64,000 bases of DNA from contig NKIY01000004.1 of assembly GCA_002256345.1 (NCBI GenBank), positions 513,876 to 577,875 on the forward strand, read 5' to 3'. Positions 1 through 64,000 of this stretch are shown here, in pieces. Below the pieces are notes generated by a model. That model was not told the DNA's origin. It saw only the letters and a list, made by a program, of their open reading frames with translations, and did no database searches. The position numbers were made by a program, and so were the translations under genes. The stretch is from Bradyrhizobiaceae bacterium PARB1 (lineage in GTDB: Bacteria > Pseudomonadota > Alphaproteobacteria > Rhizobiales > Xanthobacteraceae). Each line of letters opens with the position of its first letter. Positions within the stretch are counted from its first letter, which is position 1.

Positions 1-540
1 GATAGGATAGGGATCGCCGTAGTCGGACGGTCGCAGCCATCGGCCGGCGGTCTCGATCTCTGCGCGGATTTCCTGCGAGAACTCCTTCCACATCAGCTCT
101 TCGGTAAAATCCGGCGCGGGTGCGATAAGTACCAGCGCGCGCAGCGAAGCGCGACCGGCCTTGCCGCGCCGAGCGATGGCCCGCGCCAGCAGCAGCGCCA
201 TCCAGCCGCCCATGGACGAGCCGACCACGATCTGCGGGCCCTGACAGGCCGCATCGAAGGCGGCCAGACCGTCCTCGAGCCAGCTGCCGATGGTGCCGTC
301 CTCGAACTTACCGCCGGATTCGCCGTGGCCGGAATAATCGAACCGCACGCAGGCGCGGCCATGCTGCGCGGCCCATTCGTCCAGCGCCAACGCCTTGCCG
401 CCCTGCATATCGGACTTGAAACCGCTCATCCAGAACAGGCCAGGCGCTGCACCTTCGCGGACCCGCATGGCGATCTGCCGGCTCGACGCGCCGGAGCCAA
501 CGGTGACGAAGGTGGATTCGGGCGATATCGCCATGCTCAT
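1..540 (-). CDS. Alpha/beta hydrolase, C-terminus cut by window edge
   Basis: The frame is open from an ATG at 540 to base 1 without a stop, giving 180 residues; the C-terminus, with the expected catalytic His, lies outside. The nucleophile elbow GSSMGGW is a clear GxSxG motif, preceded by a segment containing VRFDYSGHGESGG, typical of the fold after strand 4. The sequence resembles the small ABHD10-like serine hydrolases and thioesterases of Alphaproteobacteria. The substrate cannot be told from sequence. It is divergent from infC, with about 300 bp between the starts. The fold is secure; the exact activity is open. Confidence 0.85.
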   Translation of the reverse strand, partial: MSMAISPESTFVTVGSGASSRQIAMRVREGAAPGLFWMSGFKSDMQGGKALALDEWAAQHGRACVRFDYSGHGESGGKFEDGTIGSWLEDGLAAFDAACQGPQIVVGSSMGGWMALLLARAIARRGKAGRASLRALVLIAPAPDFTEELMWKEFSQEIRAEIETAGRWLRPSDYGDPYPI

Positions 541-837
541 TCGAACAAACTCCGTTTGGCTGGGCCAACGGTGGTGTTTGCTGGAGCGACGCCGGAACGT
601 CAACGTACCGGGGAACGTCGCCGCCCGCAGGACGTTGCCGCACGGAACTGACGCTTGCGGAACGGGCCACAGCGCTCTATGTGGGCTGCGTCCGGTTGGC
701 GGACGATTGTCGGGTCTGGCGTGGCGGAAAAGCCGCGAATTGAGGCGACCTGATGCCGCGTTGCGTGAGTTTGCTTGCTCAGAACGCCTTATTCCGACAA
801 ACTGCCGCCTTCCCATCACAACATTGGAGAAGTCCCC

Positions 838-1377
<540 letters not shown>

Positions 1378-1403
1378 TCGCGATCAGGCCCATTCAGGAT
1401 TTC

Positions 1404-1431
1404 GGCCCGTCATTTTGGCGGGCCTTTTCTT
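1404..1431 (+). terminator. Intrinsic terminator after infC
   Basis: GGCCCG (1404-1409) pairs with CGGGCC (1419-1424) and is followed directly by TTTTCTTT. It lies 27 nt after the infC stop, so infC can be transcribed apart from rpmI-rplT. Confidence 0.85.
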
Positions 1432-1507
1432 TGGCCATCCGGCGAACGCCGGAATTCCTAGACACCGCGGGATGAAATAAACGCCAGCGCAGCAGTTGTG
1501 TCGACTG

Positions 1508-1546
1508 AGGCTATGGATCCCGGCATGCGCCGGGACGACGAACTTA
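1508..1546. repeat. Short intergenic palindrome (family H)
   Basis: A compact inverted repeat around GGATCCCGGCATGCGCCGGG, sited between the infC terminator and a leftward small gene. The form is that of dispersed REP-like palindromes in this bacterial group. I see only this copy in the window. Confidence 0.45.
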
Positions 1547-1690
1547 GCCCAGGATGAACGACAGCGCCCCGGCCAGAGCTGTCGCAGCGGCGAGGCCGGC
1601 GGCCACGAACAACCAGCCGGCTGCGGCCTGGGCGGCGGTTTCTTGCTGGATGGCGACCGCGCGGGCGGCGGTGCGTCGATTGCGGACCAT
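1544..1690 (-). CDS. Small single-pass membrane protein, 48 residues
   Basis: Begins MVRNRRTAARAVAIQQETAA and then has one long hydrophobic Ala/Leu-rich helix (about residues 26-46) ending SFILG. An AAAGGA sequence precedes the ATG at 1690 by about 8 nt, and the positive N-terminus followed by a helix suggests an inside-to-outside orientation. An upstream in-frame start would add about 29 residues but has poorer support. I do not recognise a family. It stands alone between infC and rpmI on the opposite strand. Confidence 0.5.
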   Translation of the reverse strand: MVRNRRTAARAVAIQQETAAQAAAGWLFVAAGLAAATALAGALSFILG

Positions 1691-1944
1691 TTTTACTGTC
1701 CTTTCAATGATCGAATGCTTCGCAGCAGATAGGCATGCATAGCCGAGTCGGCCAGAGCTGGGCCATCCTTTCCGCAAAAAGTTGAGACGCGTTAAACGTT
1801 GCCAAGCTGTCGCATCTCTGCCATAAGCCCAGCCTTCGTCGACCGGCTGATCAAGGGCTGCCGTGGCGACGTCCGTGCAGGTTCATTTCATTTCGGAAAT
1901 AACTGAGCACAATCAACGCTCTAACGAGCATTTTCGGCCGCTGC

Positions 1945-1965
1945 AGCGCCCTCCGGGGCGTTTTC
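1945..1965 (+). promoter_or_regulatory. Terminator-like hairpin in rpmI leader
   Basis: CGCCC (1947-1951) pairs with GGGCG (1956-1960) around a TCCG loop and is followed by TTTTC. The hairpin ends about 23 nt before the rpmI start and just before its Shine-Dalgarno sequence, so it could act as a transcription attenuator. L20-controlled leaders are known ahead of this operon in other bacteria; the link here is inferred. Confidence 0.4.
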
Positions 1966-1987
1966 TGCGTGGCTAGAGGAGAGCAAA

Positions 1988-2188
1988 ATGCCCAAGTTGA
2001 AGACCAAGTCGGGCGCTAAAAAGCGCTTCAAAGTCACCGGCACCGGCAAAGTTGTGTCGGCCCATGCCGGTAAGCGCCACGGTATGATCAAGCGGACGAA
2101 GAAGCAGATTCGTCAGCTCCGCGGTACCCGCGTGCTGTTCAAGACCGACGGCGACAATATCAAGCAGTACTTCCTGCCAAACGCCTGA
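1988..2188 (+). CDS. rpmI: 50S ribosomal protein bL35
   Basis: A 66-residue, highly basic protein beginning [20 protein letters not shown] and containing [16 protein letters not shown], the standard bL35 pattern at standard length. It sits in the large ribosomal subunit. An AGAGGAGAG sequence is well placed before the ATG. rplT follows after 69 bp, the usual rpmI-rplT pair. A terminator-like hairpin lies just ahead of the gene, which suggests leader control of the pair. Confidence 0.97.
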
Positions 2189-2257
2189 TCCCCTGCCACT
2201 GCGCGAACAGCGCGGTGCATTCACCCCTTTTGTTATTTCAGATGAAGGAGATCAGTC

Positions 2258-2617
2258 ATGGCTCGCGTTAAACGCGGTGTGACGGCTCATGCCAAGCACA
2301 AGAAAGTCTACAAGGCCGCCAAGGGTTTCCGCGGTCGTCGCAAGAACACCATCCGCGCCGCAAAGGCCGCCGTCGACAAGGCCGGCCAATATGCGTTCCG
2401 CGATCGCAAGCGCAAGAAGCGTACGTTCCGCGCCCTCTGGATTCAGCGCCTCAACGCTGCCGTCCGTCCGCTCGGCATGACCTACAGCGTGTTTATCAAC
2501 GGTCTTGCCAAGTCCGGCATCACTGTCGACCGCAAGGTTCTGTCTGATCTCGCGATCAACGAACCGGCGGCGTTCAACGCGATCGCTGAGAAGGCCAAGG
2601 CTGCTCTCGCAGCCTAA
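2258..2617 (+). CDS. rplT: 50S ribosomal protein bL20
   Basis: A 119-residue basic protein starting [20 protein letters not shown], with the long N-terminal helix ([20 protein letters not shown]) and the globular C-domain ([20 protein letters not shown]). bL20 is an early 50S assembly protein that binds 23S rRNA and in several bacteria represses its own operon. AAGGAG lies upstream of the ATG. pheS follows after 184 bp that contain a long hairpin, so cotranscription with pheST is possible but conditional. Confidence 0.97.
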
Positions 2618-2652
2618 ACCTCTCCGCTTCCCGCGGATCTATCGACATTGTC

Positions 2653-2697
2653 ATGGCCGGGCAGCAGCGCTCTCAAGAGCGCTCCTGTTCCGGCCAT
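2653..2697 (+). promoter_or_regulatory. Long two-tier hairpin between rplT and pheS
   Basis: ATGGCCGG (2653-2660) pairs with CCGGCCAT (2690-2697), and within this AGCGCTC (2666-2672) pairs with GAGCGCT (2677-2683) around a TCAA tetraloop. No U-tract follows, so it may stabilise the rplT mRNA end or be a processing site, not a strong intrinsic terminator. Confidence 0.5.
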
Positions 2698-2770
2698 TGG
2701 CGTCTTAAATCCCTGCAAAACCGTGCTGTAGAACGGCGCACCCGAGCTCCTTCGGGGACGACGACAGCAA

Positions 2771-2788
2771 GAGGCGCCCGCCTCTTTG
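2771..2788 (+). promoter_or_regulatory. Small hairpin ahead of the pheS ribosome binding site
   Basis: GAGGC (2771-2775) pairs with GCCTC (2780-2784) with a GCCC loop and is followed by TTTG. It ends a few bases before the pheS GAGG (2792-2795). I found no Phe-rich leader peptide here, so a pheM-like attenuator is not supported; the role is uncertain. Confidence 0.25.
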
Positions 2789-2801
2789 ATCGAGGTTGCC
2801 G

Positions 2802-3884
2802 ATGTCCGACCTGACGACGCTCCAACAACAGATCCTCGCCGATATCGCCGGCGCCAGCGACGAAGCCGCGCTGGAAGCCGTGCGCGTCGGCGCGCTCGGC
2901 AAAAAGGGCTCCATCTCCGCGCTGCTCGCGACGCTCGGCAAGATGACACCGGAAGAGCGCAAGACCGAGGGCGCTGCGATCAATCTCGCCAAGGATGCCG
3001 TAACGCAGGCGCTGACCGCGCGCCGCGACGTGCTGAAGAGCGCCGCGCTGGATGCGCGCCTCGCCTCGGAAACGATCGATGTGACGCTTCCCTTGCGTGA
3101 AAACCCGGCCGAACTCGGCCGCGTGCATCCGCTCAGCCAGACCTGGGACGAACTGACCACGATCTTCGCCGATATGGGTTTTGCCGTTGCCGAAGGTCCG
3201 GACATCGAGACCGACGACTACAACTTCACCAAGCTGAATTTCCCCGAGGGCCATCCGGCCCGCGAGATGCACGACACCTTCTACTTCAATCCGAAGGAAG
3301 ACGGCTCGCGCCTGCTGCTGCGCACGCACACCTCACCGGTGCAAGTGCGCACCATGCTGAGCCAGAAGCCGCCGATCCGCGTGATCTGTCCGGGCCGCAC
3401 CTATCGCAGCGACAGCGACCAGACGCATACGCCGATGTTCCATCAGGTCGAAGGCCTCGTCATCGACAAGACCTCGCATCTCGGCCACCTCAAATGGATT
3501 CTGCAGGAATTCTGCAAGGCCTTCTTCGAGGTCGATCACGTCAATATGCGCTTCCGCCCGTCCTTCTTCCCGTTCACCGAGCCATCGCTGGAAGTCGATA
3601 TCCAGTGCCGCCGCGACAAGAACGAGATCCGTTTCGGTGAAGGCGAGGATTGGCTGGAAATTCTCGGCTGCGGCATGGTGCATCCGAATGTGCTGCGCGC
3701 CTGCGATATCGATCCCGATGTGTATCAGGGCTTCGCCTGGGGCATGGGCATCGACCGTATCGCGATGCTGAAATACGGCATGGCCGACCTGCGTCAGCTG
3801 TTCGAGGGCGACGTACGCTGGCTCAACCACTACGGCTTCAAGCCGCTCGAAATGCCGACCCTGGCCGGAGGACTGAGCACGTGA
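2802..3884 (+). CDS. pheS: Phenylalanine--tRNA ligase alpha subunit
   Basis: The catalytic subunit (360 residues) of the heterotetramer that charges tRNA-Phe in the cytosol. An N-terminal coiled-coil region (about residues 1-90) precedes the class II core. Motif 2 is visible as [20 protein letters not shown] and motif 3 as [19 protein letters not shown] chose the ATG at 2802, which has GAGG 6 nt upstream; a TTG two codons earlier is also in frame. The stop overlaps the pheT GTG by 4 bases, implying translational coupling that keeps the subunits balanced. Confidence 0.97.
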
Positions 3885-6286
3885 AATTCTCCCTCTCCTG
3901 GCTGAAGGATCATCTCGATACCGACGCGACTCTGGATCAGCTGAGCGAAAAGCTCACCATGATCGGGCTCGAGGTCGAGCATATCGAGGACAAGGCAAAG
4001 CTGCTGGCGCCGTTCACGATCGCTGAGATCGTGACAGCCGAGCAGCATCCGAATGCGGATCGCCTGCGCGTCTGCACCGTGAATGCCGGCGATGACAAGC
4101 CGTTGCAGATCGTCTGCGGCGCGCCGAATGCGCGTGCGGGTCTGAAGACCGTACTAGCACGGCCCGGCACCTATATTCCGGGCAAGGACTTCACCATCGG
4201 CCTCGGCAATATCCGCGGTGTCGAAAGCCAGGGCATGATGTGCTCGGCCGGTGAGCTCGGCCTGCCCGACGCGATCGACGGCATCATCGAGCTTCCCGCC
4301 GATGCGCCGGTCGGCGCGGTGTATCCGGATTGGGCCAAGCTCGGCGATCCCGTGATCGAGATCAATCTGACGCCGAACCGTCAGGATTGCACCGGCGTTG
4401 CCGGCATCGCGCGCGATCTTGCGGCTGCCGATATGGGTACCTTCAAGAATCCCGGCATCAAGCCGATCAAGGGTGAATTCCCGTGCCCGGTGAAGGTGAC
4501 GGTCGAAGACAGCAAGCTTTGCCCGGGCTTCGCGCTGCGCCTCGTGCGCGGTGTGAAGAACGGCCCGTCGCCGGAATGGCTGCAGAAGAAGCTGACCTCG
4601 ATCGGCCTGCGCCCGATCAACGCGCTGGTGGACATCACCAACTACCTGACCTTCGATCGCGCGCGTCCGCTGCATGTGTTCGACGCGGCCAAGGTGAAGG
4701 GCGATCTCGTCGTGCGACGCGCCAAGGATGGCGAGACGCTGCTGGCGCTTGATGGCAAGACCTACAAGCTCGACGACAAGGTCTGCGTCATCGCCGATGA
4801 ACACGGCGTCGAATCGCTGGCCGGCATCATGGGCGGTGAAGCCTCGGGCTGTTCGGACGACACCACCGATGTGCTGATCGAATCCGCGCTGTGGAACGAG
4901 ATCAACATCGCGCAGACCGGCCGCAAGCTCGGCATCAATTCGGATGCTCGCTATCGCTTCGAGCGCGGCGTTGATCCCGTCTTCATGGTGCCCGGTCTCG
5001 AACTCGCGACCAGGCTCGTCATGGAGCTGTGCGGCGGCACCCCGTCGGAAAGCATCGTCGTCGGCAAGAGCTATGGCGAAGATCGCCTGATCGACTTCCC
5101 GATCGCGGAAGTGAAGCGCCTCGCTGCCATCGATGTGCCGTTCCCCGAAATGCGGATCATCCTCAACCGGCTCGGCTTCTCGGTCGCCGGCAATGGTCCC
5201 GTGGTGAAGGTCGCCGTGCCTTCGTGGCGTATGGACGTCACGGGGAAGGCCGACATCGTCGAAGAAATCATGCGCATTGTCGGCGTCGACAAGGTACCGC
5301 TGACGCCGTTCCCCCGTGGCGATGCCCAGCGCAAGCCGGTGTTGACCCAGATCCAGCAGCGCACCCGCCGCGCCAAACGCGGCCTCGCCGCGCGTGGCCT
5401 TGTCGAGGCCGTGACCTGGTCGTTCATCTCCAAACCGCATGCGGAAGTGTTCGGCGGCGGCAAGCCCGAGCTCGCGCTGGCCAATCCGATTGCATCCGAT
5501 CTCTCGGACATGCGGCCGAGCCTCTTGCCGGGCTTGATCGCCGTCGCTCAGGCCAATGCGCATCGCGGGTCGTCCGATCTCGCACTGTTCGAAGTCGGTC
5601 AGATCTTCAAGGGCGATCGCCCGCAGGACCAGTTCATGGCCGCTGCAGGCATCCGTCGCGGTCTCGCTTCGTCGAATGGCACTGGCCGTCATTGGACCGG
5701 CGCCAGCGCTGCCAACGCGCTCGATGCCAAGGCCGATGCTTTCGCCGTGCTCGCAGCCGCGGGCGCGCCCATGCAGGCGCTGCAGATCGTTCCCGGCGGT
5801 GCCGACTGGCTGCATCCGGGCCGTTCGGGCACGATCCAGATCGGACCACAGAACATTCTCGGCTACTTTGGCGAGCTGCATCCGCGCACGCTGGAAGCGC
5901 TCGGCGCCGATGGCCCGCTGATGGCCTTCGAAGTCATCCTCGATCGTATCCCCGACGCCAAGCAGAAGGCGACTCGCGCCAAGCCGTTGCTGGAACTCTC
6001 TGCGTTCCAGCCTGTGTCGCGCGATTTCGCCTTCATCGTCGATCGCAAGGTGAGTTCCGGCGATATCGTCAAGGCCGCTGCCGGCGTGGACAAGAAGCTG
6101 GTGACCGGTGTCACCGTGTTCGACATCTATGAAGGCAAGGGCATCGACGACGACAAGAAATCGGTGGCGATTGCCGTGACCATCCAGCCGCGTGAAAAGA
6201 CCCTCACCGATCAGGAGATCGATGCGGTGGCTGCCAAGATCGTGGCGGAAGTGACGAAGAAGACGGGCGGCACGTTGCGCGCATGA
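3881..6286 (+). CDS. pheT: Phenylalanine--tRNA ligase beta subunit
   Basis: 801 residues, standard for the long bacterial PheT. It starts with GTG at 3881 (protein begins [11 protein letters not shown] after the initiator) inside the pheS stop. Domain order: N-terminal module, tRNA-binding OB domain (about 40-150), B3/B4 editing domain that hydrolyses Tyr-tRNA-Phe (about 210-380), B5 domain, catalytic-like core, and the C-terminal ferredoxin-fold anticodon-binding domain (about 705-800). The last codons overlap the next gene by 4 bases. Confidence 0.97.
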
Positions 6287-7050
6287 TGGAGACGCTCGGC
6301 CTGGTCGCCTATTCGACCACGTCGCTCGTCCTCATTGCGATTGCGGCTTTCGTTGCCGGCCTTGCCCGCGGCTTCTCGGGCTTCGGTTCGGCGCTGATCT
6401 TCATCCCGTTGGCGTCGAGCATCGTCGGCGCCAAAGTCGCGTCACCACTACTGCTGCTGATCGATTTCGTGACCTCGCTGGCCTTGATCCCGAATGCCGC
6501 GCGGCATGCGGACAAGCGTGATGTCAGCATTATTTCCCTCGGCGCCCTGATCGGCGTACCCGTTGGCACCGTGGCGCTGGCATTCGCCGATCCGCTGACC
6601 GTGCGCTGGGGCATCGCGGCGTTGATCATCGCGCTGCTGTCGCTGCTTGCATCGGGCTGGCGGTATCCGGGCCAGCCGACCATCCCGGTGACGATCAGCG
6701 TGGGAACGTTGGCCGGCTTTTTCGGCGGCCTGGCACAACTCGGCGGCCCGCCCGTCGTGTTGTATTGGCTGCGCGATGCCGCCGTCGCTGCCGTGGTGCG
6801 CGCGAATATTATTCTCTACTTCGCCATCGCCGATGTGCTGATCACCATCAGCTATTCGATCGGCGGCTTGTGGAGCACAGCAATTCTCGGCCTCGCTGTT
6901 ATCACAGGGCCGCTATTCGGAATCGGCCTTTGGATCGGCTCAAAGCTGTTCGGCAAGGCGAGCGACGAGCTGTTCCGACGCATCTGCTACGCGCTGATCG
7001 CGGTCTCAGCTGTCATCGGCTTACCGCTGTTCGACGGAATATTGCACTGA
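6283..7050 (+). CDS. TSUP family (TauE/SafE) membrane permease
   Basis: 255 residues with about seven to eight hydrophobic segments. The N-terminal repeat contains [17 protein letters not shown] and the matching C-terminal repeat contains [17 protein letters not shown], the paired signature of the TauE/SafE/TSUP family. Members move small anions such as sulfite, sulfoacetate or other organic sulfonates, usually outward; the substrate here cannot be assigned. The ATG overlaps the pheT stop (ATGA), so it is translated from the pheST mRNA, an odd pairing with no obvious functional link. Confidence 0.88.
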
Positions 7051-7122
7051 CCTTGCGTGACTTGCGGTGCCAGCCGACGCTGCGCTAGGGTCTCTCCAAT
7101 TCAAGAACAACGGGAGAAAACC

Positions 7123-8070
7123 ATGATCGATCGCCGGGGCATGCTGAAGTTTGCCGCTGCCGGCGTTACGATCTTCGCGACGCACCCCGCGCTGGCGCAG
7201 GCACCGGTAAAGCCGCGCACCAGGATCATATTTCTTGGCACCAAGGGCGGCCCGCGCGTCGGCATCGGTGCATCCAATCCCGCGAACCTCGTTGTCGTCA
7301 ACGACACGCCATTCGTGATCGATTGCGGCATGGGCGTCAGCCGGCAACTGGTCAATGCCGGCGTGCCGATTCCCTCGGTGAAGTATATCTTCATCAGCCA
7401 CCACCATTCCGATCATAATCTGGAATACGGCAACCTGGTCTACAATGCCTGGGCCGCAGGTCTCTCGACGCCGATCCACTCATTCGGTCCCAAGGGCATC
7501 GAGGCAATGACCCGGACTTACTGGGAGCTGAACAAATTCGACGTCGATACCCGCATCGAAGATGAAGGCCGCCCCGACCCGCGGCCTCTGCTCGTTGCCA
7601 AGGATGTCACGGAGGATGGCGTGGTGCTGCACACCGCCGACGTAAAGGTGACGGCGTTCCGCACGCCGCATCCGCCGATCGTCGACAACTTCGCCTACAA
7701 ATTCGAGACACCCGACGGCATCATCGTGTTCTCCAGCGACACCGCTTACAACCCGAAGCTCGCAGAGTTCGCCAAGGGGGCGGACGTGCTGGTGCATGAG
7801 GCACTCTACGTGCCCGGCGTCGACCGGCTGGTGATCAAGACGAAGAACGGCGCGACGTTGAAAAAACATTTGATGGAGAGCCACACCACCACCGAGGATG
7901 TCGGCCGAATAGCCACCGCGGCTGGCGTGAAGGTGCTTGTGCTCAGCCATTTCGTGCCGGGCGACGATCCCGAAGTCACCGACGAGAACTGGATCGAAGG
8001 TGCGCGCAAGAATTTTTCCGGTAAGATCATCGTGGCCAAGGATCTCATGCAGCTGACGCTGCCGATTTAG
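7123..8070 (+). CDS. Exported metallo-beta-lactamase-fold hydrolase
   Basis: 315 residues from the ATG at 7123, with GGGAG 7-8 nt upstream. The N-terminus (MIDRRGMLKFAAAG, then cleavage near ALAQA) is a twin-arginine-like signal peptide, so the protein is probably periplasmic. The zinc motif ISHHHSDHNLEYG (HxHxDH) is intact, and later His and Asp ligands are visible in FSSDTAYN and in LVLSHFVPGDD. The overall pattern matches the RNase Z/arylsulfatase-like branch of the superfamily. The substrate is unknown. It is convergent with the amine oxidase, leaving 25 bp. Confidence 0.87.
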   Translation: MIDRRGMLKFAAAGVTIFATHPALAQAPVKPRTRIIFLGTKGGPRVGIGASNPANLVVVNDTPFVIDCGMGVSRQLVNAGVPIPSVKYIFISHHHSDHNLEYGNLVYNAWAAGLSTPIHSFGPKGIEAMTRTYWELNKFDVDTRIEDEGRPDPRPLLVAKDVTEDGVVLHTADVKVTAFRTPHPPIVDNFAYKFETPDGIIVFSSDTAYNPKLAEFAKGADVLVHEALYVPGVDRLVIKTKNGATLKKHLMESHTTTEDVGRIATAAGVKVLVLSHFVPGDDPEVTDENWIEGARKNFSGKIIVAKDLMQLTLPI

Positions 8071-8095
8071 CGCCAGTAACAGTCTCACGTCGCGG

Positions 8096-9499
8096 CTACT
8101 CCAACCCCGTTCCGCTCGACCGTTGTCGCCGCTGCTTGGTCCGCATCGACTTTTCCGGCTCTCGCTCCTTCACCGCGCCGATCCGCTTCAGCGCTGCGTC
8201 TGCCGCGCGTTCGCCGGTTTGCCATGCGCCGTCAACGGTGCCCCATAGCGTCTCGTGAGTCGCTTCCCCCGCGATGAAGAGACTGCCCATCGGCTCGGCG
8301 AGCACCCGCCGGGCAAGTTGCCCACCCGGCGCTGCGGCGGACATCGCGCCGAGGATGAAGGGCGCCGTATCCCAGCGTGTGACCTTGCTGCGCTGGACGG
8401 CATTCTTCACATCGCTGCCGAACAGTTTTATGAGCCATTCGGTCGCAAAACCGGTCATCGCGGCTTCGCCCTGCGCTGCAAGGCCGCGGCCGAATGAGCC
8501 CGCAACATCGACTGTGCATAGCGAGGAGCCGCCGATATTGGCGAACAGTGCGCCGGTGCGCGAGTTCGTGCTCTGCTCGATCATAAGCTCGTCGCGGCCG
8601 AGGCCGAGCGGATTGCCTTTCAGTTCGAGCACGACGCGATCGTAGCTGCCGAGGGTGAGCTTCGATGCAGCGTCGAGCTGACGCTTCGGCAACTCCGGCG
8701 TGAATTTAATAGCCCCCGCATTCAGCACATTGCTCGACACGGTGACGATGATGGCATGGGCGGCGATGCGGCCTGCTGCCGTCTCAACGCCGATGTCGCG
8801 GCCACTCCATGCGATGCGTGTGGCCGGCGTCGACAGCGCGACAGGCACGCTCTCACCGAGCTTCGCCATCACTGCGCCAAGTCCCTGCCGCGTGGCGACC
8901 GAGATCGCACGGTCCTCCGCGCGGGATTGATCGAGCACCGAGAGATCTTTCAGATCCTTGCCGGTGGCGTAGGCACCAAGGGCGAAATCGACGGTGGCGC
9001 CCCAATCACCGAGATCCTTTGGCAGCGCAGCCGCGCAAGAGCCGTCGCCGCGACGCGCCGCCTCGTCGATCGCGCGGGTGGCACGCACAAAGGTGGCCAG
9101 GAGGTCTTCGGTCTCTGCGGCGCGCGCATTGCGACGGCCGATACGCAGTTTCTGGCTTGGCGGCGAGGGCGAAACCTCGATGCCGGCGCCGCGCGCGAGC
9201 TTGACCAGAACATTGGTCTCCGGCGTATGCAGCCAGCGCGCGCCGAGATCGAGCGGAACGTCGAAGGTCGAACTGTCGGTTGCGCAGCGCCCGCCGATCT
9301 GCGCCGACGCTTCCAGCACGATGACCTTGCGCCCGGCGGCCTGAATGCGCCGCGCCGCTGCAATACCGGCAGCGCCCGCGCCGACCACGACCACATCGGC
9401 ATCGCGCGGCAATGTCGCAGCCCGCGCCCTTGCGCTGAGGAGTGGCGCAAGCGTCAATCCAGCCGACGCCGATAGAAATGCGCGGCGCGAGAAAGTCAT
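8096..9499 (-). CDS. Tat-exported flavin monoamine oxidase family protein
   Basis: 467 residues. A canonical twin-arginine signal (SRRAFLSASAGL, with cleavage near SARARAA) is followed by the FAD-binding dinucleotide fold VVVVGAGAAGIAAARRI and the VLEASAQIGGRCATD segment. The C-terminal part has the family's second FAD motif, GSLFIAGEATHETLWGTVDGA. Members oxidise primary or polyamines to aldehydes with release of ammonia and hydrogen peroxide, but amino-acid or other substrates are possible. The C-terminal tail after the FAD motif is Arg/Lys-rich. It is divergent from the YiiX-like gene over a 140 bp shared promoter region. Confidence 0.88.
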   Translation of the reverse strand: MTFSRRAFLSASAGLTLAPLLSARARAATLPRDADVVVVGAGAAGIAAARRIQAAGRKVIVLEASAQIGGRCATDSSTFDVPLDLGARWLHTPETNVLVKLARGAGIEVSPSPPSQKLRIGRRNARAAETEDLLATFVRATRAIDEAARRGDGSCAAALPKDLGDWGATVDFALGAYATGKDLKDLSVLDQSRAEDRAISVATRQGLGAVMAKLGESVPVALSTPATRIAWSGRDIGVETAAGRIAAHAIIVTVSSNVLNAGAIKFTPELPKRQLDAASKLTLGSYDRVVLELKGNPLGLGRDELMIEQSTNSRTGALFANIGGSSLCTVDVAGSFGRGLAAQGEAAMTGFATEWLIKLFGSDVKNAVQRSKVTRWDTAPFILGAMSAAAPGGQLARRVLAEPMGSLFIAGEATHETLWGTVDGAWQTGERAADAALKRIGAVKEREPEKSMRTKQRRQRSSGTGLE

Positions 9500-9639
9500 G
9501 ATATGGTTTCCGAAATCGTACCGAGCATGAGAACGTCCCGCGAACCTTGCAGTATTCGCCTGCAGGCAGCAACCCTCACAGTGAAGCGCGCGTTAACACC
9601 GATGCTCGTGCATGAACCAAATTGCAATGGCTCGCGTCC

Positions 9640-10602
9640 ATGATGAAGACAGGGACAAAGCGGTCGATACGAACCGCAACCGGGGCCAGCGTCATGGGCA
9701 TCATGCTCGATACCGTCGGCAAGTTGATTGCCGGATACCTGCAAAAGGAAGTGCCGGGCTACGAGCCGTTCACGCCCAGCGATCCTGAGCGCCTGCACGA
9801 CGTCATTCGCGAAGGCGACGTGCTGCTGGTCGAGGGCAACAATCGTGTCTCCGGCATCATCAAATATCTCACGCAATCGACCTGGTCGCATGCCGCGCTG
9901 TATGTCGGACCGATCGATGGCGCGGTCGAGCCGAATGGCGAACCGCATGTGCTGATCGAGGCCAATATCGGCGAAGGCGTCACCACGGCGCCGCTGTCGA
10001 AATATTTCGCATTCCATACGCGCCTCTGCAGGCCCGTCGGTCTGTCCTATGAGGATCGCACCACCGTATGCCGCTATGCGATCAACCGCGTCGGTTTCGG
10101 CTACGACACCAAGAACATCGTCGATTTGATGCGCTTCCTGGTCCCGCTGCCGATTCCGCAACGCTGGCGGCGGCGCATGATCGCAATCGGCTCGGGCGAT
10201 CCCACCAAGATCATCTGTTCGGCCTTAATCGCACAGGCATTCGAAGCCGTGCGCTATCCGATCCTGCCGAAGATCACGCGCGCCGGCAGCAGGCAGGCGC
10301 GGCGCGAAATCCTGCATATCCGCCATTCGTCGCTGTATATGCCGCGCGATTTCGACATCTCGCCTTACTTCGAGGTGGTGAAGCCGACCATCGAACTCGG
10401 CTTCGACTACACAGCGCTGCATTGGGCCGACAAACCGAAGCCGCTCCGGGAGGTGGCGGGCACGGTCGATCCATTTCCAGGGCCTGCCGTTGCCGCCGGA
10501 CAAATCATCGTTCCCAGATCGCCCGCAACGTCGCCACACGCGGCCGAAGCCGCTCGGGCGGAAGCGACGATGGATCAGGAAAGAGTGAGGGCAGTGGCGT
10601 AA
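9640..10602 (+). CDS. YiiX/YebB-like NlpC/P60 superfamily cysteine hydrolase
   Basis: 320 residues from the ATG at 9640. The permuted papain-like fold is marked by STWSHAALYVG (His about 84) and by KIICSALIAQAFE (Cys about 193), the order seen in the YaeF/YiiX group, where His precedes Cys. These proteins are linked to amide or ester hydrolysis on lipids or peptidoglycan-related substrates; the target is unknown. No signal peptide is evident. Another ATG at 9694 (MGIMLDTVGK) has a better-placed GGGG and may be the true start. The tail after about residue 275 is Ala/Pro-rich. Confidence 0.8.
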   Translation: MMKTGTKRSIRTATGASVMGIMLDTVGKLIAGYLQKEVPGYEPFTPSDPERLHDVIREGDVLLVEGNNRVSGIIKYLTQSTWSHAALYVGPIDGAVEPNGEPHVLIEANIGEGVTTAPLSKYFAFHTRLCRPVGLSYEDRTTVCRYAINRVGFGYDTKNIVDLMRFLVPLPIPQRWRRRMIAIGSGDPTKIICSALIAQAFEAVRYPILPKITRAGSRQARREILHIRHSSLYMPRDFDISPYFEVVKPTIELGFDYTALHWADKPKPLREVAGTVDPFPGPAVAAGQIIVPRSPATSPHAAEAARAEATMDQERVRAVA

Positions 10603-10608
10603 CCGATC

Positions 10609-11490
10609 CTAAGACTTCACCGCACCCGCCGTGAGGCCGCCGACCATATAACGGCGGAAGGCGTAATAGACCGCAGCCGGCGGCAGCGCGTAAATAAAGC
10701 CGGTGGTCATCAGCAATTCCCATGGCGAGTCATCAGCGGCCAGAAAATTACCGAGCGCGACCGGAAGCGTGATCTCGGTGTCTTTCGACAGCAACAGAAA
10801 TGCGTAGAGATATTCATTCCACGCCAGCAGCAGCGCATAGGTGCCGACCGCGACCAGCGACGGCAGCATCAACGGCAGATAGACCATGCGAAACAGCTGC
10901 AGCGGCGTCGCGCCATCCATGATCGCGGCTTCGTCGAGCTCCAGCGGCAATTTGTCGGACGCTTGTTTCAGCACCCAGATCGCATAGGGTGACGCGATGG
11001 TGACCATCGCCAGAATCAGCGACCAGTGATTGTTGAGCAGCCCGTAATTGCCCATGGTGCGATACATCGGCACCGCGAGGAAAGCCGCCGGAATGAAGTA
11101 GGTGAACAGCGCGAGATTCATCACCGTGCGACCGCCGCGCACACGCAAGCGGGAAATGGCGAAGGCCGCCAATGTGGCGATGATCAGCGTCAGCACGCCG
11201 GCGGCAATGGCAATCACCACCGAATTTCCGAACTGGACCCAGAAATCGCGCAAAAAGTAGTGCTGCTGGTTGAAGACGATGCGGAAATTCTGCAGCGTTG
11301 GATGATCCGGCCATAGCTTGCCGGCAAAAGCGTCCTGCTTCGGCGAGATCGCGAACAGGAACATGTGATAGATCGGGATCAGCGTCCAGATCAGCACGGG
11401 AATGCCGATCAGCAGCAGTTTTGCTTCGTTACCGATCTCGCGCAGCGTCGGCATGCGCATGGTGGAGGCTTTCACCGCCTGGGCCTTCAT
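10609..11490 (-). CDS. Carbohydrate ABC transporter permease (MalG type)
   Basis: 293 residues with six predicted membrane helices. The EAA loop that contacts the ATPase reads LPLELDEAAIMDGATPLQLF, as expected for a CUT1-family MalG/UgpE-like subunit. The start ATG at 11490 lies 4 bases inside the preceding permease gene, implying coupled translation. It is the last gene of a three-gene leftward unit of binding protein, MalF-like permease and MalG-like permease. No ATPase gene follows: the next gene is on the other strand, 6 bp away. Confidence 0.93.
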   Translation of the reverse strand: MKAQAVKASTMRMPTLREIGNEAKLLLIGIPVLIWTLIPIYHMFLFAISPKQDAFAGKLWPDHPTLQNFRIVFNQQHYFLRDFWVQFGNSVVIAIAAGVLTLIIATLAAFAISRLRVRGGRTVMNLALFTYFIPAAFLAVPMYRTMGNYGLLNNHWSLILAMVTIASPYAIWVLKQASDKLPLELDEAAIMDGATPLQLFRMVYLPLMLPSLVAVGTYALLLAWNEYLYAFLLLSKDTEITLPVALGNFLAADDSPWELLMTTGFIYALPPAAVYYAFRRYMVGGLTAGAVKS

Positions 11491-12359
11491 CGCGACAGCC
11501 TCTTCATCATGAAATAGACCAACGGCAGAACCAGCGGCATGGCGCAGACGATCGACGCCATCGCGAGATCGAGCTGATCGAGGCGGAGATAGCGGATGCC
11601 CAATGTGGACAGCACATGGGTGAGATCCGCCGGACCGCCTCCAGTAAGCAGATAGACACTGTTGAAATCGCCGAGCGTCCAGATCATCGAAAGCAGCGTG
11701 CAGGTAAGATACAACGTCTGCATCGATTGCCAGGTGATGAAGCGGAATTTCTGCCACCAGCTGGCGCCGTCCACATCGGCGGCTTCGAACATATCGTTCG
11801 AAATCGCGAGGCGCCCGGTCATCAGGATCAGCGTCCAGAACGGCAGCGACTTCCAGATATGGACAAGGATGGCGAGCGTCAGACCAATGGCGGGATCGTT
11901 GAGCCAGTTCGGTCCGTCCTCGCCGGTGAACTTGAAGATCAGATTGTTGATCACGCCCCATTCCGGATTGAACATGAAGCGCACCGACAGAATGGTCGGG
12001 ATCGACGGCACCGCCCAGGGCAGGATGAACAGCACCGAGAGCCACCGGATCCATGTGCGCGACTGCACGAAAAAGCCGGACAGGAACAGGGCGATCAGCA
12101 TCTTGATGTTGATGCCGATGACCAGAAAGATCAGCGTATTGACGACGGCGCGGGCGAAAACGGGATCGTTATAGAGCGCGACGTAACTGGCCGGATGGCG
12201 CGCGAGCCAGAGGCCGTAGCTGATGGGATAGACGACGAAGGCAAGGAAGACGAGCAGATAGGGCGCAAGCATCACGATGCCCCAGACCTGCGGCGTGGAG
12301 AACCGCGCGGAGAGGGGACGGGAGGCTGTGCCGGGAGTGGAGTAGGTGATCGCCGTCAT
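11487..12359 (-). CDS. Carbohydrate ABC transporter permease (MalF/UgpA type)
   Basis: 290 residues with six membrane helices, starting MTAITYSTPGTASRPL. The ATPase-contact loop reads ISNDMFEAADVDGASWWQKF, a good EAA motif. LLTGGGPADLTHVLSTLGIR near the C-terminus matches CUT1 permeases for sugars or glycerol-phosphate-like substrates. It is separated from the binding-protein gene by 157 bp holding a palindromic repeat, and it overlaps the second permease by 4 bases. The substrate is not evident. Confidence 0.93.
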   Translation of the reverse strand: MTAITYSTPGTASRPLSARFSTPQVWGIVMLAPYLLVFLAFVVYPISYGLWLARHPASYVALYNDPVFARAVVNTLIFLVIGINIKMLIALFLSGFFVQSRTWIRWLSVLFILPWAVPSIPTILSVRFMFNPEWGVINNLIFKFTGEDGPNWLNDPAIGLTLAILVHIWKSLPFWTLILMTGRLAISNDMFEAADVDGASWWQKFRFITWQSMQTLYLTCTLLSMIWTLGDFNSVYLLTGGGPADLTHVLSTLGIRYLRLDQLDLAMASIVCAMPLVLPLVYFMMKRLSR

Positions 12360-12369
12360 TGGATTTGCC

Positions 12370-12514
12370 TGTCATTCCGGGGCGGGACCGACGCCGAAGG
12401 CGACGGACCGAGCCCGGAATCTCGAAGTGATGGAACTCCGATACGAGCTCCGGCAGGTGATAAAGCCGCATCAGCTTCCGGGTTCGCGCGGCTTTGCCGC
12501 GCGCCCCGAATGAT
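12370..12514. repeat. Intergenic palindromic repeat, family A, copy 1
   Basis: A 145 bp imperfect inverted repeat with ends TGTCATTCCGGGGCG and CGCCCCGAATGA. It contains CCCGGAATCTCGAAGTG, which occurs as an exact reverse complement in the copy at 20013-20115. It sits inside the ABC transporter unit, between the binding protein and the first permease, where it could lower downstream expression or stabilise the upstream mRNA. Confidence 0.8.
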
Positions 12515-12516
12515 AA

Positions 12517-13920
12517 TCAGCCCGCAACTTCCTTGATGCGCGCGATCAGCTCATCCACGGCCTTCTCCACCGGCACCTTCTCGCTGACGACTCGGTTCAT
12601 CGCCTTCGCCCACACATTCTCGTTGTTGAGAATGGTGAACTTGTAGTTCTTGGTGAAATCGAACGGCGTGGTACCGCCCATGAACTGGGTGTAGACCGCC
12701 TTGCGGTGCTTGTCGGCTTGCCAGAACGGCGAAGCCTGGCCCGCTTTGGTGACCGGGAACCAGCGGCCGAGCGCACCCTCGACATAAGGCTGAAGGTTCT
12801 CCTCCTCGAGCAGGAACTTGACGAATTCCCGCGCACCCGGCTTGTTCTTCGACTGCGTGAAGATCATGCCGGTCTTGACGTCCGAACGATACTTGATCGG
12901 CGTGCCGTCCGGCTTGTTGGGGAACGAGGCGGTGACGATGGTTTCCTCATAGGCCTTCTTGCCCGCAGCGCGCTGCTCCGGCGTCAGCGTCTGGTTCTGC
13001 GAATCCTCGAACCACTTCGCGGCGATCGAGATCGTGAAGTTATGGGTCATGATGATGCTGCGATTGTGGAAGGCGACGTTGTTGTCGGGATCCTTCCATG
13101 TCGTCGAGGACGGTGGTGTGCAGCCTTTGATATAAGTATCGGTATAGTCGCGTAGCGCGCCGACCAGGCCTTCCTTCACCTTCGGATCGTCGACCGTCAG
13201 TTTGCCGTCGTCATCGACCAGCTTGACATTATAGGCATCGATGAAGGTGTAGAACGACTGCAGCGAATCCGTGGACTCCACGCCCATCGGCTGGCCGACG
13301 CCATAGACACGGCTGCCCGTGGCCTTGCGGTAAGCGGGCTGCACCTTGTCGCACCAGAACGACCAATAGCCCTTCCAGTCCTTCGGAATGTCGTCGAGCT
13401 TGAAGCCAGCCTGCTGAAGCATGTCGCTCCAGATCTCCACATGCATGGACTGCTGCTTCAGCGGGAAACCGTAATAGCCCTTCTTCTTGGTCTGGCCGTT
13501 CATCAGGAACGCCGTCTCGACCGTATTCGGCGCGAATTTGTCCATCATCGGCTTGAGGATGTCGGTGATGTCCTCCAGCTTGCCCTCATAGGCCCATTTT
13601 CCGGAGGCCTGCACATCATAGGTGTCGGCATAGGCGACATCGGGCGGCGTGCCGGAATCCAGCGCGGCCACCGTCTTCGGGATCATGTCCTGAATGGCAT
13701 ATTGCGACAGCTCAACCTTGATCTTGGTCTTGTCTTCAAACTTCTTGATCGCCGCCAGCAACGATTCATCTTCGGATTTGTAGAAGCCCTTGCTGAACCA
13801 GACAGTGATGCTCTGCTGCGCGAAGGCAGGTGCCGCGCTGAGAAACAGGCCGGAAGCGGCAGTGGCAGTGGCAAAAACAAGCGCACGGGTACTTTTTTTG
13901 ACCAAGATGCTGGTGATCAA
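12517..13920 (-). CDS. Extracellular solute-binding protein, family 1
   Basis: 467 residues from a TTG at 13920, chosen because GGGAGGA lies 7-8 nt upstream and the Sec signal peptide then begins MITSILVKKSTRALVF and is cleaved after APAFA. The mature part opens QQSITVWFSKGFYKSED, typical of the MalE/UgpB-type periplasmic receptors. It captures a sugar-like substrate for the two permeases encoded next. Its level is likely set apart from the permeases by the repeat after its stop. The ligand cannot be read from sequence. Confidence 0.92.
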   Translation of the reverse strand: MITSILVKKSTRALVFATATAASGLFLSAAPAFAQQSITVWFSKGFYKSEDESLLAAIKKFEDKTKIKVELSQYAIQDMIPKTVAALDSGTPPDVAYADTYDVQASGKWAYEGKLEDITDILKPMMDKFAPNTVETAFLMNGQTKKKGYYGFPLKQQSMHVEIWSDMLQQAGFKLDDIPKDWKGYWSFWCDKVQPAYRKATGSRVYGVGQPMGVESTDSLQSFYTFIDAYNVKLVDDDGKLTVDDPKVKEGLVGALRDYTDTYIKGCTPPSSTTWKDPDNNVAFHNRSIIMTHNFTISIAAKWFEDSQNQTLTPEQRAAGKKAYEETIVTASFPNKPDGTPIKYRSDVKTGMIFTQSKNKPGAREFVKFLLEEENLQPYVEGALGRWFPVTKAGQASPFWQADKHRKAVYTQFMGGTTPFDFTKNYKFTILNNENVWAKAMNRVVSEKVPVEKAVDELIARIKEVAG

Positions 13921-14060
13921 GACGTCGTCCTCCCTGATGATTGTTTTTGGTGAGACTACCCCTTTTGATTTATCCGTCCAGTGAAGAAGTCGATGCTGCG
14001 CTGCACTTGTCTGACAACTTCGCAACGGTTACCTCTTCGTGATTGCAAGGAGAAACATGC

Positions 14061-14810
14061 ATGCTTGCTGCCGCTGCCAAGGCGCTCTCGCAAATTCTGT
14101 CGCCCCCGATGCGTAGCATCCTGTGGAAGTCGATTGGCCTCGCGCTGGTGATGATCACCGTGCTGGCGATCGGCATGCAGCGTTTTTTGAACTGGGCGGC
14201 AACGGCCGGCGGCGTGTGGGCCGAAGGCATGGTTGGCAGCGACTATCACAGCATGGTCACAGTGCTGACATGGATCCTATCGATCGCAGCAGGACTCAGC
14301 GTCGTTGCTGGCGCGATCTTTCTAATGCCGGCTATCACCTCACTGGTAGCGAGCTTCTTCGTCGATGATGTCGCCGATATCGTCGAGCGCGAACATTATC
14401 CGGCTGAACGCCCCGGCACCGCCTTGCCGCTCGGGTTTGCGGTCTGGGAGGGCGGCAAGACGGCGCTGCTGACGATTGCCGTCTATCTGATCGCGCTGCC
14501 TTTCGTATTCTTCGCCGGCATCGGCTTCATCGTGTTCTTCATCGCCACCGCATGGCTGCTCGGACGGGAATATTTCGAACTCGCGGCCATGCGCTTCCGC
14601 TCACCCGCCGATGCCAAGGAGATGCGTCGGCAGAATGCAACGACGGTGTTCACCGCGGGGCTGTTCATCGCTGCCTTCGTGTCGATCCCGATCGTAAATC
14701 TCGCGACCCCGCTCTTCGGCATGGCGTTCATGGTCCACATGCACAAGAAACTCAGCGGACCGCGGCCCGAGCTGATCGAGCCGGCAAGGGTGAAAACGCC
14801 GGTAGCTTGA
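14061..14810 (+). CDS. EI24/CysZ-like integral membrane protein
   Basis: 249 residues starting MLAAAAKALSQILSPPMRS, with AAGGAG 8 nt before the ATG at 14061. There are about four to six hydrophobic segments, and the central part contains AFFE-like membrane text (GREYFELAAMRFRSPADAKEMRR) typical of EI24-domain proteins. In enterobacteria the related CysZ takes part in sulfate uptake; alphaproteobacterial relatives are often named sulfate transporter family without proof. It is divergent from the binding-protein gene and convergent with nth across a short palindrome. Confidence 0.75.
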   Translation: MLAAAAKALSQILSPPMRSILWKSIGLALVMITVLAIGMQRFLNWAATAGGVWAEGMVGSDYHSMVTVLTWILSIAAGLSVVAGAIFLMPAITSLVASFFVDDVADIVEREHYPAERPGTALPLGFAVWEGGKTALLTIAVYLIALPFVFFAGIGFIVFFIATAWLLGREYFELAAMRFRSPADAKEMRRQNATTVFTAGLFIAAFVSIPIVNLATPLFGMAFMVHMHKKLSGPRPELIEPARVKTPVA

Positions 14811-14826
14811 GGCTCAAGCCTGTCCA

Positions 14827-14885
14827 CGTCATTGCGAGGAGCCCAAAGCAACGAAGCAATCGTCGCTACGCTTCCCGCAATGACG
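14827..14885. repeat. Intergenic palindromic repeat, family F
   Basis: A 59 bp element with exact 10 bp inverted ends, CGTCATTGCG and CGCAATGACG. It fills the gap between the convergent EI24-like gene and nth and could act as a bidirectional transcript end. Confidence 0.75.
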
Positions 14886-14893
14886 GCAGAGAG

Positions 14894-15721
14894 CTACGCA
14901 ACGGTTTTTTCCGGCCACCTGCACAGATCATTGATCAAACACACCTCGCAACGCGGTTTTCGCGCGAGGCATGTATAACGCCCATGCAGGATCAGCCAGT
15001 GATGAGCGTGCAGCATGAATTCGGCTGGGATCACGCGTTCAAGTTCAAGTTCAACATCGAGCACGGTCTTGCCGGGCGCGAGACCCGTGCGGTTGCCGAC
15101 GCGGAACACATGGGTGTCCACCGCCATCGTGTGTTCACCGAAAGCCATGTTGAGCACGACATTGGCTGTCTTGCGGCCGGCACCGGGCAACGACTCGAGT
15201 TCGGCGCGCGTGCGCGGTACGACGCCACCGAAATCGCGGATCAGCTTTTCCGACAGCGCAATGACGTTCTTGGCCTTGGTGCGATAAAGACCGATGGTCT
15301 TGATGTAGTCACGAACCGTCTCCTCGCCGAGATCGATCATCTTCTGCGGCGTATCGGCGATGGGGAACAGTGCGCGCGTCGCCTTGTTGACGCCGGCATC
15401 CGTCGCCTGCGCGGACAGCACCACGGCGACCAGCAGCGTGTAGGGATTGAGATGTTCGAGCTCGCCCTTGGGCTCGGGATTGGCCTTGCGGAAGCGTGAG
15501 AAGGCTTCATGCACCTCGGCCTTCGTCCAGGGCTTCGGTTGACCCGGCTTGAGCTTGGCCGTCTTCGGCTTGATCGCCTTTCCGACGACCTTGGTTTTGG
15601 CGTTGGTTTTGACCTTGGCCGGCGCCTTTTGCGCCGTGGCGGCTTTTGCAACGGAGGTCTTCGCGCGGGCGGCTGGCTGGCGGGTGCTTTTCTGCATCAG
15701 CGGGATATACTGAGCGGCCAT
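14894..15721 (-). CDS. nth: Endonuclease III with basic N-terminal extension
   Basis: A bifunctional DNA glycosylase/AP lyase that removes oxidised pyrimidines. The helix-hairpin-helix reads LESLPGAGRKTANVVLN with the catalytic Lys, the catalytic Asp lies in AVDTHVFRV, and the four [4Fe-4S] cysteines are spaced C-x6-C-x2-C-x5-C at the C-terminus. At 275 residues it is about 60 longer than the E. coli enzyme; the extra N-terminus is Lys/Ala/Pro-rich, like a histone H1 tail. Starts at 15733, 15721 and 15697 are possible; 15721 is a compromise. Confidence 0.95.
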   Translation of the reverse strand: MAAQYIPLMQKSTRQPAARAKTSVAKAATAQKAPAKVKTNAKTKVVGKAIKPKTAKLKPGQPKPWTKAEVHEAFSRFRKANPEPKGELEHLNPYTLLVAVVLSAQATDAGVNKATRALFPIADTPQKMIDLGEETVRDYIKTIGLYRTKAKNVIALSEKLIRDFGGVVPRTRAELESLPGAGRKTANVVLNMAFGEHTMAVDTHVFRVGNRTGLAPGKTVLDVELELERVIPAEFMLHAHHWLILHGRYTCLARKPRCEVCLINDLCRWPEKTVA

Positions 15722-16238
15722 GACACAGGGCAACGACTTTCACGGCACTGACGAGCCCAGGCTCTTCACGGCGCTGCTGCGTCCGCACCGCGCGCTGAGC
15801 CGCAAGGGCTTTCTCGTGCTGATGGCCTGCCTCAGCGTGATCTCGTTCGGCGCCGGGATGGCGTTTCTGTGGATGGGCGCCTGGCCGGTGTTCGGCTTCT
15901 TTGGCCTCGACGTGCTGGCTATCTATGCCGCGTTCAGGATTTACGACCGCCGCGCCCGGGCCATCGAAGAGATCACAGTGACGCCTTCAGAAATCCGCGT
16001 GCGGCGGGTGAGCCCGCGCGGCGATGTTGTTGAGTGGGCATTCAATCCGCTCTGGGTCCAGATCGACCGGGTCGAACACGCCGAATTCGGCATCGAACAG
16101 CTGTTTCTGGTCTCGCGGGGGCGCCGGGTATCGATCGCACGCTTTCTTGGAGCCGATGAAAAGGCGAGCTTTCTCAATGCCTTGCTGGAAGCTCTGCAGG
16201 CTGCCAAGCGCGGCCCGAACTATAATCCGGTGGCGTGA
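15720..16238 (+). CDS. DUF2244 membrane protein
   Basis: 172 residues. Two adjacent hydrophobic segments (about 38-80: FLVLMACLSVISFGAGMAF and the stretch after it) are followed by a soluble domain with IEEITVTPSEIRVRRVSPRG and RRVSIARFLGADEK, the pattern of the DUF2244 family. Its role is unknown; relatives are small inner-membrane proteins of Alphaproteobacteria. The ATG shares the palindrome CATG with the proposed nth start, so the two genes begin back to back and any promoter for one lies in the other. Confidence 0.82.
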   Translation: MTQGNDFHGTDEPRLFTALLRPHRALSRKGFLVLMACLSVISFGAGMAFLWMGAWPVFGFFGLDVLAIYAAFRIYDRRARAIEEITVTPSEIRVRRVSPRGDVVEWAFNPLWVQIDRVEHAEFGIEQLFLVSRGRRVSIARFLGADEKASFLNALLEALQAAKRGPNYNPVA

Positions 16239-16292
16239 TGGTTGATCCGGAATCGGGTGGTTTGCGGGAGCTGCCGGACCTAGACCGGCACC

Positions 16293-17204
16293 ATGATGAA
16301 CCTTGCACGAGATATCGCGATGAATGACCATCGCCCCATCAAGCCGGGCCTGCGGGATGCGGCCCTGCGCGATTACGACAGCGTTCGCCGCGCCATCGGT
16401 TTCATGCATGGGCAATGGAAAGACCAGCCCAGCATCGACGACGTTGCCGATGCGGCCAGCGTGACACCGGACGAATTGCACCATCTGTTCCGCCGCTGGG
16501 CCGGGCTGACGCCAAAGGCCTTCATGCAGGCGCTGACGCTGGACCACGCCAAAATGTTGTTGCGCGATTCGGCCAGCATTCTCGACGCGGCACTCGATTC
16601 CGGGCTCTCGGGTCCTGGCCGGCTGCACGATCTGTTCGTGACCCACGAAGCGATGTCGCCCGGCGAATGGAAGACCGGCGGTGCCGGGATGGAGCTGCGC
16701 TACGGCTTCCATCCCTCGCCGTTCGGTACGGCGATCGTGATCGCCAGCGAGCGCGGCCTCGCGGGCCTCGCTTTCGCCGATCCCGGCGAAGAGAAAGCAG
16801 GCTTCGCCGACATGGCACGCCGCTGGCCTGCCGCGACGATGATCGAGGATTTCGAGGCGACCGCGCCTTTGGCCCGGCGCATCTTCGATACCAGACTGTG
16901 GCGGCCGGATCAGCCGCTGCGGGTGGTGCTGATCGGCACCGATTTCGAGGTCCGTGTCTGGGAGACGCTGCTGAAGATCCCGATGGGCCGCGCGGTGAGT
17001 TATTCGGACATCGCCTGCAAGATCGAGAAACCGAAGGCTTCCCGCGCTGTCGGCGGCGCGGTGGGGCGCAATCCGATCTCCTTCGTGGTGCCTTGCCACC
17101 GCGCCATAGGCAAATCCGGCGCGCTGACGGGCTATCACTGGGGCATCACGCGCAAGCAGGCGATGATCGGCTGGGAGGCCGGGCAGGTGGGCTCGAACAG
17201 CTAG
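16293..17204 (+). CDS. AraC-type HTH fused to methylated-DNA--protein-cysteine methyltransferase
   Basis: 303 residues. Residues about 28-125 form an AraC-like helix-turn-helix (SIDDVADAASVTPDELHHLFRRW). The C-terminal half is an MGMT domain with the acceptor-cysteine motif VVPCHRAIGK (Cys about 268), which takes methyl groups from O6-methylguanine in a suicide reaction. It lacks the N-terminal zinc domain that senses phosphotriesters in E. coli Ada, so Ada-type autoactivation would need another trigger. A repeat separates it from convergent grpE. Confidence 0.92.
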   Translation: MMNLARDIAMNDHRPIKPGLRDAALRDYDSVRRAIGFMHGQWKDQPSIDDVADAASVTPDELHHLFRRWAGLTPKAFMQALTLDHAKMLLRDSASILDAALDSGLSGPGRLHDLFVTHEAMSPGEWKTGGAGMELRYGFHPSPFGTAIVIASERGLAGLAFADPGEEKAGFADMARRWPAATMIEDFEATAPLARRIFDTRLWRPDQPLRVVLIGTDFEVRVWETLLKIPMGRAVSYSDIACKIEKPKASRAVGGAVGRNPISFVVPCHRAIGKSGALTGYHWGITRKQAMIGWEAGQVGSNS

Positions 17205-17220
17205 GCGTTCGGACTCTCAT

Positions 17221-17326
17221 TGTCGTCACCCGACTTGATCGGGTGACCGATTACACACTGCACCGAGTGAGTTTACTGGATCGCCCGGTCCTGGCGCGCA
17301 ATTGCGCGCACGGCCGGCCGACGACA
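17221..17326. repeat. Intergenic palindromic repeat, family B, copy 1
   Basis: A 106 bp element with ends TGTCGTC and GACGACA, containing the family core TTACTGGATCGCCCGGTC. It lies between the convergent MGMT and grpE genes. Copies 2 and 3 are at 39440-39539 and 43540-43642. Confidence 0.8.
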
Positions 17327-17333
17327 GGTGGTG

Positions 17334-17933
17334 CTATTCCGAGGCTGCCGGCGTGGCCTTGGCGCCGCCCTTCGACACGCCGACCAGTGCGGGGCGCAGC
17401 ACGCGTTCGCCGATGGTGTAGCCGGCCTGCACAACCTGCACCACAGTGCCCACCGGTACCGACGCGTCGGGTACTTCGTACATCGCCTGATGGAAATTCG
17501 GATCGAACTTCTCTCCGGTCGGATCGATCTTTTTCACGCCGTGCTTTTCCAGCGCGTTGAGCAGCGAGCGTTCGGTAAGTTCGACGCCTTCGAGCAACGC
17601 CTTCAGGCCGGGATCGGCCGCTGCCTTGGCATCGGCCGGCACCGCATCGATGGCGCGCTGCAGATTGTCGGCGATATCGACGATGTCGCCGGCGAATTTC
17701 GACACGCCATAGGTGCGTGCGTCGGCAACTTCCTTCTGGGTGCGCTTGCGGAGGTTTTCCATCTCGGCCAGCGTCCGCAGCATGCGATCACGCGATTCCG
17801 CGGCTTCCTTGGTCAGCGCCTCGACCGAATTCGGTTCCGGATCGTCCGGCATGACATAGGGCTTCGAGACCACCGGCTCGGCGGCCTCAGCCGTCTTGTC
17901 GTAGTTGTCGTTCTGCCCGTTGGACTCAGTCAT
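17334..17933 (-). CDS. grpE: Nucleotide exchange factor GrpE
   Basis: 199 residues from the ATG at 17933, preceded by GAAGG. It releases ADP from DnaK and so drives the chaperone cycle. An acidic N-terminus is followed by the long coiled coil ([20 protein letters not shown]) and a C-terminal beta domain with [14 protein letters not shown] and [27 protein letters not shown], the conserved GrpE signature. It follows hrcA, the usual heat-shock pairing, but a terminator between them suggests partly separate transcription. dnaK and dnaJ are not in the window. Confidence 0.97.
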
Positions 17934-18002
17934 CACACTGCCTTCTCGAAACACGCCAAATTGGTGGGGTTGCTGACCCCGGATATGTTGGTTTACAGCC
18001 GA

Positions 18003-18040
18003 AAAATCAAGCTGATCCGGCCGTTTTGAGGCCGATCAGC
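18003..18040 (-). terminator. Intrinsic terminator at the hrcA stop
   Basis: Read leftward, GCTGATCGGCC pairs with GGCCGGATCAGC (one bulge) around TCAAAAC and is followed by TTGATTTTTC. The stem includes the hrcA stop codon, so it would end most hrcA transcripts before grpE. Confidence 0.7.
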
Positions 18041-19124
18041 CGCCTAGCATGCGGCTGACGACGCGGGCGGCGTAATCGACCATGGGGATCACGCGGGCAT
18101 AATTGAGCCTTGTCGGCCCGATCACGCCGAGCACGCCGACAATATGACCCGCGCCGTCGCTATAGGGTGCGATAATGGTGGAGGAACCTGACAGCGAGAA
18201 CAGCTTGTTCTCCGAACCGATGAAGATGCGCACGCCCTCGGCATTTTCGGCACGGCCGAGCAGATCGATCACCTCGCGCTTGGTCTCGAGATCCTCGAAC
18301 AACAAACGGACGCGTTCGAGATCTTCCAGCGCGTGGAGATCCTCCAGCAGGTTGGCCTGACCGCGCACGATGAGCTGGCGATCGTCGCCATTGCCGCCGG
18401 ACCACGAGGCGAGACCTGCCGCGATAACCTTCTGCGTGAGCTGATCGAGCTCCGCCTTGCTCTGGCTTAGCGCGGTTTCGAGTTCGAGCCGTGCTTCGGC
18501 CAGCGTGCGGCCACGGATACGGGCATTGAGGAAATTCGAGGCCTCTGTGAGCGCGGAAGAGGGAACGCCGGGCTGCAGCGTCAGCACGCGGTTTTCGACC
18601 TGTCCGTCTTCTGCGACCAGCACGACGAGTGCCTTTTCCGGCTCCAGACGGACGAATTCGATGTGCTTCAGGCGAACATTGGATTTCGCTGTCAGCACCA
18701 CGGCGGCGGCGCGGCTGAGGCCGGAGAGCTGCGTGAGCGCCTCGCCGATCGCGGCTTCCACCGATTGCGAACGGCCCACTGACGAAAGTTGCTGCTGGAT
18801 GGAGGCGCGTTCCGGCTCGGTGATATCGCCGACCTGCATCAAGGCGTCGACAAAGAAGCGGAGGCCGAGTTCCGTTGGCAACCGGCCGGCGGAGGTATGC
18901 GGGGCGTAGATCAGGCCAAGCTGTTCCAGATCCGACATCACATTGCGGACCGAGGCCGGTGACAGCGGCACGGTAATCAGGCGCGAAATATTGCGCGAGC
19001 CGACCGGCTCGCCGGTGGCAAGGTAACTTTCGACGATTTGCCTAAAAATCTCCCGCGACCGCTCATTGAGCTGCGCGAGCCCGGCTCGCGGCGAAATCAG
19101 GCCGATCGGATCGTGATGCGCCAC
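18036..19124 (-). CDS. hrcA: Heat-inducible transcription repressor HrcA
   Basis: 362 residues from a GTG at 19124 with AAGGAG 8 nt upstream. The N-terminal winged helix contains [20 protein letters not shown] and [17 protein letters not shown], the conserved HrcA region. It binds CIRCE operators of groESL-type operons and needs GroEL for activity. I see no CIRCE repeat upstream of hrcA or grpE here, so its targets are probably elsewhere in the genome. It diverges from rph over 153 bp. Confidence 0.96.
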
Positions 19125-19277
19125 TCAAGCACTCCTTATCAGCCCTCAATTTGTCGCCAGAGGCGGCCGGATACAAGCTCCTTCCAGGATTGGAACCGGC
19201 GCGCCCTTGCCGCTGCAGCCCGGCCCGCCTAAAAGCGCCGCAACATACATTATCGGAACATTCGGAAGGATTTTCTC

Positions 19278-20003
19278 ATGCGGCCAAGCCGTCGTGCGCC
19301 CGATGAACTGCGCGCTGTCTCGCTGGAACGCGGCGTCGTCAAATATGCCGAGGGCTCCTGCATGGTGAAATTCGGCGACACCCATGTGCTGGTCACCGCC
19401 ACGCTGGAGGAGCGCCTGCCGCCGTGGCTGAAGGGCCAGGGCCGCGGCTGGGTCACCGCCGAATACGGCATGCTGCCGCGCGCCACGCTGGAACGCACCC
19501 GCCGCGAAGCTGCCGCTGGCAAGCAGGGCGGCCGCACCGTGGAAATCCAGCGCCTGATCGGCCGCTCGCTGCGCGCCGCGGTCGATCTCGAAGCGCTCGG
19601 CGAGCGCCAGATCACCATCGACTGCGACGTGATCCAGGCCGATGGCGGCACCCGCACGGCATCCATCACCGGCGCCTGGGTGGCGCTGGCCGACTGCATC
19701 GCCTGGATGAAGAGCCGCAACATGTTCAAGAAGGACGTGGCGGACAAGGTACTGCGCACCAATATCGCGGCGATCTCCTGCGGCATCTATCAGGGCACGC
19801 CGGTGCTCGATCTCGATTATGCCGAGGATTCCGAGGCTGACACTGACGCGAATTTCGTGATGACCGGCGACGGCCGCATCATCGAAATCCAGGGCACCGC
19901 GGAGAAAGAACCGTTCACCCAGGACGAGCTGATGAAACTGATGGCGCTGGCGCAGCAGGGCGTCGGCAAACTGGTGGAACTGCAGAAAATGGCGGTGGCG
20001 TAA
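19278..20003 (+). CDS. rph: Ribonuclease PH
   Basis: 241 residues starting [19 protein letters not shown], with GGAAGGA at good spacing. This phosphorolytic 3'-5' exoribonuclease trims tRNA 3' ends. [40 protein letters not shown] and [18 protein letters not shown] are the conserved core and active-site segments. rdgB follows after 133 bp holding a family A repeat; rph-rdgB(-hemW) is a common order in Alphaproteobacteria. Confidence 0.97.
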
Positions 20004-20012
20004 GCCAAGTGC

Positions 20013-20115
20013 GTCATCGTTCCGGGCGCGCGTAACGCGAACCCGGAACCTCAGTATGAGATTCTCCACTTCGAGATTCCGGGTTCGCTCGCTGCGCGAG
20101 CGCCCCGGAATGACA
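20013..20115. repeat. Intergenic palindromic repeat, family A, copy 2
   Basis: An imperfect inverted repeat running from GTCATCGTTCCGGG to CCCCGGAATGAC. It contains CACTTCGAGATTCCGGG, the exact reverse complement of a 17-mer in the copy at 12370-12514. It lies between rph and rdgB. Confidence 0.8.
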
Positions 20116-20136
20116 GTTTCTGGGCTATAAGACTCC

Positions 20137-20778
20137 ATGACCCAACATCGTCGAATCACCGGCAAGCTCGTGATCGCCACGCATAATCCCGGCAAGCTCG
20201 CCGAGATGCGCGATCTCTTGGCGCCCTATGGCATCGAGGCGTTGTCAGCCGGCGAACTCGGCCTTGCCGAGCCCGAGGAAACCGGCGACACGTTCAAGGC
20301 CAATGCGGCCATCAAGGCGATCGCCGCCGCCAATGTCGCGCAATTTCCCGCCTTCGCAGATGACTCCGGCCTCGTGGTCGATGCCCTCGACGGTGCGCCC
20401 GGCATCTATTCGGCGCGCTGGGCCGGCGAATCCAAGGACTTCAACGCGGCGATGACGCGCATCGAGCGCCTGCTGCAGGAGCGCGGCGCGACCACAGCAG
20501 AACAGCGCAAGGCGCATTTCGTCTCGGCGCTATGCGTCGCCTGGCCCGACGGCCATCTCGAAGAAGTCGAGGCGCATGCGCATGGCACGCTGATCTGGCC
20601 GCCGCGCGGCACCGCCGGCTTCGGCTACGATCCGGCCTTTCTGCCCGACGGCCATGAGCGCACCTATGGCGAGATGACGGCGGTCGAGAAGCATGGTCTG
20701 CCACCACTCGGTCAGGGCTTGTCGCACCGCGCGAGAGCCTTCGTGAAACTTGCGGAGATTTGCCTTGAGCCGCGCTGA
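20137..20778 (+). CDS. rdgB: XTP/dITP pyrophosphatase (HAM1/RdgB)
   Basis: 213 residues. It hydrolyses dITP, dXTP and ITP to monophosphates, keeping deaminated purines out of nucleic acids. The signature KLVIATHNPGKLAEM at the N-terminus, FADDSGLVVDALDGAPGIYSARWAG, and FGYDPAFLPDG near the C-terminus are all present. Its last bases overlap hemW, whose proposed start (20765) lies 14 bp before the rdgB stop. Confidence 0.97.
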   Translation: MTQHRRITGKLVIATHNPGKLAEMRDLLAPYGIEALSAGELGLAEPEETGDTFKANAAIKAIAAANVAQFPAFADDSGLVVDALDGAPGIYSARWAGESKDFNAAMTRIERLLQERGATTAEQRKAHFVSALCVAWPDGHLEEVEAHAHGTLIWPPRGTAGFGYDPAFLPDGHERTYGEMTAVEKHGLPPLGQGLSHRARAFVKLAEICLEPR

Positions 20779-21925
20779 CGCACAACAGGACGCCTTTGGC
20801 GTCTATGTGCACTGGCCGTTCTGCCTGTCGAAGTGTCCGTATTGCGACTTCAACAGCCATGTGCGGCACCAGCAAATCGACGAAGAGCGCTTCGCCCGCG
20901 CCTTTGCGCGCGAGATCGAAACAACAGCGGCACGGATTCCGAAGCGCACGGTAACCTCGATCTTTCTCGGCGGCGGCACGCCGTCGCTGATGCAGCCACA
21001 GACCGTCGGCTCCATTCTCGATTCGATTGCAAAATATTGGACTGTCGATTCCAGTGTTGAAGTCTCGATGGAAGCCAATCCGACCTCCGTGGATGCAACG
21101 CGCTTTCATGGCTATCGCGCTGCGGGCGTCAACCGCGTCTCGCTCGGTGTGCAGGCGCTCGACGACGCCTCGCTGAAATCGCTGGGGCGCTTGCACTCTG
21201 CGCGTGAGGCGCTGGATGCGGTCGCCATCGCGCGCAGCGCCTTCGATCGCTACTCGTTCGATCTTATCTACGCACGCCCGGAACAGACGCCGGAAATGTG
21301 GACGAACGAACTCAAGCTCGCGATCTCCGAAGCCGCTGAACACCTGTCGCTCTATCAACTCACCATCGAGGAAGGCACGCCGTTCTTCGGCCTGCATGCC
21401 GCGGGCAAATTGAAGACGCCGGAGGAAGGCTTCGCGCGCGTGCTCTACGACGTGACGCAGGAGGTCTGCGCGCAGCATGGCCTGCCATCCTACGAGATCT
21501 CGAATCACGCGCGGCCAGGCGCGGAATGCCGACATAACCTCGTCTATTGGCGCGGCCAGGAATATGCCGGCATCGGACCCGGCGCCCATGGGCGCATCGA
21601 CATCGATAACATCAGGCATGCGACATCGACGGAGAAGCGGCCGGAGACCTGGCTGATGCGCGTCGAGGCCAATGGTCATGGCGTGACGCTGGATGAAAGC
21701 CTCAACAGCGAAGAACGCGCCGACGAATATCTCCTGATGGGATTGCGGCTGGTCGAAGGCATCGATCCCGCACGCTACGAAGCGCTATCCGGCCGGGCCT
21801 TCGATCCGAAGCGGGTCGAGAATCTCTGCGAGGAAGGCGCCATCGTCATCGAGAACGGTCGCCTGCGCGTGACGCAGGAGGGATTCCCGGTGCTCGATGC
21901 AGTCGTCGCCGATCTGGCAGCGTAA
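20765..21925 (+). CDS. hemW: Radical SAM heme chaperone HemW
   Basis: 386 residues from a TTG at 20765 (LSRADAQQDAF), with GGAG about 8 nt upstream; a TTG at 20750 is also in frame. The cluster motif CLSKCPYCDFNSH is the HemW form of CxxxCxxC and differs from true HemN. GGGTPS and the NPTSVD segment support the radical SAM barrel, and the C-terminal HemN-type domain contains EYLLMGLRLVEGID. HemW binds heme and delivers it to respiratory proteins; older annotation as coproporphyrinogen oxidase is unlikely. It is convergent with the lipoprotein gene, 2 bp apart. Confidence 0.94.
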   Translation: MSRADAQQDAFGVYVHWPFCLSKCPYCDFNSHVRHQQIDEERFARAFAREIETTAARIPKRTVTSIFLGGGTPSLMQPQTVGSILDSIAKYWTVDSSVEVSMEANPTSVDATRFHGYRAAGVNRVSLGVQALDDASLKSLGRLHSAREALDAVAIARSAFDRYSFDLIYARPEQTPEMWTNELKLAISEAAEHLSLYQLTIEEGTPFFGLHAAGKLKTPEEGFARVLYDVTQEVCAQHGLPSYEISNHARPGAECRHNLVYWRGQEYAGIGPGAHGRIDIDNIRHATSTEKRPETWLMRVEANGHGVTLDESLNSEERADEYLLMGLRLVEGIDPARYEALSGRAFDPKRVENLCEEGAIVIENGRLRVTQEGFPVLDAVVADLAA

Positions 21926-21927
21926 CT

Positions 21928-23148
21928 CTACGTCCCGAAACTCTTCGGCGAGCCGGCCACCGGCTGGCCGCCACCCGACGCCACCTTCATCACCGCGAGG
22001 CCGCGATCGTTGCCGCCATCGCTGCGGAAGCGGAACAGGCCGTCTATGCCGGCGAAACCGGATTGATTGGTGAGCGTGTCCGGCGCGAAACGCTGGCCCC
22101 CCTGTGTACGGGCCAATGCCGCCACCAAGGCTACTGCATCGTAAGCGAGCGTCGCCGTGCGGACCGGATCGTTGCCATATTTCGTGCGGTAGCGACCCGA
22201 AAAGGCGCGGAAACCTGCCGGATCAGGCGCAGCATACAAGCCCCCCTGCATCGAGGCGCTGTTGAACACCCGCGGATTGTCCCATAGTCCCGTACCGAGC
22301 AGCTGCACATTGCGGAGATTGGCGCCCGCTGTGGTGAGGGCATCGGCCGTTGCTACCACGGCATCGCCATCATCGGCCAAAAGCAGCGCATCGGCTCCGG
22401 TCAGTTGCGTCGCTATGTTGCGCGCAGCCGTGGCGCGATCAGCGCCATAGCGCTCGAAGGCGACCATGCGGGCGCCCTTGCGCGCCACCGCATGCTTGAA
22501 CGCGACCTCGACCACATTGCCATAGGCATTCTCCGGCAGTATCGCCGCGAAGGAACGCTTGCCGGTGCTGTAGGCATAGTCCACGATCCGGTTGACGTCG
22601 GATTCCGGCAGGAAGCTGAGCAGATAAACGCCGCGGCCGGCGACGCTCGAATCCGTCGAGAAGGCGATCACCGGAATGTTGCGCGCCCGCGTGAGCTGCG
22701 CCACCGCCGGCACGGACACCGCGAAGAGCGGCCCGAGGATGATCTCGGCACCTTCGTTCAGCAGCTGCTGCGCTGCCTGCTGCGCGCCTGCGGCGCTGCC
22801 AGCATCGTCCTTCACCAGCAGCTGGATGTTCGGGTTCTGGAATTCGGTATAGGCCATTTCGGCCGCATTCTTCATCGACTGCGCCGCGAGGCCGGCATTG
22901 CCCGAGGCCGATTGCGGCAAGACCAACCCCACCCTCACACCGCCGGTACCGATCGCCTGCGGCTGCTGAGCGGGACCGGCGGGCGCTGTCGGCGGCGGTT
23001 CACCGGGGCTGTTGGTGCTGTAATTGTTGGTCAGGGTCTGCTGGATGCCCGAACAGGCCGAGAGCAGGGGCGCTCCGAGCAGGATGCCCAAAGCCGTTCG
23101 CCGGGTCGCGCCCGGACGTGCTGATTTCGGATCGAACGGGTCGGCCAT
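21928..23148 (-). CDS. LpoA-like penicillin-binding protein activator lipoprotein
   Basis: 406 residues with a twin-arginine-like lipoprotein signal, RRTALGILLGAPLLSAC, whose Cys (about residue 32) would be lipidated. After a Pro/Ala-rich linker comes a type I periplasmic-binding fold (VRVGLVLPQSASGNAGLAAQS onward) related to Leu/Ile/Val-binding proteins. Its place next to divergent rsmI and yraN matches the yraM(lpoA)-yraL-yraN locus, which supports a role in activating peptidoglycan synthases rather than amino acid uptake. It lacks the separate N-terminal TPR domain of enterobacterial LpoA. Confidence 0.82.
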   Translation of the reverse strand: MADPFDPKSARPGATRRTALGILLGAPLLSACSGIQQTLTNNYSTNSPGEPPPTAPAGPAQQPQAIGTGGVRVGLVLPQSASGNAGLAAQSMKNAAEMAYTEFQNPNIQLLVKDDAGSAAGAQQAAQQLLNEGAEIILGPLFAVSVPAVAQLTRARNIPVIAFSTDSSVAGRGVYLLSFLPESDVNRIVDYAYSTGKRSFAAILPENAYGNVVEVAFKHAVARKGARMVAFERYGADRATAARNIATQLTGADALLLADDGDAVVATADALTTAGANLRNVQLLGTGLWDNPRVFNSASMQGGLYAAPDPAGFRAFSGRYRTKYGNDPVRTATLAYDAVALVAALARTQGGQRFAPDTLTNQSGFAGIDGLFRFRSDGGNDRGLAVMKVASGGGQPVAGSPKSFGT

Positions 23149-23347
23149 CGCTTCTCTTGTTCTCGGCCGGCATGCCGGCGCACCCCCAGTCTATAACGGG
23201 AGGCTGGATTCAGACATACTGTTCGGGATTAGTTAACCGAAACAAAAGGTTTATATTTGGCCATATACCAAGTGGCGTCCCGGTAACGGGGAACACGGCT
23301 GAAAAACGGCTGTCCCTCTCCGCTGCATTTCCCTCTAGATTGCCCTC

Positions 23348-24266
<919 letters not shown>

Positions 24267-24274
<8 letters not shown>

Positions 24275-24677
24275 GCCGAAGGAGCTCGCCGCCCCCGGCC
24301 GCAGCAAGGCGCCGTCGCCGCAGCGCGTCGCGGCCTTCGCCACCGGCCTTTCAGCCGAGAGCCGCGCGAGCGCGATGCTGCTTGCAAAGGGTTATCGCAT
24401 CCTCGCACGCCGCTTCCGCACGCCGCATGGCGAGATCGACATCGTGGCGCGCAAGCGCAATCTGATCGCCTTCGTCGAAGTCAAGGCCCGCGACACGCTG
24501 GACGATGCTGCCTATGCCGTGACACCGCAGCAACAAGTGCGGATCAGTAATGCCGCGCAAGGCTGGCTGGTTGCGCATCCCGAACATGCTGATTTCGACA
24601 TGCGTTTCGACGTGATCCTGATTGCGCCGAAGCATCTGCCACGCCATCTGTTAGCGGCATTCGACGCCGCCTGCTGA
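24267..24677 (+). CDS. yraN: YraN family (UPF0102) nuclease-fold protein
   Basis: 136 residues from the ATG at 24267, with GGGAGAG upstream. The core has the restriction-endonuclease-like pattern [24 protein letters not shown], with Glu, Asp and the ExK motif (EVK). The biochemical function is not established. It follows rsmI with an 8 bp overlap, as in many Proteobacteria, and precedes gshB. Confidence 0.92.
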
Positions 24678-24713
24678 CGCCCTGTCCTTCTGCCTCAAGT
24701 CCGGAACGATCCC

Positions 24714-25655
24714 ATGAGCCTGAACATCGCCGTCCAGATGGACCCCATCGCCCGCATCAACCACAAGGGCGATTCCACTTTTGCGATGCTGCTCGAGGCG
24801 CAGAAGCGCGGCCACCGTATTTCCTATTATACACCCGACAAGCTCTCGCTCCGCGGCAATGACGTGGTGGCGCCGGTACAGCCGCTGGAGGTGCGCGATG
24901 TCGAGGGCGACTACTTCACCCTTGGCGCGCCCGAGCGCGTGAATATGGAATCTTTTGACGTCGTTCTGCTGCGGCAGGACCCGCCTTTCGATCTCGCTTA
25001 CATCACCTCGACGCATCTGCTCGAACGCATCCATCCGAGGACGTTGGTGGTCAACGACCCCGCCTCCGTGCGTAATGCACCGGAGAAGATCTTCGTCATG
25101 GGCTTCAACGACCTGATGCCGCCGACGCTGATTTCGCGCGACAAGGACGAGATCAACGCTTTTCGCGCCGAGCACGGCGCCGTCGTGATGAAGCCGTTGC
25201 ATGGCCATGGCGGCGCGGCGGTGTTCCGTGTGCTGCCGCAGGACATGAATTTCGGCTCGCTCTACGATCTGTTCTCGGTGACCTTCAAGGAGCAGTGGGT
25301 GATCCAGCGCTTCCTTCCCGAAGTGAAGCATGGCGACAAGCGCATCATCCTGGTGGACGGTGAATTCGCCGGCGCGGTCAATCGCGTTCCTGCAGAAGAC
25401 GATCTGCGCTCCAACATGGTGCGTGGCGGCGCTGCGAAATCCACCGAGCTTTCCCCGCGCGAACGCGAGATTTGTGACCGTGTTGGCCCCGCGTTGCGCG
25501 AGCGCGGCCTGCTCTTTGTCGGCATCGACGTGATCGACGGCAATCTCACCGAGATCAACGTGACCTCGCCCACGGGTATTCGCGCCATCGCCAAGCTCGG
25601 CGGCCCCGATGTCGCCGCACGCATCTGGGATGTGATAGAGGCGAAGCGGAAATAG
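24714..25655 (+). CDS. gshB: Glutathione synthetase
   Basis: 313 residues. It joins gamma-glutamylcysteine and glycine with ATP. The N-terminal domain starts [21 protein letters not shown]; the ATP-grasp part has [37 protein letters not shown], the [13 protein letters not shown] loop and [21 protein letters not shown]. Length and order match GshB throughout. It follows yraN by 36 bp and is probably in the rsmI-yraN-gshB transcript. Confidence 0.96.
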
Positions 25656-25743
25656 CTTGCGCGACAATCGGACGACTATTTGAAGTGATTGGTAGCCGGG
25701 CGACGTGAGCTCCTGCGGCGAAGGATTGCAGCAGTGCCTGCTG

Positions 25744-26778
25744 TCACGCCACTGCGGACGAGCCAGAGGTCAGCAACGAAATGCCCGCTTTATGGATGCG
25801 GAAGGTGTTGCGGCCGGCTTTCTTGGCCGCATAGAGCGCAGCATCCGCCATTACATTGAGCTGGGCTGAGGGTGTGTCGCTGTCCGCCAGTGCGATGCCG
25901 ACCGATGCGCCGATCTTCAGCTGGTGACCGCGATGTTCCATCGGATAGCCGAGATGAGCGATAATCGCGCGTGCGGCATCGGATGCTTCCGCAAGCCGCG
26001 CGTCCGCGCCGAGCAGCACGGCGAATTCGTCGCCGCCGATTCGCGCCACCAGCTCTGCATCCGGGCAGACGTCGCGAATTCGCTCCGCCGCCTGCTTCAG
26101 GCACTCGTCGCCAGCAGCGTGGCCGAGGCTGTCATTGACGGGCTTAAATTCATCAAGGTCGATCAGCAACAGGGCGCCGAATGGTCTGACGCGCCGTGAC
26201 GACGCATGATCGAAAGCCGACAACCGCGACTGAAACTGACTGCGATTGGCAAGGCCGGTGAGCACATCGAATTCCGCGAGATAGCGGGTGCGATCCGCAA
26301 GAATCTTTTCTTCCGTGATGTCCTGTTTCATGCCGAAGATGCGGACGGCAACGCCATCGACGGACTCGACGGTCGCCGTGATCCTGATCCAACGCCGGAC
26401 GCCCTTGAAACTGATGATCTCCGCATCGAGCGTAAAGCCGGTGCGATCCTCGATCGCCTTGGTCCTGCGCTTGTGCAGCTCACGGACGGATTCTTCCGGA
26501 TAGCATTTTAGCGTCGCGGCACGATCGGGGGTCTCGCCGCGCGGCAGATCGAAAATGTCATAAACGACATCGGTCCATACCAGCGATTCATCGGACAGAT
26601 CGCATTCCCAGACACCGATTCGCGCTGCTGCGGACGAGCGATCGAAAATCTTCTGGCTATGCGCAAGTTTTGCGGCCTGTTGCTCGAGTTCGGCCTGCTG
26701 GGCAGCAACCTGCGCTTTCAAGCTCGCGATCAGCTCGACATCGGAAACAACCGGTTGGCTGAACGAGCAGTCTGACAT
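25744..26778 (-). CDS. PAS-GGDEF diguanylate cyclase (soluble)
   Basis: 344 residues. A short coiled coil (ELIASLKAQVAAQQAELEQQ) leads into a PAS/PAC domain (about 50-160, ending RIFGMKQDITEEKI) and a GGDEF domain. The active site ARIGGDEFAVLLG is intact, so it should make cyclic di-GMP from two GTP. The position of the inhibitory I-site (RxxD five residues before GGDEF) reads PDAE, so product inhibition by that site is not expected. There is no membrane segment. It diverges from the ComM gene. Confidence 0.93.
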   Translation of the reverse strand: MSDCSFSQPVVSDVELIASLKAQVAAQQAELEQQAAKLAHSQKIFDRSSAAARIGVWECDLSDESLVWTDVVYDIFDLPRGETPDRAATLKCYPEESVRELHKRRTKAIEDRTGFTLDAEIISFKGVRRWIRITATVESVDGVAVRIFGMKQDITEEKILADRTRYLAEFDVLTGLANRSQFQSRLSAFDHASSRRVRPFGALLLIDLDEFKPVNDSLGHAAGDECLKQAAERIRDVCPDAELVARIGGDEFAVLLGADARLAEASDAARAIIAHLGYPMEHRGHQLKIGASVGIALADSDTPSAQLNVMADAALYAAKKAGRNTFRIHKAGISLLTSGSSAVA

Positions 26779-26950
26779 GCAGGGACTAGGACCTCGTCGT
26801 CACTTGATTCTTGTCATCCTTCGCATGGCCGGGTTTACGATTTCCTGCAAGCACAATGGCGTGAAGTAGCGTGATCTGCGACATCGACGCCTAACGTTCT
26901 TGTCGTCATCTCACATAGATGCTACCTTAGATAGATTATTCTGGGGTTGC

Positions 26951-28489
26951 ATGATGCAGCACGTCGCGACGGTCGCATTCGAGGGAATCGAGGCTCGCGC
27001 GGTGGACGTGCAGGTCCAGGTCGTGCCCGGACTTCCCAACTTCATCATCGTCGGCTTGCCGGACAAGGCCGTCTCCGAAGCCCGCGAACGTGTCCGGGCA
27101 GCGCTGACCGCGTCTGGCCTGGCGCTGCCAGCGCGGCGGATCATCGTCAATCTGGCGCCGGCCGATTTGCCGAAGGAAGGCAGCCATTACGATCTGCCCA
27201 TCGCACTCGGCCTGATGGCGACCATCGGCGCTATCCCGCACGATGCGCTCGCAGGTTTTACCGTGCTTGGCGAACTCGGCCTCGACGGTTCGCTGGCGCC
27301 GGTGGCTGGGGTGCTGCCGGCCGCGATCGGCGCCAACGCGCGCGACGAAGGTTTGATCTGTCCGGCCGCCTGCGGCGCCGAGGCGGCATGGGCGAGCCCG
27401 GACATTCAGATCATCGCTGCGCAGTCGCTGATCCAGATCGCCAATCACTTCAAGGGCACGCAGGTGCTATCGCGACCGCAGCCAAAGGTGCGGACTCGCG
27501 AAGATAATCTGCTCGATCTCCGGGACATCAAAGGGCAGGAGAGTGCGAAGCGCGCGCTCGAGATCGCCGCCGCCGGCGGTCACCATCTCCTAATGATGGG
27601 AAGCCCCGGCTCGGGCAAATCCATGCTCGCCGCACGGCTGCCATCCATCCTGCCGCCGCTGTCACCAGCCGAATTGCTTGAAGTCTCGATGATTGCCTCG
27701 GTCGCCGGCGAAATCCGCGATGGGGCATTGACCGCGCGGCGACCGTTCCGCGCGCCGCATCATTCGGCCAGCATGGCGGCGCTCACCGGTGGCGGCTTGC
27801 GGGCGCGGCCAGGCGAAATCTCGCTGGCGCATCAGGGCGTGCTGTTTCTCGACGAACTGCCTGAATTCGATCCGCGCGTGCTCGACTCCCTGCGTGCGCC
27901 ACTAGAGAACGGCGAAGTTTCAGTGTCGCGCGCCAATCATCGCGTCACTTATCCCGCGCGTTTCATGCTGGTGGCGGCGATGAATCCGTGCCGCTGCGGC
28001 CATGCGTTCGAGCCCGGTTTCTCCTGCAAGCGCGGCCGGATCGATCGTTGCACATCGGACTACCAGACGCGCATCTCCGGCCCGCTGATGGACCGCATCG
28101 ACCTGCGTATCGAGGTCCCCGCCGTCACCGCCAGTGACCTGATCTTGCCGCCGCCGTCGGAGGGCTCCGCCGAAGTCGCGGCCCGCGTCGCGGCGGCGCG
28201 TAGCTTGCAGACGGTCCGTTATACGGCAGCCGGGCTCGCGGGCATTCATACCAATGCGTCGGCTCCGGCCTCCATTCTCGAGACCGTGGCGCAGCCCGAC
28301 AAGCAGGGTCTCGCATTGCTGAAGGACGCCGCCGAAACCATGCGATTGAGCGCCCGCGGCTACCACCGCGTGCTGCGTGTTGCCCGCACGCTCGCCGATC
28401 TCGACGGTGCAGAGAAGATCGGACGCCTGCATCTGGCCGAGGCGCTATCCTATCGTGCATTGGCCGACGAGGTGCGCAGCGCTGCGTAA
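26951..28489 (+). CDS. comM: YifB/ComM-family AAA+ ATPase (Mg chelatase-like)
   Basis: 512 residues from the ATG at 26951. An N-terminal Lon-protease-like (ChlI) domain (about 20-140) precedes the AAA+ core, with Walker A MGSPGSGKSM and Walker B VLFLDELPEF. The Cys-rich insertion PCRCGHAFEPGFSCKRGRIDRC is typical. In Vibrio and Haemophilus ComM is a helicase that extends recombination in natural transformation; many non-competent bacteria also carry it, so the role here is unproven. The 172 bp upstream gap is AT-rich near 26905-26945, a likely promoter. Confidence 0.92.
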   Translation: MMQHVATVAFEGIEARAVDVQVQVVPGLPNFIIVGLPDKAVSEARERVRAALTASGLALPARRIIVNLAPADLPKEGSHYDLPIALGLMATIGAIPHDALAGFTVLGELGLDGSLAPVAGVLPAAIGANARDEGLICPAACGAEAAWASPDIQIIAAQSLIQIANHFKGTQVLSRPQPKVRTREDNLLDLRDIKGQESAKRALEIAAAGGHHLLMMGSPGSGKSMLAARLPSILPPLSPAELLEVSMIASVAGEIRDGALTARRPFRAPHHSASMAALTGGGLRARPGEISLAHQGVLFLDELPEFDPRVLDSLRAPLENGEVSVSRANHRVTYPARFMLVAAMNPCRCGHAFEPGFSCKRGRIDRCTSDYQTRISGPLMDRIDLRIEVPAVTASDLILPPPSEGSAEVAARVAAARSLQTVRYTAAGLAGIHTNASAPASILETVAQPDKQGLALLKDAAETMRLSARGYHRVLRVARTLADLDGAEKIGRLHLAEALSYRALADEVRSAA

Positions 28490-28593
28490 CGCGGCACAAC
28501 GGATGCGCGTATCGTCAACCCCGCAGTAACCAATCTCGTTTACGCTTCGCTCACCATACCCCGCATTACGGGGTGCAGGGGCGAGTGCGTATC

Positions 28594-29061
28594 ATGCTGC
28601 GTCTGAAGATTTTAGCCTCCACTATTCCATTGGCGATTGCCGCCTTTCTCGCGCGCGGCGAATTGTTCGCCTCAGCGCGTCCCTGCATTGCCACGGGCTT
28701 GGGTTCAGTGCAGATGGCTGCATTCCCCTGGGAGGCGCAAAGCCATGTGAGCTTCACCGACGACCCAGCCACTGCCACCGTGCGGGTGCAAATTGTCGAA
28801 AGCGCGGAAAACGCTGACTTCGTGGTAATCGACGACGTCGATACCAACGAGCCGAATACTTGTAGCGGCGCTTCCATCCGCTTCGTCGGCATCACTACAT
28901 CTGCGACGAGCACCGATCCGGTGATCTATCTATCGACCGCCGGTGATGCGGATTACCGCATCTTCGTGCGCTCGCGCAGTTTTACCGTGCGGGATGCTGC
29001 AGCATTGATCGTTGGCGCCCGCAGCACGCCGCCGGCGCGCCTGGCCGCAGCCAACCTCTGA
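28594..29061 (+). CDS. Secreted protein of unknown function
   Basis: 155 residues from the ATG at 28594. The N-terminus MLRLKILASTIPLAIAAFLA followed by a small-residue region looks like a Sec signal peptide. The mature part has two Cys residues that could form a disulfide (near PCIATG and NTCSG) and a beta-rich pattern, including ATVRVQIVESAENADFVVID and DYRIFVRSRSFTVRDAAALI. I do not recognise the family. It lies between comM and a hybrid histidine kinase, both in the same direction; a functional link is only possible. Confidence 0.65.
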   Translation: MLRLKILASTIPLAIAAFLARGELFASARPCIATGLGSVQMAAFPWEAQSHVSFTDDPATATVRVQIVESAENADFVVIDDVDTNEPNTCSGASIRFVGITTSATSTDPVIYLSTAGDADYRIFVRSRSFTVRDAAALIVGARSTPPARLAAANL

Positions 29062-29183
29062 CCGAGATTAATCTCCCGTCAACCATAGCTGCACCGACGC
29101 GGCATCGCCCCTGCCAGTGCAACGCCTTGGCAATCTGATCGACCCATCATCGCCACATCCCCGCACCCAGCCGGAGTGGCGCC

Positions 29184-31415
29184 GTGAGCAGAGTTCTTTT
29201 CCGGATCAAGATCATGTTCCGGCGCTTTGCGCGTCGCTTTCCGTGGCTGAGCTTTGCCATCCGCTCCTTCGTGATGTTCTCAGCCGCGTTCGGCGGCGCC
29301 TATGGCTTCATCTCGGCTGCGACCTCCAAGGATTCCGGCTACGAGCCGCATGCCTTCGCCATCGGCGCCAGCTTTCTGTTCGCCGTCGCCTGCGTCGCAC
29401 TGGCGACGATGAGCATCCGCATGCGCTTCCTGCACAAGCGCATGCAGAAGCTCGCCGTTCAGAACGAGGCGTTGGTAGACCGGAACTGGGAGCTCAAGGA
29501 AGCCGAGGAACGCGCGCGGCATCTGTTCGAGGCACAGGACGATCTGATTGTCATTCGCGATCAAGATGGCCGTATCACCTTCGTCAACGACGCCTATTGC
29601 ACGCTGGCCCAACAGTCGCGCGAGACGCTGGTTGGCAGCAGTTTCGAACTGAAAGTACTGGAGCAGGGCGATAGCGCCCACGGGCCGAACGGCACTGGTA
29701 TTCACGATCAATGCGTCGCCACCGCCACGGGCCCGCGCTGGATCGCCTGGCGCGAAGGTATGGTACGGATCGACGCCAATCGTCCCGCCGAATTGCAGAG
29801 TGTTGGCCGCGATGTCACCGACCGTACCGAGACCGAGCGCGCGCTCTCCGACGCACGCGACCATGCCAATGCCGCCAACCGCGCCAAATCGCGTTTCCTT
29901 GCGATGGCATCGCACGAAATCCGGACTCCGTTGAACGGCATTTTGGGCATGAGCGGCCTGCTGCTCGAGACCCAGTTGTCGCCGGAGCAGGCGACTTATG
30001 CGCGCGCCGTGAAGACATCCGGCGAATCGCTACTGTCATTGATCGAGGAATTGCTCGACTATTCCAAAATCGAGGCCGGCAAGATCGATCTCGATTATCG
30101 TCCCTTCGCGCTGTCCTCCTTGATCGAGGACATCACCGAGTTGCTGGCACCGCGGGCGCAGGCGCGCGATCTCGAAATCGCCGCCTATATCGATGAAAGG
30201 CTGCCGCTCGAAGTCGTGGGCGACGCCGCGCGCTTGCGTCAGGTGCTGCTCAATCTCGCCGGCAATGCCATTAAATTCACCTCCACCGGCGGCGTCGCTG
30301 TCATCGTCGAGCCGGGCATCTGGCCTAACGAAGTGACCTTCATCGTGCGCGACACCGGCATCGGTATCGCCCCGGATGCGCAGCAGCGCATCTTCCGCGA
30401 ATTCGAACAGGCGGACGAGCGCACCGCGCGGCAGTTCGGCGGCACCGGCCTCGGGCTCTCCATCAGCGAGCGCATCGTCAAGCGCATGAACGGACGCATT
30501 GCGCTGCAGAGCCAGCCGGGCGTCGGCTCCACATTCGAAGTGTCGATCCCGCTCGTCGCTTCCAACAACCGTGCCGAGGCGTTTCTGCCGCCGGATCTCA
30601 CTGGCCAGTCGGTGATGCTGGTGGCGCCGCAGAGCATCGAAGCCTCGCTGATCGCGCGGCGACTGGAGCGCTGGGGCGCGCAGACCTGCATGGTGTCCGA
30701 CCCCGATGTCGCACTCGCTTTGCTGCCGGAACGATCGTGGCGCGCCGTTCTGATCGAACGCGCCCTTGGCGTGGACGATCTCGAACGGCTTGCCGAACGA
30801 TCCATCCCGTACGCGACCCAGCGTATCGGCCTGTTCACGCCGGCGATGCGACATGAATTGCAGCCGCATGCGACAGAAGGCCTGACCGGCTATCTCATCA
30901 AGCCGTTGCGTGCGACCTCGCTGGCGAAGCTGCTGGGAATGCATGCCGCCGATCACACGGTAACGATCGACGAGGCGGAGCGCGCGCCGAACGAGACCAT
31001 GGCGAATGGCGGCCTCTCGATCCTCGTCGCGGAGGATAACGAGATCAATGCGTTGCTGATGCGCTCGCTGCTGACACGGCTCGGCCACCGCACCGTGGTG
31101 ACCACCAATGGCGAACAGGCGCTGGAATCCTGGCTCGCATCGGATGCGGCCGGCACGCCATTCGATCTGGTCCTGATGGACATCCAGATGCCCCGGCTCG
31201 ACGGTATCGAAGCTGCCAAACGCATCCGCGCGCTGGAGGCCGGACAGCGTGTGCGCCGCACGCCGATCCTGGCGCTGACTGCCAATACACTGGTGGAGGA
31301 TCGCTATGCCTGTTTCGAAGCAGGCATGGACGGCTTCCTGCTGAAGCCGCTCGACCGCGAAAAATTGGAAGAAGCCCTGAGGCATCTGGCCGCGGGCCGG
31401 CATCTGGCGGCGTAA
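29184..31415 (+). CDS. Membrane hybrid histidine kinase with degenerate and intact receivers
   Basis: 743 residues from a GTG at 29184. Order: two membrane segments (about 22-50 and 60-78), coiled coil, PAS (about 110-215), HisKA with SHEIRTPLNG (His about 244), HATPase with NLAGNAIKF, DTGIGIAPD and GGTGLGLSI, a receiver-like domain (about 470-585) and a true receiver (about 615-735) with acidic pair AEDNE and phospho-Asp in LVLMDIQMP (about 666). In the first receiver the Asp position reads VLIER, so it cannot be phosphorylated there. There is no output domain, so it needs a phosphotransfer partner. The signal is unknown. Confidence 0.93.
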   Translation: MSRVLFRIKIMFRRFARRFPWLSFAIRSFVMFSAAFGGAYGFISAATSKDSGYEPHAFAIGASFLFAVACVALATMSIRMRFLHKRMQKLAVQNEALVDRNWELKEAEERARHLFEAQDDLIVIRDQDGRITFVNDAYCTLAQQSRETLVGSSFELKVLEQGDSAHGPNGTGIHDQCVATATGPRWIAWREGMVRIDANRPAELQSVGRDVTDRTETERALSDARDHANAANRAKSRFLAMASHEIRTPLNGILGMSGLLLETQLSPEQATYARAVKTSGESLLSLIEELLDYSKIEAGKIDLDYRPFALSSLIEDITELLAPRAQARDLEIAAYIDERLPLEVVGDAARLRQVLLNLAGNAIKFTSTGGVAVIVEPGIWPNEVTFIVRDTGIGIAPDAQQRIFREFEQADERTARQFGGTGLGLSISERIVKRMNGRIALQSQPGVGSTFEVSIPLVASNNRAEAFLPPDLTGQSVMLVAPQSIEASLIARRLERWGAQTCMVSDPDVALALLPERSWRAVLIERALGVDDLERLAERSIPYATQRIGLFTPAMRHELQPHATEGLTGYLIKPLRATSLAKLLGMHAADHTVTIDEAERAPNETMANGGLSILVAEDNEINALLMRSLLTRLGHRTVVTTNGEQALESWLASDAAGTPFDLVLMDIQMPRLDGIEAAKRIRALEAGQRVRRTPILALTANTLVEDRYACFEAGMDGFLLKPLDREKLEEALRHLAAGRHLAA

Positions 31416-31571
31416 GTCGTACATCTACACTGACGCTGTCATCACCCGGCCCTCCCTGTCATCCCTCCGCAACACACCCGTCACACCACTGTTGAGCACC
31501 CGTGATGTCTGATGCGGTTAGGCCGCGTCGATTCGCGTGGGGCTATCAGCGGCCAGGAGTTAGAGTCGGGG

Positions 31572-32537
31572 ATGGCCATGCACGGCAACGAATTTGTGCG
31601 GCAGAAGCCAAATGTCTTGAAACCGGGTGTGATGCAGATGTTGCGGCCGCAGAACATGGCGCTCGCGGCGCAGACAGCCATCACCTGGTTCAAGCCGCCT
31701 TTCCATTTCGAGCCCGCCAACGTTAATCCAAACGGCGCGCCGTCGCTTGGCCGCATGGGCCCGCTGGAAGTGCGTCTCGCGCAGGACAAGCGCGACGTGA
31801 AGCGCGCGCAGCGCTTGCGCTACAAGGTGTTCTACAAGAACGGCACAGCCATTGCCGACGCCGGCACCATGCTGGCCCGCCGCGACAAGGATGCCTTCGA
31901 CAAGATCTGCGATCATCTGCTCGTCGTCGATCACGCCGCCAAGCCGACACTGTCGGGCCGACAACCGGTCGTCGGCACCTATCGTCTGCTCCGCCATGAG
32001 ATGGCGATGAAGAATGGCGGCTTCTACACCCAGAACGAATTCGATCTCGGCGGCATCCTGCAGGGCCATCCCGGCCTGCGCTTTCTCGAGCTCGGCCGCT
32101 CCTGCGTACTCGAGCGCTATCGCACCAAGCGCACAGTCGAGCTGCTGTGGCAGGGCATCTGGAGCTATGTGAAGCAGAACCGCTTCGACGTGATGATCGG
32201 CTGCGCGAGTTTCGAAGGCACCAATCCGGATCAGCTCGCGTTGCCGCTGTCGTTCCTGCATCACAATGCCCGCGCGCCGGAAGAATGGCGCGCGCGTGCG
32301 CATGCCTCGCGCTATGTCGAGATGAACCGGATGCCGAAGGAAGCGATCGATCAAAAGGCCGCGCTGCGTGCGCTGCCGCCGCTGATCAAAGGCTATCTGC
32401 GCATCGGTGCGATGATCGGCGACGGCGCGGTAATCGATCATCAGTTCGGCACGACGGACGTCCTGATCGTGATGCCGGTGTCCGCGATCGGCGCGCGCTA
32501 TATCGAACATTTCGGCGGCGAAGCGAAGGCGGCATAG
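31572..32537 (+). CDS. olsB: OlsB-like ornithine lipid N-acyltransferase
   Basis: 321 residues from the ATG at 31572; an ATG at 31632 is an alternative. The core VRLAQDKRDVKRAQRLRYKVF, then DHLLVVD, VVGTYRLLR and LRFLELGRSCVLERYRTKRTVELLWQG, matches the GNAT-fold family that transfers a 3-hydroxyacyl group from acyl carrier protein to ornithine, the first step of phosphate-free ornithine lipids. The partner O-acyltransferase OlsA is not in the window. Relatives are also named hemolysin-like acyltransferases, so the substrate is inferred. Confidence 0.78.
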   Translation: MAMHGNEFVRQKPNVLKPGVMQMLRPQNMALAAQTAITWFKPPFHFEPANVNPNGAPSLGRMGPLEVRLAQDKRDVKRAQRLRYKVFYKNGTAIADAGTMLARRDKDAFDKICDHLLVVDHAAKPTLSGRQPVVGTYRLLRHEMAMKNGGFYTQNEFDLGGILQGHPGLRFLELGRSCVLERYRTKRTVELLWQGIWSYVKQNRFDVMIGCASFEGTNPDQLALPLSFLHHNARAPEEWRARAHASRYVEMNRMPKEAIDQKAALRALPPLIKGYLRIGAMIGDGAVIDHQFGTTDVLIVMPVSAIGARYIEHFGGEAKAA

Positions 32538-32560
32538 GCACTGCTCTTCACTTGGTGACT

Positions 32561-32671
32561 TATGGTGAGGAGGCGCGAAGCGCCGTCCGAACCATGAGGC
32601 GATGAAACTCCTGCGTCCGCGGCCATCCCTCGAGATGCCCGCCTCCGGCGGGCTCCTCAGGATGAGGGCGG
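32561..32671. repeat. Intergenic palindromic repeat, family C, copy 1
   Basis: Runs from TATGGTGAGGAGGCGCGAAGCGCC to GGCGGGCTCCTCAGGATGAGG, with GGTGAGGAG and CTCCTCAGGATGAG as imperfect inverted ends. It lies between convergent olsB and coaA. Related elements are at 56748-56885 and 57957-58095. Confidence 0.7.
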
Positions 32672-32678
32672 AGTTGAA

Positions 32679-33635
32679 TTACAACCTCCGCAGCGCCACG
32701 TTTTCGATGACGTGATCGGCACCCTTCTTCAGGATCAGCGTCGCACGCGGGCGCGTCGGCAAAATATTGTCCTCGAGATTGGCGAGGTTCGTGCGCTCCC
32801 AGATCGCGAGCGCCGTCGCCGTCGCTTCCTCGTCCGACAGCACCGCATAGCGATTGAAATACGACCTCGGATCGTGGAACGCGGTATCGCGCAGCGCCAG
32901 AAAGCGCTTCACATACCAGCTACGCAGCACCGGCTCGTCCGCGTCGATATAGACCGAGAAGTCGAAGAAGTCGGACACCACGGGTACCGCCTTGCCGTCG
33001 CGGGGCAGGCGGCCGGCCTGCAGCACGTTGACGCCCTCGACGATCAGAATGTCGGGCTGATCGATCTCGACGAACTTGTCCGGAACGATGTCGTAAGTGA
33101 GATGCGAATAGACGGGCGCTCGCACATTGCGGCGGCCGGCCTTGATGTCGCTGAGAAACTGCAGAAGGAGCGGGAGATCGTAGCTCTCCGGAAAACCCTT
33201 CTTCTGCATGATGCCGTTGCGCTCGAGCACAGCGTTGGGAAACAGGAAACCGTCAGTGGTGACGAGATCGACCTTCGGCTTCGGCGACCAGCGTGCGAGC
33301 AAAGCCTGCAGCACGCGGGCCGTGGTGGATTTGCCCACGGCGACCGAACCGGCGACGCCGATGATATACGGCATCTTGCGATCTTCGATGCCCAGGAATT
33401 TTCGCTGCGCCACATAGAGCCGCTGATGCGCGATCACATACATGGACAGCAGGCGCGACAGGGGCAGATAGATTTCCTCGACCTCGCGCAGATCGAGCCG
33501 ATCATGCATCGAGCGCAGCGCCGCTATCTCCTCGGCGTTCAGCGCCATCGGCATGTCGTCGCGCAGCTTCGCCCATTGCTGGCGCGAGTAGTTGCGATAC
33601 GGATCGTATTTCTGCTCGGGGGCCCGTATATCCAT
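32679..33635 (-). CDS. coaA: Pantothenate kinase, type I
   Basis: 318 residues, the E. coli CoaA length. It phosphorylates pantothenate, the first and regulated step of coenzyme A synthesis. The P-loop [15 protein letters not shown], the [13 protein letters not shown] segment and [13 protein letters not shown] are diagnostic. It is the last gene of the leftward his cluster, 54 bp after hisE, and may be cotranscribed with it. coaE, the last step of the pathway, lies at 44404-45003. Confidence 0.97.
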
Positions 33636-33689
33636 CAGTGTTTCCCAAATGGGAGGTCAAAGCTCTTGATGACTTTTGACCTCGAAACG

Positions 33690-34013
33690 TCAGTCGCTCT
33701 TGCGTGACGCCTTTTCCTGCAAACCGGATTGATGCGTGCGCGCGCCGAGCGCCGCTTCCACATCCTGAATCGTAATGTCACGCGACTTCAGCAGCACCAG
33801 AAGATGAAACAGCACGTCGGCGCTTTCATTGATGAGATCGGCGCGATCGTCGTCCACCGCGGCGATCACGGCCTCGACCGCTTCCTCGCCAAACTTCTTG
33901 GCGCAATGCACGGCGCCCTTGTCGAGCAGCTTCTTCGTATAGGACGACTCGCCATCGGCCGCGGCGGCGCGGGCGTCGATGACGGCGGCAAGATCGTGAA
34001 GCGTGAAGGACAT
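33690..34013 (-). CDS. hisE: Phosphoribosyl-ATP pyrophosphatase
   Basis: 107 residues from the ATG at 34013, which has GAGG 6 nt upstream. It catalyses the second step of histidine synthesis. The family helices carry SYTKKLLDKGAVHCAKKFGEEA and the metal-binding ESADVLFHLLVLL. It follows hisF by 11 bp. The separate hisE, not fused to hisI, is normal for Alphaproteobacteria; hisI is not in the window. Confidence 0.96.
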   Translation of the reverse strand: MSFTLHDLAAVIDARAAAADGESSYTKKLLDKGAVHCAKKFGEEAVEAVIAAVDDDRADLINESADVLFHLLVLLKSRDITIQDVEAALGARTHQSGLQEKASRKSD

Positions 34014-34024
34014 CGTCAACCTCG

Positions 34025-34786
34025 TTACGGGTCAAGCCGCATCGGCAGACCTGCGCGCTGCATGTGGTCCTTGGCCTGGCGGATGGTAAATTCCCCGAAG
34101 TGAAAAATCGAGGCAGCGAGCACCGCCGTGGCGTGGCCGGACCTGATACCTTCGACCAAGTGATCGAGATTGCCGACGCCACCCGAGGCGATCACCGGCA
34201 CGGGAATACTGTCGGCGATGGCGCGGGTCAGCTCGATGTCAAAACCCGTGCGGGTGCCGTCGCGATCCATGGAGGTGAGCAGGATTTCACCGGCGCCGAG
34301 CGACACGACTTCCTGAGCGAATTCGATGGCATCGATGCCGGTAGACTTGCGGCCGCCATGGGTGAAGATTTCCCAGCGCGAACCCGAGCGCTTGGCGTCG
34401 ATGGCGACGACAATGCACTGCTCACCGAACTTCTCTGCAGCTTCCTTCACGAATTCGCGGCGGGCCACAGCGGCGGAATTGATCGACACCTTGTCGGCAC
34501 CGGCGCGCAGCAGTGCCTTGATGTCATCTACAGTGCGCACGCCGCCGCCGACTGTGAGCGGCATGAAGCAGGCTTCCGCCGTGCGACGGACCACATCCAT
34601 CATCGTGCCGCGGTTTTCGTGCGTGGCGTTTATGTCGAGGAAGGTCAGCTCGTCTGCGCCCGCGGCGTCATAGGCAATCGCCGCTTCGACGGGATCGCCG
34701 GCGTCGCGCAGATCGACGAAATTGACGCCCTTCACCACGCGACCGTCCTTGACGTCGAGGCAGGGGATGACGCGGACCTTGAACAT
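34025..34786 (-). CDS. hisF: Imidazole glycerol phosphate synthase, cyclase subunit
   Basis: 253 residues. With HisH it turns PRFAR and glutamine-derived ammonia into imidazole glycerol phosphate and AICAR. The half-barrel signatures [19 protein letters not shown] and [18 protein letters not shown] are clear, and the catalytic Asp pair lies in CLDVKDG and [14 protein letters not shown] precedes the ATG at 34786. It follows hisA by 10 bp. Confidence 0.97.
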
Positions 34787-34796
34787 GGCTTTGTTC

Positions 34797-35528
34797 CTAT
34801 GCGGCCTGCTTGATCAGCTTGAGCGCTTCCGTCGGATCGATGCGGCCGTCATAGAGCGCACGGCCTGAGATCGCACCTTCGAGCTTTTTCGCTCGCGGCT
34901 CGAGCAGCGCCTTGATGTCGTCGATCGATGCGAGGCCGCCCGAAGCGATGACGGGTATGGAGATCGCATCGGCGAGAGCGATGGTCGCGTCCCAATTGAT
35001 GCCTTTAAGCATGCCATCGCGGGCGATGTCGGTGAAGACGATGGCGGCAACGCCGGCATCTTCGAAACGCTGCGCAATGTCCAGCGCGGTGACGGTGGAC
35101 ACGTCCGCCCAACCTTCCACCGCGACCTTGCCGTCGCGCGCATCGAGGCCGACGGCGACGCGGCCCGGGAATTTCTTGGCGGCTTCCTTCACCAGAGCGG
35201 GATCGCGCACCGCAGCCGTACCGATGATAACTCGGCTGATGCCCTTGGTGAGCCAGGCCTCGATGGTCGCGAGATCCCGGATACCGCCACCGAGCTGCAC
35301 CGGAAATTTCACGCGCGTCAGCATCGCTTCGACCGCCTGCGCATTCACCGGCTTACCGGCAAAGGCGCCGTCGAGATCGACGACATGGAGATATTCGAAC
35401 CCCTGATCCTCGAACGATTTTGCCTGCGCGGCAGGATCGAGGTTGAACACGGTGGCGCGCGCCATGTCGCCTTGCTCGAGGCGAACGCACTGGCCGTTTT
35501 TCAGGTCGATGGCAGGAAAGAGAATCAC
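34797..35528 (-). CDS. hisA: ProFAR isomerase
   Basis: 243 residues from a GTG at 35528 ([17 protein letters not shown]); another GTG three codons upstream is possible. It isomerises ProFAR to PRFAR with a (beta-alpha)8 barrel. The catalytic Asp lies in FPAIDLKNG, the second in [13 protein letters not shown], and phosphate-binding loops in QLGGGIRD and VIASGGLAS. The start overlaps the hisH stop as GTGA, coupling the two. Confidence 0.97.
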
Positions 35529-36175
35529 GGCTTCCACTTCAGAAAGTTGGCGATCAGAGCCAAGCCAAATCGCTGGCTCTTCTCGGGATGAAACTGCGTG
35601 CCGATGGCGGTGTCGCGGCCGACGATGGCGGTGATCGGCCCGCCGTAATCGGCGCGCGCGAGCACTTCGTTCTCGTTCACGGCATTGAGATGATAGGAGT
35701 GCACGAAGTAAGCATGGCGCCCCTTCGGCCCAAGCGGCAGGCCGTTGAGAACCGGATGCTCACGCAGCAGTTCGAGCGTGTTCCAGCCCATATGTGGGAT
35801 CTTCAGGCTCTCGTCCTTCGGCGTGATTTTCTCGACATCGCCGGCGATCCAGTTCAGGCCATCCGTCGTGACATGCTCCTTGCCGCGCGTCGCCATCAAC
35901 TGCATGCCAACGCAGATGCCGAAGAACGGCCGCGCCTTGTCGCGCACCGCTTCGGTCATGGCATCGACCATGCCGTCGAGTTCATTGAGGCCACGGCGGC
36001 AATCGGCGAAGGCGCCGACACCGGGCAGAACGATGCGATCGGCGCGGAAAACCTGATCGGGATCGCGCGTCACAACAATCTTCGGCGGCACTTCCATGCC
36101 GCGGGTGGCACGCTCGAAGGCCTTTGCAGCGGAGTGCAGATTGCCGGAGCCGTAATCGATAATGGCGACGGTCAC
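35525..36175 (-). CDS. hisH: Imidazole glycerol phosphate synthase, glutaminase subunit
   Basis: 216 residues from a GTG at 36175 (protein begins [15 protein letters not shown]). The class I glutamine amidotransferase triad is visible: Cys in [12 protein letters not shown], and His and Glu in [10 protein letters not shown]. It supplies ammonia to HisF. Its start overlaps the DUF2628 stop by 4 bases (GTGA), and its own stop overlaps hisA the same way, so three genes are linked through stop-start overlaps. Confidence 0.97.
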
Positions 36176-36684
36176 CGCGTCCCTCCCGGTTGCGGAAACA
36201 GGCCGATCACGTCCTCCGGCCCGCGCGAGAATGGCTGGGCAGGGACATGCCGGGTTGGCGGCGGAGCGCCGCGATCGTTTGAATAGGTGTCGGTACGTTG
36301 GCCCTTGGTCCAGCGATCGAAGAAGCGACGCTCGGCGGCTTCCGGATTGTCGGCGACGACCACGTCGAGCTGCCGCCATTTGCCGCGCGAATAGGACCAA
36401 CGGCGCAGGCTTGATGCTTCAAAGCCCATCAGCAGCGCCACCAGGAACATCACGATGCCGCGCAGGCCGGCGCCTACGCCAAGCTTCGACAGCGCAACTT
36501 CACCTGCAAAGGACAATACCAGATAGGCGATCAGAGCCAGCCAGAGACGGTGAAACAACAGCCAGAACGGACCGGCCAGGAAAGCCCAGACATGAAAGCC
36601 ATCGCGCACGAACACGAACTTGTCCGTCGCCGCCAACGGCTCGAGGCCGGCGCTCTTGGGCGCGTGAACTGTATAGACCGGCAT
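36172..36684 (-). CDS. DUF2628 membrane protein in the his operon
   Basis: 170 residues beginning [17 protein letters not shown]. Two or three hydrophobic segments (about 32-62 and 68-92: [20 protein letters not shown], then [14 protein letters not shown]) are followed by a basic soluble tail ending in a Pro-rich stretch. The pattern fits DUF2628, small inner-membrane proteins of unknown function. It lies between hisB and hisH with a 4 bp overlap to hisH, so its translation is tied to histidine synthesis although it is not a pathway enzyme. Confidence 0.85.
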
Positions 36685-36725
36685 GCAAACTCCGCCGCTA
36701 TGAGGCAGGGATCACGAAACAGGGA

Positions 36726-37319
36726 TCAGCCGCCGAGCTGACCCTTGGTGGAAGGCACTTCGCCGGCATTGCGCGGATCGATGGCAACCGCCGTCCGCAA
36801 TGCCCGCGCCAGACCCTTGAAGCAGGATTCGGCGATGTGATGGCTGTTGTCGCCATATAGGGTTTCGACGTGCAAAGTCACGCCCGCTTGCATGGCGAAG
36901 GCGTTGAACCATTCGCGCACCAGCTCGGTGTCGAATTCGCCGATCTTGTGGGTCGGGAAGGCGGACTTGAACACCAGGAAGGGCCGGCCGGAAATATCCA
37001 GCGCCACCCGGGTCAGAGTCTCGTCCATGGGCATATAGACCGAGGCATAGCGGGTGATGCCGGCCATATCGCCAAGCGCCTGCTTCACGGCCTGGCCAAG
37101 GGCGATGCCGACATCTTCCGTGGTGTGGTGGAAGTCGACATGGAGGTCGCCCACCGCCTTCACGGTGATGTCGATGCGGGAATGGCGGGCGAGCAGATCA
37201 AGCATATGGTCGAAAAACCCGATGCCGGTGACCGAATTGGACAAACCGGTGCCATCGAGATTCACGGAGACCTCGATCTGGGTCTCCTTGGTGGCGCGCT
37301 TGATCGTCGCCTTGCGCAT
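36726..37319 (-). CDS. hisB: Imidazoleglycerol-phosphate dehydratase
   Basis: 197 residues, monofunctional with no phosphatase domain. It dehydrates imidazole glycerol phosphate. Two metal-binding repeats are clear: [17 protein letters not shown] with [16 protein letters not shown], and [15 protein letters not shown] with [18 protein letters not shown]. It is the first his gene of the leftward cluster, and its promoter lies in the 234 bp gap shared with divergent hslV. Confidence 0.97.
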
Positions 37320-37331
37320 CGAATTAGGCCT

Positions 37332-37359
37332 CTTGCTGGCTGAAAACGCGGTCTTTTAA
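37332..37359 (+). promoter_or_regulatory. Possible sigma-32-type promoter for hslVU
   Basis: CTTG (37332-37335), 17 bp, then CTTTTAA, a partial match to the alphaproteobacterial heat-shock consensus (CTTG-N17/18-CYTATNT). It would give a leader of about 185 nt before hslV. The -10 match is imperfect; the position upstream of a heat-shock operon is the main support. Confidence 0.3.
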
Positions 37360-37553
37360 CAGGGGGATGACAATGGCGCTACGGCTCGGGCGCGGGATTC
37401 GGCGTCTATGGTGAGCGGAAATTCATGGCTTACAGGCAGGCAGGCCGTCGTAGGTCCCCTCTTCCGCGAGCGGGAGAGAGAACCCATGGTGTTTTTGGCC
37501 GCATTTGCATCGCCCCGGCTCCGTGCCTAGATCAGACCCTCACGAGGGTTTCC

Positions 37554-38129
37554 ATGAGCAATCTTTCTTCCGCGTCCGGTGACGCATCGTCCCTGATCTG
37601 GCACGGCACCACCATCCTGACCGTCCGCAAGAACGGCAAAGTGGTGGTCGGCGGCGACGGCCAGGTCTCGATCGGCCAGACCGTGATCAAGTCCAACGCC
37701 AAGAAGGTCCGCAAACTGGGCAAAGGCGACGTGATTGGCGGCTTCGCCGGAGCCACCGCCGACGCCTTTACCCTGTTCGAGCGGCTGGAAGCCAAGCTGG
37801 AACAGTATCCCGGCCAGCTCACCCGCGCCGCCGTGGAACTCGCCAAGGACTGGCGCACCGACCGGTATCTGCGTCGGCTGGAAGCGATGATGATCGTCGC
37901 CGACAAATCAGTCTCACTGGTGCTGACCGGCACCGGCGACGTGCTGGAGCCGGAAGGCGGCGTGATGGCGATCGGCTCCGGCGGCAACTACGCGCTGGCC
38001 GCGGCTCGTGCATTGGCCGACACCACCGAGCAGGATGCCGAGAGCATCGTGCGCAAGTCGCTGGATATCGCCGCCGATATCTGCGTCTACACCAATCGCA
38101 ACCTGACGATCGAGACTCTGAGCGAATGA
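37554..38129 (+). CDS. hslV: ATP-dependent protease subunit HslV (ClpQ)
   Basis: 191 residues from the ATG at 37554, with GAGGG upstream. It is the proteasome-like peptidase of the HslUV machine. Removal of the leader would expose the catalytic Thr at [34 protein letters not shown] and [13 protein letters not shown] close the fold. The stop overlaps the hslU start (ATGA), the normal coupling for a two-part complex. Confidence 0.97.
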
Positions 38130-39427
38130 CCGACTTCTCCCCCCGCGAAATTGTCTCCGAACTCGACCGCTTCATCGTCGGCCAAAGCGACGCCAAGCGT
38201 GCCGTCTCGATCGCGTTGCGCAATCGCTGGCGCCGACTGCAGCTCACCGGACTGCTGCGCGAAGAAGTGCTGCCGAAGAACATCCTGATGATCGGGCCCA
38301 CGGGCGTCGGCAAGACCGAGATTGCGCGGCGGCTGGCAAAACTCGCCGGCGCGCCATTCCTGAAGGTGGAAGCGACCAAGTTCACCGAGGTCGGCTATGT
38401 CGGCCGCGATGTTGAGCAGATCGTCCGCGATCTCCTCGAAGTCGGCATTGCGCTGACCCGCGAAAAGAAGCGTAAGGACGTGCAGGCGCGCGCGCAGCTC
38501 GCCGCGGAAGATCGCGTAGTCGATGCGCTGGTCGGCGCCACTGCGAGCGCGGCGACCAAGGACTCGTTCCGCAGGAAACTGCGCAATGGCGAGCTCAACG
38601 ACAAGGAAATCGAGATCGAGGTGGCGTCATCGTCGGGCCCGTCGATGTTCGAGATTCCTGGCATGCCCGGCGCGCAGATGGGTGCGATCTCGCTCGGCGA
38701 TATTTTCGGCAAGATGGGCAAGGGCACCAAGACGCGCCGGCTGCGCGTCGTCGACGCGCATGAGCCGCTGGTGAGCGAGGAAGCCGACAAGCTGCTCGAC
38801 AACGACCAGCTGGTGCAGGAAGCGATCTCGGTGGTCGAAAACAACGGCATCGTGTTCCTCGACGAGATCGACAAGATCTGCGTGCGCGACGGCCGCAGTG
38901 GCGGTGAAGTCTCACGCGAGGGCGTGCAGCGCGATCTCTTGCCCCTGATCGAAGGCACCACGGTTTCGACCAAGCATGGCGCCGTCAAGACCGAGCACAT
39001 CCTGTTCATCGCCTCGGGCGCGTTCCATATCGCCAAGCCGAGCGATCTCTTGCCGGAGCTGCAGGGCCGTCTGCCGATCCGCGTCGAACTCGATGCGCTG
39101 ACACGCGACAACATGCGGCGCATCCTCACCGAGCCGGAAGCATCGCTGATCAAGCAGTATGTGGCGCTGTTGCAGACCGAAGGCGTGACGCTGGAATTTT
39201 CCGACGACGCCATCGATGCGCTGGCGGATGTCGCGGTGGCGGTGAATTCAACCGTCGAGAATATCGGCGCGCGGCGGCTCCAGACGGTGATGGAGCGCGT
39301 GCTCGACGAGATCTCTTTCACCGCCCCGGATAAGAACGGCGAAACCATCCGCATCGATGCGGCTTATGTGCAGAAGCATGTAGGGGATCTGGCGAAGAAC
39401 ACGGATCTGAGCCGGTTTATTCTCTAA
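38126..39427 (+). CDS. hslU: HslUV protease ATPase subunit HslU (ClpY)
   Basis: 433 residues. This AAA+ unfoldase feeds proteins into HslV. Walker A is [15 protein letters not shown], the pore loop and I-domain lie between about 90 and 240, Walker B is [10 protein letters not shown], and the sensor region has [14 protein letters not shown]. The C-terminus ends LSRFIL, the tail that inserts into HslV to activate it. A family B repeat follows the stop. Confidence 0.97.
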
Positions 39428-39439
39428 CCACACTCTCGC

Positions 39440-39539
39440 TGTCATCGCTCGGCTTGACCGGGCGATCCAGTAGACTCTGTTCCGAGTGAAAGCGCTCCGT
39501 CTGTGCGTACTGGATCACCCGCTTTCGCGGGTGATGACA
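39440..39539. repeat. Intergenic palindromic repeat, family B, copy 2
   Basis: A 100 bp element with ends TGTCATC and GATGACA, with inner arms GGCTTGACCGGGCGATCCAG and TACTGGATCACCCGC. It lies between convergent hslU and smr, suited to a bidirectional terminator role. Confidence 0.85.
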
Positions 39540-39557
39540 ATCGGAGAGGCAAACGAA

Positions 39558-40148
39558 CTACCGCGCCCGTCTCACCCGCACATACAGCGCGCCAGCGCCG
39601 CCATGGCCGATATGGGCCTCTTCGAAGCCCACCACGAGCGCGCGAAACTCCGGCAGGCCAAGCCAGATCGGAACCTGTCGCCGCAGAATGCCACGCTCGG
39701 AGTCGAGGCCGCTGGTGCGGCCCTTGCCGGTGATGATCAACACGAACGATAACCCGTCATAGCTCGCGCGCTGCAGAAAAGCAGCGAGTGCGCGGTGTGC
39801 ACGTTCCTGTGTCATGCCGTGCAGATCGAGCCTTGCATCGATCTCCTTGCGGCCGCGCGAGAGCTGCGAACGCTCGCGGCGACCGAGCGTCATTAGCGGC
39901 GGCACGGGCGGAGCAATGTGTTTCACAGTCTTGGCCGGCACCGCCTCCACGACCTTGCGGGACATTGGCGGCAACGGCGCCGGCACGGCCTCCGCGGCGC
40001 TCGCATCGGGCTTTGCCACGCGTACTCGTTTGCGCAATGGCTTCACCTGTTTCGCGACGGCATCCCACAGCGCGCGCTCATCCTCACTGAGGGGACGATG
40101 ACGACGGCGAGGCGGATCGATGATCTGCGGAGGACGCGAGCGTTTCAT
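39558..40148 (-). CDS. Smr-domain protein
   Basis: 196 residues. The first 100 are basic and Pro-rich, with no clear fold. The C-terminal Smr domain (about 105-190) has LDLHGMTQERAHRALAAFLQ and VLIITGKGRTSG, the two defining motifs. Smr domains nick DNA or cleave RNA, and stand-alone ones have been linked to DNA repair or collided ribosomes; the role of this one is unknown. The start overlaps the mltA stop by 4 bases (ATGA). Confidence 0.9.
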   Translation of the reverse strand: MKRSRPPQIIDPPRRRHRPLSEDERALWDAVAKQVKPLRKRVRVAKPDASAAEAVPAPLPPMSRKVVEAVPAKTVKHIAPPVPPLMTLGRRERSQLSRGRKEIDARLDLHGMTQERAHRALAAFLQRASYDGLSFVLIITGKGRTSGLDSERGILRRQVPIWLGLPEFRALVVGFEEAHIGHGGAGALYVRVRRAR

Positions 40149-41950
40149 TGCCAGGGGAAGCGGAAGAACGACGACGGTTGCGCCGGCGCGCGACGATGGA
40201 CACGACGCTTATACTTGGCACGGCCCGGCTTGGCTTCCTGTTTCGCCTCCGGCGAGGCGTTCTTCACGAGCTGCGGCGCCGATGGCGGGCGTGCTTCCGG
40301 CATCGGGATGGCGACAGCAGCCGCAGCGACCGGAACAGCGACAGCCGCAATCTCGGCCGGCTTCGGCGCGGGCAACGGCACGACGGTCGAGGAAGGAGTT
40401 GTTGTTCTGGCCTCCATCACTGGCTCCGCCTTCGCGGTAGTTGGTTTCTCCGGCGCGATCGAACTCATTTTAGACGCGTCAGATTTCGCAGCTTCTGCCC
40501 TGAGAGGTTCAGGCTTCGTCAGCTCCGGTTTGACGACCTCGACTTTTGGCAACTTGTCCTTTGCGACTTCGGTCTTCGCGGGCTCGGTCACCGGGGTCTG
40601 TGGAAACAGTTTTGCGATCTTCGCGGAGGGCCTCGCATCTGGCAGCGGCATATTGTGGCCGCGCTCGGAGGGATCGAGGCTCTTCGGCACGAGCATCACG
40701 AACTTCGCGGGATGCTTGATTCGGCCGGCGATCCGTCCCATCTCGGCGCCAGCACCGAAATAGAGATCGGCGCGCGCGGGCCCAAGGATCGCCGAGCCTG
40801 TATCCTGCGCCACCATCAAACGGCGAAACGGCGTCTTCGACACATCTGTCTCGATCGGCAATTCGCCTTCAACAAAGAACGGCGTGCCATAGACATGCAA
40901 CGCCTTGTCTACCGCGATGGAGCGACCCGGCGTCAATGGCACGCCCTGCGCGCCCACCGCCTCGTCCTTATCGGAAAGCTGCACCTCGCGGAAGAACACG
41001 AAAGCACGGTTCTGCCGACGCACCTCATTGGCGGCTTCCGGGTTCTCTTCAAAATATTGCCGGATGCGCTGCATCGACATCTGCTCGCGCGGGATGATGC
41101 CGCGGTCGATCAGCACTCGGCCGACCGGCGTATAGCGATAGCCGTTATGGGAATCGTAGTTGATGCGAATAGAGCTGCCGTCTTCCATGCGCACGCGGGC
41201 CGAGCCCTGAATCTGCGAGAACAGCAGATCCGTCTGGCTCTTCAGCCAGGCGATTTCGAGCCCGCGGCCGGCGATGGCGCCGTCCTCGATCTGTGCGCGA
41301 TCGTAGTAAGGCACGAGCTTGCGGCGGCCGATCTTGCGGAAGACGTCGCCATTGTTGGGCAGGCTGGGCGAGGCCTGATTGTAGCCGCGCACGAACAGGT
41401 TAGACGGCCGGCGATAGACCGGCACCGTGTAGACATCGGTCTTCGTTTTCGAACCATCGACGATCGGCTCATAATAGCCGGTGACGAAGCCTTCCGGTTC
41501 GCCGAGGCGGGAAATGCGGATGGGTGTGAAGTTACGTTCGAAGAAAAAGCGCGCGCCCGCACTATCGGTCACATCCGCCGACCGGGCGGCCTGACAGGGA
41601 TGGCGCAGCGAATTGCCGATGGTCTTCGATTCCGGCGAGGGATTGCGCGGGGCCGAGATCGGCTTGCAGCTGGCGCGAAATGCGGTGAAAGCGCCGAGCT
41701 GATCGTCATCGCGCCAGCCTGCGATATCCGACCACGCCACCGGCATATATTGACTGTTGGGGAATTCGAACGGGAATTCTCGCACCGGATTGTAGCGCGG
41801 AACATAAGCCTCGGAATGTCCGCGGCTTCGATATTTGTGGTTCAGTCCGCGCGCATCGGCGGCGCCCGCCAGTAAAGTGACGACGCACGCCGTTGCACAC
41901 GCGGCGAGCGCCGCGCGCCGCGCGGCGTTACTGACCGGCGCCGGTGCCAA
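40145..41950 (-). CDS. mltA: Membrane-bound lytic murein transglycosylase A, long C-terminal tail
   Basis: 601 residues from a TTG at 41950, preceded by GGAAG. The signal peptide (ARRAALAACATACVVTLLAG) follows at once, and no later ATG would keep it. MltA-specific text GEPEGFVTGYYEPIVDGS and the 3D domain with catalytic Asp (MVAQDTGSAILGPARADLYFG) are present, so it cleaves peptidoglycan glycan strands. After about residue 400 a 200-residue Ala/Pro/Lys-rich, low-complexity tail is added, absent from E. coli MltA. The start overlaps the Tim44-like gene by 23 bp. Confidence 0.93.
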   Translation of the reverse strand: MAPAPVSNAARRAALAACATACVVTLLAGAADARGLNHKYRSRGHSEAYVPRYNPVREFPFEFPNSQYMPVAWSDIAGWRDDDQLGAFTAFRASCKPISAPRNPSPESKTIGNSLRHPCQAARSADVTDSAGARFFFERNFTPIRISRLGEPEGFVTGYYEPIVDGSKTKTDVYTVPVYRRPSNLFVRGYNQASPSLPNNGDVFRKIGRRKLVPYYDRAQIEDGAIAGRGLEIAWLKSQTDLLFSQIQGSARVRMEDGSSIRINYDSHNGYRYTPVGRVLIDRGIIPREQMSMQRIRQYFEENPEAANEVRRQNRAFVFFREVQLSDKDEAVGAQGVPLTPGRSIAVDKALHVYGTPFFVEGELPIETDVSKTPFRRLMVAQDTGSAILGPARADLYFGAGAEMGRIAGRIKHPAKFVMLVPKSLDPSERGHNMPLPDARPSAKIAKLFPQTPVTEPAKTEVAKDKLPKVEVVKPELTKPEPLRAEAAKSDASKMSSIAPEKPTTAKAEPVMEARTTTPSSTVVPLPAPKPAEIAAVAVPVAAAAVAIPMPEARPPSAPQLVKNASPEAKQEAKPGRAKYKRRVHRRAPAQPSSFFRFPWQ

Positions 41951-42626
41951 CCAGCTTCCAGTTCGGATCGCGGGAGGAAATGTCGCGAGCGAAGGTCCAG
42001 ACGTCGGTGATATCAGAGACGCTGTCCGCGCTGCCATCGACCACATGACCAGCCTTGTCGCGCGTGACCGAGATCATCTGCGACACGAAGCGAATCGTGA
42101 GCTGCGCGGCGCGATCGCGCACCTCGGCACCGACGATCTCCGCCTTGTCGATGGAAACGAAGCGGGTTTCGGTCTTCAGCTCATTGACCTCGCGATCCTT
42201 GATCGCAGTATCGAAGCTGTCGAACACCTCATTGGAGAGCAGATCCTTCAGCGCACGGCGGTCGCCATTGGCGAAGGCGAGCACGATCATCTCGTACGCG
42301 CTCTTGGCACCGGTGACGAAGTGGCGCGCATCGAAGGACGAATCCTGCTCGACAATGGCATCGAGACCGGCCGCCAGCGGCGTACCCGGCTCGGCGATTC
42401 CCTTCCACCGCTCCGCAGGCGAAATCTCGGCTGCGGGCGCAGGCTGGCTCTGGTCGATCGGGCTGCCCGGCATGGACACCACATTGCCTTCCTGCGGCAT
42501 CGCCTCACGGGCGGCGGCACGGTCGAAGGGCGGACGCTCCTCTCCGGTGCGCTGTCCGAGCACATTGCGCAGGCGCAGGAAAATGAAGACCGCCAGTGCC
42601 AGGAAGATGATGGTGTAAATGTCCAC
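41928..42626 (-). CDS. Tim44-like domain membrane protein
   Basis: 232 residues from a GTG at 42626. One N-terminal membrane helix (DIYTIIFLALAVFIFLRLRN) is followed by a disordered linker (about 25-85) and a Tim44/Tim44-like domain (about 90-232) with FVTGAKSAYEMIVLAFANGD and ITDVWTFARDISSRDPNWKLVG. In mitochondria Tim44 tethers the import motor; the bacterial relatives are inner-membrane proteins of unclear function. It lies first in a leftward unit with mltA and smr and diverges from secB. Confidence 0.92.
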   Translation of the reverse strand: MDIYTIIFLALAVFIFLRLRNVLGQRTGEERPPFDRAAAREAMPQEGNVVSMPGSPIDQSQPAPAAEISPAERWKGIAEPGTPLAAGLDAIVEQDSSFDARHFVTGAKSAYEMIVLAFANGDRRALKDLLSNEVFDSFDTAIKDREVNELKTETRFVSIDKAEIVGAEVRDRAAQLTIRFVSQMISVTRDKAGHVVDGSADSVSDITDVWTFARDISSRDPNWKLVGTGAGQ

Positions 42627-43054
42627 GTCTTGTCGCTTTCTGATCGGTACCGGGTTTTGGGACCCGGGAAGTAAGGTGCCGCGACATATGATACATCATT
42701 GGCGGCGCAATCTCATCTAGACATGAAACCTAGTCCAGCCAATGGCATGCGCCGCCCGGGACCTGCGGCAAAGCGGCCCCGCTCCGGACGACGGTAACGC
42801 CGGACCGGCCGACAAGTTCGCTCGTTACGGTATGCGGCAGGCATGGAAGCCGCGGCATATCAGCCGGTTAGCGCCAATCGGCGGGCGGATCCGGAGCGAT
42901 TCTGGGTCATTGGCCGAGTGCAATCTGACGCTGCTGTCCTTGTCGAATACCGCGGGCCTATGATAGCCACTCGCCGCACGGAAGGGTCGCTTTGGCGCGG
43001 CTTTTCGCGGCGAATCGGCAAAGCCGCCCGGCGGCGCTTCAGGAGATTTTCGAC
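42627..43054. other. Gene-free divergent region between Tim44-like gene and secB
   Basis: 428 bp. Short reading frames across it look composition-driven and lack good ribosome binding sites. It should hold both divergent promoters; the stretch near 42685-42735 is the most AT-rich. I see no RNA gene or clear terminator. Confidence 0.5.
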
Positions 43055-43531
43055 ATGACGAATGGCAACGGCAACGCTCCCGAAGCGGCTCCCCCCCAGC
43101 TCAACGTTCTCGCGCAATACACCAAGGATCTCTCCTTCGAGAACCCGAATGCACCCGCCTCGCTGGCTCCCCAGCAGCAGCAGCCGAACATCAACATCCA
43201 GATCAATGTCGGCGCCAACAACCTCTCGGACACCGAATATGAAGTGACGTTGTCCATCGAGGGCAAGGCCGATGCCAATGGTTCGGTGCTGTTCTCGTTC
43301 GAACTGGCCTATGCCGGCGTGTTCCGTATCGTCAATGTGCCGCAGGAAAACCTGCACCCGCTCATCATGATCGAGTGCCCGCGCCTGCTGTTCCCGTTCG
43401 CCCGCGAGATCGTGGCCACCGCCGTCCGCGACGGCGGCTTCCCACCGCTGATGCTCGATCCCGTCGATTTCGTCGGCCTGTATCGCCAGAACCTGGAACG
43501 CCAGCAGGCCGAAGCCGGCCCGGCGAACTAA
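43055..43531 (+). CDS. secB: Protein-export chaperone SecB
   Basis: 158 residues from the ATG at 43055, with AGGAG 8 nt upstream. It binds unfolded preproteins and hands them to SecA. The fold core [30 protein letters not shown] and [32 protein letters not shown] is highly conserved. A Gln run (QQQQ) lies just before the first strand. secB near dnaQ, coaE and maf at the origin side is usual for Alphaproteobacteria. Confidence 0.97.
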
Positions 43532-43539
43532 CGCCAAAC

Positions 43540-43642
43540 TGTCGTCGCCCGGCTTGACCGGGCGACCCAGTAATCACTGGCCTTAGTGAAATACGCCAAA
43601 AGCGGCGTTTACTAGATCGCCCGGTCAAGCCGGGCGATGACA
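43540..43642. repeat. Intergenic palindromic repeat, family B, copy 3
   Basis: A 103 bp element whose outer arms are nearly exact inverted repeats: TGTCGTCGCCCGGCTTGACC opposite GGTCAAGCCGGGCGATGACA. It is the cleanest copy of the family. It lies between convergent secB and dnaQ. Confidence 0.88.
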
Positions 43643-43668
43643 TTCCGTAAAGCTGGCAACAGCAACCG

Positions 43669-44382
43669 TTACCCTGCCGCCTTGTCCGGCTCGCCCCAGA
43701 ATTCCGACCAGATCTGCTTGTCGCCCAGCGTCGTCACGAAAGCGCGATGTGCGGTGCGATCATCCTCCGTCACACGCGGAACCAGTGCGACCTCGCGCTG
43801 ACGGCGCGGTGTATCGCCATTACCGCTGCGCACCATGATCGGCGCTTCATCCGCCAGAATCAGCGACGACTGCCGCGCGCCGACGAGATCGATATAGACC
43901 TCAGCCAGGAGTTCGGAGTCGAGCAGGGCGCCGTGCTTGGTGCGGCGGGAATTATCGATCGAATAACGGGCACAGAGATCGTCGAGACGGTTCGACACGC
44001 CCGGATGTTTGCGGCGCGCTAACAGCAGCGTGTCGACGAGACGGTCGCGCGGCACCGGCGGGCGCTTGATGCGGTCGAGCTCCATGTTGATGAAGCCGAG
44101 ATCGAACGAGCCGTTGTGAATCACCAGCGGTGAATCACCGATAAAGGCCAAAAAGTCATTGGCAACTTCATGGAACAGCGGCTTGGTGGAGAGAAACTCT
44201 GCAGACAGGCCGTGCACATTGAAGGCCTCCTGCGGCATGTCGCGTTCGGGATTGCAGTAGACGTGAAATGTCTGGCCGGTGGGCATCCGGTTGAAGATTT
44301 CGAGACAGCCGATTTCCACCAGCCGATCGCCGCGCAGCGGATCGAGGCCCGTCGTTTCCGTGTCCATGACGATTTCGCGCAT
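43669..44382 (-). CDS. dnaQ: DNA polymerase III epsilon subunit (proofreading exonuclease)
   Basis: 237 residues. Exonuclease motifs are intact: Exo I MDTETTGLDPLRGDRLVEIG, Exo II VIHNGSFDLGFI and Exo III HGALLDSELLAEVY, the DEDDh set. It corrects misinserted bases in the replicase core. It follows coaE by 21 bp and is likely in the ppsR-maf-coaE-dnaQ leftward group. holA, another replicase subunit gene, is at 56898-57926. Confidence 0.97.
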   Translation of the reverse strand: MREIVMDTETTGLDPLRGDRLVEIGCLEIFNRMPTGQTFHVYCNPERDMPQEAFNVHGLSAEFLSTKPLFHEVANDFLAFIGDSPLVIHNGSFDLGFINMELDRIKRPPVPRDRLVDTLLLARRKHPGVSNRLDDLCARYSIDNSRRTKHGALLDSELLAEVYIDLVGARQSSLILADEAPIMVRSGNGDTPRRQREVALVPRVTEDDRTAHRAFVTTLGDKQIWSEFWGEPDKAAG

Positions 44383-44403
44383 TGGTATTCCCGGCTCAAC
44401 AAA

Positions 44404-45003
44404 TCAGGGGCGGCGTCTGGGCATCTTAGCAGCCTCGACAAGAATTTCAGCGATCCGCGCCCGCACTGGTTCTACACCATGGGACGTATCCACCACGAAG
44501 TCGGCTCTTTTGCGCTTTTCGGCATCCGGCAACTGCCGGGCGAGAATGGCATCGAGTTTTTCGTCGGTCATGCCTTCGCGGGCAAGAATGCGTTCGCGTT
44601 GCGTCTTCGCGTCGGTGGAGACGACCACGATGGCATCGACGCGCTTGTCGCCACCGGTTTCGAACAGCAGCGGCACATCCACGACAGCCACCGGCGAACC
44701 CGAGGCTTCGGCATCGTCGAGGAATTTCTTGTGATGCCTGGCGAGGAGCGGATGCACGATGCTTTCCAGCTTCTTCATCGCCTCGGCATCGTGCACGACC
44801 AGCGGCGACAGCTTGGTGCGGTCAACCTTGCCATTGGCGGTGGTGCCGGGGAACGCGGTCTCGATCAACGGCACGGCCTCATTTTCATAGACCATGTGAA
44901 CGGTGGCATCGGCGTCATACACCGGCACGCCGGCTTCCACGAACAGTTTTGCCGTGGTCGATTTCCCCATGCCAATCGAGCCGGTCAGCCCCAACACGCG
45001 CAT
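44404..45003 (-). CDS. coaE: Dephospho-CoA kinase
   Basis: 199 residues from the ATG at 45003. It phosphorylates dephospho-CoA, the final step of coenzyme A synthesis. The P-loop is LTGSIGMGKSTTAKLF; the DADATVHMVYE segment and VDVPLLFETGGD are family signatures. Upstream, 155 bp separate it from maf; in several related genomes aroE occupies that position, while here there is only a palindromic element. Confidence 0.96.
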   Translation of the reverse strand: MRVLGLTGSIGMGKSTTAKLFVEAGVPVYDADATVHMVYENEAVPLIETAFPGTTANGKVDRTKLSPLVVHDAEAMKKLESIVHPLLARHHKKFLDDAEASGSPVAVVDVPLLFETGGDKRVDAIVVVSTDAKTQRERILAREGMTDEKLDAILARQLPDAEKRKRADFVVDTSHGVEPVRARIAEILVEAAKMPRRRP

Positions 45004-45026
45004 TCCATTCCCCGCTCTCTTTTCCT

Positions 45027-45148
45027 TGTCCCGGGCGCGATGCAACACATAACTTTGCTTCGCAGAACCCGGACCGCCAAAAACTCCGGCGTTTGGTATG
45101 GTCCCGGCTCTGCTAAGCGTCACTTCGTGCCGCATCGCGTCCGGGACA
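45027..45148. repeat. Intergenic palindromic repeat, family G
   Basis: A 122 bp element with ends TGTCCCGGGCGCGATGC and GCATCGCGTCCGGGACA. It fills almost the whole coaE-maf gap, where aroE would be expected by comparison with Caulobacter and many Rhizobiales. Confidence 0.8.
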
Positions 45149-45158
45149 CCGTTCTTGT

Positions 45159-45767
45159 TTAAATCCCGATCATCCGCTCGCCGCGCAAGAATTTTAGGAG
45201 CGGCAGCAACGGCAGGCCGAGAATAGTGAAGTGATCACCCTCGATCAGTTCGAACAGATGCACGCCGAGCCCTTCTAGCTGGTAGGCGCCGACACTGGTG
45301 GTCACCCTGTCGCCGGCGGCGTCCAGATAGGTATCGATGGCGGCATCGTCGAGCTGGCGCATGGTCATATGCGCCACCGAGACATGGGAGAAAATTGTCG
45401 CACCGTCACAAGCAAGGGCGATTGCTGAGTGCAGTTCATGCGTCTTGCCGGCAAGGTCGCGCAACTGCTGCGCCGCCTGCTCGCGTCCGGACGGTTTATT
45501 GAACAGCCGGTCGCCCACCGATAGCGTCTGGTCGGCGCCGACCACATAGCGGCCGGGATGCCGCAGCGACACGAAGGCAGCTTTCTGCTCGGCCAGCAAA
45601 GCTGCGACATCGCCAGGCGCTGTGAGGCCGGATTTCTGCTGAATCGCCCGTTCGTCGATATCTGCCGGCGCTGCATCGAAAGTCAGCCCGGCATTCTTCA
45701 AAAGCATACGCCGCGCCGCGCTTTGCGACGCCAAAATCAGCGGCTCTTCACCGCGCCAGATGGTCAT
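45159..45767 (-). CDS. maf: Maf family nucleotide pyrophosphatase
   Basis: 202 residues. The Maf fold is marked by [44 protein letters not shown] and [20 protein letters not shown]. Members hydrolyse non-canonical or modified nucleotides; the QTL form instead of DTVV near the catalytic Asp points to the YceF-like (m7GTP) group. The start overlaps the ppsR stop by 4 bases. Confidence 0.93.
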
Positions 45768-46606
45768 TCCTGCATCCGTTGCCGCTGGCGGTCCGCCAGC
45801 AATTTCATGATTGCCGCAGCCGTCTCCTCAATCGAGCGCCGCGTCACTTCCAGCAAAGCCCAGCCATATCTGGCCGACAACTTGCGCGCATAGGTGACTT
45901 CATCGGTCACCGCCTGACGATCGATATAATCGTCATTGGCGGTATCGCCACCGATGCTCAAGAGCCGGTTCTGCCGGATCTGAATCAATCTTTCCGGTGT
46001 CGCATGGAGGCTGACCACCAGGGGGTTCTTCAGCGTCTCGAGCTGTTTCGGAATCGGGATACCGGGGACCAGAGGCACATTGGCGGTGCGGACACCGCGA
46101 TTAGCCAGATAGATTGAGGTTGGCGTTTTCGACGTGCGCGACACGCCGACGAGGACCACATCCGCCTCTTCCAGTCCTTCGGTATGCTGCCCGTCATCAT
46201 GCATCATCGAATAATTCAGCGCGTCGATACGTTTGAAATACTCGGCATTCAAAACGTGCTGCGCGCCGACCCGGCCCGAGGTGGAGGCACCCAGGTAATT
46301 CTGGAACAGCTGCATCACCGGGCCGATGATCGACAGGCTGGGCGAATTGATCTCCTGGCACTTGGCTTCCAGCCGCTCGACCAGATCCTTCTCCAGCAGC
46401 GTGAACAGCACGATGCCCGGTGCCTCCTCAATTTCGGTCAGCACACGGTCGAGCTGCTTCTGGCTGCGCACCAGCGGATAGACATGCTCTACGGGAGTAA
46501 CATTGGAATACTGGGCGGCCACCGCGCGCGCGACGGTAATCAACGTCTCGCCGGTGGAGTCGGACACCAGATGAAGGTGAAAAAAGCTGCCGGTGGTATG
46601 CACCAT
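45764..46606 (-). CDS. ppsR: PPDK/PEP synthase regulatory kinase-phosphorylase (DUF299)
   Basis: 280 residues. It phosphorylates and dephosphorylates pyruvate phosphate dikinase or PEP synthase to switch it off and on. The nucleotide-binding segment [18 protein letters not shown] is intact, and the N-terminus [19 protein letters not shown] is diagnostic. It is the homologue of the first gene left of the Caulobacter origin, and here too it is the first gene left of the proposed origin, reading away from it. Confidence 0.95.
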
Positions 46607-47073
46607 AACCCTGTGTGTTCTGTGAATCCCTGTGGAGCTTTTCGCCCTGTTTGGCGGCGATGGCGAGGCGGCCGGGATAAGCCGGATTTTTCTTCACAGC
46701 CCTGCCTGCGGGGATACCGTCCGGCGATACCCGCCATGATAATGGGGTTATGTGAATTTGTCTCTCCGGAATCCCGGCTGGACGCGCGATAAGTCCCTGC
46801 GCTGGCGGTCTTTGTCGATGGCAAGATGACTCGCGGAAGATTCAGATCGCCATGTGCACAAGCATGGGACAATGCGGGGACAGGATTGTGCCGGCCAAAT
46901 CCACGGTCAATCAGACTCAAACCTTAAGAATCTAATAATAGATTTGAGGAAGAGGGCGCGTGCGAATAGAGCGGGGATCACCGCATCGATCGCGCTTGCG
47001 GAGCGACAGCGATCCCGGGCAGATGTTCCCCATCGAAACCCCACGCCCTCTTGATAAAGAGCAAGGCTTAGCA
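46607..47073. other. Candidate chromosomal replication origin (oriC)
   Basis: A 467 bp gap between divergent ppsR and hemJ, the place of the Caulobacter origin. It holds degenerate DnaA-box-like sites: TGTGTGTTC, TGTGAATCC and TGTGGAGCT phased every 9-10 bp from 46612, TTCTTCACA (46690-46698), TGTGAATTT (46751-46759) and TGTGCACAA (46853-46861). An AT-rich stretch (46916-46948) with a hairpin AATCTA-ATAA-TAGATT could be an unwinding element, and TTAA-N7-ATAA (46924-46938) resembles a CtrA site. Genes on both sides read away from it. No perfect TTATCCACA is present, so the call rests on synteny and orientation. Confidence 0.6.
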
Positions 47074-47496
47074 ATGTATGAATGGGCGAAGGCTCTGCAC
47101 ATCATCGCCGTCATCTCCTGGATGGCGGGCATGCTCTATCTGCCAAGGCTGTTCGTCTATCACTGCGATGCGGAGATCGGATCGAAGCAATCCGAGACCT
47201 TCAAGGTGATGGAGCGTCGGCTGCTCAAGGCGATCATCAATCCGGCGATGATCGCCACCTGGATTCTTGGCCTCTATCTCGCGTGGTCTGCAGGTTGGTT
47301 CACCTCTGGCTGGTTTCACGCAAAACTGTTGCTGGTGCTGCTGATGTCCGGCGTCCATGGCTTCCTGTCCGCCCGCGTGCGCGACTTCGCCCTCGACCGC
47401 AACACGCGAAGTGCGAAATTCTACAAGATTATCAATGAGGTGCCGACCGTCCTCATGATCCTGATCGTGATTCTGGTGGTGGTGAAGCCGTTCTGA
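47074..47496 (+). CDS. hemJ: Protoporphyrinogen IX oxidase HemJ
   Basis: 140 residues from the ATG at 47074, with AAGG upstream. Four membrane helices. The N-terminal helix YEWAKALHIIAVISWMAGMLYLPRLFVYH carries the conserved His and Arg that are thought to bind heme, and the second half contains FKVMERRLLKAIINPAMI and a conserved GVHGFLSARVRDFA. It oxidises protoporphyrinogen IX in heme synthesis. hemE, next to the origin in Caulobacter, is absent here. Confidence 0.94.
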   Translation: MYEWAKALHIIAVISWMAGMLYLPRLFVYHCDAEIGSKQSETFKVMERRLLKAIINPAMIATWILGLYLAWSAGWFTSGWFHAKLLLVLLMSGVHGFLSARVRDFALDRNTRSAKFYKIINEVPTVLMILIVILVVVKPF

Positions 47497-47782
47497 GCAA
47501 CAATTTCGGCGCCAAGATTTCGCTCACGTCGGCACTTCCACCGATCTTGCGCGTTAGGCGGATGTCTCATATGTTCGTGGCTCTCCCACCCGACGCAGGC
47601 GATGTGGTTCGACCCGGCTTTTGAAATCCGCCGGCCGCCGCATCAGGCTTGAAGCTTCTTCAGCACCTTTACCGCTCAAGACTTCGTTGCCGGGGACCTG
47701 CGGACTTTCGTGACACTTCTGAGCGTCCGCACCTCTCCAGCAGCTTGCACCTCCCCACCGACTCTCCACAGGACCACCCCCA
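47497..47782 (+). promoter_or_regulatory. rho leader with C-rich, G-poor stretch
   Basis: 286 bp upstream of rho. The last 70 or so bases (about 47711-47782) have roughly three times as many C as G and little predicted pairing, the composition of Rho-utilisation sites. Enterobacterial rho represses itself by early termination in its leader; a similar loop is inferred. AGGA lies about 9 nt before the rho ATG. Confidence 0.45.
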
Positions 47783-49048
<1,266 letters not shown>

Positions 49049-49074
49049 GTCGAAGCGAGAGACAAATTCGGAAA

Positions 49075-49102
49075 GGCCGCGCCTCATGGTGCGGCCTTTT
49101 TT
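49075..49102 (+). terminator. Intrinsic terminator after rho
   Basis: GGCCGC (49075-49080) pairs with GCGGCC (49091-49096), extended by a G-U pair, and is followed by TTTTTTG. It lies 26 nt after the rho stop. Confidence 0.88.
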
Positions 49103-49192
49103 GTAGCCCGGGTGGAGCGCAGCATAACCTGGGAGCCAGCGTTTCAGCTATCTCGACATCCCCGGATTACGCTGCACTTCATCCGGGCTACA
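49102..49192. repeat. Intergenic palindromic repeat, family D
   Basis: A 91 bp element with ends TGTAGCCCGGGTG and CATCCGGGCTACA and inner arms GGAGCGCAGC and GCTGCACTTC. It lies between the rho terminator and mnmE and ends 8 bp before the mnmE start. Confidence 0.85.
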
Positions 49193-49199
49193 ATGAGCC

Positions 49200-50525
49200 A
49201 TGCATCAGCGCGATCAGACTATTTACGCACTCTCCTCCGGCCGGCCGCCGACCGCGATCGCCATCGTGCGTGTGTCGGGTCCGCAGGCCGGCGTCGTACT
49301 CGAATGCCTGGCAAAGAAACTGCCGATACCGCGAATGGCTACCCATGTGCTGCTCGCCGACGACAAGCTTGGCCCAATCGACGATGCCGTGGTGCTCTGG
49401 TTTCCTGCGCCCGCCAGCGCCACCGGCGAGGACGTCGCCGAATTCCACATCCATGGTGGCCGCGCCGTTCTTGCTTCGCTGTTCGAAGCACTCGCCGCCA
49501 TCCCGGGCTTGCGGCCGGCCGAACCCGGCGAATTCACCCGTCGCGCTTTCGAGAATGGCAAACTCGATCTCACCGAGGCTGAAGGGCTCGACGATCTCAT
49601 CCATGCGGATACCGATCGCCAGCGCAAACAGGCGCTGCGCCAGCTCAAGGGCCTGCTTGGCGACAAGGCGCGTAACTGGCGTCAGCAGATCATCGAGGCC
49701 TTGGCGCTGGTCGAAGTGGGCATCGATTTCTCCGATGAAGGCGATGTCTCCGCCGAGCTGATGGCGCCAGCACTGGAAAAAGCCGATGCGCTTCGTCGCG
49801 AGATCGAGCAGGTGCTCTCGGCGCAAGGCCGCAGCGAACGTCTCCGCGATGGCGTCGTCGTCGCGATTGCCGGCCAGCCTAATGTCGGCAAATCGACCTT
49901 GATGAACCAGCTTACCCGCCGCGATGTTGCGATCGTCTCGCCGCACGCAGGGACCACGCGGGACGTCATCGAGGTACAGCTCGACCTGGATGGTTACCCC
50001 GTGACGGTGATCGACACCGCTGGCATCCGCGAAACGGTAGATCCGGTGGAGGAGGAGGGCGTCCGCCGAGCCCGCACCCGCGCCGGCGAAGCGGACCTCG
50101 TTTTGTGGCTGGTGGATTCCATCAACGCGGCCCGGCCCGAAGACTGGCTCAAGGATAGTGACGTGCCGGTCTGGATCGTCCGGACGAAGACCGACGTCAC
50201 CATCTCCGGATCGGACGATGCCATCCTCTCGATTTCCGCCGAGCGCGGCGACGGCATGGGCGAGCTGATGTCGGCGCTGGTCGATTTTGCATCCCGGTAT
50301 TTCGGGCAGGGCGAGGCCGGCTTCATCACTCGCGACAGACAACGTGATTTGTTGCGTCGCACAATGGAGTTGCTGCGGCATGCCGCAATATCGGCGCAGC
50401 ACGGCGATGAATTGGTCGCGGAAGATTTGCGCGCTGCGGCGCATCAGCTCGGGCGTTTGCTCGGGCGGGTGGACGTGGAAGATGTGCTCGATAGCATATT
50501 TAGGGATTTTTGCATAGGAAAGTAA
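49200..50525 (+). CDS. mnmE: tRNA modification GTPase MnmE
   Basis: 441 residues. With MnmG it makes the 5-carboxymethylaminomethyl group on wobble uridine. The N-terminal THF-binding domain has [16 protein letters not shown] and [20 protein letters not shown]; the inserted GTPase has G1 [13 protein letters not shown] and G3 DTAGIRET; the C-terminus ends CIGK with the conserved Cys. The G4 position reads RTKTD instead of the usual NKxD. mnmG follows after 224 bp containing two parS sites and a repeat. Confidence 0.97.
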
Positions 50526-50540
50526 TTATTCCTATTATAG

Positions 50541-50556
50541 TGTTTCACGTGAAACA
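50541..50556. other. parS site 1
   Basis: A perfect TGTTTCACGTGAAACA palindrome, the ParB-binding consensus. It lies 15 bp after the mnmE stop. Confidence 0.97.
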
Positions 50557-50563
50557 TGAACTC

Positions 50564-50662
50564 GTGGGATGGGTTGAGCATAGGCATGTGACGCCGGAGC
50601 GATATCCATAACGACCGGTGTGAAATGGTGATGGGTATCGATCCGCTCAACCCATCCTACGG
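50564..50662. repeat. Intergenic palindromic repeat, family E, copy 1
   Basis: Runs from GTGGGATGGGTTGAGC to GCTCAACCCATCCTACG, with near-exact inverted ends. It is placed between two parS sites. Copy 2 is at 55678-55783. Confidence 0.8.
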
Positions 50663-50680
50663 CATCAGTGTTCCTTCCGC

Positions 50681-50696
50681 TGTTTCACGTGAAACA
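50681..50696. other. parS site 2
   Basis: A perfect TGTTTCACGTGAAACA, 140 bp from site 1 and 54 bp before the mnmG start, so ParB bound here could affect mnmG transcription. Confidence 0.97.
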
Positions 50697-50749
50697 CCCC
50701 TTCCGATTCTCCTTCAAACTTGTCCACAGCCGCGCTAGAAGCTGCGGCC

Positions 50750-52624
50750 ATGCAAAACAAGTTTGATGTCATCGTCATTGGTGGAGGGCACGCCGGCTGT
50801 GAGGCTGCGGCTGCGGCAGCGCGCATAGGCGCGCGCACCGCGCTGGTCACGCATAAGTTCGCCACCATTGGCGCGATGTCCTGCAACCCGGCGATCGGCG
50901 GTCTCGGCAAGGGACATCTGGTCCGTGAGGTCGATGCGCTTGATGGGTTGATGGGCCGCGTCGCCGATGCTGGTGGCATCCAGTTCCGGATGCTCAATCG
51001 CAAGAAAGGCCCGGCCGTTCGTGGACCGCGGACCCAGGCCGACCGCAAGCTCTATGCCGCTGCGATGCAAGCGGCGATCACGGCTACCGGAAATCTCAGC
51101 GTGATTGAAGGCGAGGCCGATAATCTCCTGACGGCTAATGGGCGCATCACCGGCATCCGACTAGCCGATGGCCGCGAGCTGTTGGCCGCTGCGGTGGTCA
51201 TCACCACCGGTACCTTCCTCCGCGGCTTGATCCATCTTGGCGAGAAAAACTGGCCTGCCGGCCGCATCGACGAGGCACCGGCGCTTGGCCTGTCCAACGC
51301 GTTCGAGCGGATCGGTTTCACCCTCGGCCGTCTCAAGACCGGTACCCCACCACGCCTCGACGGCAAGACCATTGATTGGTCTGCCGTGGAGATGCAGGCG
51401 GCGGACGATCCGCCGGAGCCGTTCTCGGTGATGACCGACCGGATCACCACACCACAGATCCAGTGCGGCATCACCCGCACCACGCGGGCCACCCATGAGG
51501 TGATCCGCGCCAACGTACATCGCTCGCCGATGTATTCCGGCCAGATCAAGAGCTCCGGCCCTCGCTATTGCCCGTCCATAGAAGACAAGATTGTCCGCTT
51601 CGGCGATCGCGACGGTCACCAGATCTTCCTGGAGCCCGAAGGCCTCGACGACGACACTGTCTATCCCAATGGTATCTCCACCTCGCTTCCGGAAGAAGTT
51701 CAGGCTGCGATCCTCGCTTCGATCCCCGGTCTTGAGCGGGTCCGGATGATCCGGCCGGGCTATGCCATCGAATACGATTACGTCGATCCCCGCGAACTCG
51801 AGCCGACCCTTCAGGCCAAGCAGATGCCGGGTCTCTTCTTGGCCGGGCAGATCAATGGCACCACCGGTTATGAAGAGGCTGCTGCCCAGGGTCTGGTGGC
51901 TGGTCTGAACGCTGCGCTTTCGGCTTCTGGCTCGGCGCCGGCGGTATTCGATCGCGCCGATGGCTATCTCGGTGTGATGATCGACGATCTGGTCACCCGC
52001 GGCATCTCCGAACCCTATCGAATGTTCACCTCGCGGGCCGAATATCGCCTGACTCTCCGTGCCGACAATGCGGATCAGCGCCTGACCGATAAGGGTATCG
52101 CCCTTGGCTGTATCGGCAGCGCCCGTATTGCCCGCCACACCACGAAGATGGATGCGCTCTCCACGGGCAAAGCGCTGGCGAAGGCGTTGTCGATCACTCC
52201 GAACGAGGCCGCGAAGCACGGTCTCGCCCTTAATCACGACGGTCAGCGCCGCTCTGCCTTCGATCTCCTGTCCTATCCCGAGACCGAATGGGCCACCGTG
52301 ACCCGAATCTGGCCTGAACTCTCGTCCATTGACCCAGCTATCGGGACCCATATCGAGATCGACGCCAAATACGATGTCTATCTCAAGCGCCAGACCGCCG
52401 ATGTGGAAGCTTTCCGCCGTGATGAAGGTCTGTCGCTGACCGATGTCGATTACGACGTGGTCTCCGGGCTCTCAAATGAGGCTCGTGCCAAGCTGAAGGC
52501 TGCTTCGCCGCGTACAGTGGGGCAGGCAGGCCGTCTGGATGGTGTTACACCGGCGGCTCTCGCGATCCTGACGGCTTATCTGCGCCGAGAAGCGCGCAAG
52601 ACGGCAGCGATCGGCGTGGCGTGA
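50750..52624 (+). CDS. mnmG: tRNA uridine 5-carboxymethylaminomethyl modification enzyme MnmG (GidA)
   Basis: 624 residues from the ATG at 50750; a TTG ten codons upstream is in frame but would add non-family residues. The FAD-binding fold is [49 protein letters not shown] carries the conserved Cys loop, and [19 protein letters not shown] is the C-terminal FAD motif. It works with MnmE. The order mnmE-mnmG-rsmG-parA-parB is the classic near-origin cluster. Confidence 0.98.
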
Positions 52625-52626
52625 TC

Positions 52627-52642
52627 TGTTTCACGTGAAACA
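52627..52642. other. parS site 3
   Basis: A perfect TGTTTCACGTGAAACA starting 3 bp after the mnmG stop. It also lies just beyond the stop of the leftward small membrane protein. Confidence 0.97.
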
Positions 52643-52648
52643 GACAGC

Positions 52649-52828
52649 CTAGGTCTCCTTCTTGCTGGACTCAGGTCGCGGCCAGAACGCGAGCGCCGCT
52701 ACCAACACTACAAACAGCGCTACGGCGACCATCACCTGAATGACGCTGAAATTAAGTGCGTCGCGGGATACGAAGAACGCCGTAATAGGCGCTGCTAGTA
52801 CCAGGAACAACCGAACGATCAGATCCAT
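52649..52828 (-). CDS. Small two-helix membrane protein, 59 residues
   Basis: Begins MDLIVRLFLVLAAPITAFFV and continues through a short polar turn (SRDALNFSV) into a second hydrophobic helix (about 30-49), ending in the charged tail WPRPESSKKET. GGAGG lies 9 nt before the ATG at 52828, one of the best ribosome binding sites in the region. Hydrophobic helices with a polar turn and a charged end are what a real small membrane protein shows. I do not recognise a family. It lies between parS sites 3 and 4, opposite in direction to mnmG and the GNAT gene. Confidence 0.72.
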   Translation of the reverse strand: MDLIVRLFLVLAAPITAFFVSRDALNFSVIQVMVAVALFVVLVAALAFWPRPESSKKET

Positions 52829-52936
52829 GGTTCACATCCTCCGAGGATGATCCATGATAACGGTGGTTCAGCCTGTTTTCATTGATGCGGCTCAAGTGAC
52901 GGACGGTGCGCTGGCTCCCAACGCAGTTCTCGGGTC

Positions 52937-52952
52937 GGTTTCACGTGAAACA
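52937..52952. other. parS site 4 (one mismatch)
   Basis: GGTTTCACGTGAAACA: the inner 14 bp are perfect and only the first base differs from consensus. It lies 16 bp before the chosen start of the GNAT gene, or within it (as VSRET) if translation begins at 52854. Confidence 0.9.
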
Positions 52953-52967
52953 TCGAGAGGGGATCCG

Positions 52968-53420
52968 ATGCTGGTTACGCGTCAAGCGGAAATGGGCGAT
53001 CTCCAGGAGCTGTTGTCGCTCTATCGGCACCTGACGCCCGATATGCCGGAGCTATCCGATGACCTAGCCGGGTGTCGCTGGCGTGAAATCCTTTCGGTGA
53101 AGCATGTCGCAGTGTTTGTCATCGAGGAAAAAAGCGTTCTGGTCGCGTCCTGCAGCCTGATCACGGCCCCAAATCTGATGCGAGGAGCGACACCTCATGG
53201 CTTTCTCGAGAATGTGGTGACCCATGCCGGCCATCGGCGTCAGGGATATGGGCGCGAAGTTGTCGTAGCCGGACTGGCAGAAGCCTGGGCAAGGGGATGT
53301 CAGCGGGTAATGCTGGTGACCGGCCGGATGCACCGCAATCCGGGGGTGACAGACTTCTATGAGAGCTGCGGGTTCATGTCCGGGCGGGCCGGGTTGATGG
53401 CCCAGCGGCCGAGTTCGTAG
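52968..53420 (+). CDS. GNAT family N-acetyltransferase
   Basis: 150 residues from the ATG at 52968, with AGAGGGG upstream; an ATG at 52854 would extend it by 38 residues. The acetyl-CoA site GHRRQGYGREVVVAGLAEAW fits the R/QxxGxG/A motif, and FLENVVTHAGHRRQG and VTDFYESCGFMSGR are typical strand-4 and C-terminal elements. The acceptor is unknown. It separates mnmG from rsmG, which are adjacent in many genomes. Confidence 0.88.
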   Translation: MLVTRQAEMGDLQELLSLYRHLTPDMPELSDDLAGCRWREILSVKHVAVFVIEEKSVLVASCSLITAPNLMRGATPHGFLENVVTHAGHRRQGYGREVVVAGLAEAWARGCQRVMLVTGRMHRNPGVTDFYESCGFMSGRAGLMAQRPSS

Positions 53421-53435
53421 TTATGGTCCTGCGGT

Positions 53436-53451
53436 TGTTTCATGTGAAACA
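53436..53451. other. parS site 5 (one mismatch)
   Basis: TGTTTCATGTGAAACA, with one change (C to T) near the centre. It lies between the convergent GNAT and MmcQ genes. Confidence 0.85.
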
Positions 53452-53454
53452 ACG

Positions 53455-53781
53455 CTACCGCTTCTTCCGTTGCGACGGCAACGCATGCCGCCATGCCATC
53501 TCCAACGCCGCAGCCAGATCGGTCTTGTTCAGCCTGGCCAGCACACACTGCGTCCAACCTTGCTGACCCCACGCATTGGGTACCGGTGAAAATGCTTCCG
53601 GCATGACCGTACATTTCAGGACCTGTTCGTCCGGGGTGAATTTAAAGTTTGCGGTGAGTCCATCGGCGGCCAAAGTGACGAAAGTCCGCTTCACCTTGAA
53701 TGCAGTTCGGTCGAAATGCGGGGCGGCGGTGACACCTTCAAGGGCGAGAGCAAGTTCGCGAAGCGACGATCCATTAGGCAT
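53455..53781 (-). CDS. MmcQ/YjbR family protein
   Basis: 108 residues. The pattern ALALEGVTAAPHFDRTAFKVKRTFVTLAAD, then ANFKFTPDEQVLKC and GWTQCVLARLNKTDLAAALEMAW, matches the small YjbR (double-wing) fold. The family is sometimes called DNA-binding, from structure alone. It lies between parS sites 5 and 6, on the strand opposite to its neighbours. Confidence 0.85.
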   Translation of the reverse strand: MPNGSSLRELALALEGVTAAPHFDRTAFKVKRTFVTLAADGLTANFKFTPDEQVLKCTVMPEAFSPVPNAWGQQGWTQCVLARLNKTDLAAALEMAWRHALPSQRKKR

Positions 53782-54081
53782 GAATATGTCCCAACTATCT
53801 GGGGCAGTGGATAGAGGGCAGGATGAATAAAGCTGTCGCAGGATGAGCAGGCAAACTCCGTATCCATCGACTTGAGACGGTGATGTCGCGCCTCCTCATC
53901 ATAAGCTCGGATTAGGATAGCTGGATTGCCGCCAGCTCGCAGCGAATGGGTACACGCTTCGTTATTGCTCTTCGAACTGTAGCGGACGGTCGCTAATCGG
54001 CTCTTCGACGGAGATCGACACCCCATTTCGATAGCCGCCGCCGTGGACTCGGCGTATGAGAAAGATCCTCCGTACAGAACA
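53782..54081. other. Gene-free region between MmcQ gene and rsmG
   Basis: 300 bp with lower GC in places than the flanking genes. Open frames on both strands cross it but have no good starts or family features. No repeat, RNA gene or parS site is seen. Confidence 0.4.
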
Positions 54082-54798
54082 ATGAAATCGCATTCCATGG
54101 CGCAACGTTCCCAGCCATCTGCTCCCGCCCCGCTACTCGATAGCGACAAAGCCGCTGCTTTGCGCCTGACCCCTGTTTCACGTGAAACAGAAGCGCGGCT
54201 TGATCGCTATGTGTCGCTGCTACTGCAGTGGCAGGCCAAGACCAATCTGATCTCACCGGCCACGCTTCCAAATCTCTGGACGCGCCATATCTCGGATTCG
54301 CTGCAGCTCTTGAGTTTGGCGCCCGATGCTCGCATCTGGCTCGACTTCGGCAGCGGCGGTGGTTTTCCCGGCGTGGTCCTGGCTTGTGCCATGGGCGATG
54401 TCGGCGGCCATGTTCATCTGGTCGAGCGCAACGCCAAAAAGGCGGCGTTCCTGCGCGAAGCATTGCGGGTAACGCAAGCCCCAGGTTCGGTGCACCTCGC
54501 TGACATCGGGGATAATGTGGATAGTTTCCCGGCGCGCGTCGATTGCATCACCGCACGCGCCGTAGCATCGCTAGAAATCATTCTCGGTTTCGCGGCTCCC
54601 CTGATGAAAGACGGTACCAAGGCGCTGTTTTTAAAGGGTCAAGATGTAGACGCAGAATTGACCGAAGCTACTAAATATTGGAATATAAGCCCACGCCTGC
54701 ATCCGAGCCTGACCGGCGGACAAGGCTGGATCGTTGAACTGGATCAGATCGCGCGGCGCGAACCGTCCGCAAACCCACGCATGGCTCACGCAAAATGA
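54082..54798 (+). CDS. rsmG: 16S rRNA G527 N7-methyltransferase (GidB)
   Basis: 238 residues from the ATG at 54082; starts at 54097 (ATG) and 54043 (GTG) are possible, and none has a strong Shine-Dalgarno sequence. It methylates G527 of 16S rRNA. LLLQWQAKTNLISPATLPNLWTRHISDSLQLL and the SAM loop WLDFGSGGGFPGVVLA are diagnostic. Near the N-terminus, PVSRETEARL is encoded by parS site 6, so this stretch serves protein and centromere at once. The stop overlaps parA by 4 bases. Confidence 0.96.
   Translation: MKSHSMAQRSQPSAPAPLLDSDKAAALRLTPVSRETEARLDRYVSLLLQWQAKTNLISPATLPNLWTRHISDSLQLLSLAPDARIWLDFGSGGGFPGVVLACAMGDVGGHVHLVERNAKKAAFLREALRVTQAPGSVHLADIGDNVDSFPARVDCITARAVASLEIILGFAAPLMKDGTKALFLKGQDVDAELTEATKYWNISPRLHPSLTGGQGWIVELDQIARREPSANPRMAHAK
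54174..54189. other. parS site 6, inside rsmG
   Basis: A perfect TGTTTCACGTGAAACA that encodes the VSRET residues of RsmG, about 30 codons into the gene. It is the parS closest to parAB. Confidence 0.97.
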
Positions 54799-55661
54799 CC
54801 GTCATTGATCAGGAATATCAAGAGGATAGCTCCAAAACACTGCCCGGCCATCCGCGCATCCTGGCGTTGGCCAATCAGAAGGGCGGCGTCGGAAAGACAA
54901 CCACTGCGATTAATCTTGGGACGGCGCTCGCGGCGATCGGCGAGCGTGTGCTGATCGTCGATCTCGATCCGCAGGGCAACGCCTCCACCGGCCTTGGCAT
55001 CGATCGCCGCGATCGCGCCTGCTCGACCTATGATGTGCTGATCGGCGAAGCGCCGCTGCGCGATGCGGTCGTGGTCACTGCCGTGCCACGCTTGCATATC
55101 GCCGCGTCGACCATGGATCTTTCAGGCCTCGAGCTCGAACTCGGTTCGGCCCGCGACCGCGCGTTTCGTCTGCGCGACGCTATCGGCGAGCTCAACAACA
55201 ATGTCTCGCCGGGCTCGGACTACACTTACGTGCTGATCGACTGCCCGCCGTCTCTCAATCTCCTCACCGTCAACGCGATGGCCGCGTCGGACGCGATCCT
55301 GGTGCCGTTGCAGTGTGAGTTCTTCGCGCTCGAAGGTCTGTCGCAATTGCTGCAGACGGTGGAGCAGGTGCGTTCGACGCTGAACCCCAACCTGACCATC
55401 CACGGCATCGTGATGACCATGTTCGATGCGCGCAACAACCTGTCCAACCAGGTCGTCGCCGATGTGCGCGAATTCATGGGCAGCAAAGTCTACGACACCA
55501 TGATCCCGCGCAATGTCCGCATTTCGGAAGCGCCGTCCTATGGCAAGCCGGTGCTGGTCTATGACCTGAAGTGCGCCGGCTCGGAAGCCTATCTGCGCCT
55601 CGCCACCGAAGTGATTCAGCGCGAGCGCGACATCCGCGCGGCGCCGGGCGACGCGGCGTAA
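54795..55661 (+). CDS. parA: Chromosome partitioning ATPase ParA
   Basis: 288 residues. The deviant Walker A is ANQKGGVGKTTTAINLG, Walker A' is VLIVDLDPQGNASTGLG and Walker B is YVLIDCPPSLNLLT. ATP-bound ParA dimers coat the nucleoid and draw ParB-parS complexes to the pole. The ATG overlaps the rsmG stop (ATGA). parB follows after 151 bp, most of it a family E repeat, so the usual tight parA-parB spacing is lost. Confidence 0.97.
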   Translation: MTVIDQEYQEDSSKTLPGHPRILALANQKGGVGKTTTAINLGTALAAIGERVLIVDLDPQGNASTGLGIDRRDRACSTYDVLIGEAPLRDAVVVTAVPRLHIAASTMDLSGLELELGSARDRAFRLRDAIGELNNNVSPGSDYTYVLIDCPPSLNLLTVNAMAASDAILVPLQCEFFALEGLSQLLQTVEQVRSTLNPNLTIHGIVMTMFDARNNLSNQVVADVREFMGSKVYDTMIPRNVRISEAPSYGKPVLVYDLKCAGSEAYLRLATEVIQRERDIRAAPGDAA

Positions 55662-55677
55662 CGCAGTGCGTGCTCCG

Positions 55678-55783
55678 CGTAGGATGGGTAGAGCGCAGGC
55701 GCACCGCGCCGGAGCGAAACCCATCGGCGGAGTTTGCCGTAACGACGGGATGATGGGTTTCGCTGCGCTCTACCCATCCTACG
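55678..55783. repeat. Intergenic palindromic repeat, family E, copy 2
   Basis: A 106 bp element with ends CGTAGGATGGGTAGAGCGCA and TGCGCTCTACCCATCCTACG, an exact 20 bp inverted pair. It lies between parA and parB. Confidence 0.92.
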
Positions 55784-55812
55784 AATTTTAGTTCTGAGTT
55801 TTGGAGTGACCC

Positions 55813-56721
55813 ATGAGTTCGAGGGGATTGGCGATGGCCGATGAAGCGCGTTCGCGGTTGGGCCGCGGTCTGGCAAGTCTGATCGGCGATGTCGGTGGCG
55901 AAGCCGCGCAAACCGAGCGGCCGGCGCGCGCGCAGCGCAAGGTGCCGATCGAATTCATCAAGCCCAATCCGCGCAACCCGCGTCGCACCTTTGCCGATGC
56001 GGAGCTGAATGAGCTCGCTGCTTCGATCAAGCAGCATGGCGTGATCCAGCCGATCGTGGTGCGTCCGGTGAAGGGCGCGCATGATCGCTTCGAGATCATC
56101 GCCGGCGAACGGCGCTGGCGCGCGTCGCAGCTGGCTGGTCTGCATGAAGTGCCGATCGTACCGGTGGACGTGACCGATGCCGCGGCGATGGAAATCGCCA
56201 TCATCGAGAACGTGCAGCGTGAAGACCTCAATGCGATGGAAGAGGCTCAAGGTTATCACGCGCTCGCTGAGACCTATAAACACAGCCAGGACGAGATCGC
56301 GAAGATCGTCGGCAAGAGCCGCAGCCATGTCGCCAACATGATGCGCCTCACCAAACTGCCGGAAGATGTGCAAGCGCTGATCGCGTCGAACCAGCTCTCC
56401 AACGGTCATGCCCGTGCGCTGATCTCGCTGCCAGATCCCTCCGCGGCTGCGAAGCGCGTGGTCGCCGAAGGTTTGAGCGTGCGCCAGACCGAAGCGCTTG
56501 CCCATGAAGAGGGTGTGCCGGAACGCGCGCCGCAAAAGCCGCGCGCCGGCTCGGCGCCGAAGGTCGCGAAGGATGCCGACACCATCGCGCTGGAAAAGCG
56601 TCTGAGCGATGCGCTCGGCCTGCAGGTGAGCGTCGATCACCGCGATCCCGGTGGAGCCGTGATGATCAAGTATCGCGATCTCGATCAGCTCGACGAGATT
56701 TTGAAGCGGCTGGATAAGTGA
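55813..56721 (+). CDS. parB: Chromosome partitioning protein ParB
   Basis: 302 residues from the ATG at 55813, with GGAG 8 nt upstream; an internal ATG at 55834 is an alternative. The short N-terminal helix RSRLGRGLASLIGD binds and stimulates ParA. The CTP-binding clamp domain has IKPNPRNPRRTF and IAGERRWRASQLAG, the HTH region is SQDEIAKIVGKSRSHVANMMRL, and the C-terminal dimerisation part ends LDEILKRLDK. It should load at the six parS sites listed and slide outward. Confidence 0.97.
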   Translation: MSSRGLAMADEARSRLGRGLASLIGDVGGEAAQTERPARAQRKVPIEFIKPNPRNPRRTFADAELNELAASIKQHGVIQPIVVRPVKGAHDRFEIIAGERRWRASQLAGLHEVPIVPVDVTDAAAMEIAIIENVQREDLNAMEEAQGYHALAETYKHSQDEIAKIVGKSRSHVANMMRLTKLPEDVQALIASNQLSNGHARALISLPDPSAAAKRVVAEGLSVRQTEALAHEEGVPERAPQKPRAGSAPKVAKDADTIALEKRLSDALGLQVSVDHRDPGGAVMIKYRDLDQLDEILKRLDK

Positions 56722-56747
56722 GCCTTTAGCCGTAGGCGAGCCACACT

Positions 56748-56885
56748 CCGCCCTCATCCTGAGGAGCCCCGCAGAGCGGGGCGTCTCCAAGGATCGCCGC
56801 AGGCTCAGTGCCGAGCTAGTTTATGGTTCGAGACGGCGCTTTCAGCGGCGCAATTGCGCCGCTAGGCCTCCTCACCATGAGAGAC
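56748..56885. repeat. Intergenic palindromic repeat, family C, copy 2
   Basis: Runs from TCCGCCCTCATCCTGAGGAG to CTAGGCCTCCTCACCATGAG, with internal hairpins (CCCCGCAGAGCGGGG and GCGGCGCAATTGCGCCGC). It lies between convergent parB and holA. Confidence 0.75.
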
Positions 56886-56897
56886 AGAGTAAGAGGA

Positions 56898-57926
56898 CTA
56901 TCCCCTCCGCCTCGCATTCACGGCAATCGACATCAACGCCCTCTGTGCGATCACCGCGCCGAGGGCGTTTTGTTTGCGCACCTCAAGTGCGGCCACCGCG
57001 AGTTGCTCGATGATCGCCGCCAGCCGCCGCGCGGTGAAATTGCGCAGCGCCGCTTCCACTGCGCCCTTGCGCGAAAAGTGCAGCCGCGGAAATCCGGTTT
57101 CTGCTGCGGCCGAAGCCGGCGTGCCGGCTTCCACCAGCAGGCTCGCTTTGTGCAGTGCTGCCGCCTGGCGCTGCGCGGCCATCATGATCATGCCGGGATA
57201 GGTGCCCGCGATCATCGCCTTGTTGAACTCGGTTTCCACCAGCGCCGGATTGCCGGCGAAGGCGCCGTCGACAATCGGGTCGATCTTCAGTTCGGATGCA
57301 TCGGCGACGCAGGCCATCACATCGTCGAGCGTCACCTCGCCGCTGCCATGTGCATACAGCATCAGCTTGCGCAGCTCGTTGCGAGAGGCCTGGCGATCGC
57401 CGCCGAGCAACGACATCAGTGTGGCGCGTGCATCGGGCGCCATCCGGAGATTGGCCAGTTGTAGTTCGTCGGAGATGAGTTTCGTCAGGTCGCGCTCGGT
57501 GTCCGGATAGCAAGCGATTGCGACGGCTGTCTTCGCCTTCTCGCACACCTTGCGTAGCGGAGACTCCGGCCGCAATTCACCCGCCTCGATCACGATTCGA
57601 CAATCACGGATCGTCATCTCGCTCAGCGTATCGACACCGCTGGAAAAGTTCTTCGAGCCGGCGCGCACGCGGATGGCGCGGCGACCGCCGAACATCGGAA
57701 TCGTCATCGCTTCCTCGACGAGGCGCGACGGTTCGGCGGCGAGATCGTCGCCATCCATGCGCACCAGCGAGAACGGATCATTGGGATCGTCGACCGCGGA
57801 TTTGACCAGCGCCTCGGCACGCTCACGCACCAGCCCGGCATCGGGGCCGTAAAGCAGGACGATCGGCCGGGTCGCATCCGGGCGGCTCAGGAAGACGTCG
57901 ATATCTTTTCCGCGAAGGGCGACCAA
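56898..57926 (-). CDS. holA: DNA polymerase III delta subunit
   Basis: 342 residues from a TTG at 57926 (VALRGKDIDVFLSRPD after the initiator); no ATG fits the family start. It opens the sliding clamp as part of the clamp loader. VLLYGPDAGLVRERAEALVKSA and LVEEAMTIPMFGGRRAIRVR are the typical N-terminal motifs; the helical collar domain fills the last 120 residues. It is third in the leftward group after leuS and lptE, with a family C repeat between lptE and holA. Confidence 0.94.
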   Translation of the reverse strand: MVALRGKDIDVFLSRPDATRPIVLLYGPDAGLVRERAEALVKSAVDDPNDPFSLVRMDGDDLAAEPSRLVEEAMTIPMFGGRRAIRVRAGSKNFSSGVDTLSEMTIRDCRIVIEAGELRPESPLRKVCEKAKTAVAIACYPDTERDLTKLISDELQLANLRMAPDARATLMSLLGGDRQASRNELRKLMLYAHGSGEVTLDDVMACVADASELKIDPIVDGAFAGNPALVETEFNKAMIAGTYPGMIMMAAQRQAAALHKASLLVEAGTPASAAAETGFPRLHFSRKGAVEAALRNFTARRLAAIIEQLAVAALEVRKQNALGAVIAQRALMSIAVNARRRG

Positions 57927-57956
57927 GGTGATGTCCTGGGCTTCAACCGACTCAGT

Positions 57957-58095
57957 CCCTCATAGTGAGGAGCGCGCATTTGCGCGCGTCTCGAACAATG
58001 AGCTGTTTGGCACTGGTGCACACTGCCATCCCCAGCGATTGGCTCCGCCAATCGCAAGGAGACGCCGCTTCGCGGCTCCTTAGGATGACGGTGGA
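57957..58095. repeat. Intergenic palindromic repeat, family C, copy 3
   Basis: Runs from TCCCTCATAGTGAGGAGCGCG to GCGGCTCCTTAGGATGACGG, with inner hairpins GCGCGCATTTGCGCGC and CGATTGGCTCCGCCAATCG. It lies between lptE and holA inside an operon. Confidence 0.75.
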
Positions 58096-58107
58096 GTGTG
58101 CGGCGGC

Positions 58108-58662
58108 TCAGCTGCCTTTGTAGAAGAACGACGCGAGACGCGTATTGATGTTGTCCGCGATCTCGGCCGCAGCCCGGTTCTCGGCATCGCGATAGGCGCG
58201 GGCGCGAGCGAAGCGCTGCTGCTGACCCGGGATGTCATAGGTGACGCGCGAGAAGGTCGAACCGGTCAGCACCTGTTTGCCGGTAGCGATCTCGATCAGG
58301 CCGTAGCTCGCGTCGATGCCGTAGTTTTCCGACGTCGGCAATGCGGTGTTGGGATCGACGATCAGCGACGTCCGGCTGGGATTGAACCGGATCTTCAATG
58401 TGTAGAGCGGCGGCGTGCCGGTGGCGGCGCCATACATCTTGAACATCAGTGCGTTGCGAATCTCGACGCCGACACGCGCCTGCGGTGACGCATTCGGATA
58501 ATCGAGCGGCGGCACATCAACCGCTGCGAGTTTCTCGCGCAGGGCAGGGGAGCCATCGGCCGTCTTGGCGGCATACATTGGCTGGAAGCAGCCGGCCGTG
58601 AGCGCGCCAAGGGCGACGATCGCCGTCAGGCGGGCAGCAATACGGAGCTTAGCCGACAACAT
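58108..58662 (-). CDS. lptE: LPS-assembly lipoprotein LptE
   Basis: 184 residues. The lipoprotein signal ends at the lipobox LTAGC (Cys about 25). The mature part has FQPMYA and, further on, [25 protein letters not shown], the pattern of alphaproteobacterial LptE, which plugs the LptD barrel in the outer membrane and helps place lipopolysaccharide. Its ATG overlaps the end of leuS by 14 bp; leuS-lptE-holA is a conserved order in Proteobacteria. Confidence 0.93.
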
Positions 58663-61321
58663 TCACGATCCTCTGCGGCACCACGATAATCTTCTTGGGC
58701 GGCTTGCCGCCCAGCGCCTGTTTTACAGCATCGAGCGCCAGAGCGGCAGCCTCAATTTCGGAACCCGGCGCTTCCCGCGAAACTGTGACTTCTCCGCGCT
58801 TCTTGCCGTTGACCTGGACGGGCAGGGTGATGCTGTCCTCGACCAGCAGATCGGCCTCGACCTGTGGCCAGGAAGCCTCGGACACCAGGCCCTGCTGGCC
58901 CAGCACGGTCCAGCATTGTTCCGCCAGATGCGGCATCATCGGGGCAAACAGCTGCACCAGGATCACGGCTGCCTCGTTCAGCGCCCAGCACATGTCGGGC
59001 GATGGGGTTCCTGGTTTCGCCAGCGCCTCGCCAAAGGTATTGGCGAACTCGCGGATGTAGGCGAGGCAGACATTGAACTGCAGCTTCTCGACGCCGTTCG
59101 AGACCTTGTCGAGCGCGCCATGGGCTGCCTTGCGGATTGCCAGTGCTTCCGGGCTGAACGCCGCCGGCTTGGCCGTCGGCGCATTCTTCCCATGTGCCGC
59201 GGCATCATTGACCATGCGCCACAGGCGCTGGACAAAACGCGACGCGCCCTTGACGCCTTCCTCGCTCCAGATCACGTCGCGATCCGGCGGTGAGTCCGAT
59301 AGCATGAACCAGCGCGCGGTATCGGCGCCATAGGTGCCGATGATGTCGTCGGGGTCCACCGTGTTGCGCTTCGACTTCGACATCTTTTCGATGGAGCCGA
59401 TTTCGACGGGGGAGCCATCGGTGAGCAGCGTCGCCGAACGTGTCGTGCCGTCACCGGTGATGTTGATTTCCGCCGGCGAAGCGAAGGTGCCGTCCTGTTT
59501 CTTGTAGGTCTCGTGGACCACCATGCCTTGCGTGAACATGCCGGCGAACGGCTCGTCCAGGCTCACATGCCCCGTCGCCTTCATCGCGCGGGTGAAGAAG
59601 CGGCTGTAGAGCAGATGCAAAATCGCATGCTCGACGCCGCCGATATACTGATCGACGGGCATCATGCGATCGGCAACCGCGCGCGTCGTCGGCGCCTGCG
59701 TGTTCCACGGATCGGTGAAGCGCGCGAAGTACCACGACGAGTCCACGAAGGTGTCCATCGTGTCGGTCTCGCGCCGCGCCTTGCCGCCGCATTGCGGGCA
59801 GGTCACGTGCTTCCAGGTCGGGTGATGGTCGAGCGCATTGCCCGGCTTGTCGAAGGTCACGTCGTCCGGCAGCACCACGGGCAGGTCCTTTTCCGGCACC
59901 GGCACCACGTCGCACGTCTCGCAATGGATGATCGGGATCGGACAGCCCCAATAGCGCTGGCGCGAAATGCCCCAGTCGCGCAGGCGGAAGTTCACCTGAC
60001 GTTCGCCAACCGGCGCGTCATCCAGCAGCGTCGAAGCCAGTTTCTTTGCAACGAGCTCCTTTGCCTGCTCGGGTGTCAAACCGTCGAGGGCGATGAACGC
60101 GTTGCGCGAATTGATCATTCGACCGTCGCCGTCATAGGCGACATCGGAAATCCGGAAATCTTCGGGAGCTATATCCGGCGGGCACACCACAGGCGTATTG
60201 CCGAGACCGTATTTGTTGACGAAGTCGAGGTCGCGCTGGTCGTGAGCGGGGCATCCGAAGATCGCGCCGGTGCCGTATTCCATCAGGACGAAGTTGGCGA
60301 CGTATACCGGCAGCTTCCAGGTCGGATCGAACGGATGCACGGCCTTGATGCCGGTATCGAAGCCCTGCTTTTCAGCGGTGTCGATCACCTCTTGCGCGGT
60401 GCCTTGACGCTTAACGTCGGCGATAAATTCCGCGAGTTTTGGATTGGTCTGGGCAGCCGCGATCGCCAGCGGATGATCCGCTGCGATCGCCATGAACTTG
60501 GCACCGAACAGCGTATCGGGACGCGTGGTGAAAATTTTCAGGTCCCTGAAATCACCCAGGAACAGATTTCGGTAAGTTTCGATCTCTGCAGGCGTGTCGC
60601 CTTGAGTCGCCAGCTCGAAACGAACGAGCAGGCCTTCCGAGCGGCCGATCCAATTGTGCTGCATGAGCCGGACTTTCTCCGGCCAGCGATCCAGCTTCTC
60701 CAGCGCGTCGAGCAGGTCCTGCGAATATTTGGTGATCTTGAAGAACCACTGGGTCAACTCGCGCTGCTCGACAACGGCGCCCGAGCGCCAGCCGCGGCCG
60801 TCGATCACCTGCTCATTGGCGAGCACGGTGTGATCCACGGGATCCCAGTTCACCTTCGACTTCTTGCGCTCGACCAGGCCGGCGGCGAGAAAGTCCGTGA
60901 ACATCTTCTGCTGATGTTTGTAGTAGCTGGGGTCGCAGGTCGCGAATTCGCGCGCCCAGTCGAGCGACAGACCCATGGTCTGCAGCTGCTTCTTCATCGA
61001 AGCGATGTTCTCATAGGTCCAGGCCTTCGGCGCCACTTTGCGCTCGATGGCGGCGTTCTCCGCCGGAAGGCCGAATGCGTCCCAGCCCATGGGATGGAGG
61101 ACGTTGAATCCCTTGGCGCGCTTCAGCCGGGCCAGCACGTCGCCCATGGTGTAGTTGCGCACATGGCCCATATGGATGCGCCCCGACGGATAGGGGAACA
61201 TCTCAAGCACGTAATATTTCGGCCGCGGGTCGTCGTTCTTGGTGGCGAAGATCGCCTTGTCGTCCCACACGCGCTGCCAGCGCGGTTCGGTTTCGCGGGC
61301 GTTGTAGCGTTCGTTCGTCAT
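58649..61321 (-). CDS. leuS: Leucine--tRNA ligase
   Basis: 890 residues. Class I motifs: HIGH-like [19 protein letters not shown] and KMSKS in [17 protein letters not shown]. The CP1 editing domain (about 230-430) contains [21 protein letters not shown] and the threonine-rich editing region; paired cysteines typical of a zinc site appear in [16 protein letters not shown] and [11 protein letters not shown]. It charges tRNA-Leu and clears mischarged tRNA. It starts the leuS-lptE-holA group. Confidence 0.98.
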
Positions 61322-61434
61322 CGATTCGGCAGTCTGTTCCGGGGGCTGTGAAGGCCGGGACTAGGCCACAAAAGACCACGGCGGGTCAACGGCTTAAGCG
61401 CGGAATGAGGGGCTCGCGGCCAGTCGCTGACGAC

Positions 61435-63132
61435 TCACGCGCTCAGCGACACCGCCGTGTCGTAGCTGCGCACGAAACCGTGTTCGACCACCGTATTCCG
61501 CCCGCGTCGCTTCGCGACGTAGAGGGCTGCGTCGGCGGCCTCGAGCAGGTCGCTGACGGTCTCCAGCGCCGCCGGCGCGGCGGCTGCGACGCCGACGCTG
61601 ACCGTGACGCGCTGATGGGTGCTGGTGGCGTGCGGCACGCTCAGGTTCCAGATCGCCATGCGCACCATCTCGCCGATCTGGACGCCGCGGGCCGTGTCGG
61701 TCGCCGGCAGCAGCAGGCAGAATTCCTCGCCGCCATAGCGGCCGGCGAAACCCGAAACGCGATCGGCCAACTGGGCCAGCGCTGCGCCGACCCGCGCAAG
61801 GCAGGCGTCGCCTTCGGGATGTCCGTAGCTGTCGTTGAACAGCTTGAAGTGATCCACATCGATCATCAGCAGCGCAAGATCGTCGCCGGATTGCTGGGCG
61901 CGCAGCCATTCGAAATCGAGCCGGCTCTGGAAGCCGCGGCGATTGGCGAGGCCCGACAGCATGTCGACCGAAGCCAGCACCGTGAGCTGTTCGTTGCTGG
62001 CGCGTAGCTCGCGCTCGCGGCCGCGCAGTTGCGCCGCCATGCCGTAGAACGCGCGGGCCAGCGGGACGAATTCCGACGGCAACGAATTGCGCGGCATGCG
62101 TGCCGACCAATCGCCACGGCCGAAGCGCTTGGCCATGGTGGAGATCGCCTGGATCGGCTTGATGATCATGCGCTCCGCCACCACCAGCGCGCCAAGCAGC
62201 GCGAACAGGCAGACAATGGCGAGCTGGATATAGGCGTTGCGAATCTCGTGATCCGCAATCGCGGAGACGCGCGCTTCGTCGATGCTGACGATGAGCTGCG
62301 CAGTGGTGCCGGGAATAGTCGCGAAAGACACCGCGCGCGGCGTGCCGTCATCGGCCGTGAAGGAAAGCGACCCCGATTGTCGCTGCGAGTTGTTCAGATT
62401 CGCTGCAATCAAGGGCAGCAACGAGAGGTCGCCCATTGGTCGACCGACCGCATCGGGATTGTTCGGTGGCGCGGCCAGCACCGTGCCGGCGTGATCGACC
62501 AGCAATGCGGTGACGCCCGGTCGCTCGCCGAGATTGCTCATCAGCTTCGACATCCAGTCGAGATTGACGGCCGCGAGGATTACCGCGTCGTCGGCGCGGG
62601 TGTCGCCCGGTGCGAGGTAGGCGGCCATCACCGATGGCAGATTGGACAGGCGGCTGAACAGGTAATCGCTGACGGTGAACTCACCTGTCGCGATCGCCTG
62701 TTTGAAATAGGGCCGGTCGGCGAAATTGAGTCCGTTCTCCACGACCTCCGGCCAGGTCGAACAGTGCGCGACGCCATCGACGCCGGCGACGGTCAGGCTG
62801 CGCAGCCATGGCATATTGCCGCGCAGGCTGGCGCGCATGATGGCACAGCTGCGATTCACCTGCGCTGCGCTGGAATAGATATAGGCGGAAGATTTCAGCA
62901 CCGCTTCGATGGAGGCGAAAACTTCACGCTGCGCATCGGCGCTGTGCCTGGCGATGCCGGCAAATTCCTGCGATGCGGCGGAGATCTGCTGTGCTCGCGC
63001 ATGATGCAGCGAGCGAATGCGCTCGGCCATCAGGGGCCCGACCATAATCAACGCAAACAGCACCAAGCGGGCACGAATGCCGAGCGCGCCCCTGAGCCTG
63101 GCTTTATTGCGGTTGATACCGATGCGTGACAT
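61435..63132 (-). CDS. Membrane diguanylate cyclase with periplasmic sensor and HAMP
   Basis: 565 residues from the ATG at 63132, with AGGG upstream; an ATG at 63159 is also possible. A first helix (ARLVLFALIMVGPLMA) and a second (IQLAIVCLFALLGALVV) enclose a periplasmic region of about 260 residues that looks like a dCache-type sensor (YFKQAIATGEFTVSDYLFSR). HAMP, a coiled coil and GGDEF follow. The active site GRYGGEEFCLLLP is intact, so it should make cyclic di-GMP; the I-site position reads RVSG, not RxxD. Confidence 0.93.
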   Translation of the reverse strand: MSRIGINRNKARLRGALGIRARLVLFALIMVGPLMAERIRSLHHARAQQISAASQEFAGIARHSADAQREVFASIEAVLKSSAYIYSSAAQVNRSCAIMRASLRGNMPWLRSLTVAGVDGVAHCSTWPEVVENGLNFADRPYFKQAIATGEFTVSDYLFSRLSNLPSVMAAYLAPGDTRADDAVILAAVNLDWMSKLMSNLGERPGVTALLVDHAGTVLAAPPNNPDAVGRPMGDLSLLPLIAANLNNSQRQSGSLSFTADDGTPRAVSFATIPGTTAQLIVSIDEARVSAIADHEIRNAYIQLAIVCLFALLGALVVAERMIIKPIQAISTMAKRFGRGDWSARMPRNSLPSEFVPLARAFYGMAAQLRGRERELRASNEQLTVLASVDMLSGLANRRGFQSRLDFEWLRAQQSGDDLALLMIDVDHFKLFNDSYGHPEGDACLARVGAALAQLADRVSGFAGRYGGEEFCLLLPATDTARGVQIGEMVRMAIWNLSVPHATSTHQRVTVSVGVAAAAPAALETVSDLLEAADAALYVAKRRGRNTVVEHGFVRSYDTAVSLSA

Positions 63133-63262
63133 CTTCGGATCCCTGAGCCCCGCGGACATAGGTACTTCAAAGCGTTCACAAACCCTTTCGCGGAACCCTC
63201 AAATTGCCGTTGTCCCCACGAAAGCTCGCGTCATGGTTGAGAATAATTCAGTCCTGGGTTCC

Positions 63263-63937
63263 ATGACGTTAACGTCTTCTTCACCAGCCGGCGGACTTGC
63301 CGCGGTGGAAATCGAAATCCGCCGTGCATGCAAGGAAGCCCGTCGTGAGCGGGCTTCTGTCACGCTCGTCGCTGTGTCGAAGACCTTCGAGGCCGATGCG
63401 ATCCGGCCTGCCATCGATGCCGGCCAGCGCGTATTTGGTGAGAATCGCGTGCAGGAAGCCAAGGGCAAGTGGCCGGCGCTGATCGCCGCTCAACCCGGGA
63501 TTGAGCTGCATCTGATCGGGCCGCTGCAGTCCAACAAGGCCAAAGAAGCGGTTGCGCTGTTTGATGCGATTCACTCCGTCGACCGCCCCTCGCTTTGCGA
63601 TGCGCTGGCCAAAGAGATTGCCGCTCAACAAAAATCGCCGCAGCTGTTCGTGCAGATCAACACTGGCGAGGAACCACAAAAGGCGGGCATCGCGCCCGGC
63701 GACGCCGATGATTTCCTGGCGCGCTGCCGCGATCACTGGGGTCTCGTGATTTCCGGCCTGATGTGCATCCCGCCGGTGGACGAAGCGCCGGCGCCGCACT
63801 TCGCGCTCACCGCCAAGATCGCCGCGCGCAACGGGCTGACGCAGCTGTCGATGGGCATGAGCGCGGATTTCGCGGCGGCGATCCAGTTCGGCGCTACCCA
63901 TGTGCGGGTGGGCTCAGCGATCTTCGGGCATCGGTAA
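63263..63937 (+). CDS. YggS/PLPBP family pyridoxal phosphate homeostasis protein
   Basis: 224 residues from the ATG at 63263, chosen because it gives the usual short lead before IEIRRACKEARRERA; an ATG at 63233 is in frame. PLP attaches to the Lys in LVAVSKTFEAD. GQRVFGENRVQEAKGKW, HLIGPLQSNKAKEA and LSMGMSADFAAAIQFGATHVRVGSAIFG are hallmark segments. It buffers free PLP and affects amino acid balance. It diverges from the diguanylate cyclase. Confidence 0.95.
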   Translation: MTLTSSSPAGGLAAVEIEIRRACKEARRERASVTLVAVSKTFEADAIRPAIDAGQRVFGENRVQEAKGKWPALIAAQPGIELHLIGPLQSNKAKEAVALFDAIHSVDRPSLCDALAKEIAAQQKSPQLFVQINTGEEPQKAGIAPGDADDFLARCRDHWGLVISGLMCIPPVDEAPAPHFALTAKIAARNGLTQLSMGMSADFAAAIQFGATHVRVGSAIFGHR

Positions 63938-64000
63938 TCTGCCGGGCGGGCAAAGCGTAGCGTCCACATCCTACAAGCCTCACCCGATCTCGATCTCCGT

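Follow-up and report, generated by a model that had tools for sequence, protein, structure and literature searches.

The window analysed here, a stretch of 64 kb of DNA, carries several copies of a 16-bp palindrome in the neighbourhood of parA and parB, and the question that it raises is whether these palindromes constitute the centromere of the chromosome, or whether they serve the adjoining genes in some other capacity or belong to a replicon of different origin.

Distribution of parS sites in the window and genome

A search of the window with the 16-mer TGTTTCACGTGAAACA returned four exact copies, starting at 50541, 50681, 52627 and 54174, and two copies with a single mismatch, GGTTTCACGTGAAACA at 52937 and TGTTTCATGTGAAACA at 53436, exactly where the original prediction had placed them. 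No other match with up to three mismatches is present in the window, for which 0.11 would be expected on the basis of 100 dinucleotide shuffles, none of which reached six. The genome-wide count that had been proposed as a check gave the same picture, in that the whole genome (6,953,485 bases in 32 contigs), searched at up to two mismatches, has matches at the same six sites of the cluster and nowhere else. Seven more matches appear genome-wide at three mismatches, which represents background level (13 in all versus 11 for a reversed-pattern control).

Sites 1 and 2 (50541..50556 and 50681..50696, both exact; none of the palindromes or repeats described here is assigned to a strand) are located in the gap between mnmE (49200..50525, plus strand; Pfam MnmE_helical and TrmE_N) and mnmG, or gidA (from about 50750 to 52624, plus strand; Pfam GIDA), hence the cluster, described originally as extending from mnmG to rsmG, does end in rsmG and begins ahead of mnmG. 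Site 3 (52627..52642, exact) lies directly past the mnmG stop codon, and is followed by a minus-strand gene (52649..52828) for a small membrane-like protein of 59 amino acids, named by eye, with tblastn matches in eight of the 12 genus relatives, one of them partial. Site 4 (52937..52952) deviates at its outermost base and ends 15 bases short of the likely start codon, at 52968, of a GNAT acetyltransferase gene (52968..53420, plus strand; Pfam Acetyltransf_1), and site 5 (53436..53451), with its mismatch near the centre, separates this gene from that of a YjbR-like protein (53455..53781, minus strand; Pfam YjbR). The last of the six, site 6 (54174..54189, exact), falls across the codons P V S R E T of rsmG, or gidB (54097..54798, plus strand; Pfam GidB), the only conserved gene that contains a parS site. 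Adjoining rsmG are parA (54795..55661, plus strand; Pfam AAA_31 and CbiA) and parB (55813..56721, plus strand), the product of which has all three ParB domains (Pfam ParB_N, HTH_ParB and ParB_C) and, by alignment, the parS-type residues R173 and G201 (Caulobacter numbering as given in PMC7383237).

The start-to-start spacings of the six sites (140, 1946, 310, 499 and 738) are uneven, as had been claimed. A special use of this spacing for modelling ParB clamp loading, on the other hand, was unsupported, because the spacing differs between species of the genus and because a dispersed palindromic repeat (50563..50661; repeat families D6 and D10) fills 99 of the 124 bases that separate sites 1 and 2. 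This repeat is 71% alike, over its whole length, to a second palindromic copy in the parA-parB gap (55678..55783; inverted repeat I12, with arms of 21 nt that match at 100%), and 77% alike to a copy at G000:C11:656267. The parA-parB copy has at least 43 matches in the genome, itself counted, among the matches listed, and the copy between sites 1 and 2 is absent from those 43. Rfam searches of the window at gathering scores returned no match.

Location of the replication origin

DnaA boxes (TTATNCACA) were not found in the window, and a search for relaxed DnaA-like boxes revealed neither a cluster nor a dense group; the approximate place of the origin was therefore judged from GC skew. Skew in the 64-kb window alone was too noisy, and 366 kb, half of the 726-kb contig, was used. 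The cumulative minimum of this longer stretch falls at window position 52,399, inside the parS cluster. The gap between RP001 and hemJ (46607..47076), in which 155 of 470 columns are invariant in 12 rows, is a conserved candidate for the replication origin itself, in view of the gene neighbourhood of the Caulobacter origin. DnaA-like boxes are not enriched in this gap.

Conservation of the parS sites

Between two and six parS sites with up to one mismatch are present in each of the 13 genomes of the genus, and three anchor positions are common to them, namely the mnmE-mnmG gap (at least one site in 12 of 12 relatives), the position behind mnmG (11 of 12) and the interior of rsmG (12 of 12 relatives, hence 13 of 13 genomes with the one studied here), all with up to two mismatches allowed. 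One-mismatch sites outside the cluster are limited to one each in three relatives. The GNAT and YjbR-like genes vary within the genus, being present in two and three of the 12 relatives, respectively. At locus L031 a parS site is located 14 bases ahead of the GNAT gene, this being the same site as the one behind mnmG, and at L030 a site is similarly placed by the YjbR end. Counterparts of the two one-mismatch sites are missing in most relatives, and these sites may be weak or silent. Within rsmG, all 13 of 13 rows agree at the third positions of the P V S R E codons, compared with a mean of 0.66 elsewhere, and three other five-codon windows, two of them overlapping, are conserved at least as well. 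At the level of the alignment, the rsmG codons are shown to be constrained by parS site 6. In the family as a whole, 78 of 80 genomes have one or more sites that deviate at no more than one base (none in the other two), and in the order 285 of 297 genomes do.

Nature of the cluster

The sequence components of a ParABS system are all found at this locus: a 16-bp palindrome, clustering near the origin as judged from the GC-skew minimum, and parA and parB, the latter with parS-type residues. We have next to no doubt that, in this alphaproteobacterial chromosome, the six sites are the primary parS cluster, and hence an ordinary centromere, in line with the chromosomal centromere originally predicted, since at up to two mismatches they are exclusive to this part of the genome, coincide with the GC-skew minimum of the 366 kb examined, stand beside parA and a three-domain ParB, and have anchor positions that are kept in the genus. 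On the basis of known ParB biology, each palindrome would be a loading site at which ParB (55813-56721) closes as a CTP-dependent clamp, and from which it would slide onto the flanking DNA and build a partition complex, which ParA would move and which would load SMC.

Five of the six palindromes are intergenic and close to gene ends or starts, as might be expected if, as opposed to being ParB sites, they served mnmG, GNAT and rsmG as operators or as terminators of transcription. That reading is nevertheless very improbable, given that one palindrome lies inside rsmG in every one of the 13 genus genomes, that four of the six retain the exact 16-mer, which is more than a stem would call for, that no further copy with up to two mismatches exists in the genome, and that parAB adjoins them. 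Similarly, parABS systems are found on plasmids too, and seven ParB_N proteins were matched in this genome, the cluster ParB among them, so that the locus might be envisaged as part of an integrated plasmid or secondary replicon. However, the cluster sits at the GC-skew minimum of the 366 kb examined, among the housekeeping genes rho, mnmE, mnmG, rsmG, holA and leuS, the order of which is kept across the genus loci, and a derivation of this kind is, if anything, the more far-fetched of the two.

The primary parS cluster proposed here resembles that of Caulobacter crescentus, where native parS1-7 form a cluster about 8 kb from ori; both systems have a near-origin cluster that nucleates ParB, as predicted for the window, whereas the window differs in the number of sites, in having one within rsmG, and in the directly adjoining parAB (PMC5815017). 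The cluster offers a clean reference for parS placement in the family, one of its sites being such that codons of rsmG are frozen by it. Its real use was as the yardstick that exposed a genus with parS sites genome-wide.

Dispersed parS sites in a sister genus

Comparison of the window cluster with those of relatives drew attention to two MAGs of a sister genus, Rhizobiales bacterium 32-66-11 and 24-66-13, which have 60 and 42 parS sites, respectively, 48 and 29 of them outside the parAB cluster; the count never exceeds nine in the 729 other genomes surveyed. The centromere beside parAB is itself enlarged in both, to 12-13 sites around mnmE-rsmG. Both genomes are drafts, with scaffold names that carry a common date stamp, and in one of them (G013) 29 of the contigs with dispersed sites, unordered as draft contigs, sum to 1.25 Mb.

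Most dispersed sites head a repeat of about 110-130 bp, in which the parS part is nearly invariant and the tail variable, apart from a conserved piece, TTAGCGCGGACGAA; this comparison of parS part and tail omits four copies in which parS is missing from its usual distance and three shifted by one base, and the blast set was drawn largely from loci chosen for holding parS. The 16-mer is exact in 56 of 64 copies and still palindromic in the two copies with two mismatches. Tails were also searched for on their own among at most the best 40 candidates per genome, and weaker tails without parS may have been missed. According to gene contexts counted with a crude ORF finder, the element prefers convergent gene ends, and divergent genes flank eight of 64 copies. 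These eight, together with tandem contexts, which by 12 to 5 oppose the orientation that would put a T-run after the parS stem, and a 16-mer mostly kept letter by letter, led to the rejection of a terminator as the main cause. Orientation relative to local GC skew is unbiased (32 to 32), and Rfam at gathering scores gave no match in five sister-genus loci.

Residue typing covered the ParB beside the G013 cluster, the G089 protein being truncated where its contig stops. The G013 protein has R173 and G201, and its N-terminal part includes a segment LGRGLAALIGD, which corresponds to the ParA-contact motif. Both genomes have further ParB_N matches besides the cluster ParB. The ParB beside the G013 cluster is thus not of the Noc/NBS type, defined by Q173 and R201 with an NBS site, and the sites of G013 are parS. 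MipZ was not found in a search confined to G013 and G089, the latter being 79% complete. We consider the chances to be evenly balanced that ParB in the sister genus has two jobs, serving an enlarged centromere and, in addition, some 30-50 parS sites distributed along the whole chromosome. Such a set would be kept by selection, mainly between convergent genes, and would load ParB clamps throughout. A second factor might bind the conserved tail, restricting sliding or blocking the action of ParA or SMC. In this way an ordinary ParB could feasibly operate a system for nucleoid occlusion or chromosome folding, which might stand in for MipZ.

The sister genus resembles Noc/NBS of Firmicutes (PMC7383237) in an apparent spread of parS-like palindromes over the chromosome, which in the Noc/NBS type goes together with an absence of sites near the terminus. 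It differs in having exact parS sites, a ParB with R173/G201 and LGRGLAALIGD, and sites that mostly stand at the head of a repeat, the tail of which is conserved. ParB of Pseudomonas aeruginosa likewise binds half-parS sites at many places away from the origin (PMC7022226), as is predicted for ParB at the dispersed sites of the sister genus; the former are heptamers common in genomes, whereas the latter are full palindromes in a conserved element. In Caulobacter, an additional parS cluster is tolerated mostly at distances of up to about 500 kb from the native one, plus a small zone near ter (PMC5815017), and a review asks why parS sites cluster and puts high numbers at 20-23, near the origin (PMC7333895). 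The scattered sites contradict the rule that confines parS to the surroundings of the origin. From an exception that occurs in nature one could learn how a cell evades the limit on parS placement, and whether ParB can do what Noc does. Among the titles and abstract openings listed in literature searches, none gave an account of scattered parS, of parS in repeats, or of either MAG. Searches with the dispersed element found no plasmid relatives and, among phages, one match, in an Enterococcus phage, which covers the initial 29 bases of the element (AAAA, parS and the nine bases after it).

The parS cluster of the window

All six positions proposed as parS, the 16-bp docking palindrome of ParB, were confirmed between 50541 and 54189, four as exact copies and two with one mismatch, against 0.11 matches expected by chance. 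The neighbourhood, in which ten proteins were assigned to Pfam families, reads RP001 (minus strand), hemJ, rho, mnmE, parS sites 1 and 2, mnmG, site 3, a small membrane-like gene (minus), site 4, a GNAT gene, site 5, a YjbR gene (minus), rsmG with site 6 inside it, parA, parB, holA (minus) and leuS (minus); the names leuS, holA and small membrane-like gene were given by eye and are presumed. In the encoded ParB, Pfam recognises an N-terminal, an HTH and a dimerisation domain. The protein also has R173 and G201 (Caulobacter numbering), which make it of the parS type, these being the residues that decide between parS and the Noc site NBS according to the ParB/Noc paper (PMC7383237). The original prediction of a chromosomal centromere had called for a genome-wide count of the 16-mer; this was run over 32 contigs (6.95 Mb) and returned no further place at up to two mismatches, so that the prediction passed its own test. 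Judged by sequence, then, the six sites are an ordinary primary parS cluster, and had been read correctly as such.

Much of the interval between sites 1 and 2 (99 of 124 bases) is a palindromic dispersed repeat (50563-50661), 71% alike to a copy at 55678-55783 that splits parA from parB. When used as query, the parA-parB copy gave at least 43 matches genome-wide, itself included; the 50563-50661 repeat was absent among the matches listed, and is 77% alike to one listed member. Additionally, an inverted repeat with 33-nt arms (82%) lies directly before mnmE (49101-49193). The cumulative GC skew, computed for 366 kb of the contig (726 kb in all), reaches its minimum inside the cluster, at 52,399. 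Since no clear array of DnaA boxes was found, the origin can be placed only roughly; by analogy with Caulobacter, the conserved RP001-hemJ gap is a candidate.

Twelve other genomes of the genus carry two to six parS sites each at up to one mismatch; three of them each have a single one-mismatch site off the cluster. When 12 loci and one continuation contig were mapped at up to two mismatches, all 12 relatives proved to have one or more sites in the mnmE-mnmG gap and one within rsmG, and 11 a site directly behind mnmG, locus L034 having none there. Spacing between sites varies from genome to genome, as does the presence of two genes between mnmG and rsmG (GNAT in 2/12 relatives, YjbR in 3/12), and sites 4 and 5 of the window are without counterparts in most relatives. 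At the rsmG site, all 13 rows agree in the third codon position of each of P V S R E, the mean elsewhere being 0.66; since higher scores are reached by three other five-codon windows of rsmG, of which two overlap, this freezing lends support but falls short of proof. A second unusually conserved stretch, with KGQDV and ELTEAT, was observed at about codons 180-192 (window 54634-54672).

Dispersed parS elements in two related genomes

In the family survey, 78 of 80 genomes had a parS site, with 59 in the sister-genus MAG Rhizobiales bacterium 32-66-11 (G013) and 0 to 6 in all others. Across a pattern survey of 731 genomes, in which 351 were counted at zero mismatches only (at most 7 sites each, near copies being unseen there) and the remainder at up to one, more than nine sites were found only in G013 and its congener 24-66-13 (G089). 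At up to two mismatches, for which these two were additionally counted, the totals are 60 and 42, respectively. An enlarged centromere at mnmE-mnmG-rsmG beside parA accounts for 12 of the G013 sites and 13 of those in G089, with 11 exact copies in the mnmE-mnmG gap and one site inside rsmG at L069:7581-11594, and 12 and one, respectively, at L196:1575-5645; most are flanked by AA and TT. The remaining 48 and 29 sites lie beyond the cluster (loci L046-L060, L070-L128 and L179-L198), 45/48 and 29/29 having been seen with their places.

Most off-cluster sites head a repeat of about 110-130 bp, comprising AAAA, parS, some five less conserved bases, the conserved tail TTAGCGCGGACGAA and some 80 less conserved bases. 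A search with the tail only, by which copies were not selected for parS, gave at least 64 matches, query copy included (at least 40 in G013 and 24 in G089). Among the 64 listed, 61 carry parS (at most two mismatches) no more than two bases away from where it is expected; in one it lies 14 bases further away, and two lack it (G013:C101, a 33-base partial match, and G089:C21). A second count of 68 copies, biased because many loci were chosen for their parS, gave 56 exact sites, six with one mismatch, two with two, and four copies without parS at the expected spacing. Mean column conservation over 61 rows, a set that excludes copies without parS and three shifted copies, was 0.993 for parS, 0.948 for the tail core and 0.796 for the first 60 tail bases. 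When 84,980 species genomes were scanned, exact parS with the tail motif occurred in 40 stretches, all from the same two MAGs.

Among 19 G089 sites compared, a set that takes in the rsmG site and is drawn from the chosen loci, 14 have a collinear G013 partner with flanks 78-95% alike, and many element places have therefore been inherited. Among gaps of at least 100 bp in 46 loci, a set in which one region is present twice and some loci are mutual orthologues, 24/41 of those holding the element lie between convergent genes, versus 8/65 of the other gaps (Fisher p = 7e-7). The bias is seen in G013 alone with duplicates removed (18/32 versus 6/50, p = 4e-5) and in G089 alone (6/8 versus 1/11, p = 0.006).

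Possible role of the dispersed sites

G013 encodes one canonical ParB adjoining the cluster, as well as further ParB_N proteins. Because the former has R173, G201 and the N-terminal segment LGRGLAALIGD, the reader of the dispersed sites looks, from these residues, like an ordinary ParB rather than Noc. Twenty-nine among the G013 contigs carrying such sites total 1.25 Mb, and so exceed the zone of roughly 500 kb in which a second parS cluster is best tolerated in Caulobacter (PMC5815017); a review puts the zone at about 600 kb (PMC7333895).

In a comparison covering three genomes, MipZ was full-length in that of the window (374 bits), whereas no full-length MipZ was found in G013 or G089, the best matches there scoring 36 and 41.5 bits. 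This contrast suggests a possible part for dispersed ParB in the control of the division site. Alternatively, the element may be a selfish repeat whose parS is incidental, or may have a structural role unrelated to division.

Elsewhere in the pattern survey, genome G331 has four exact parS sites over four contigs and G386 five over three, perhaps reflecting several replicons or a milder dispersal.
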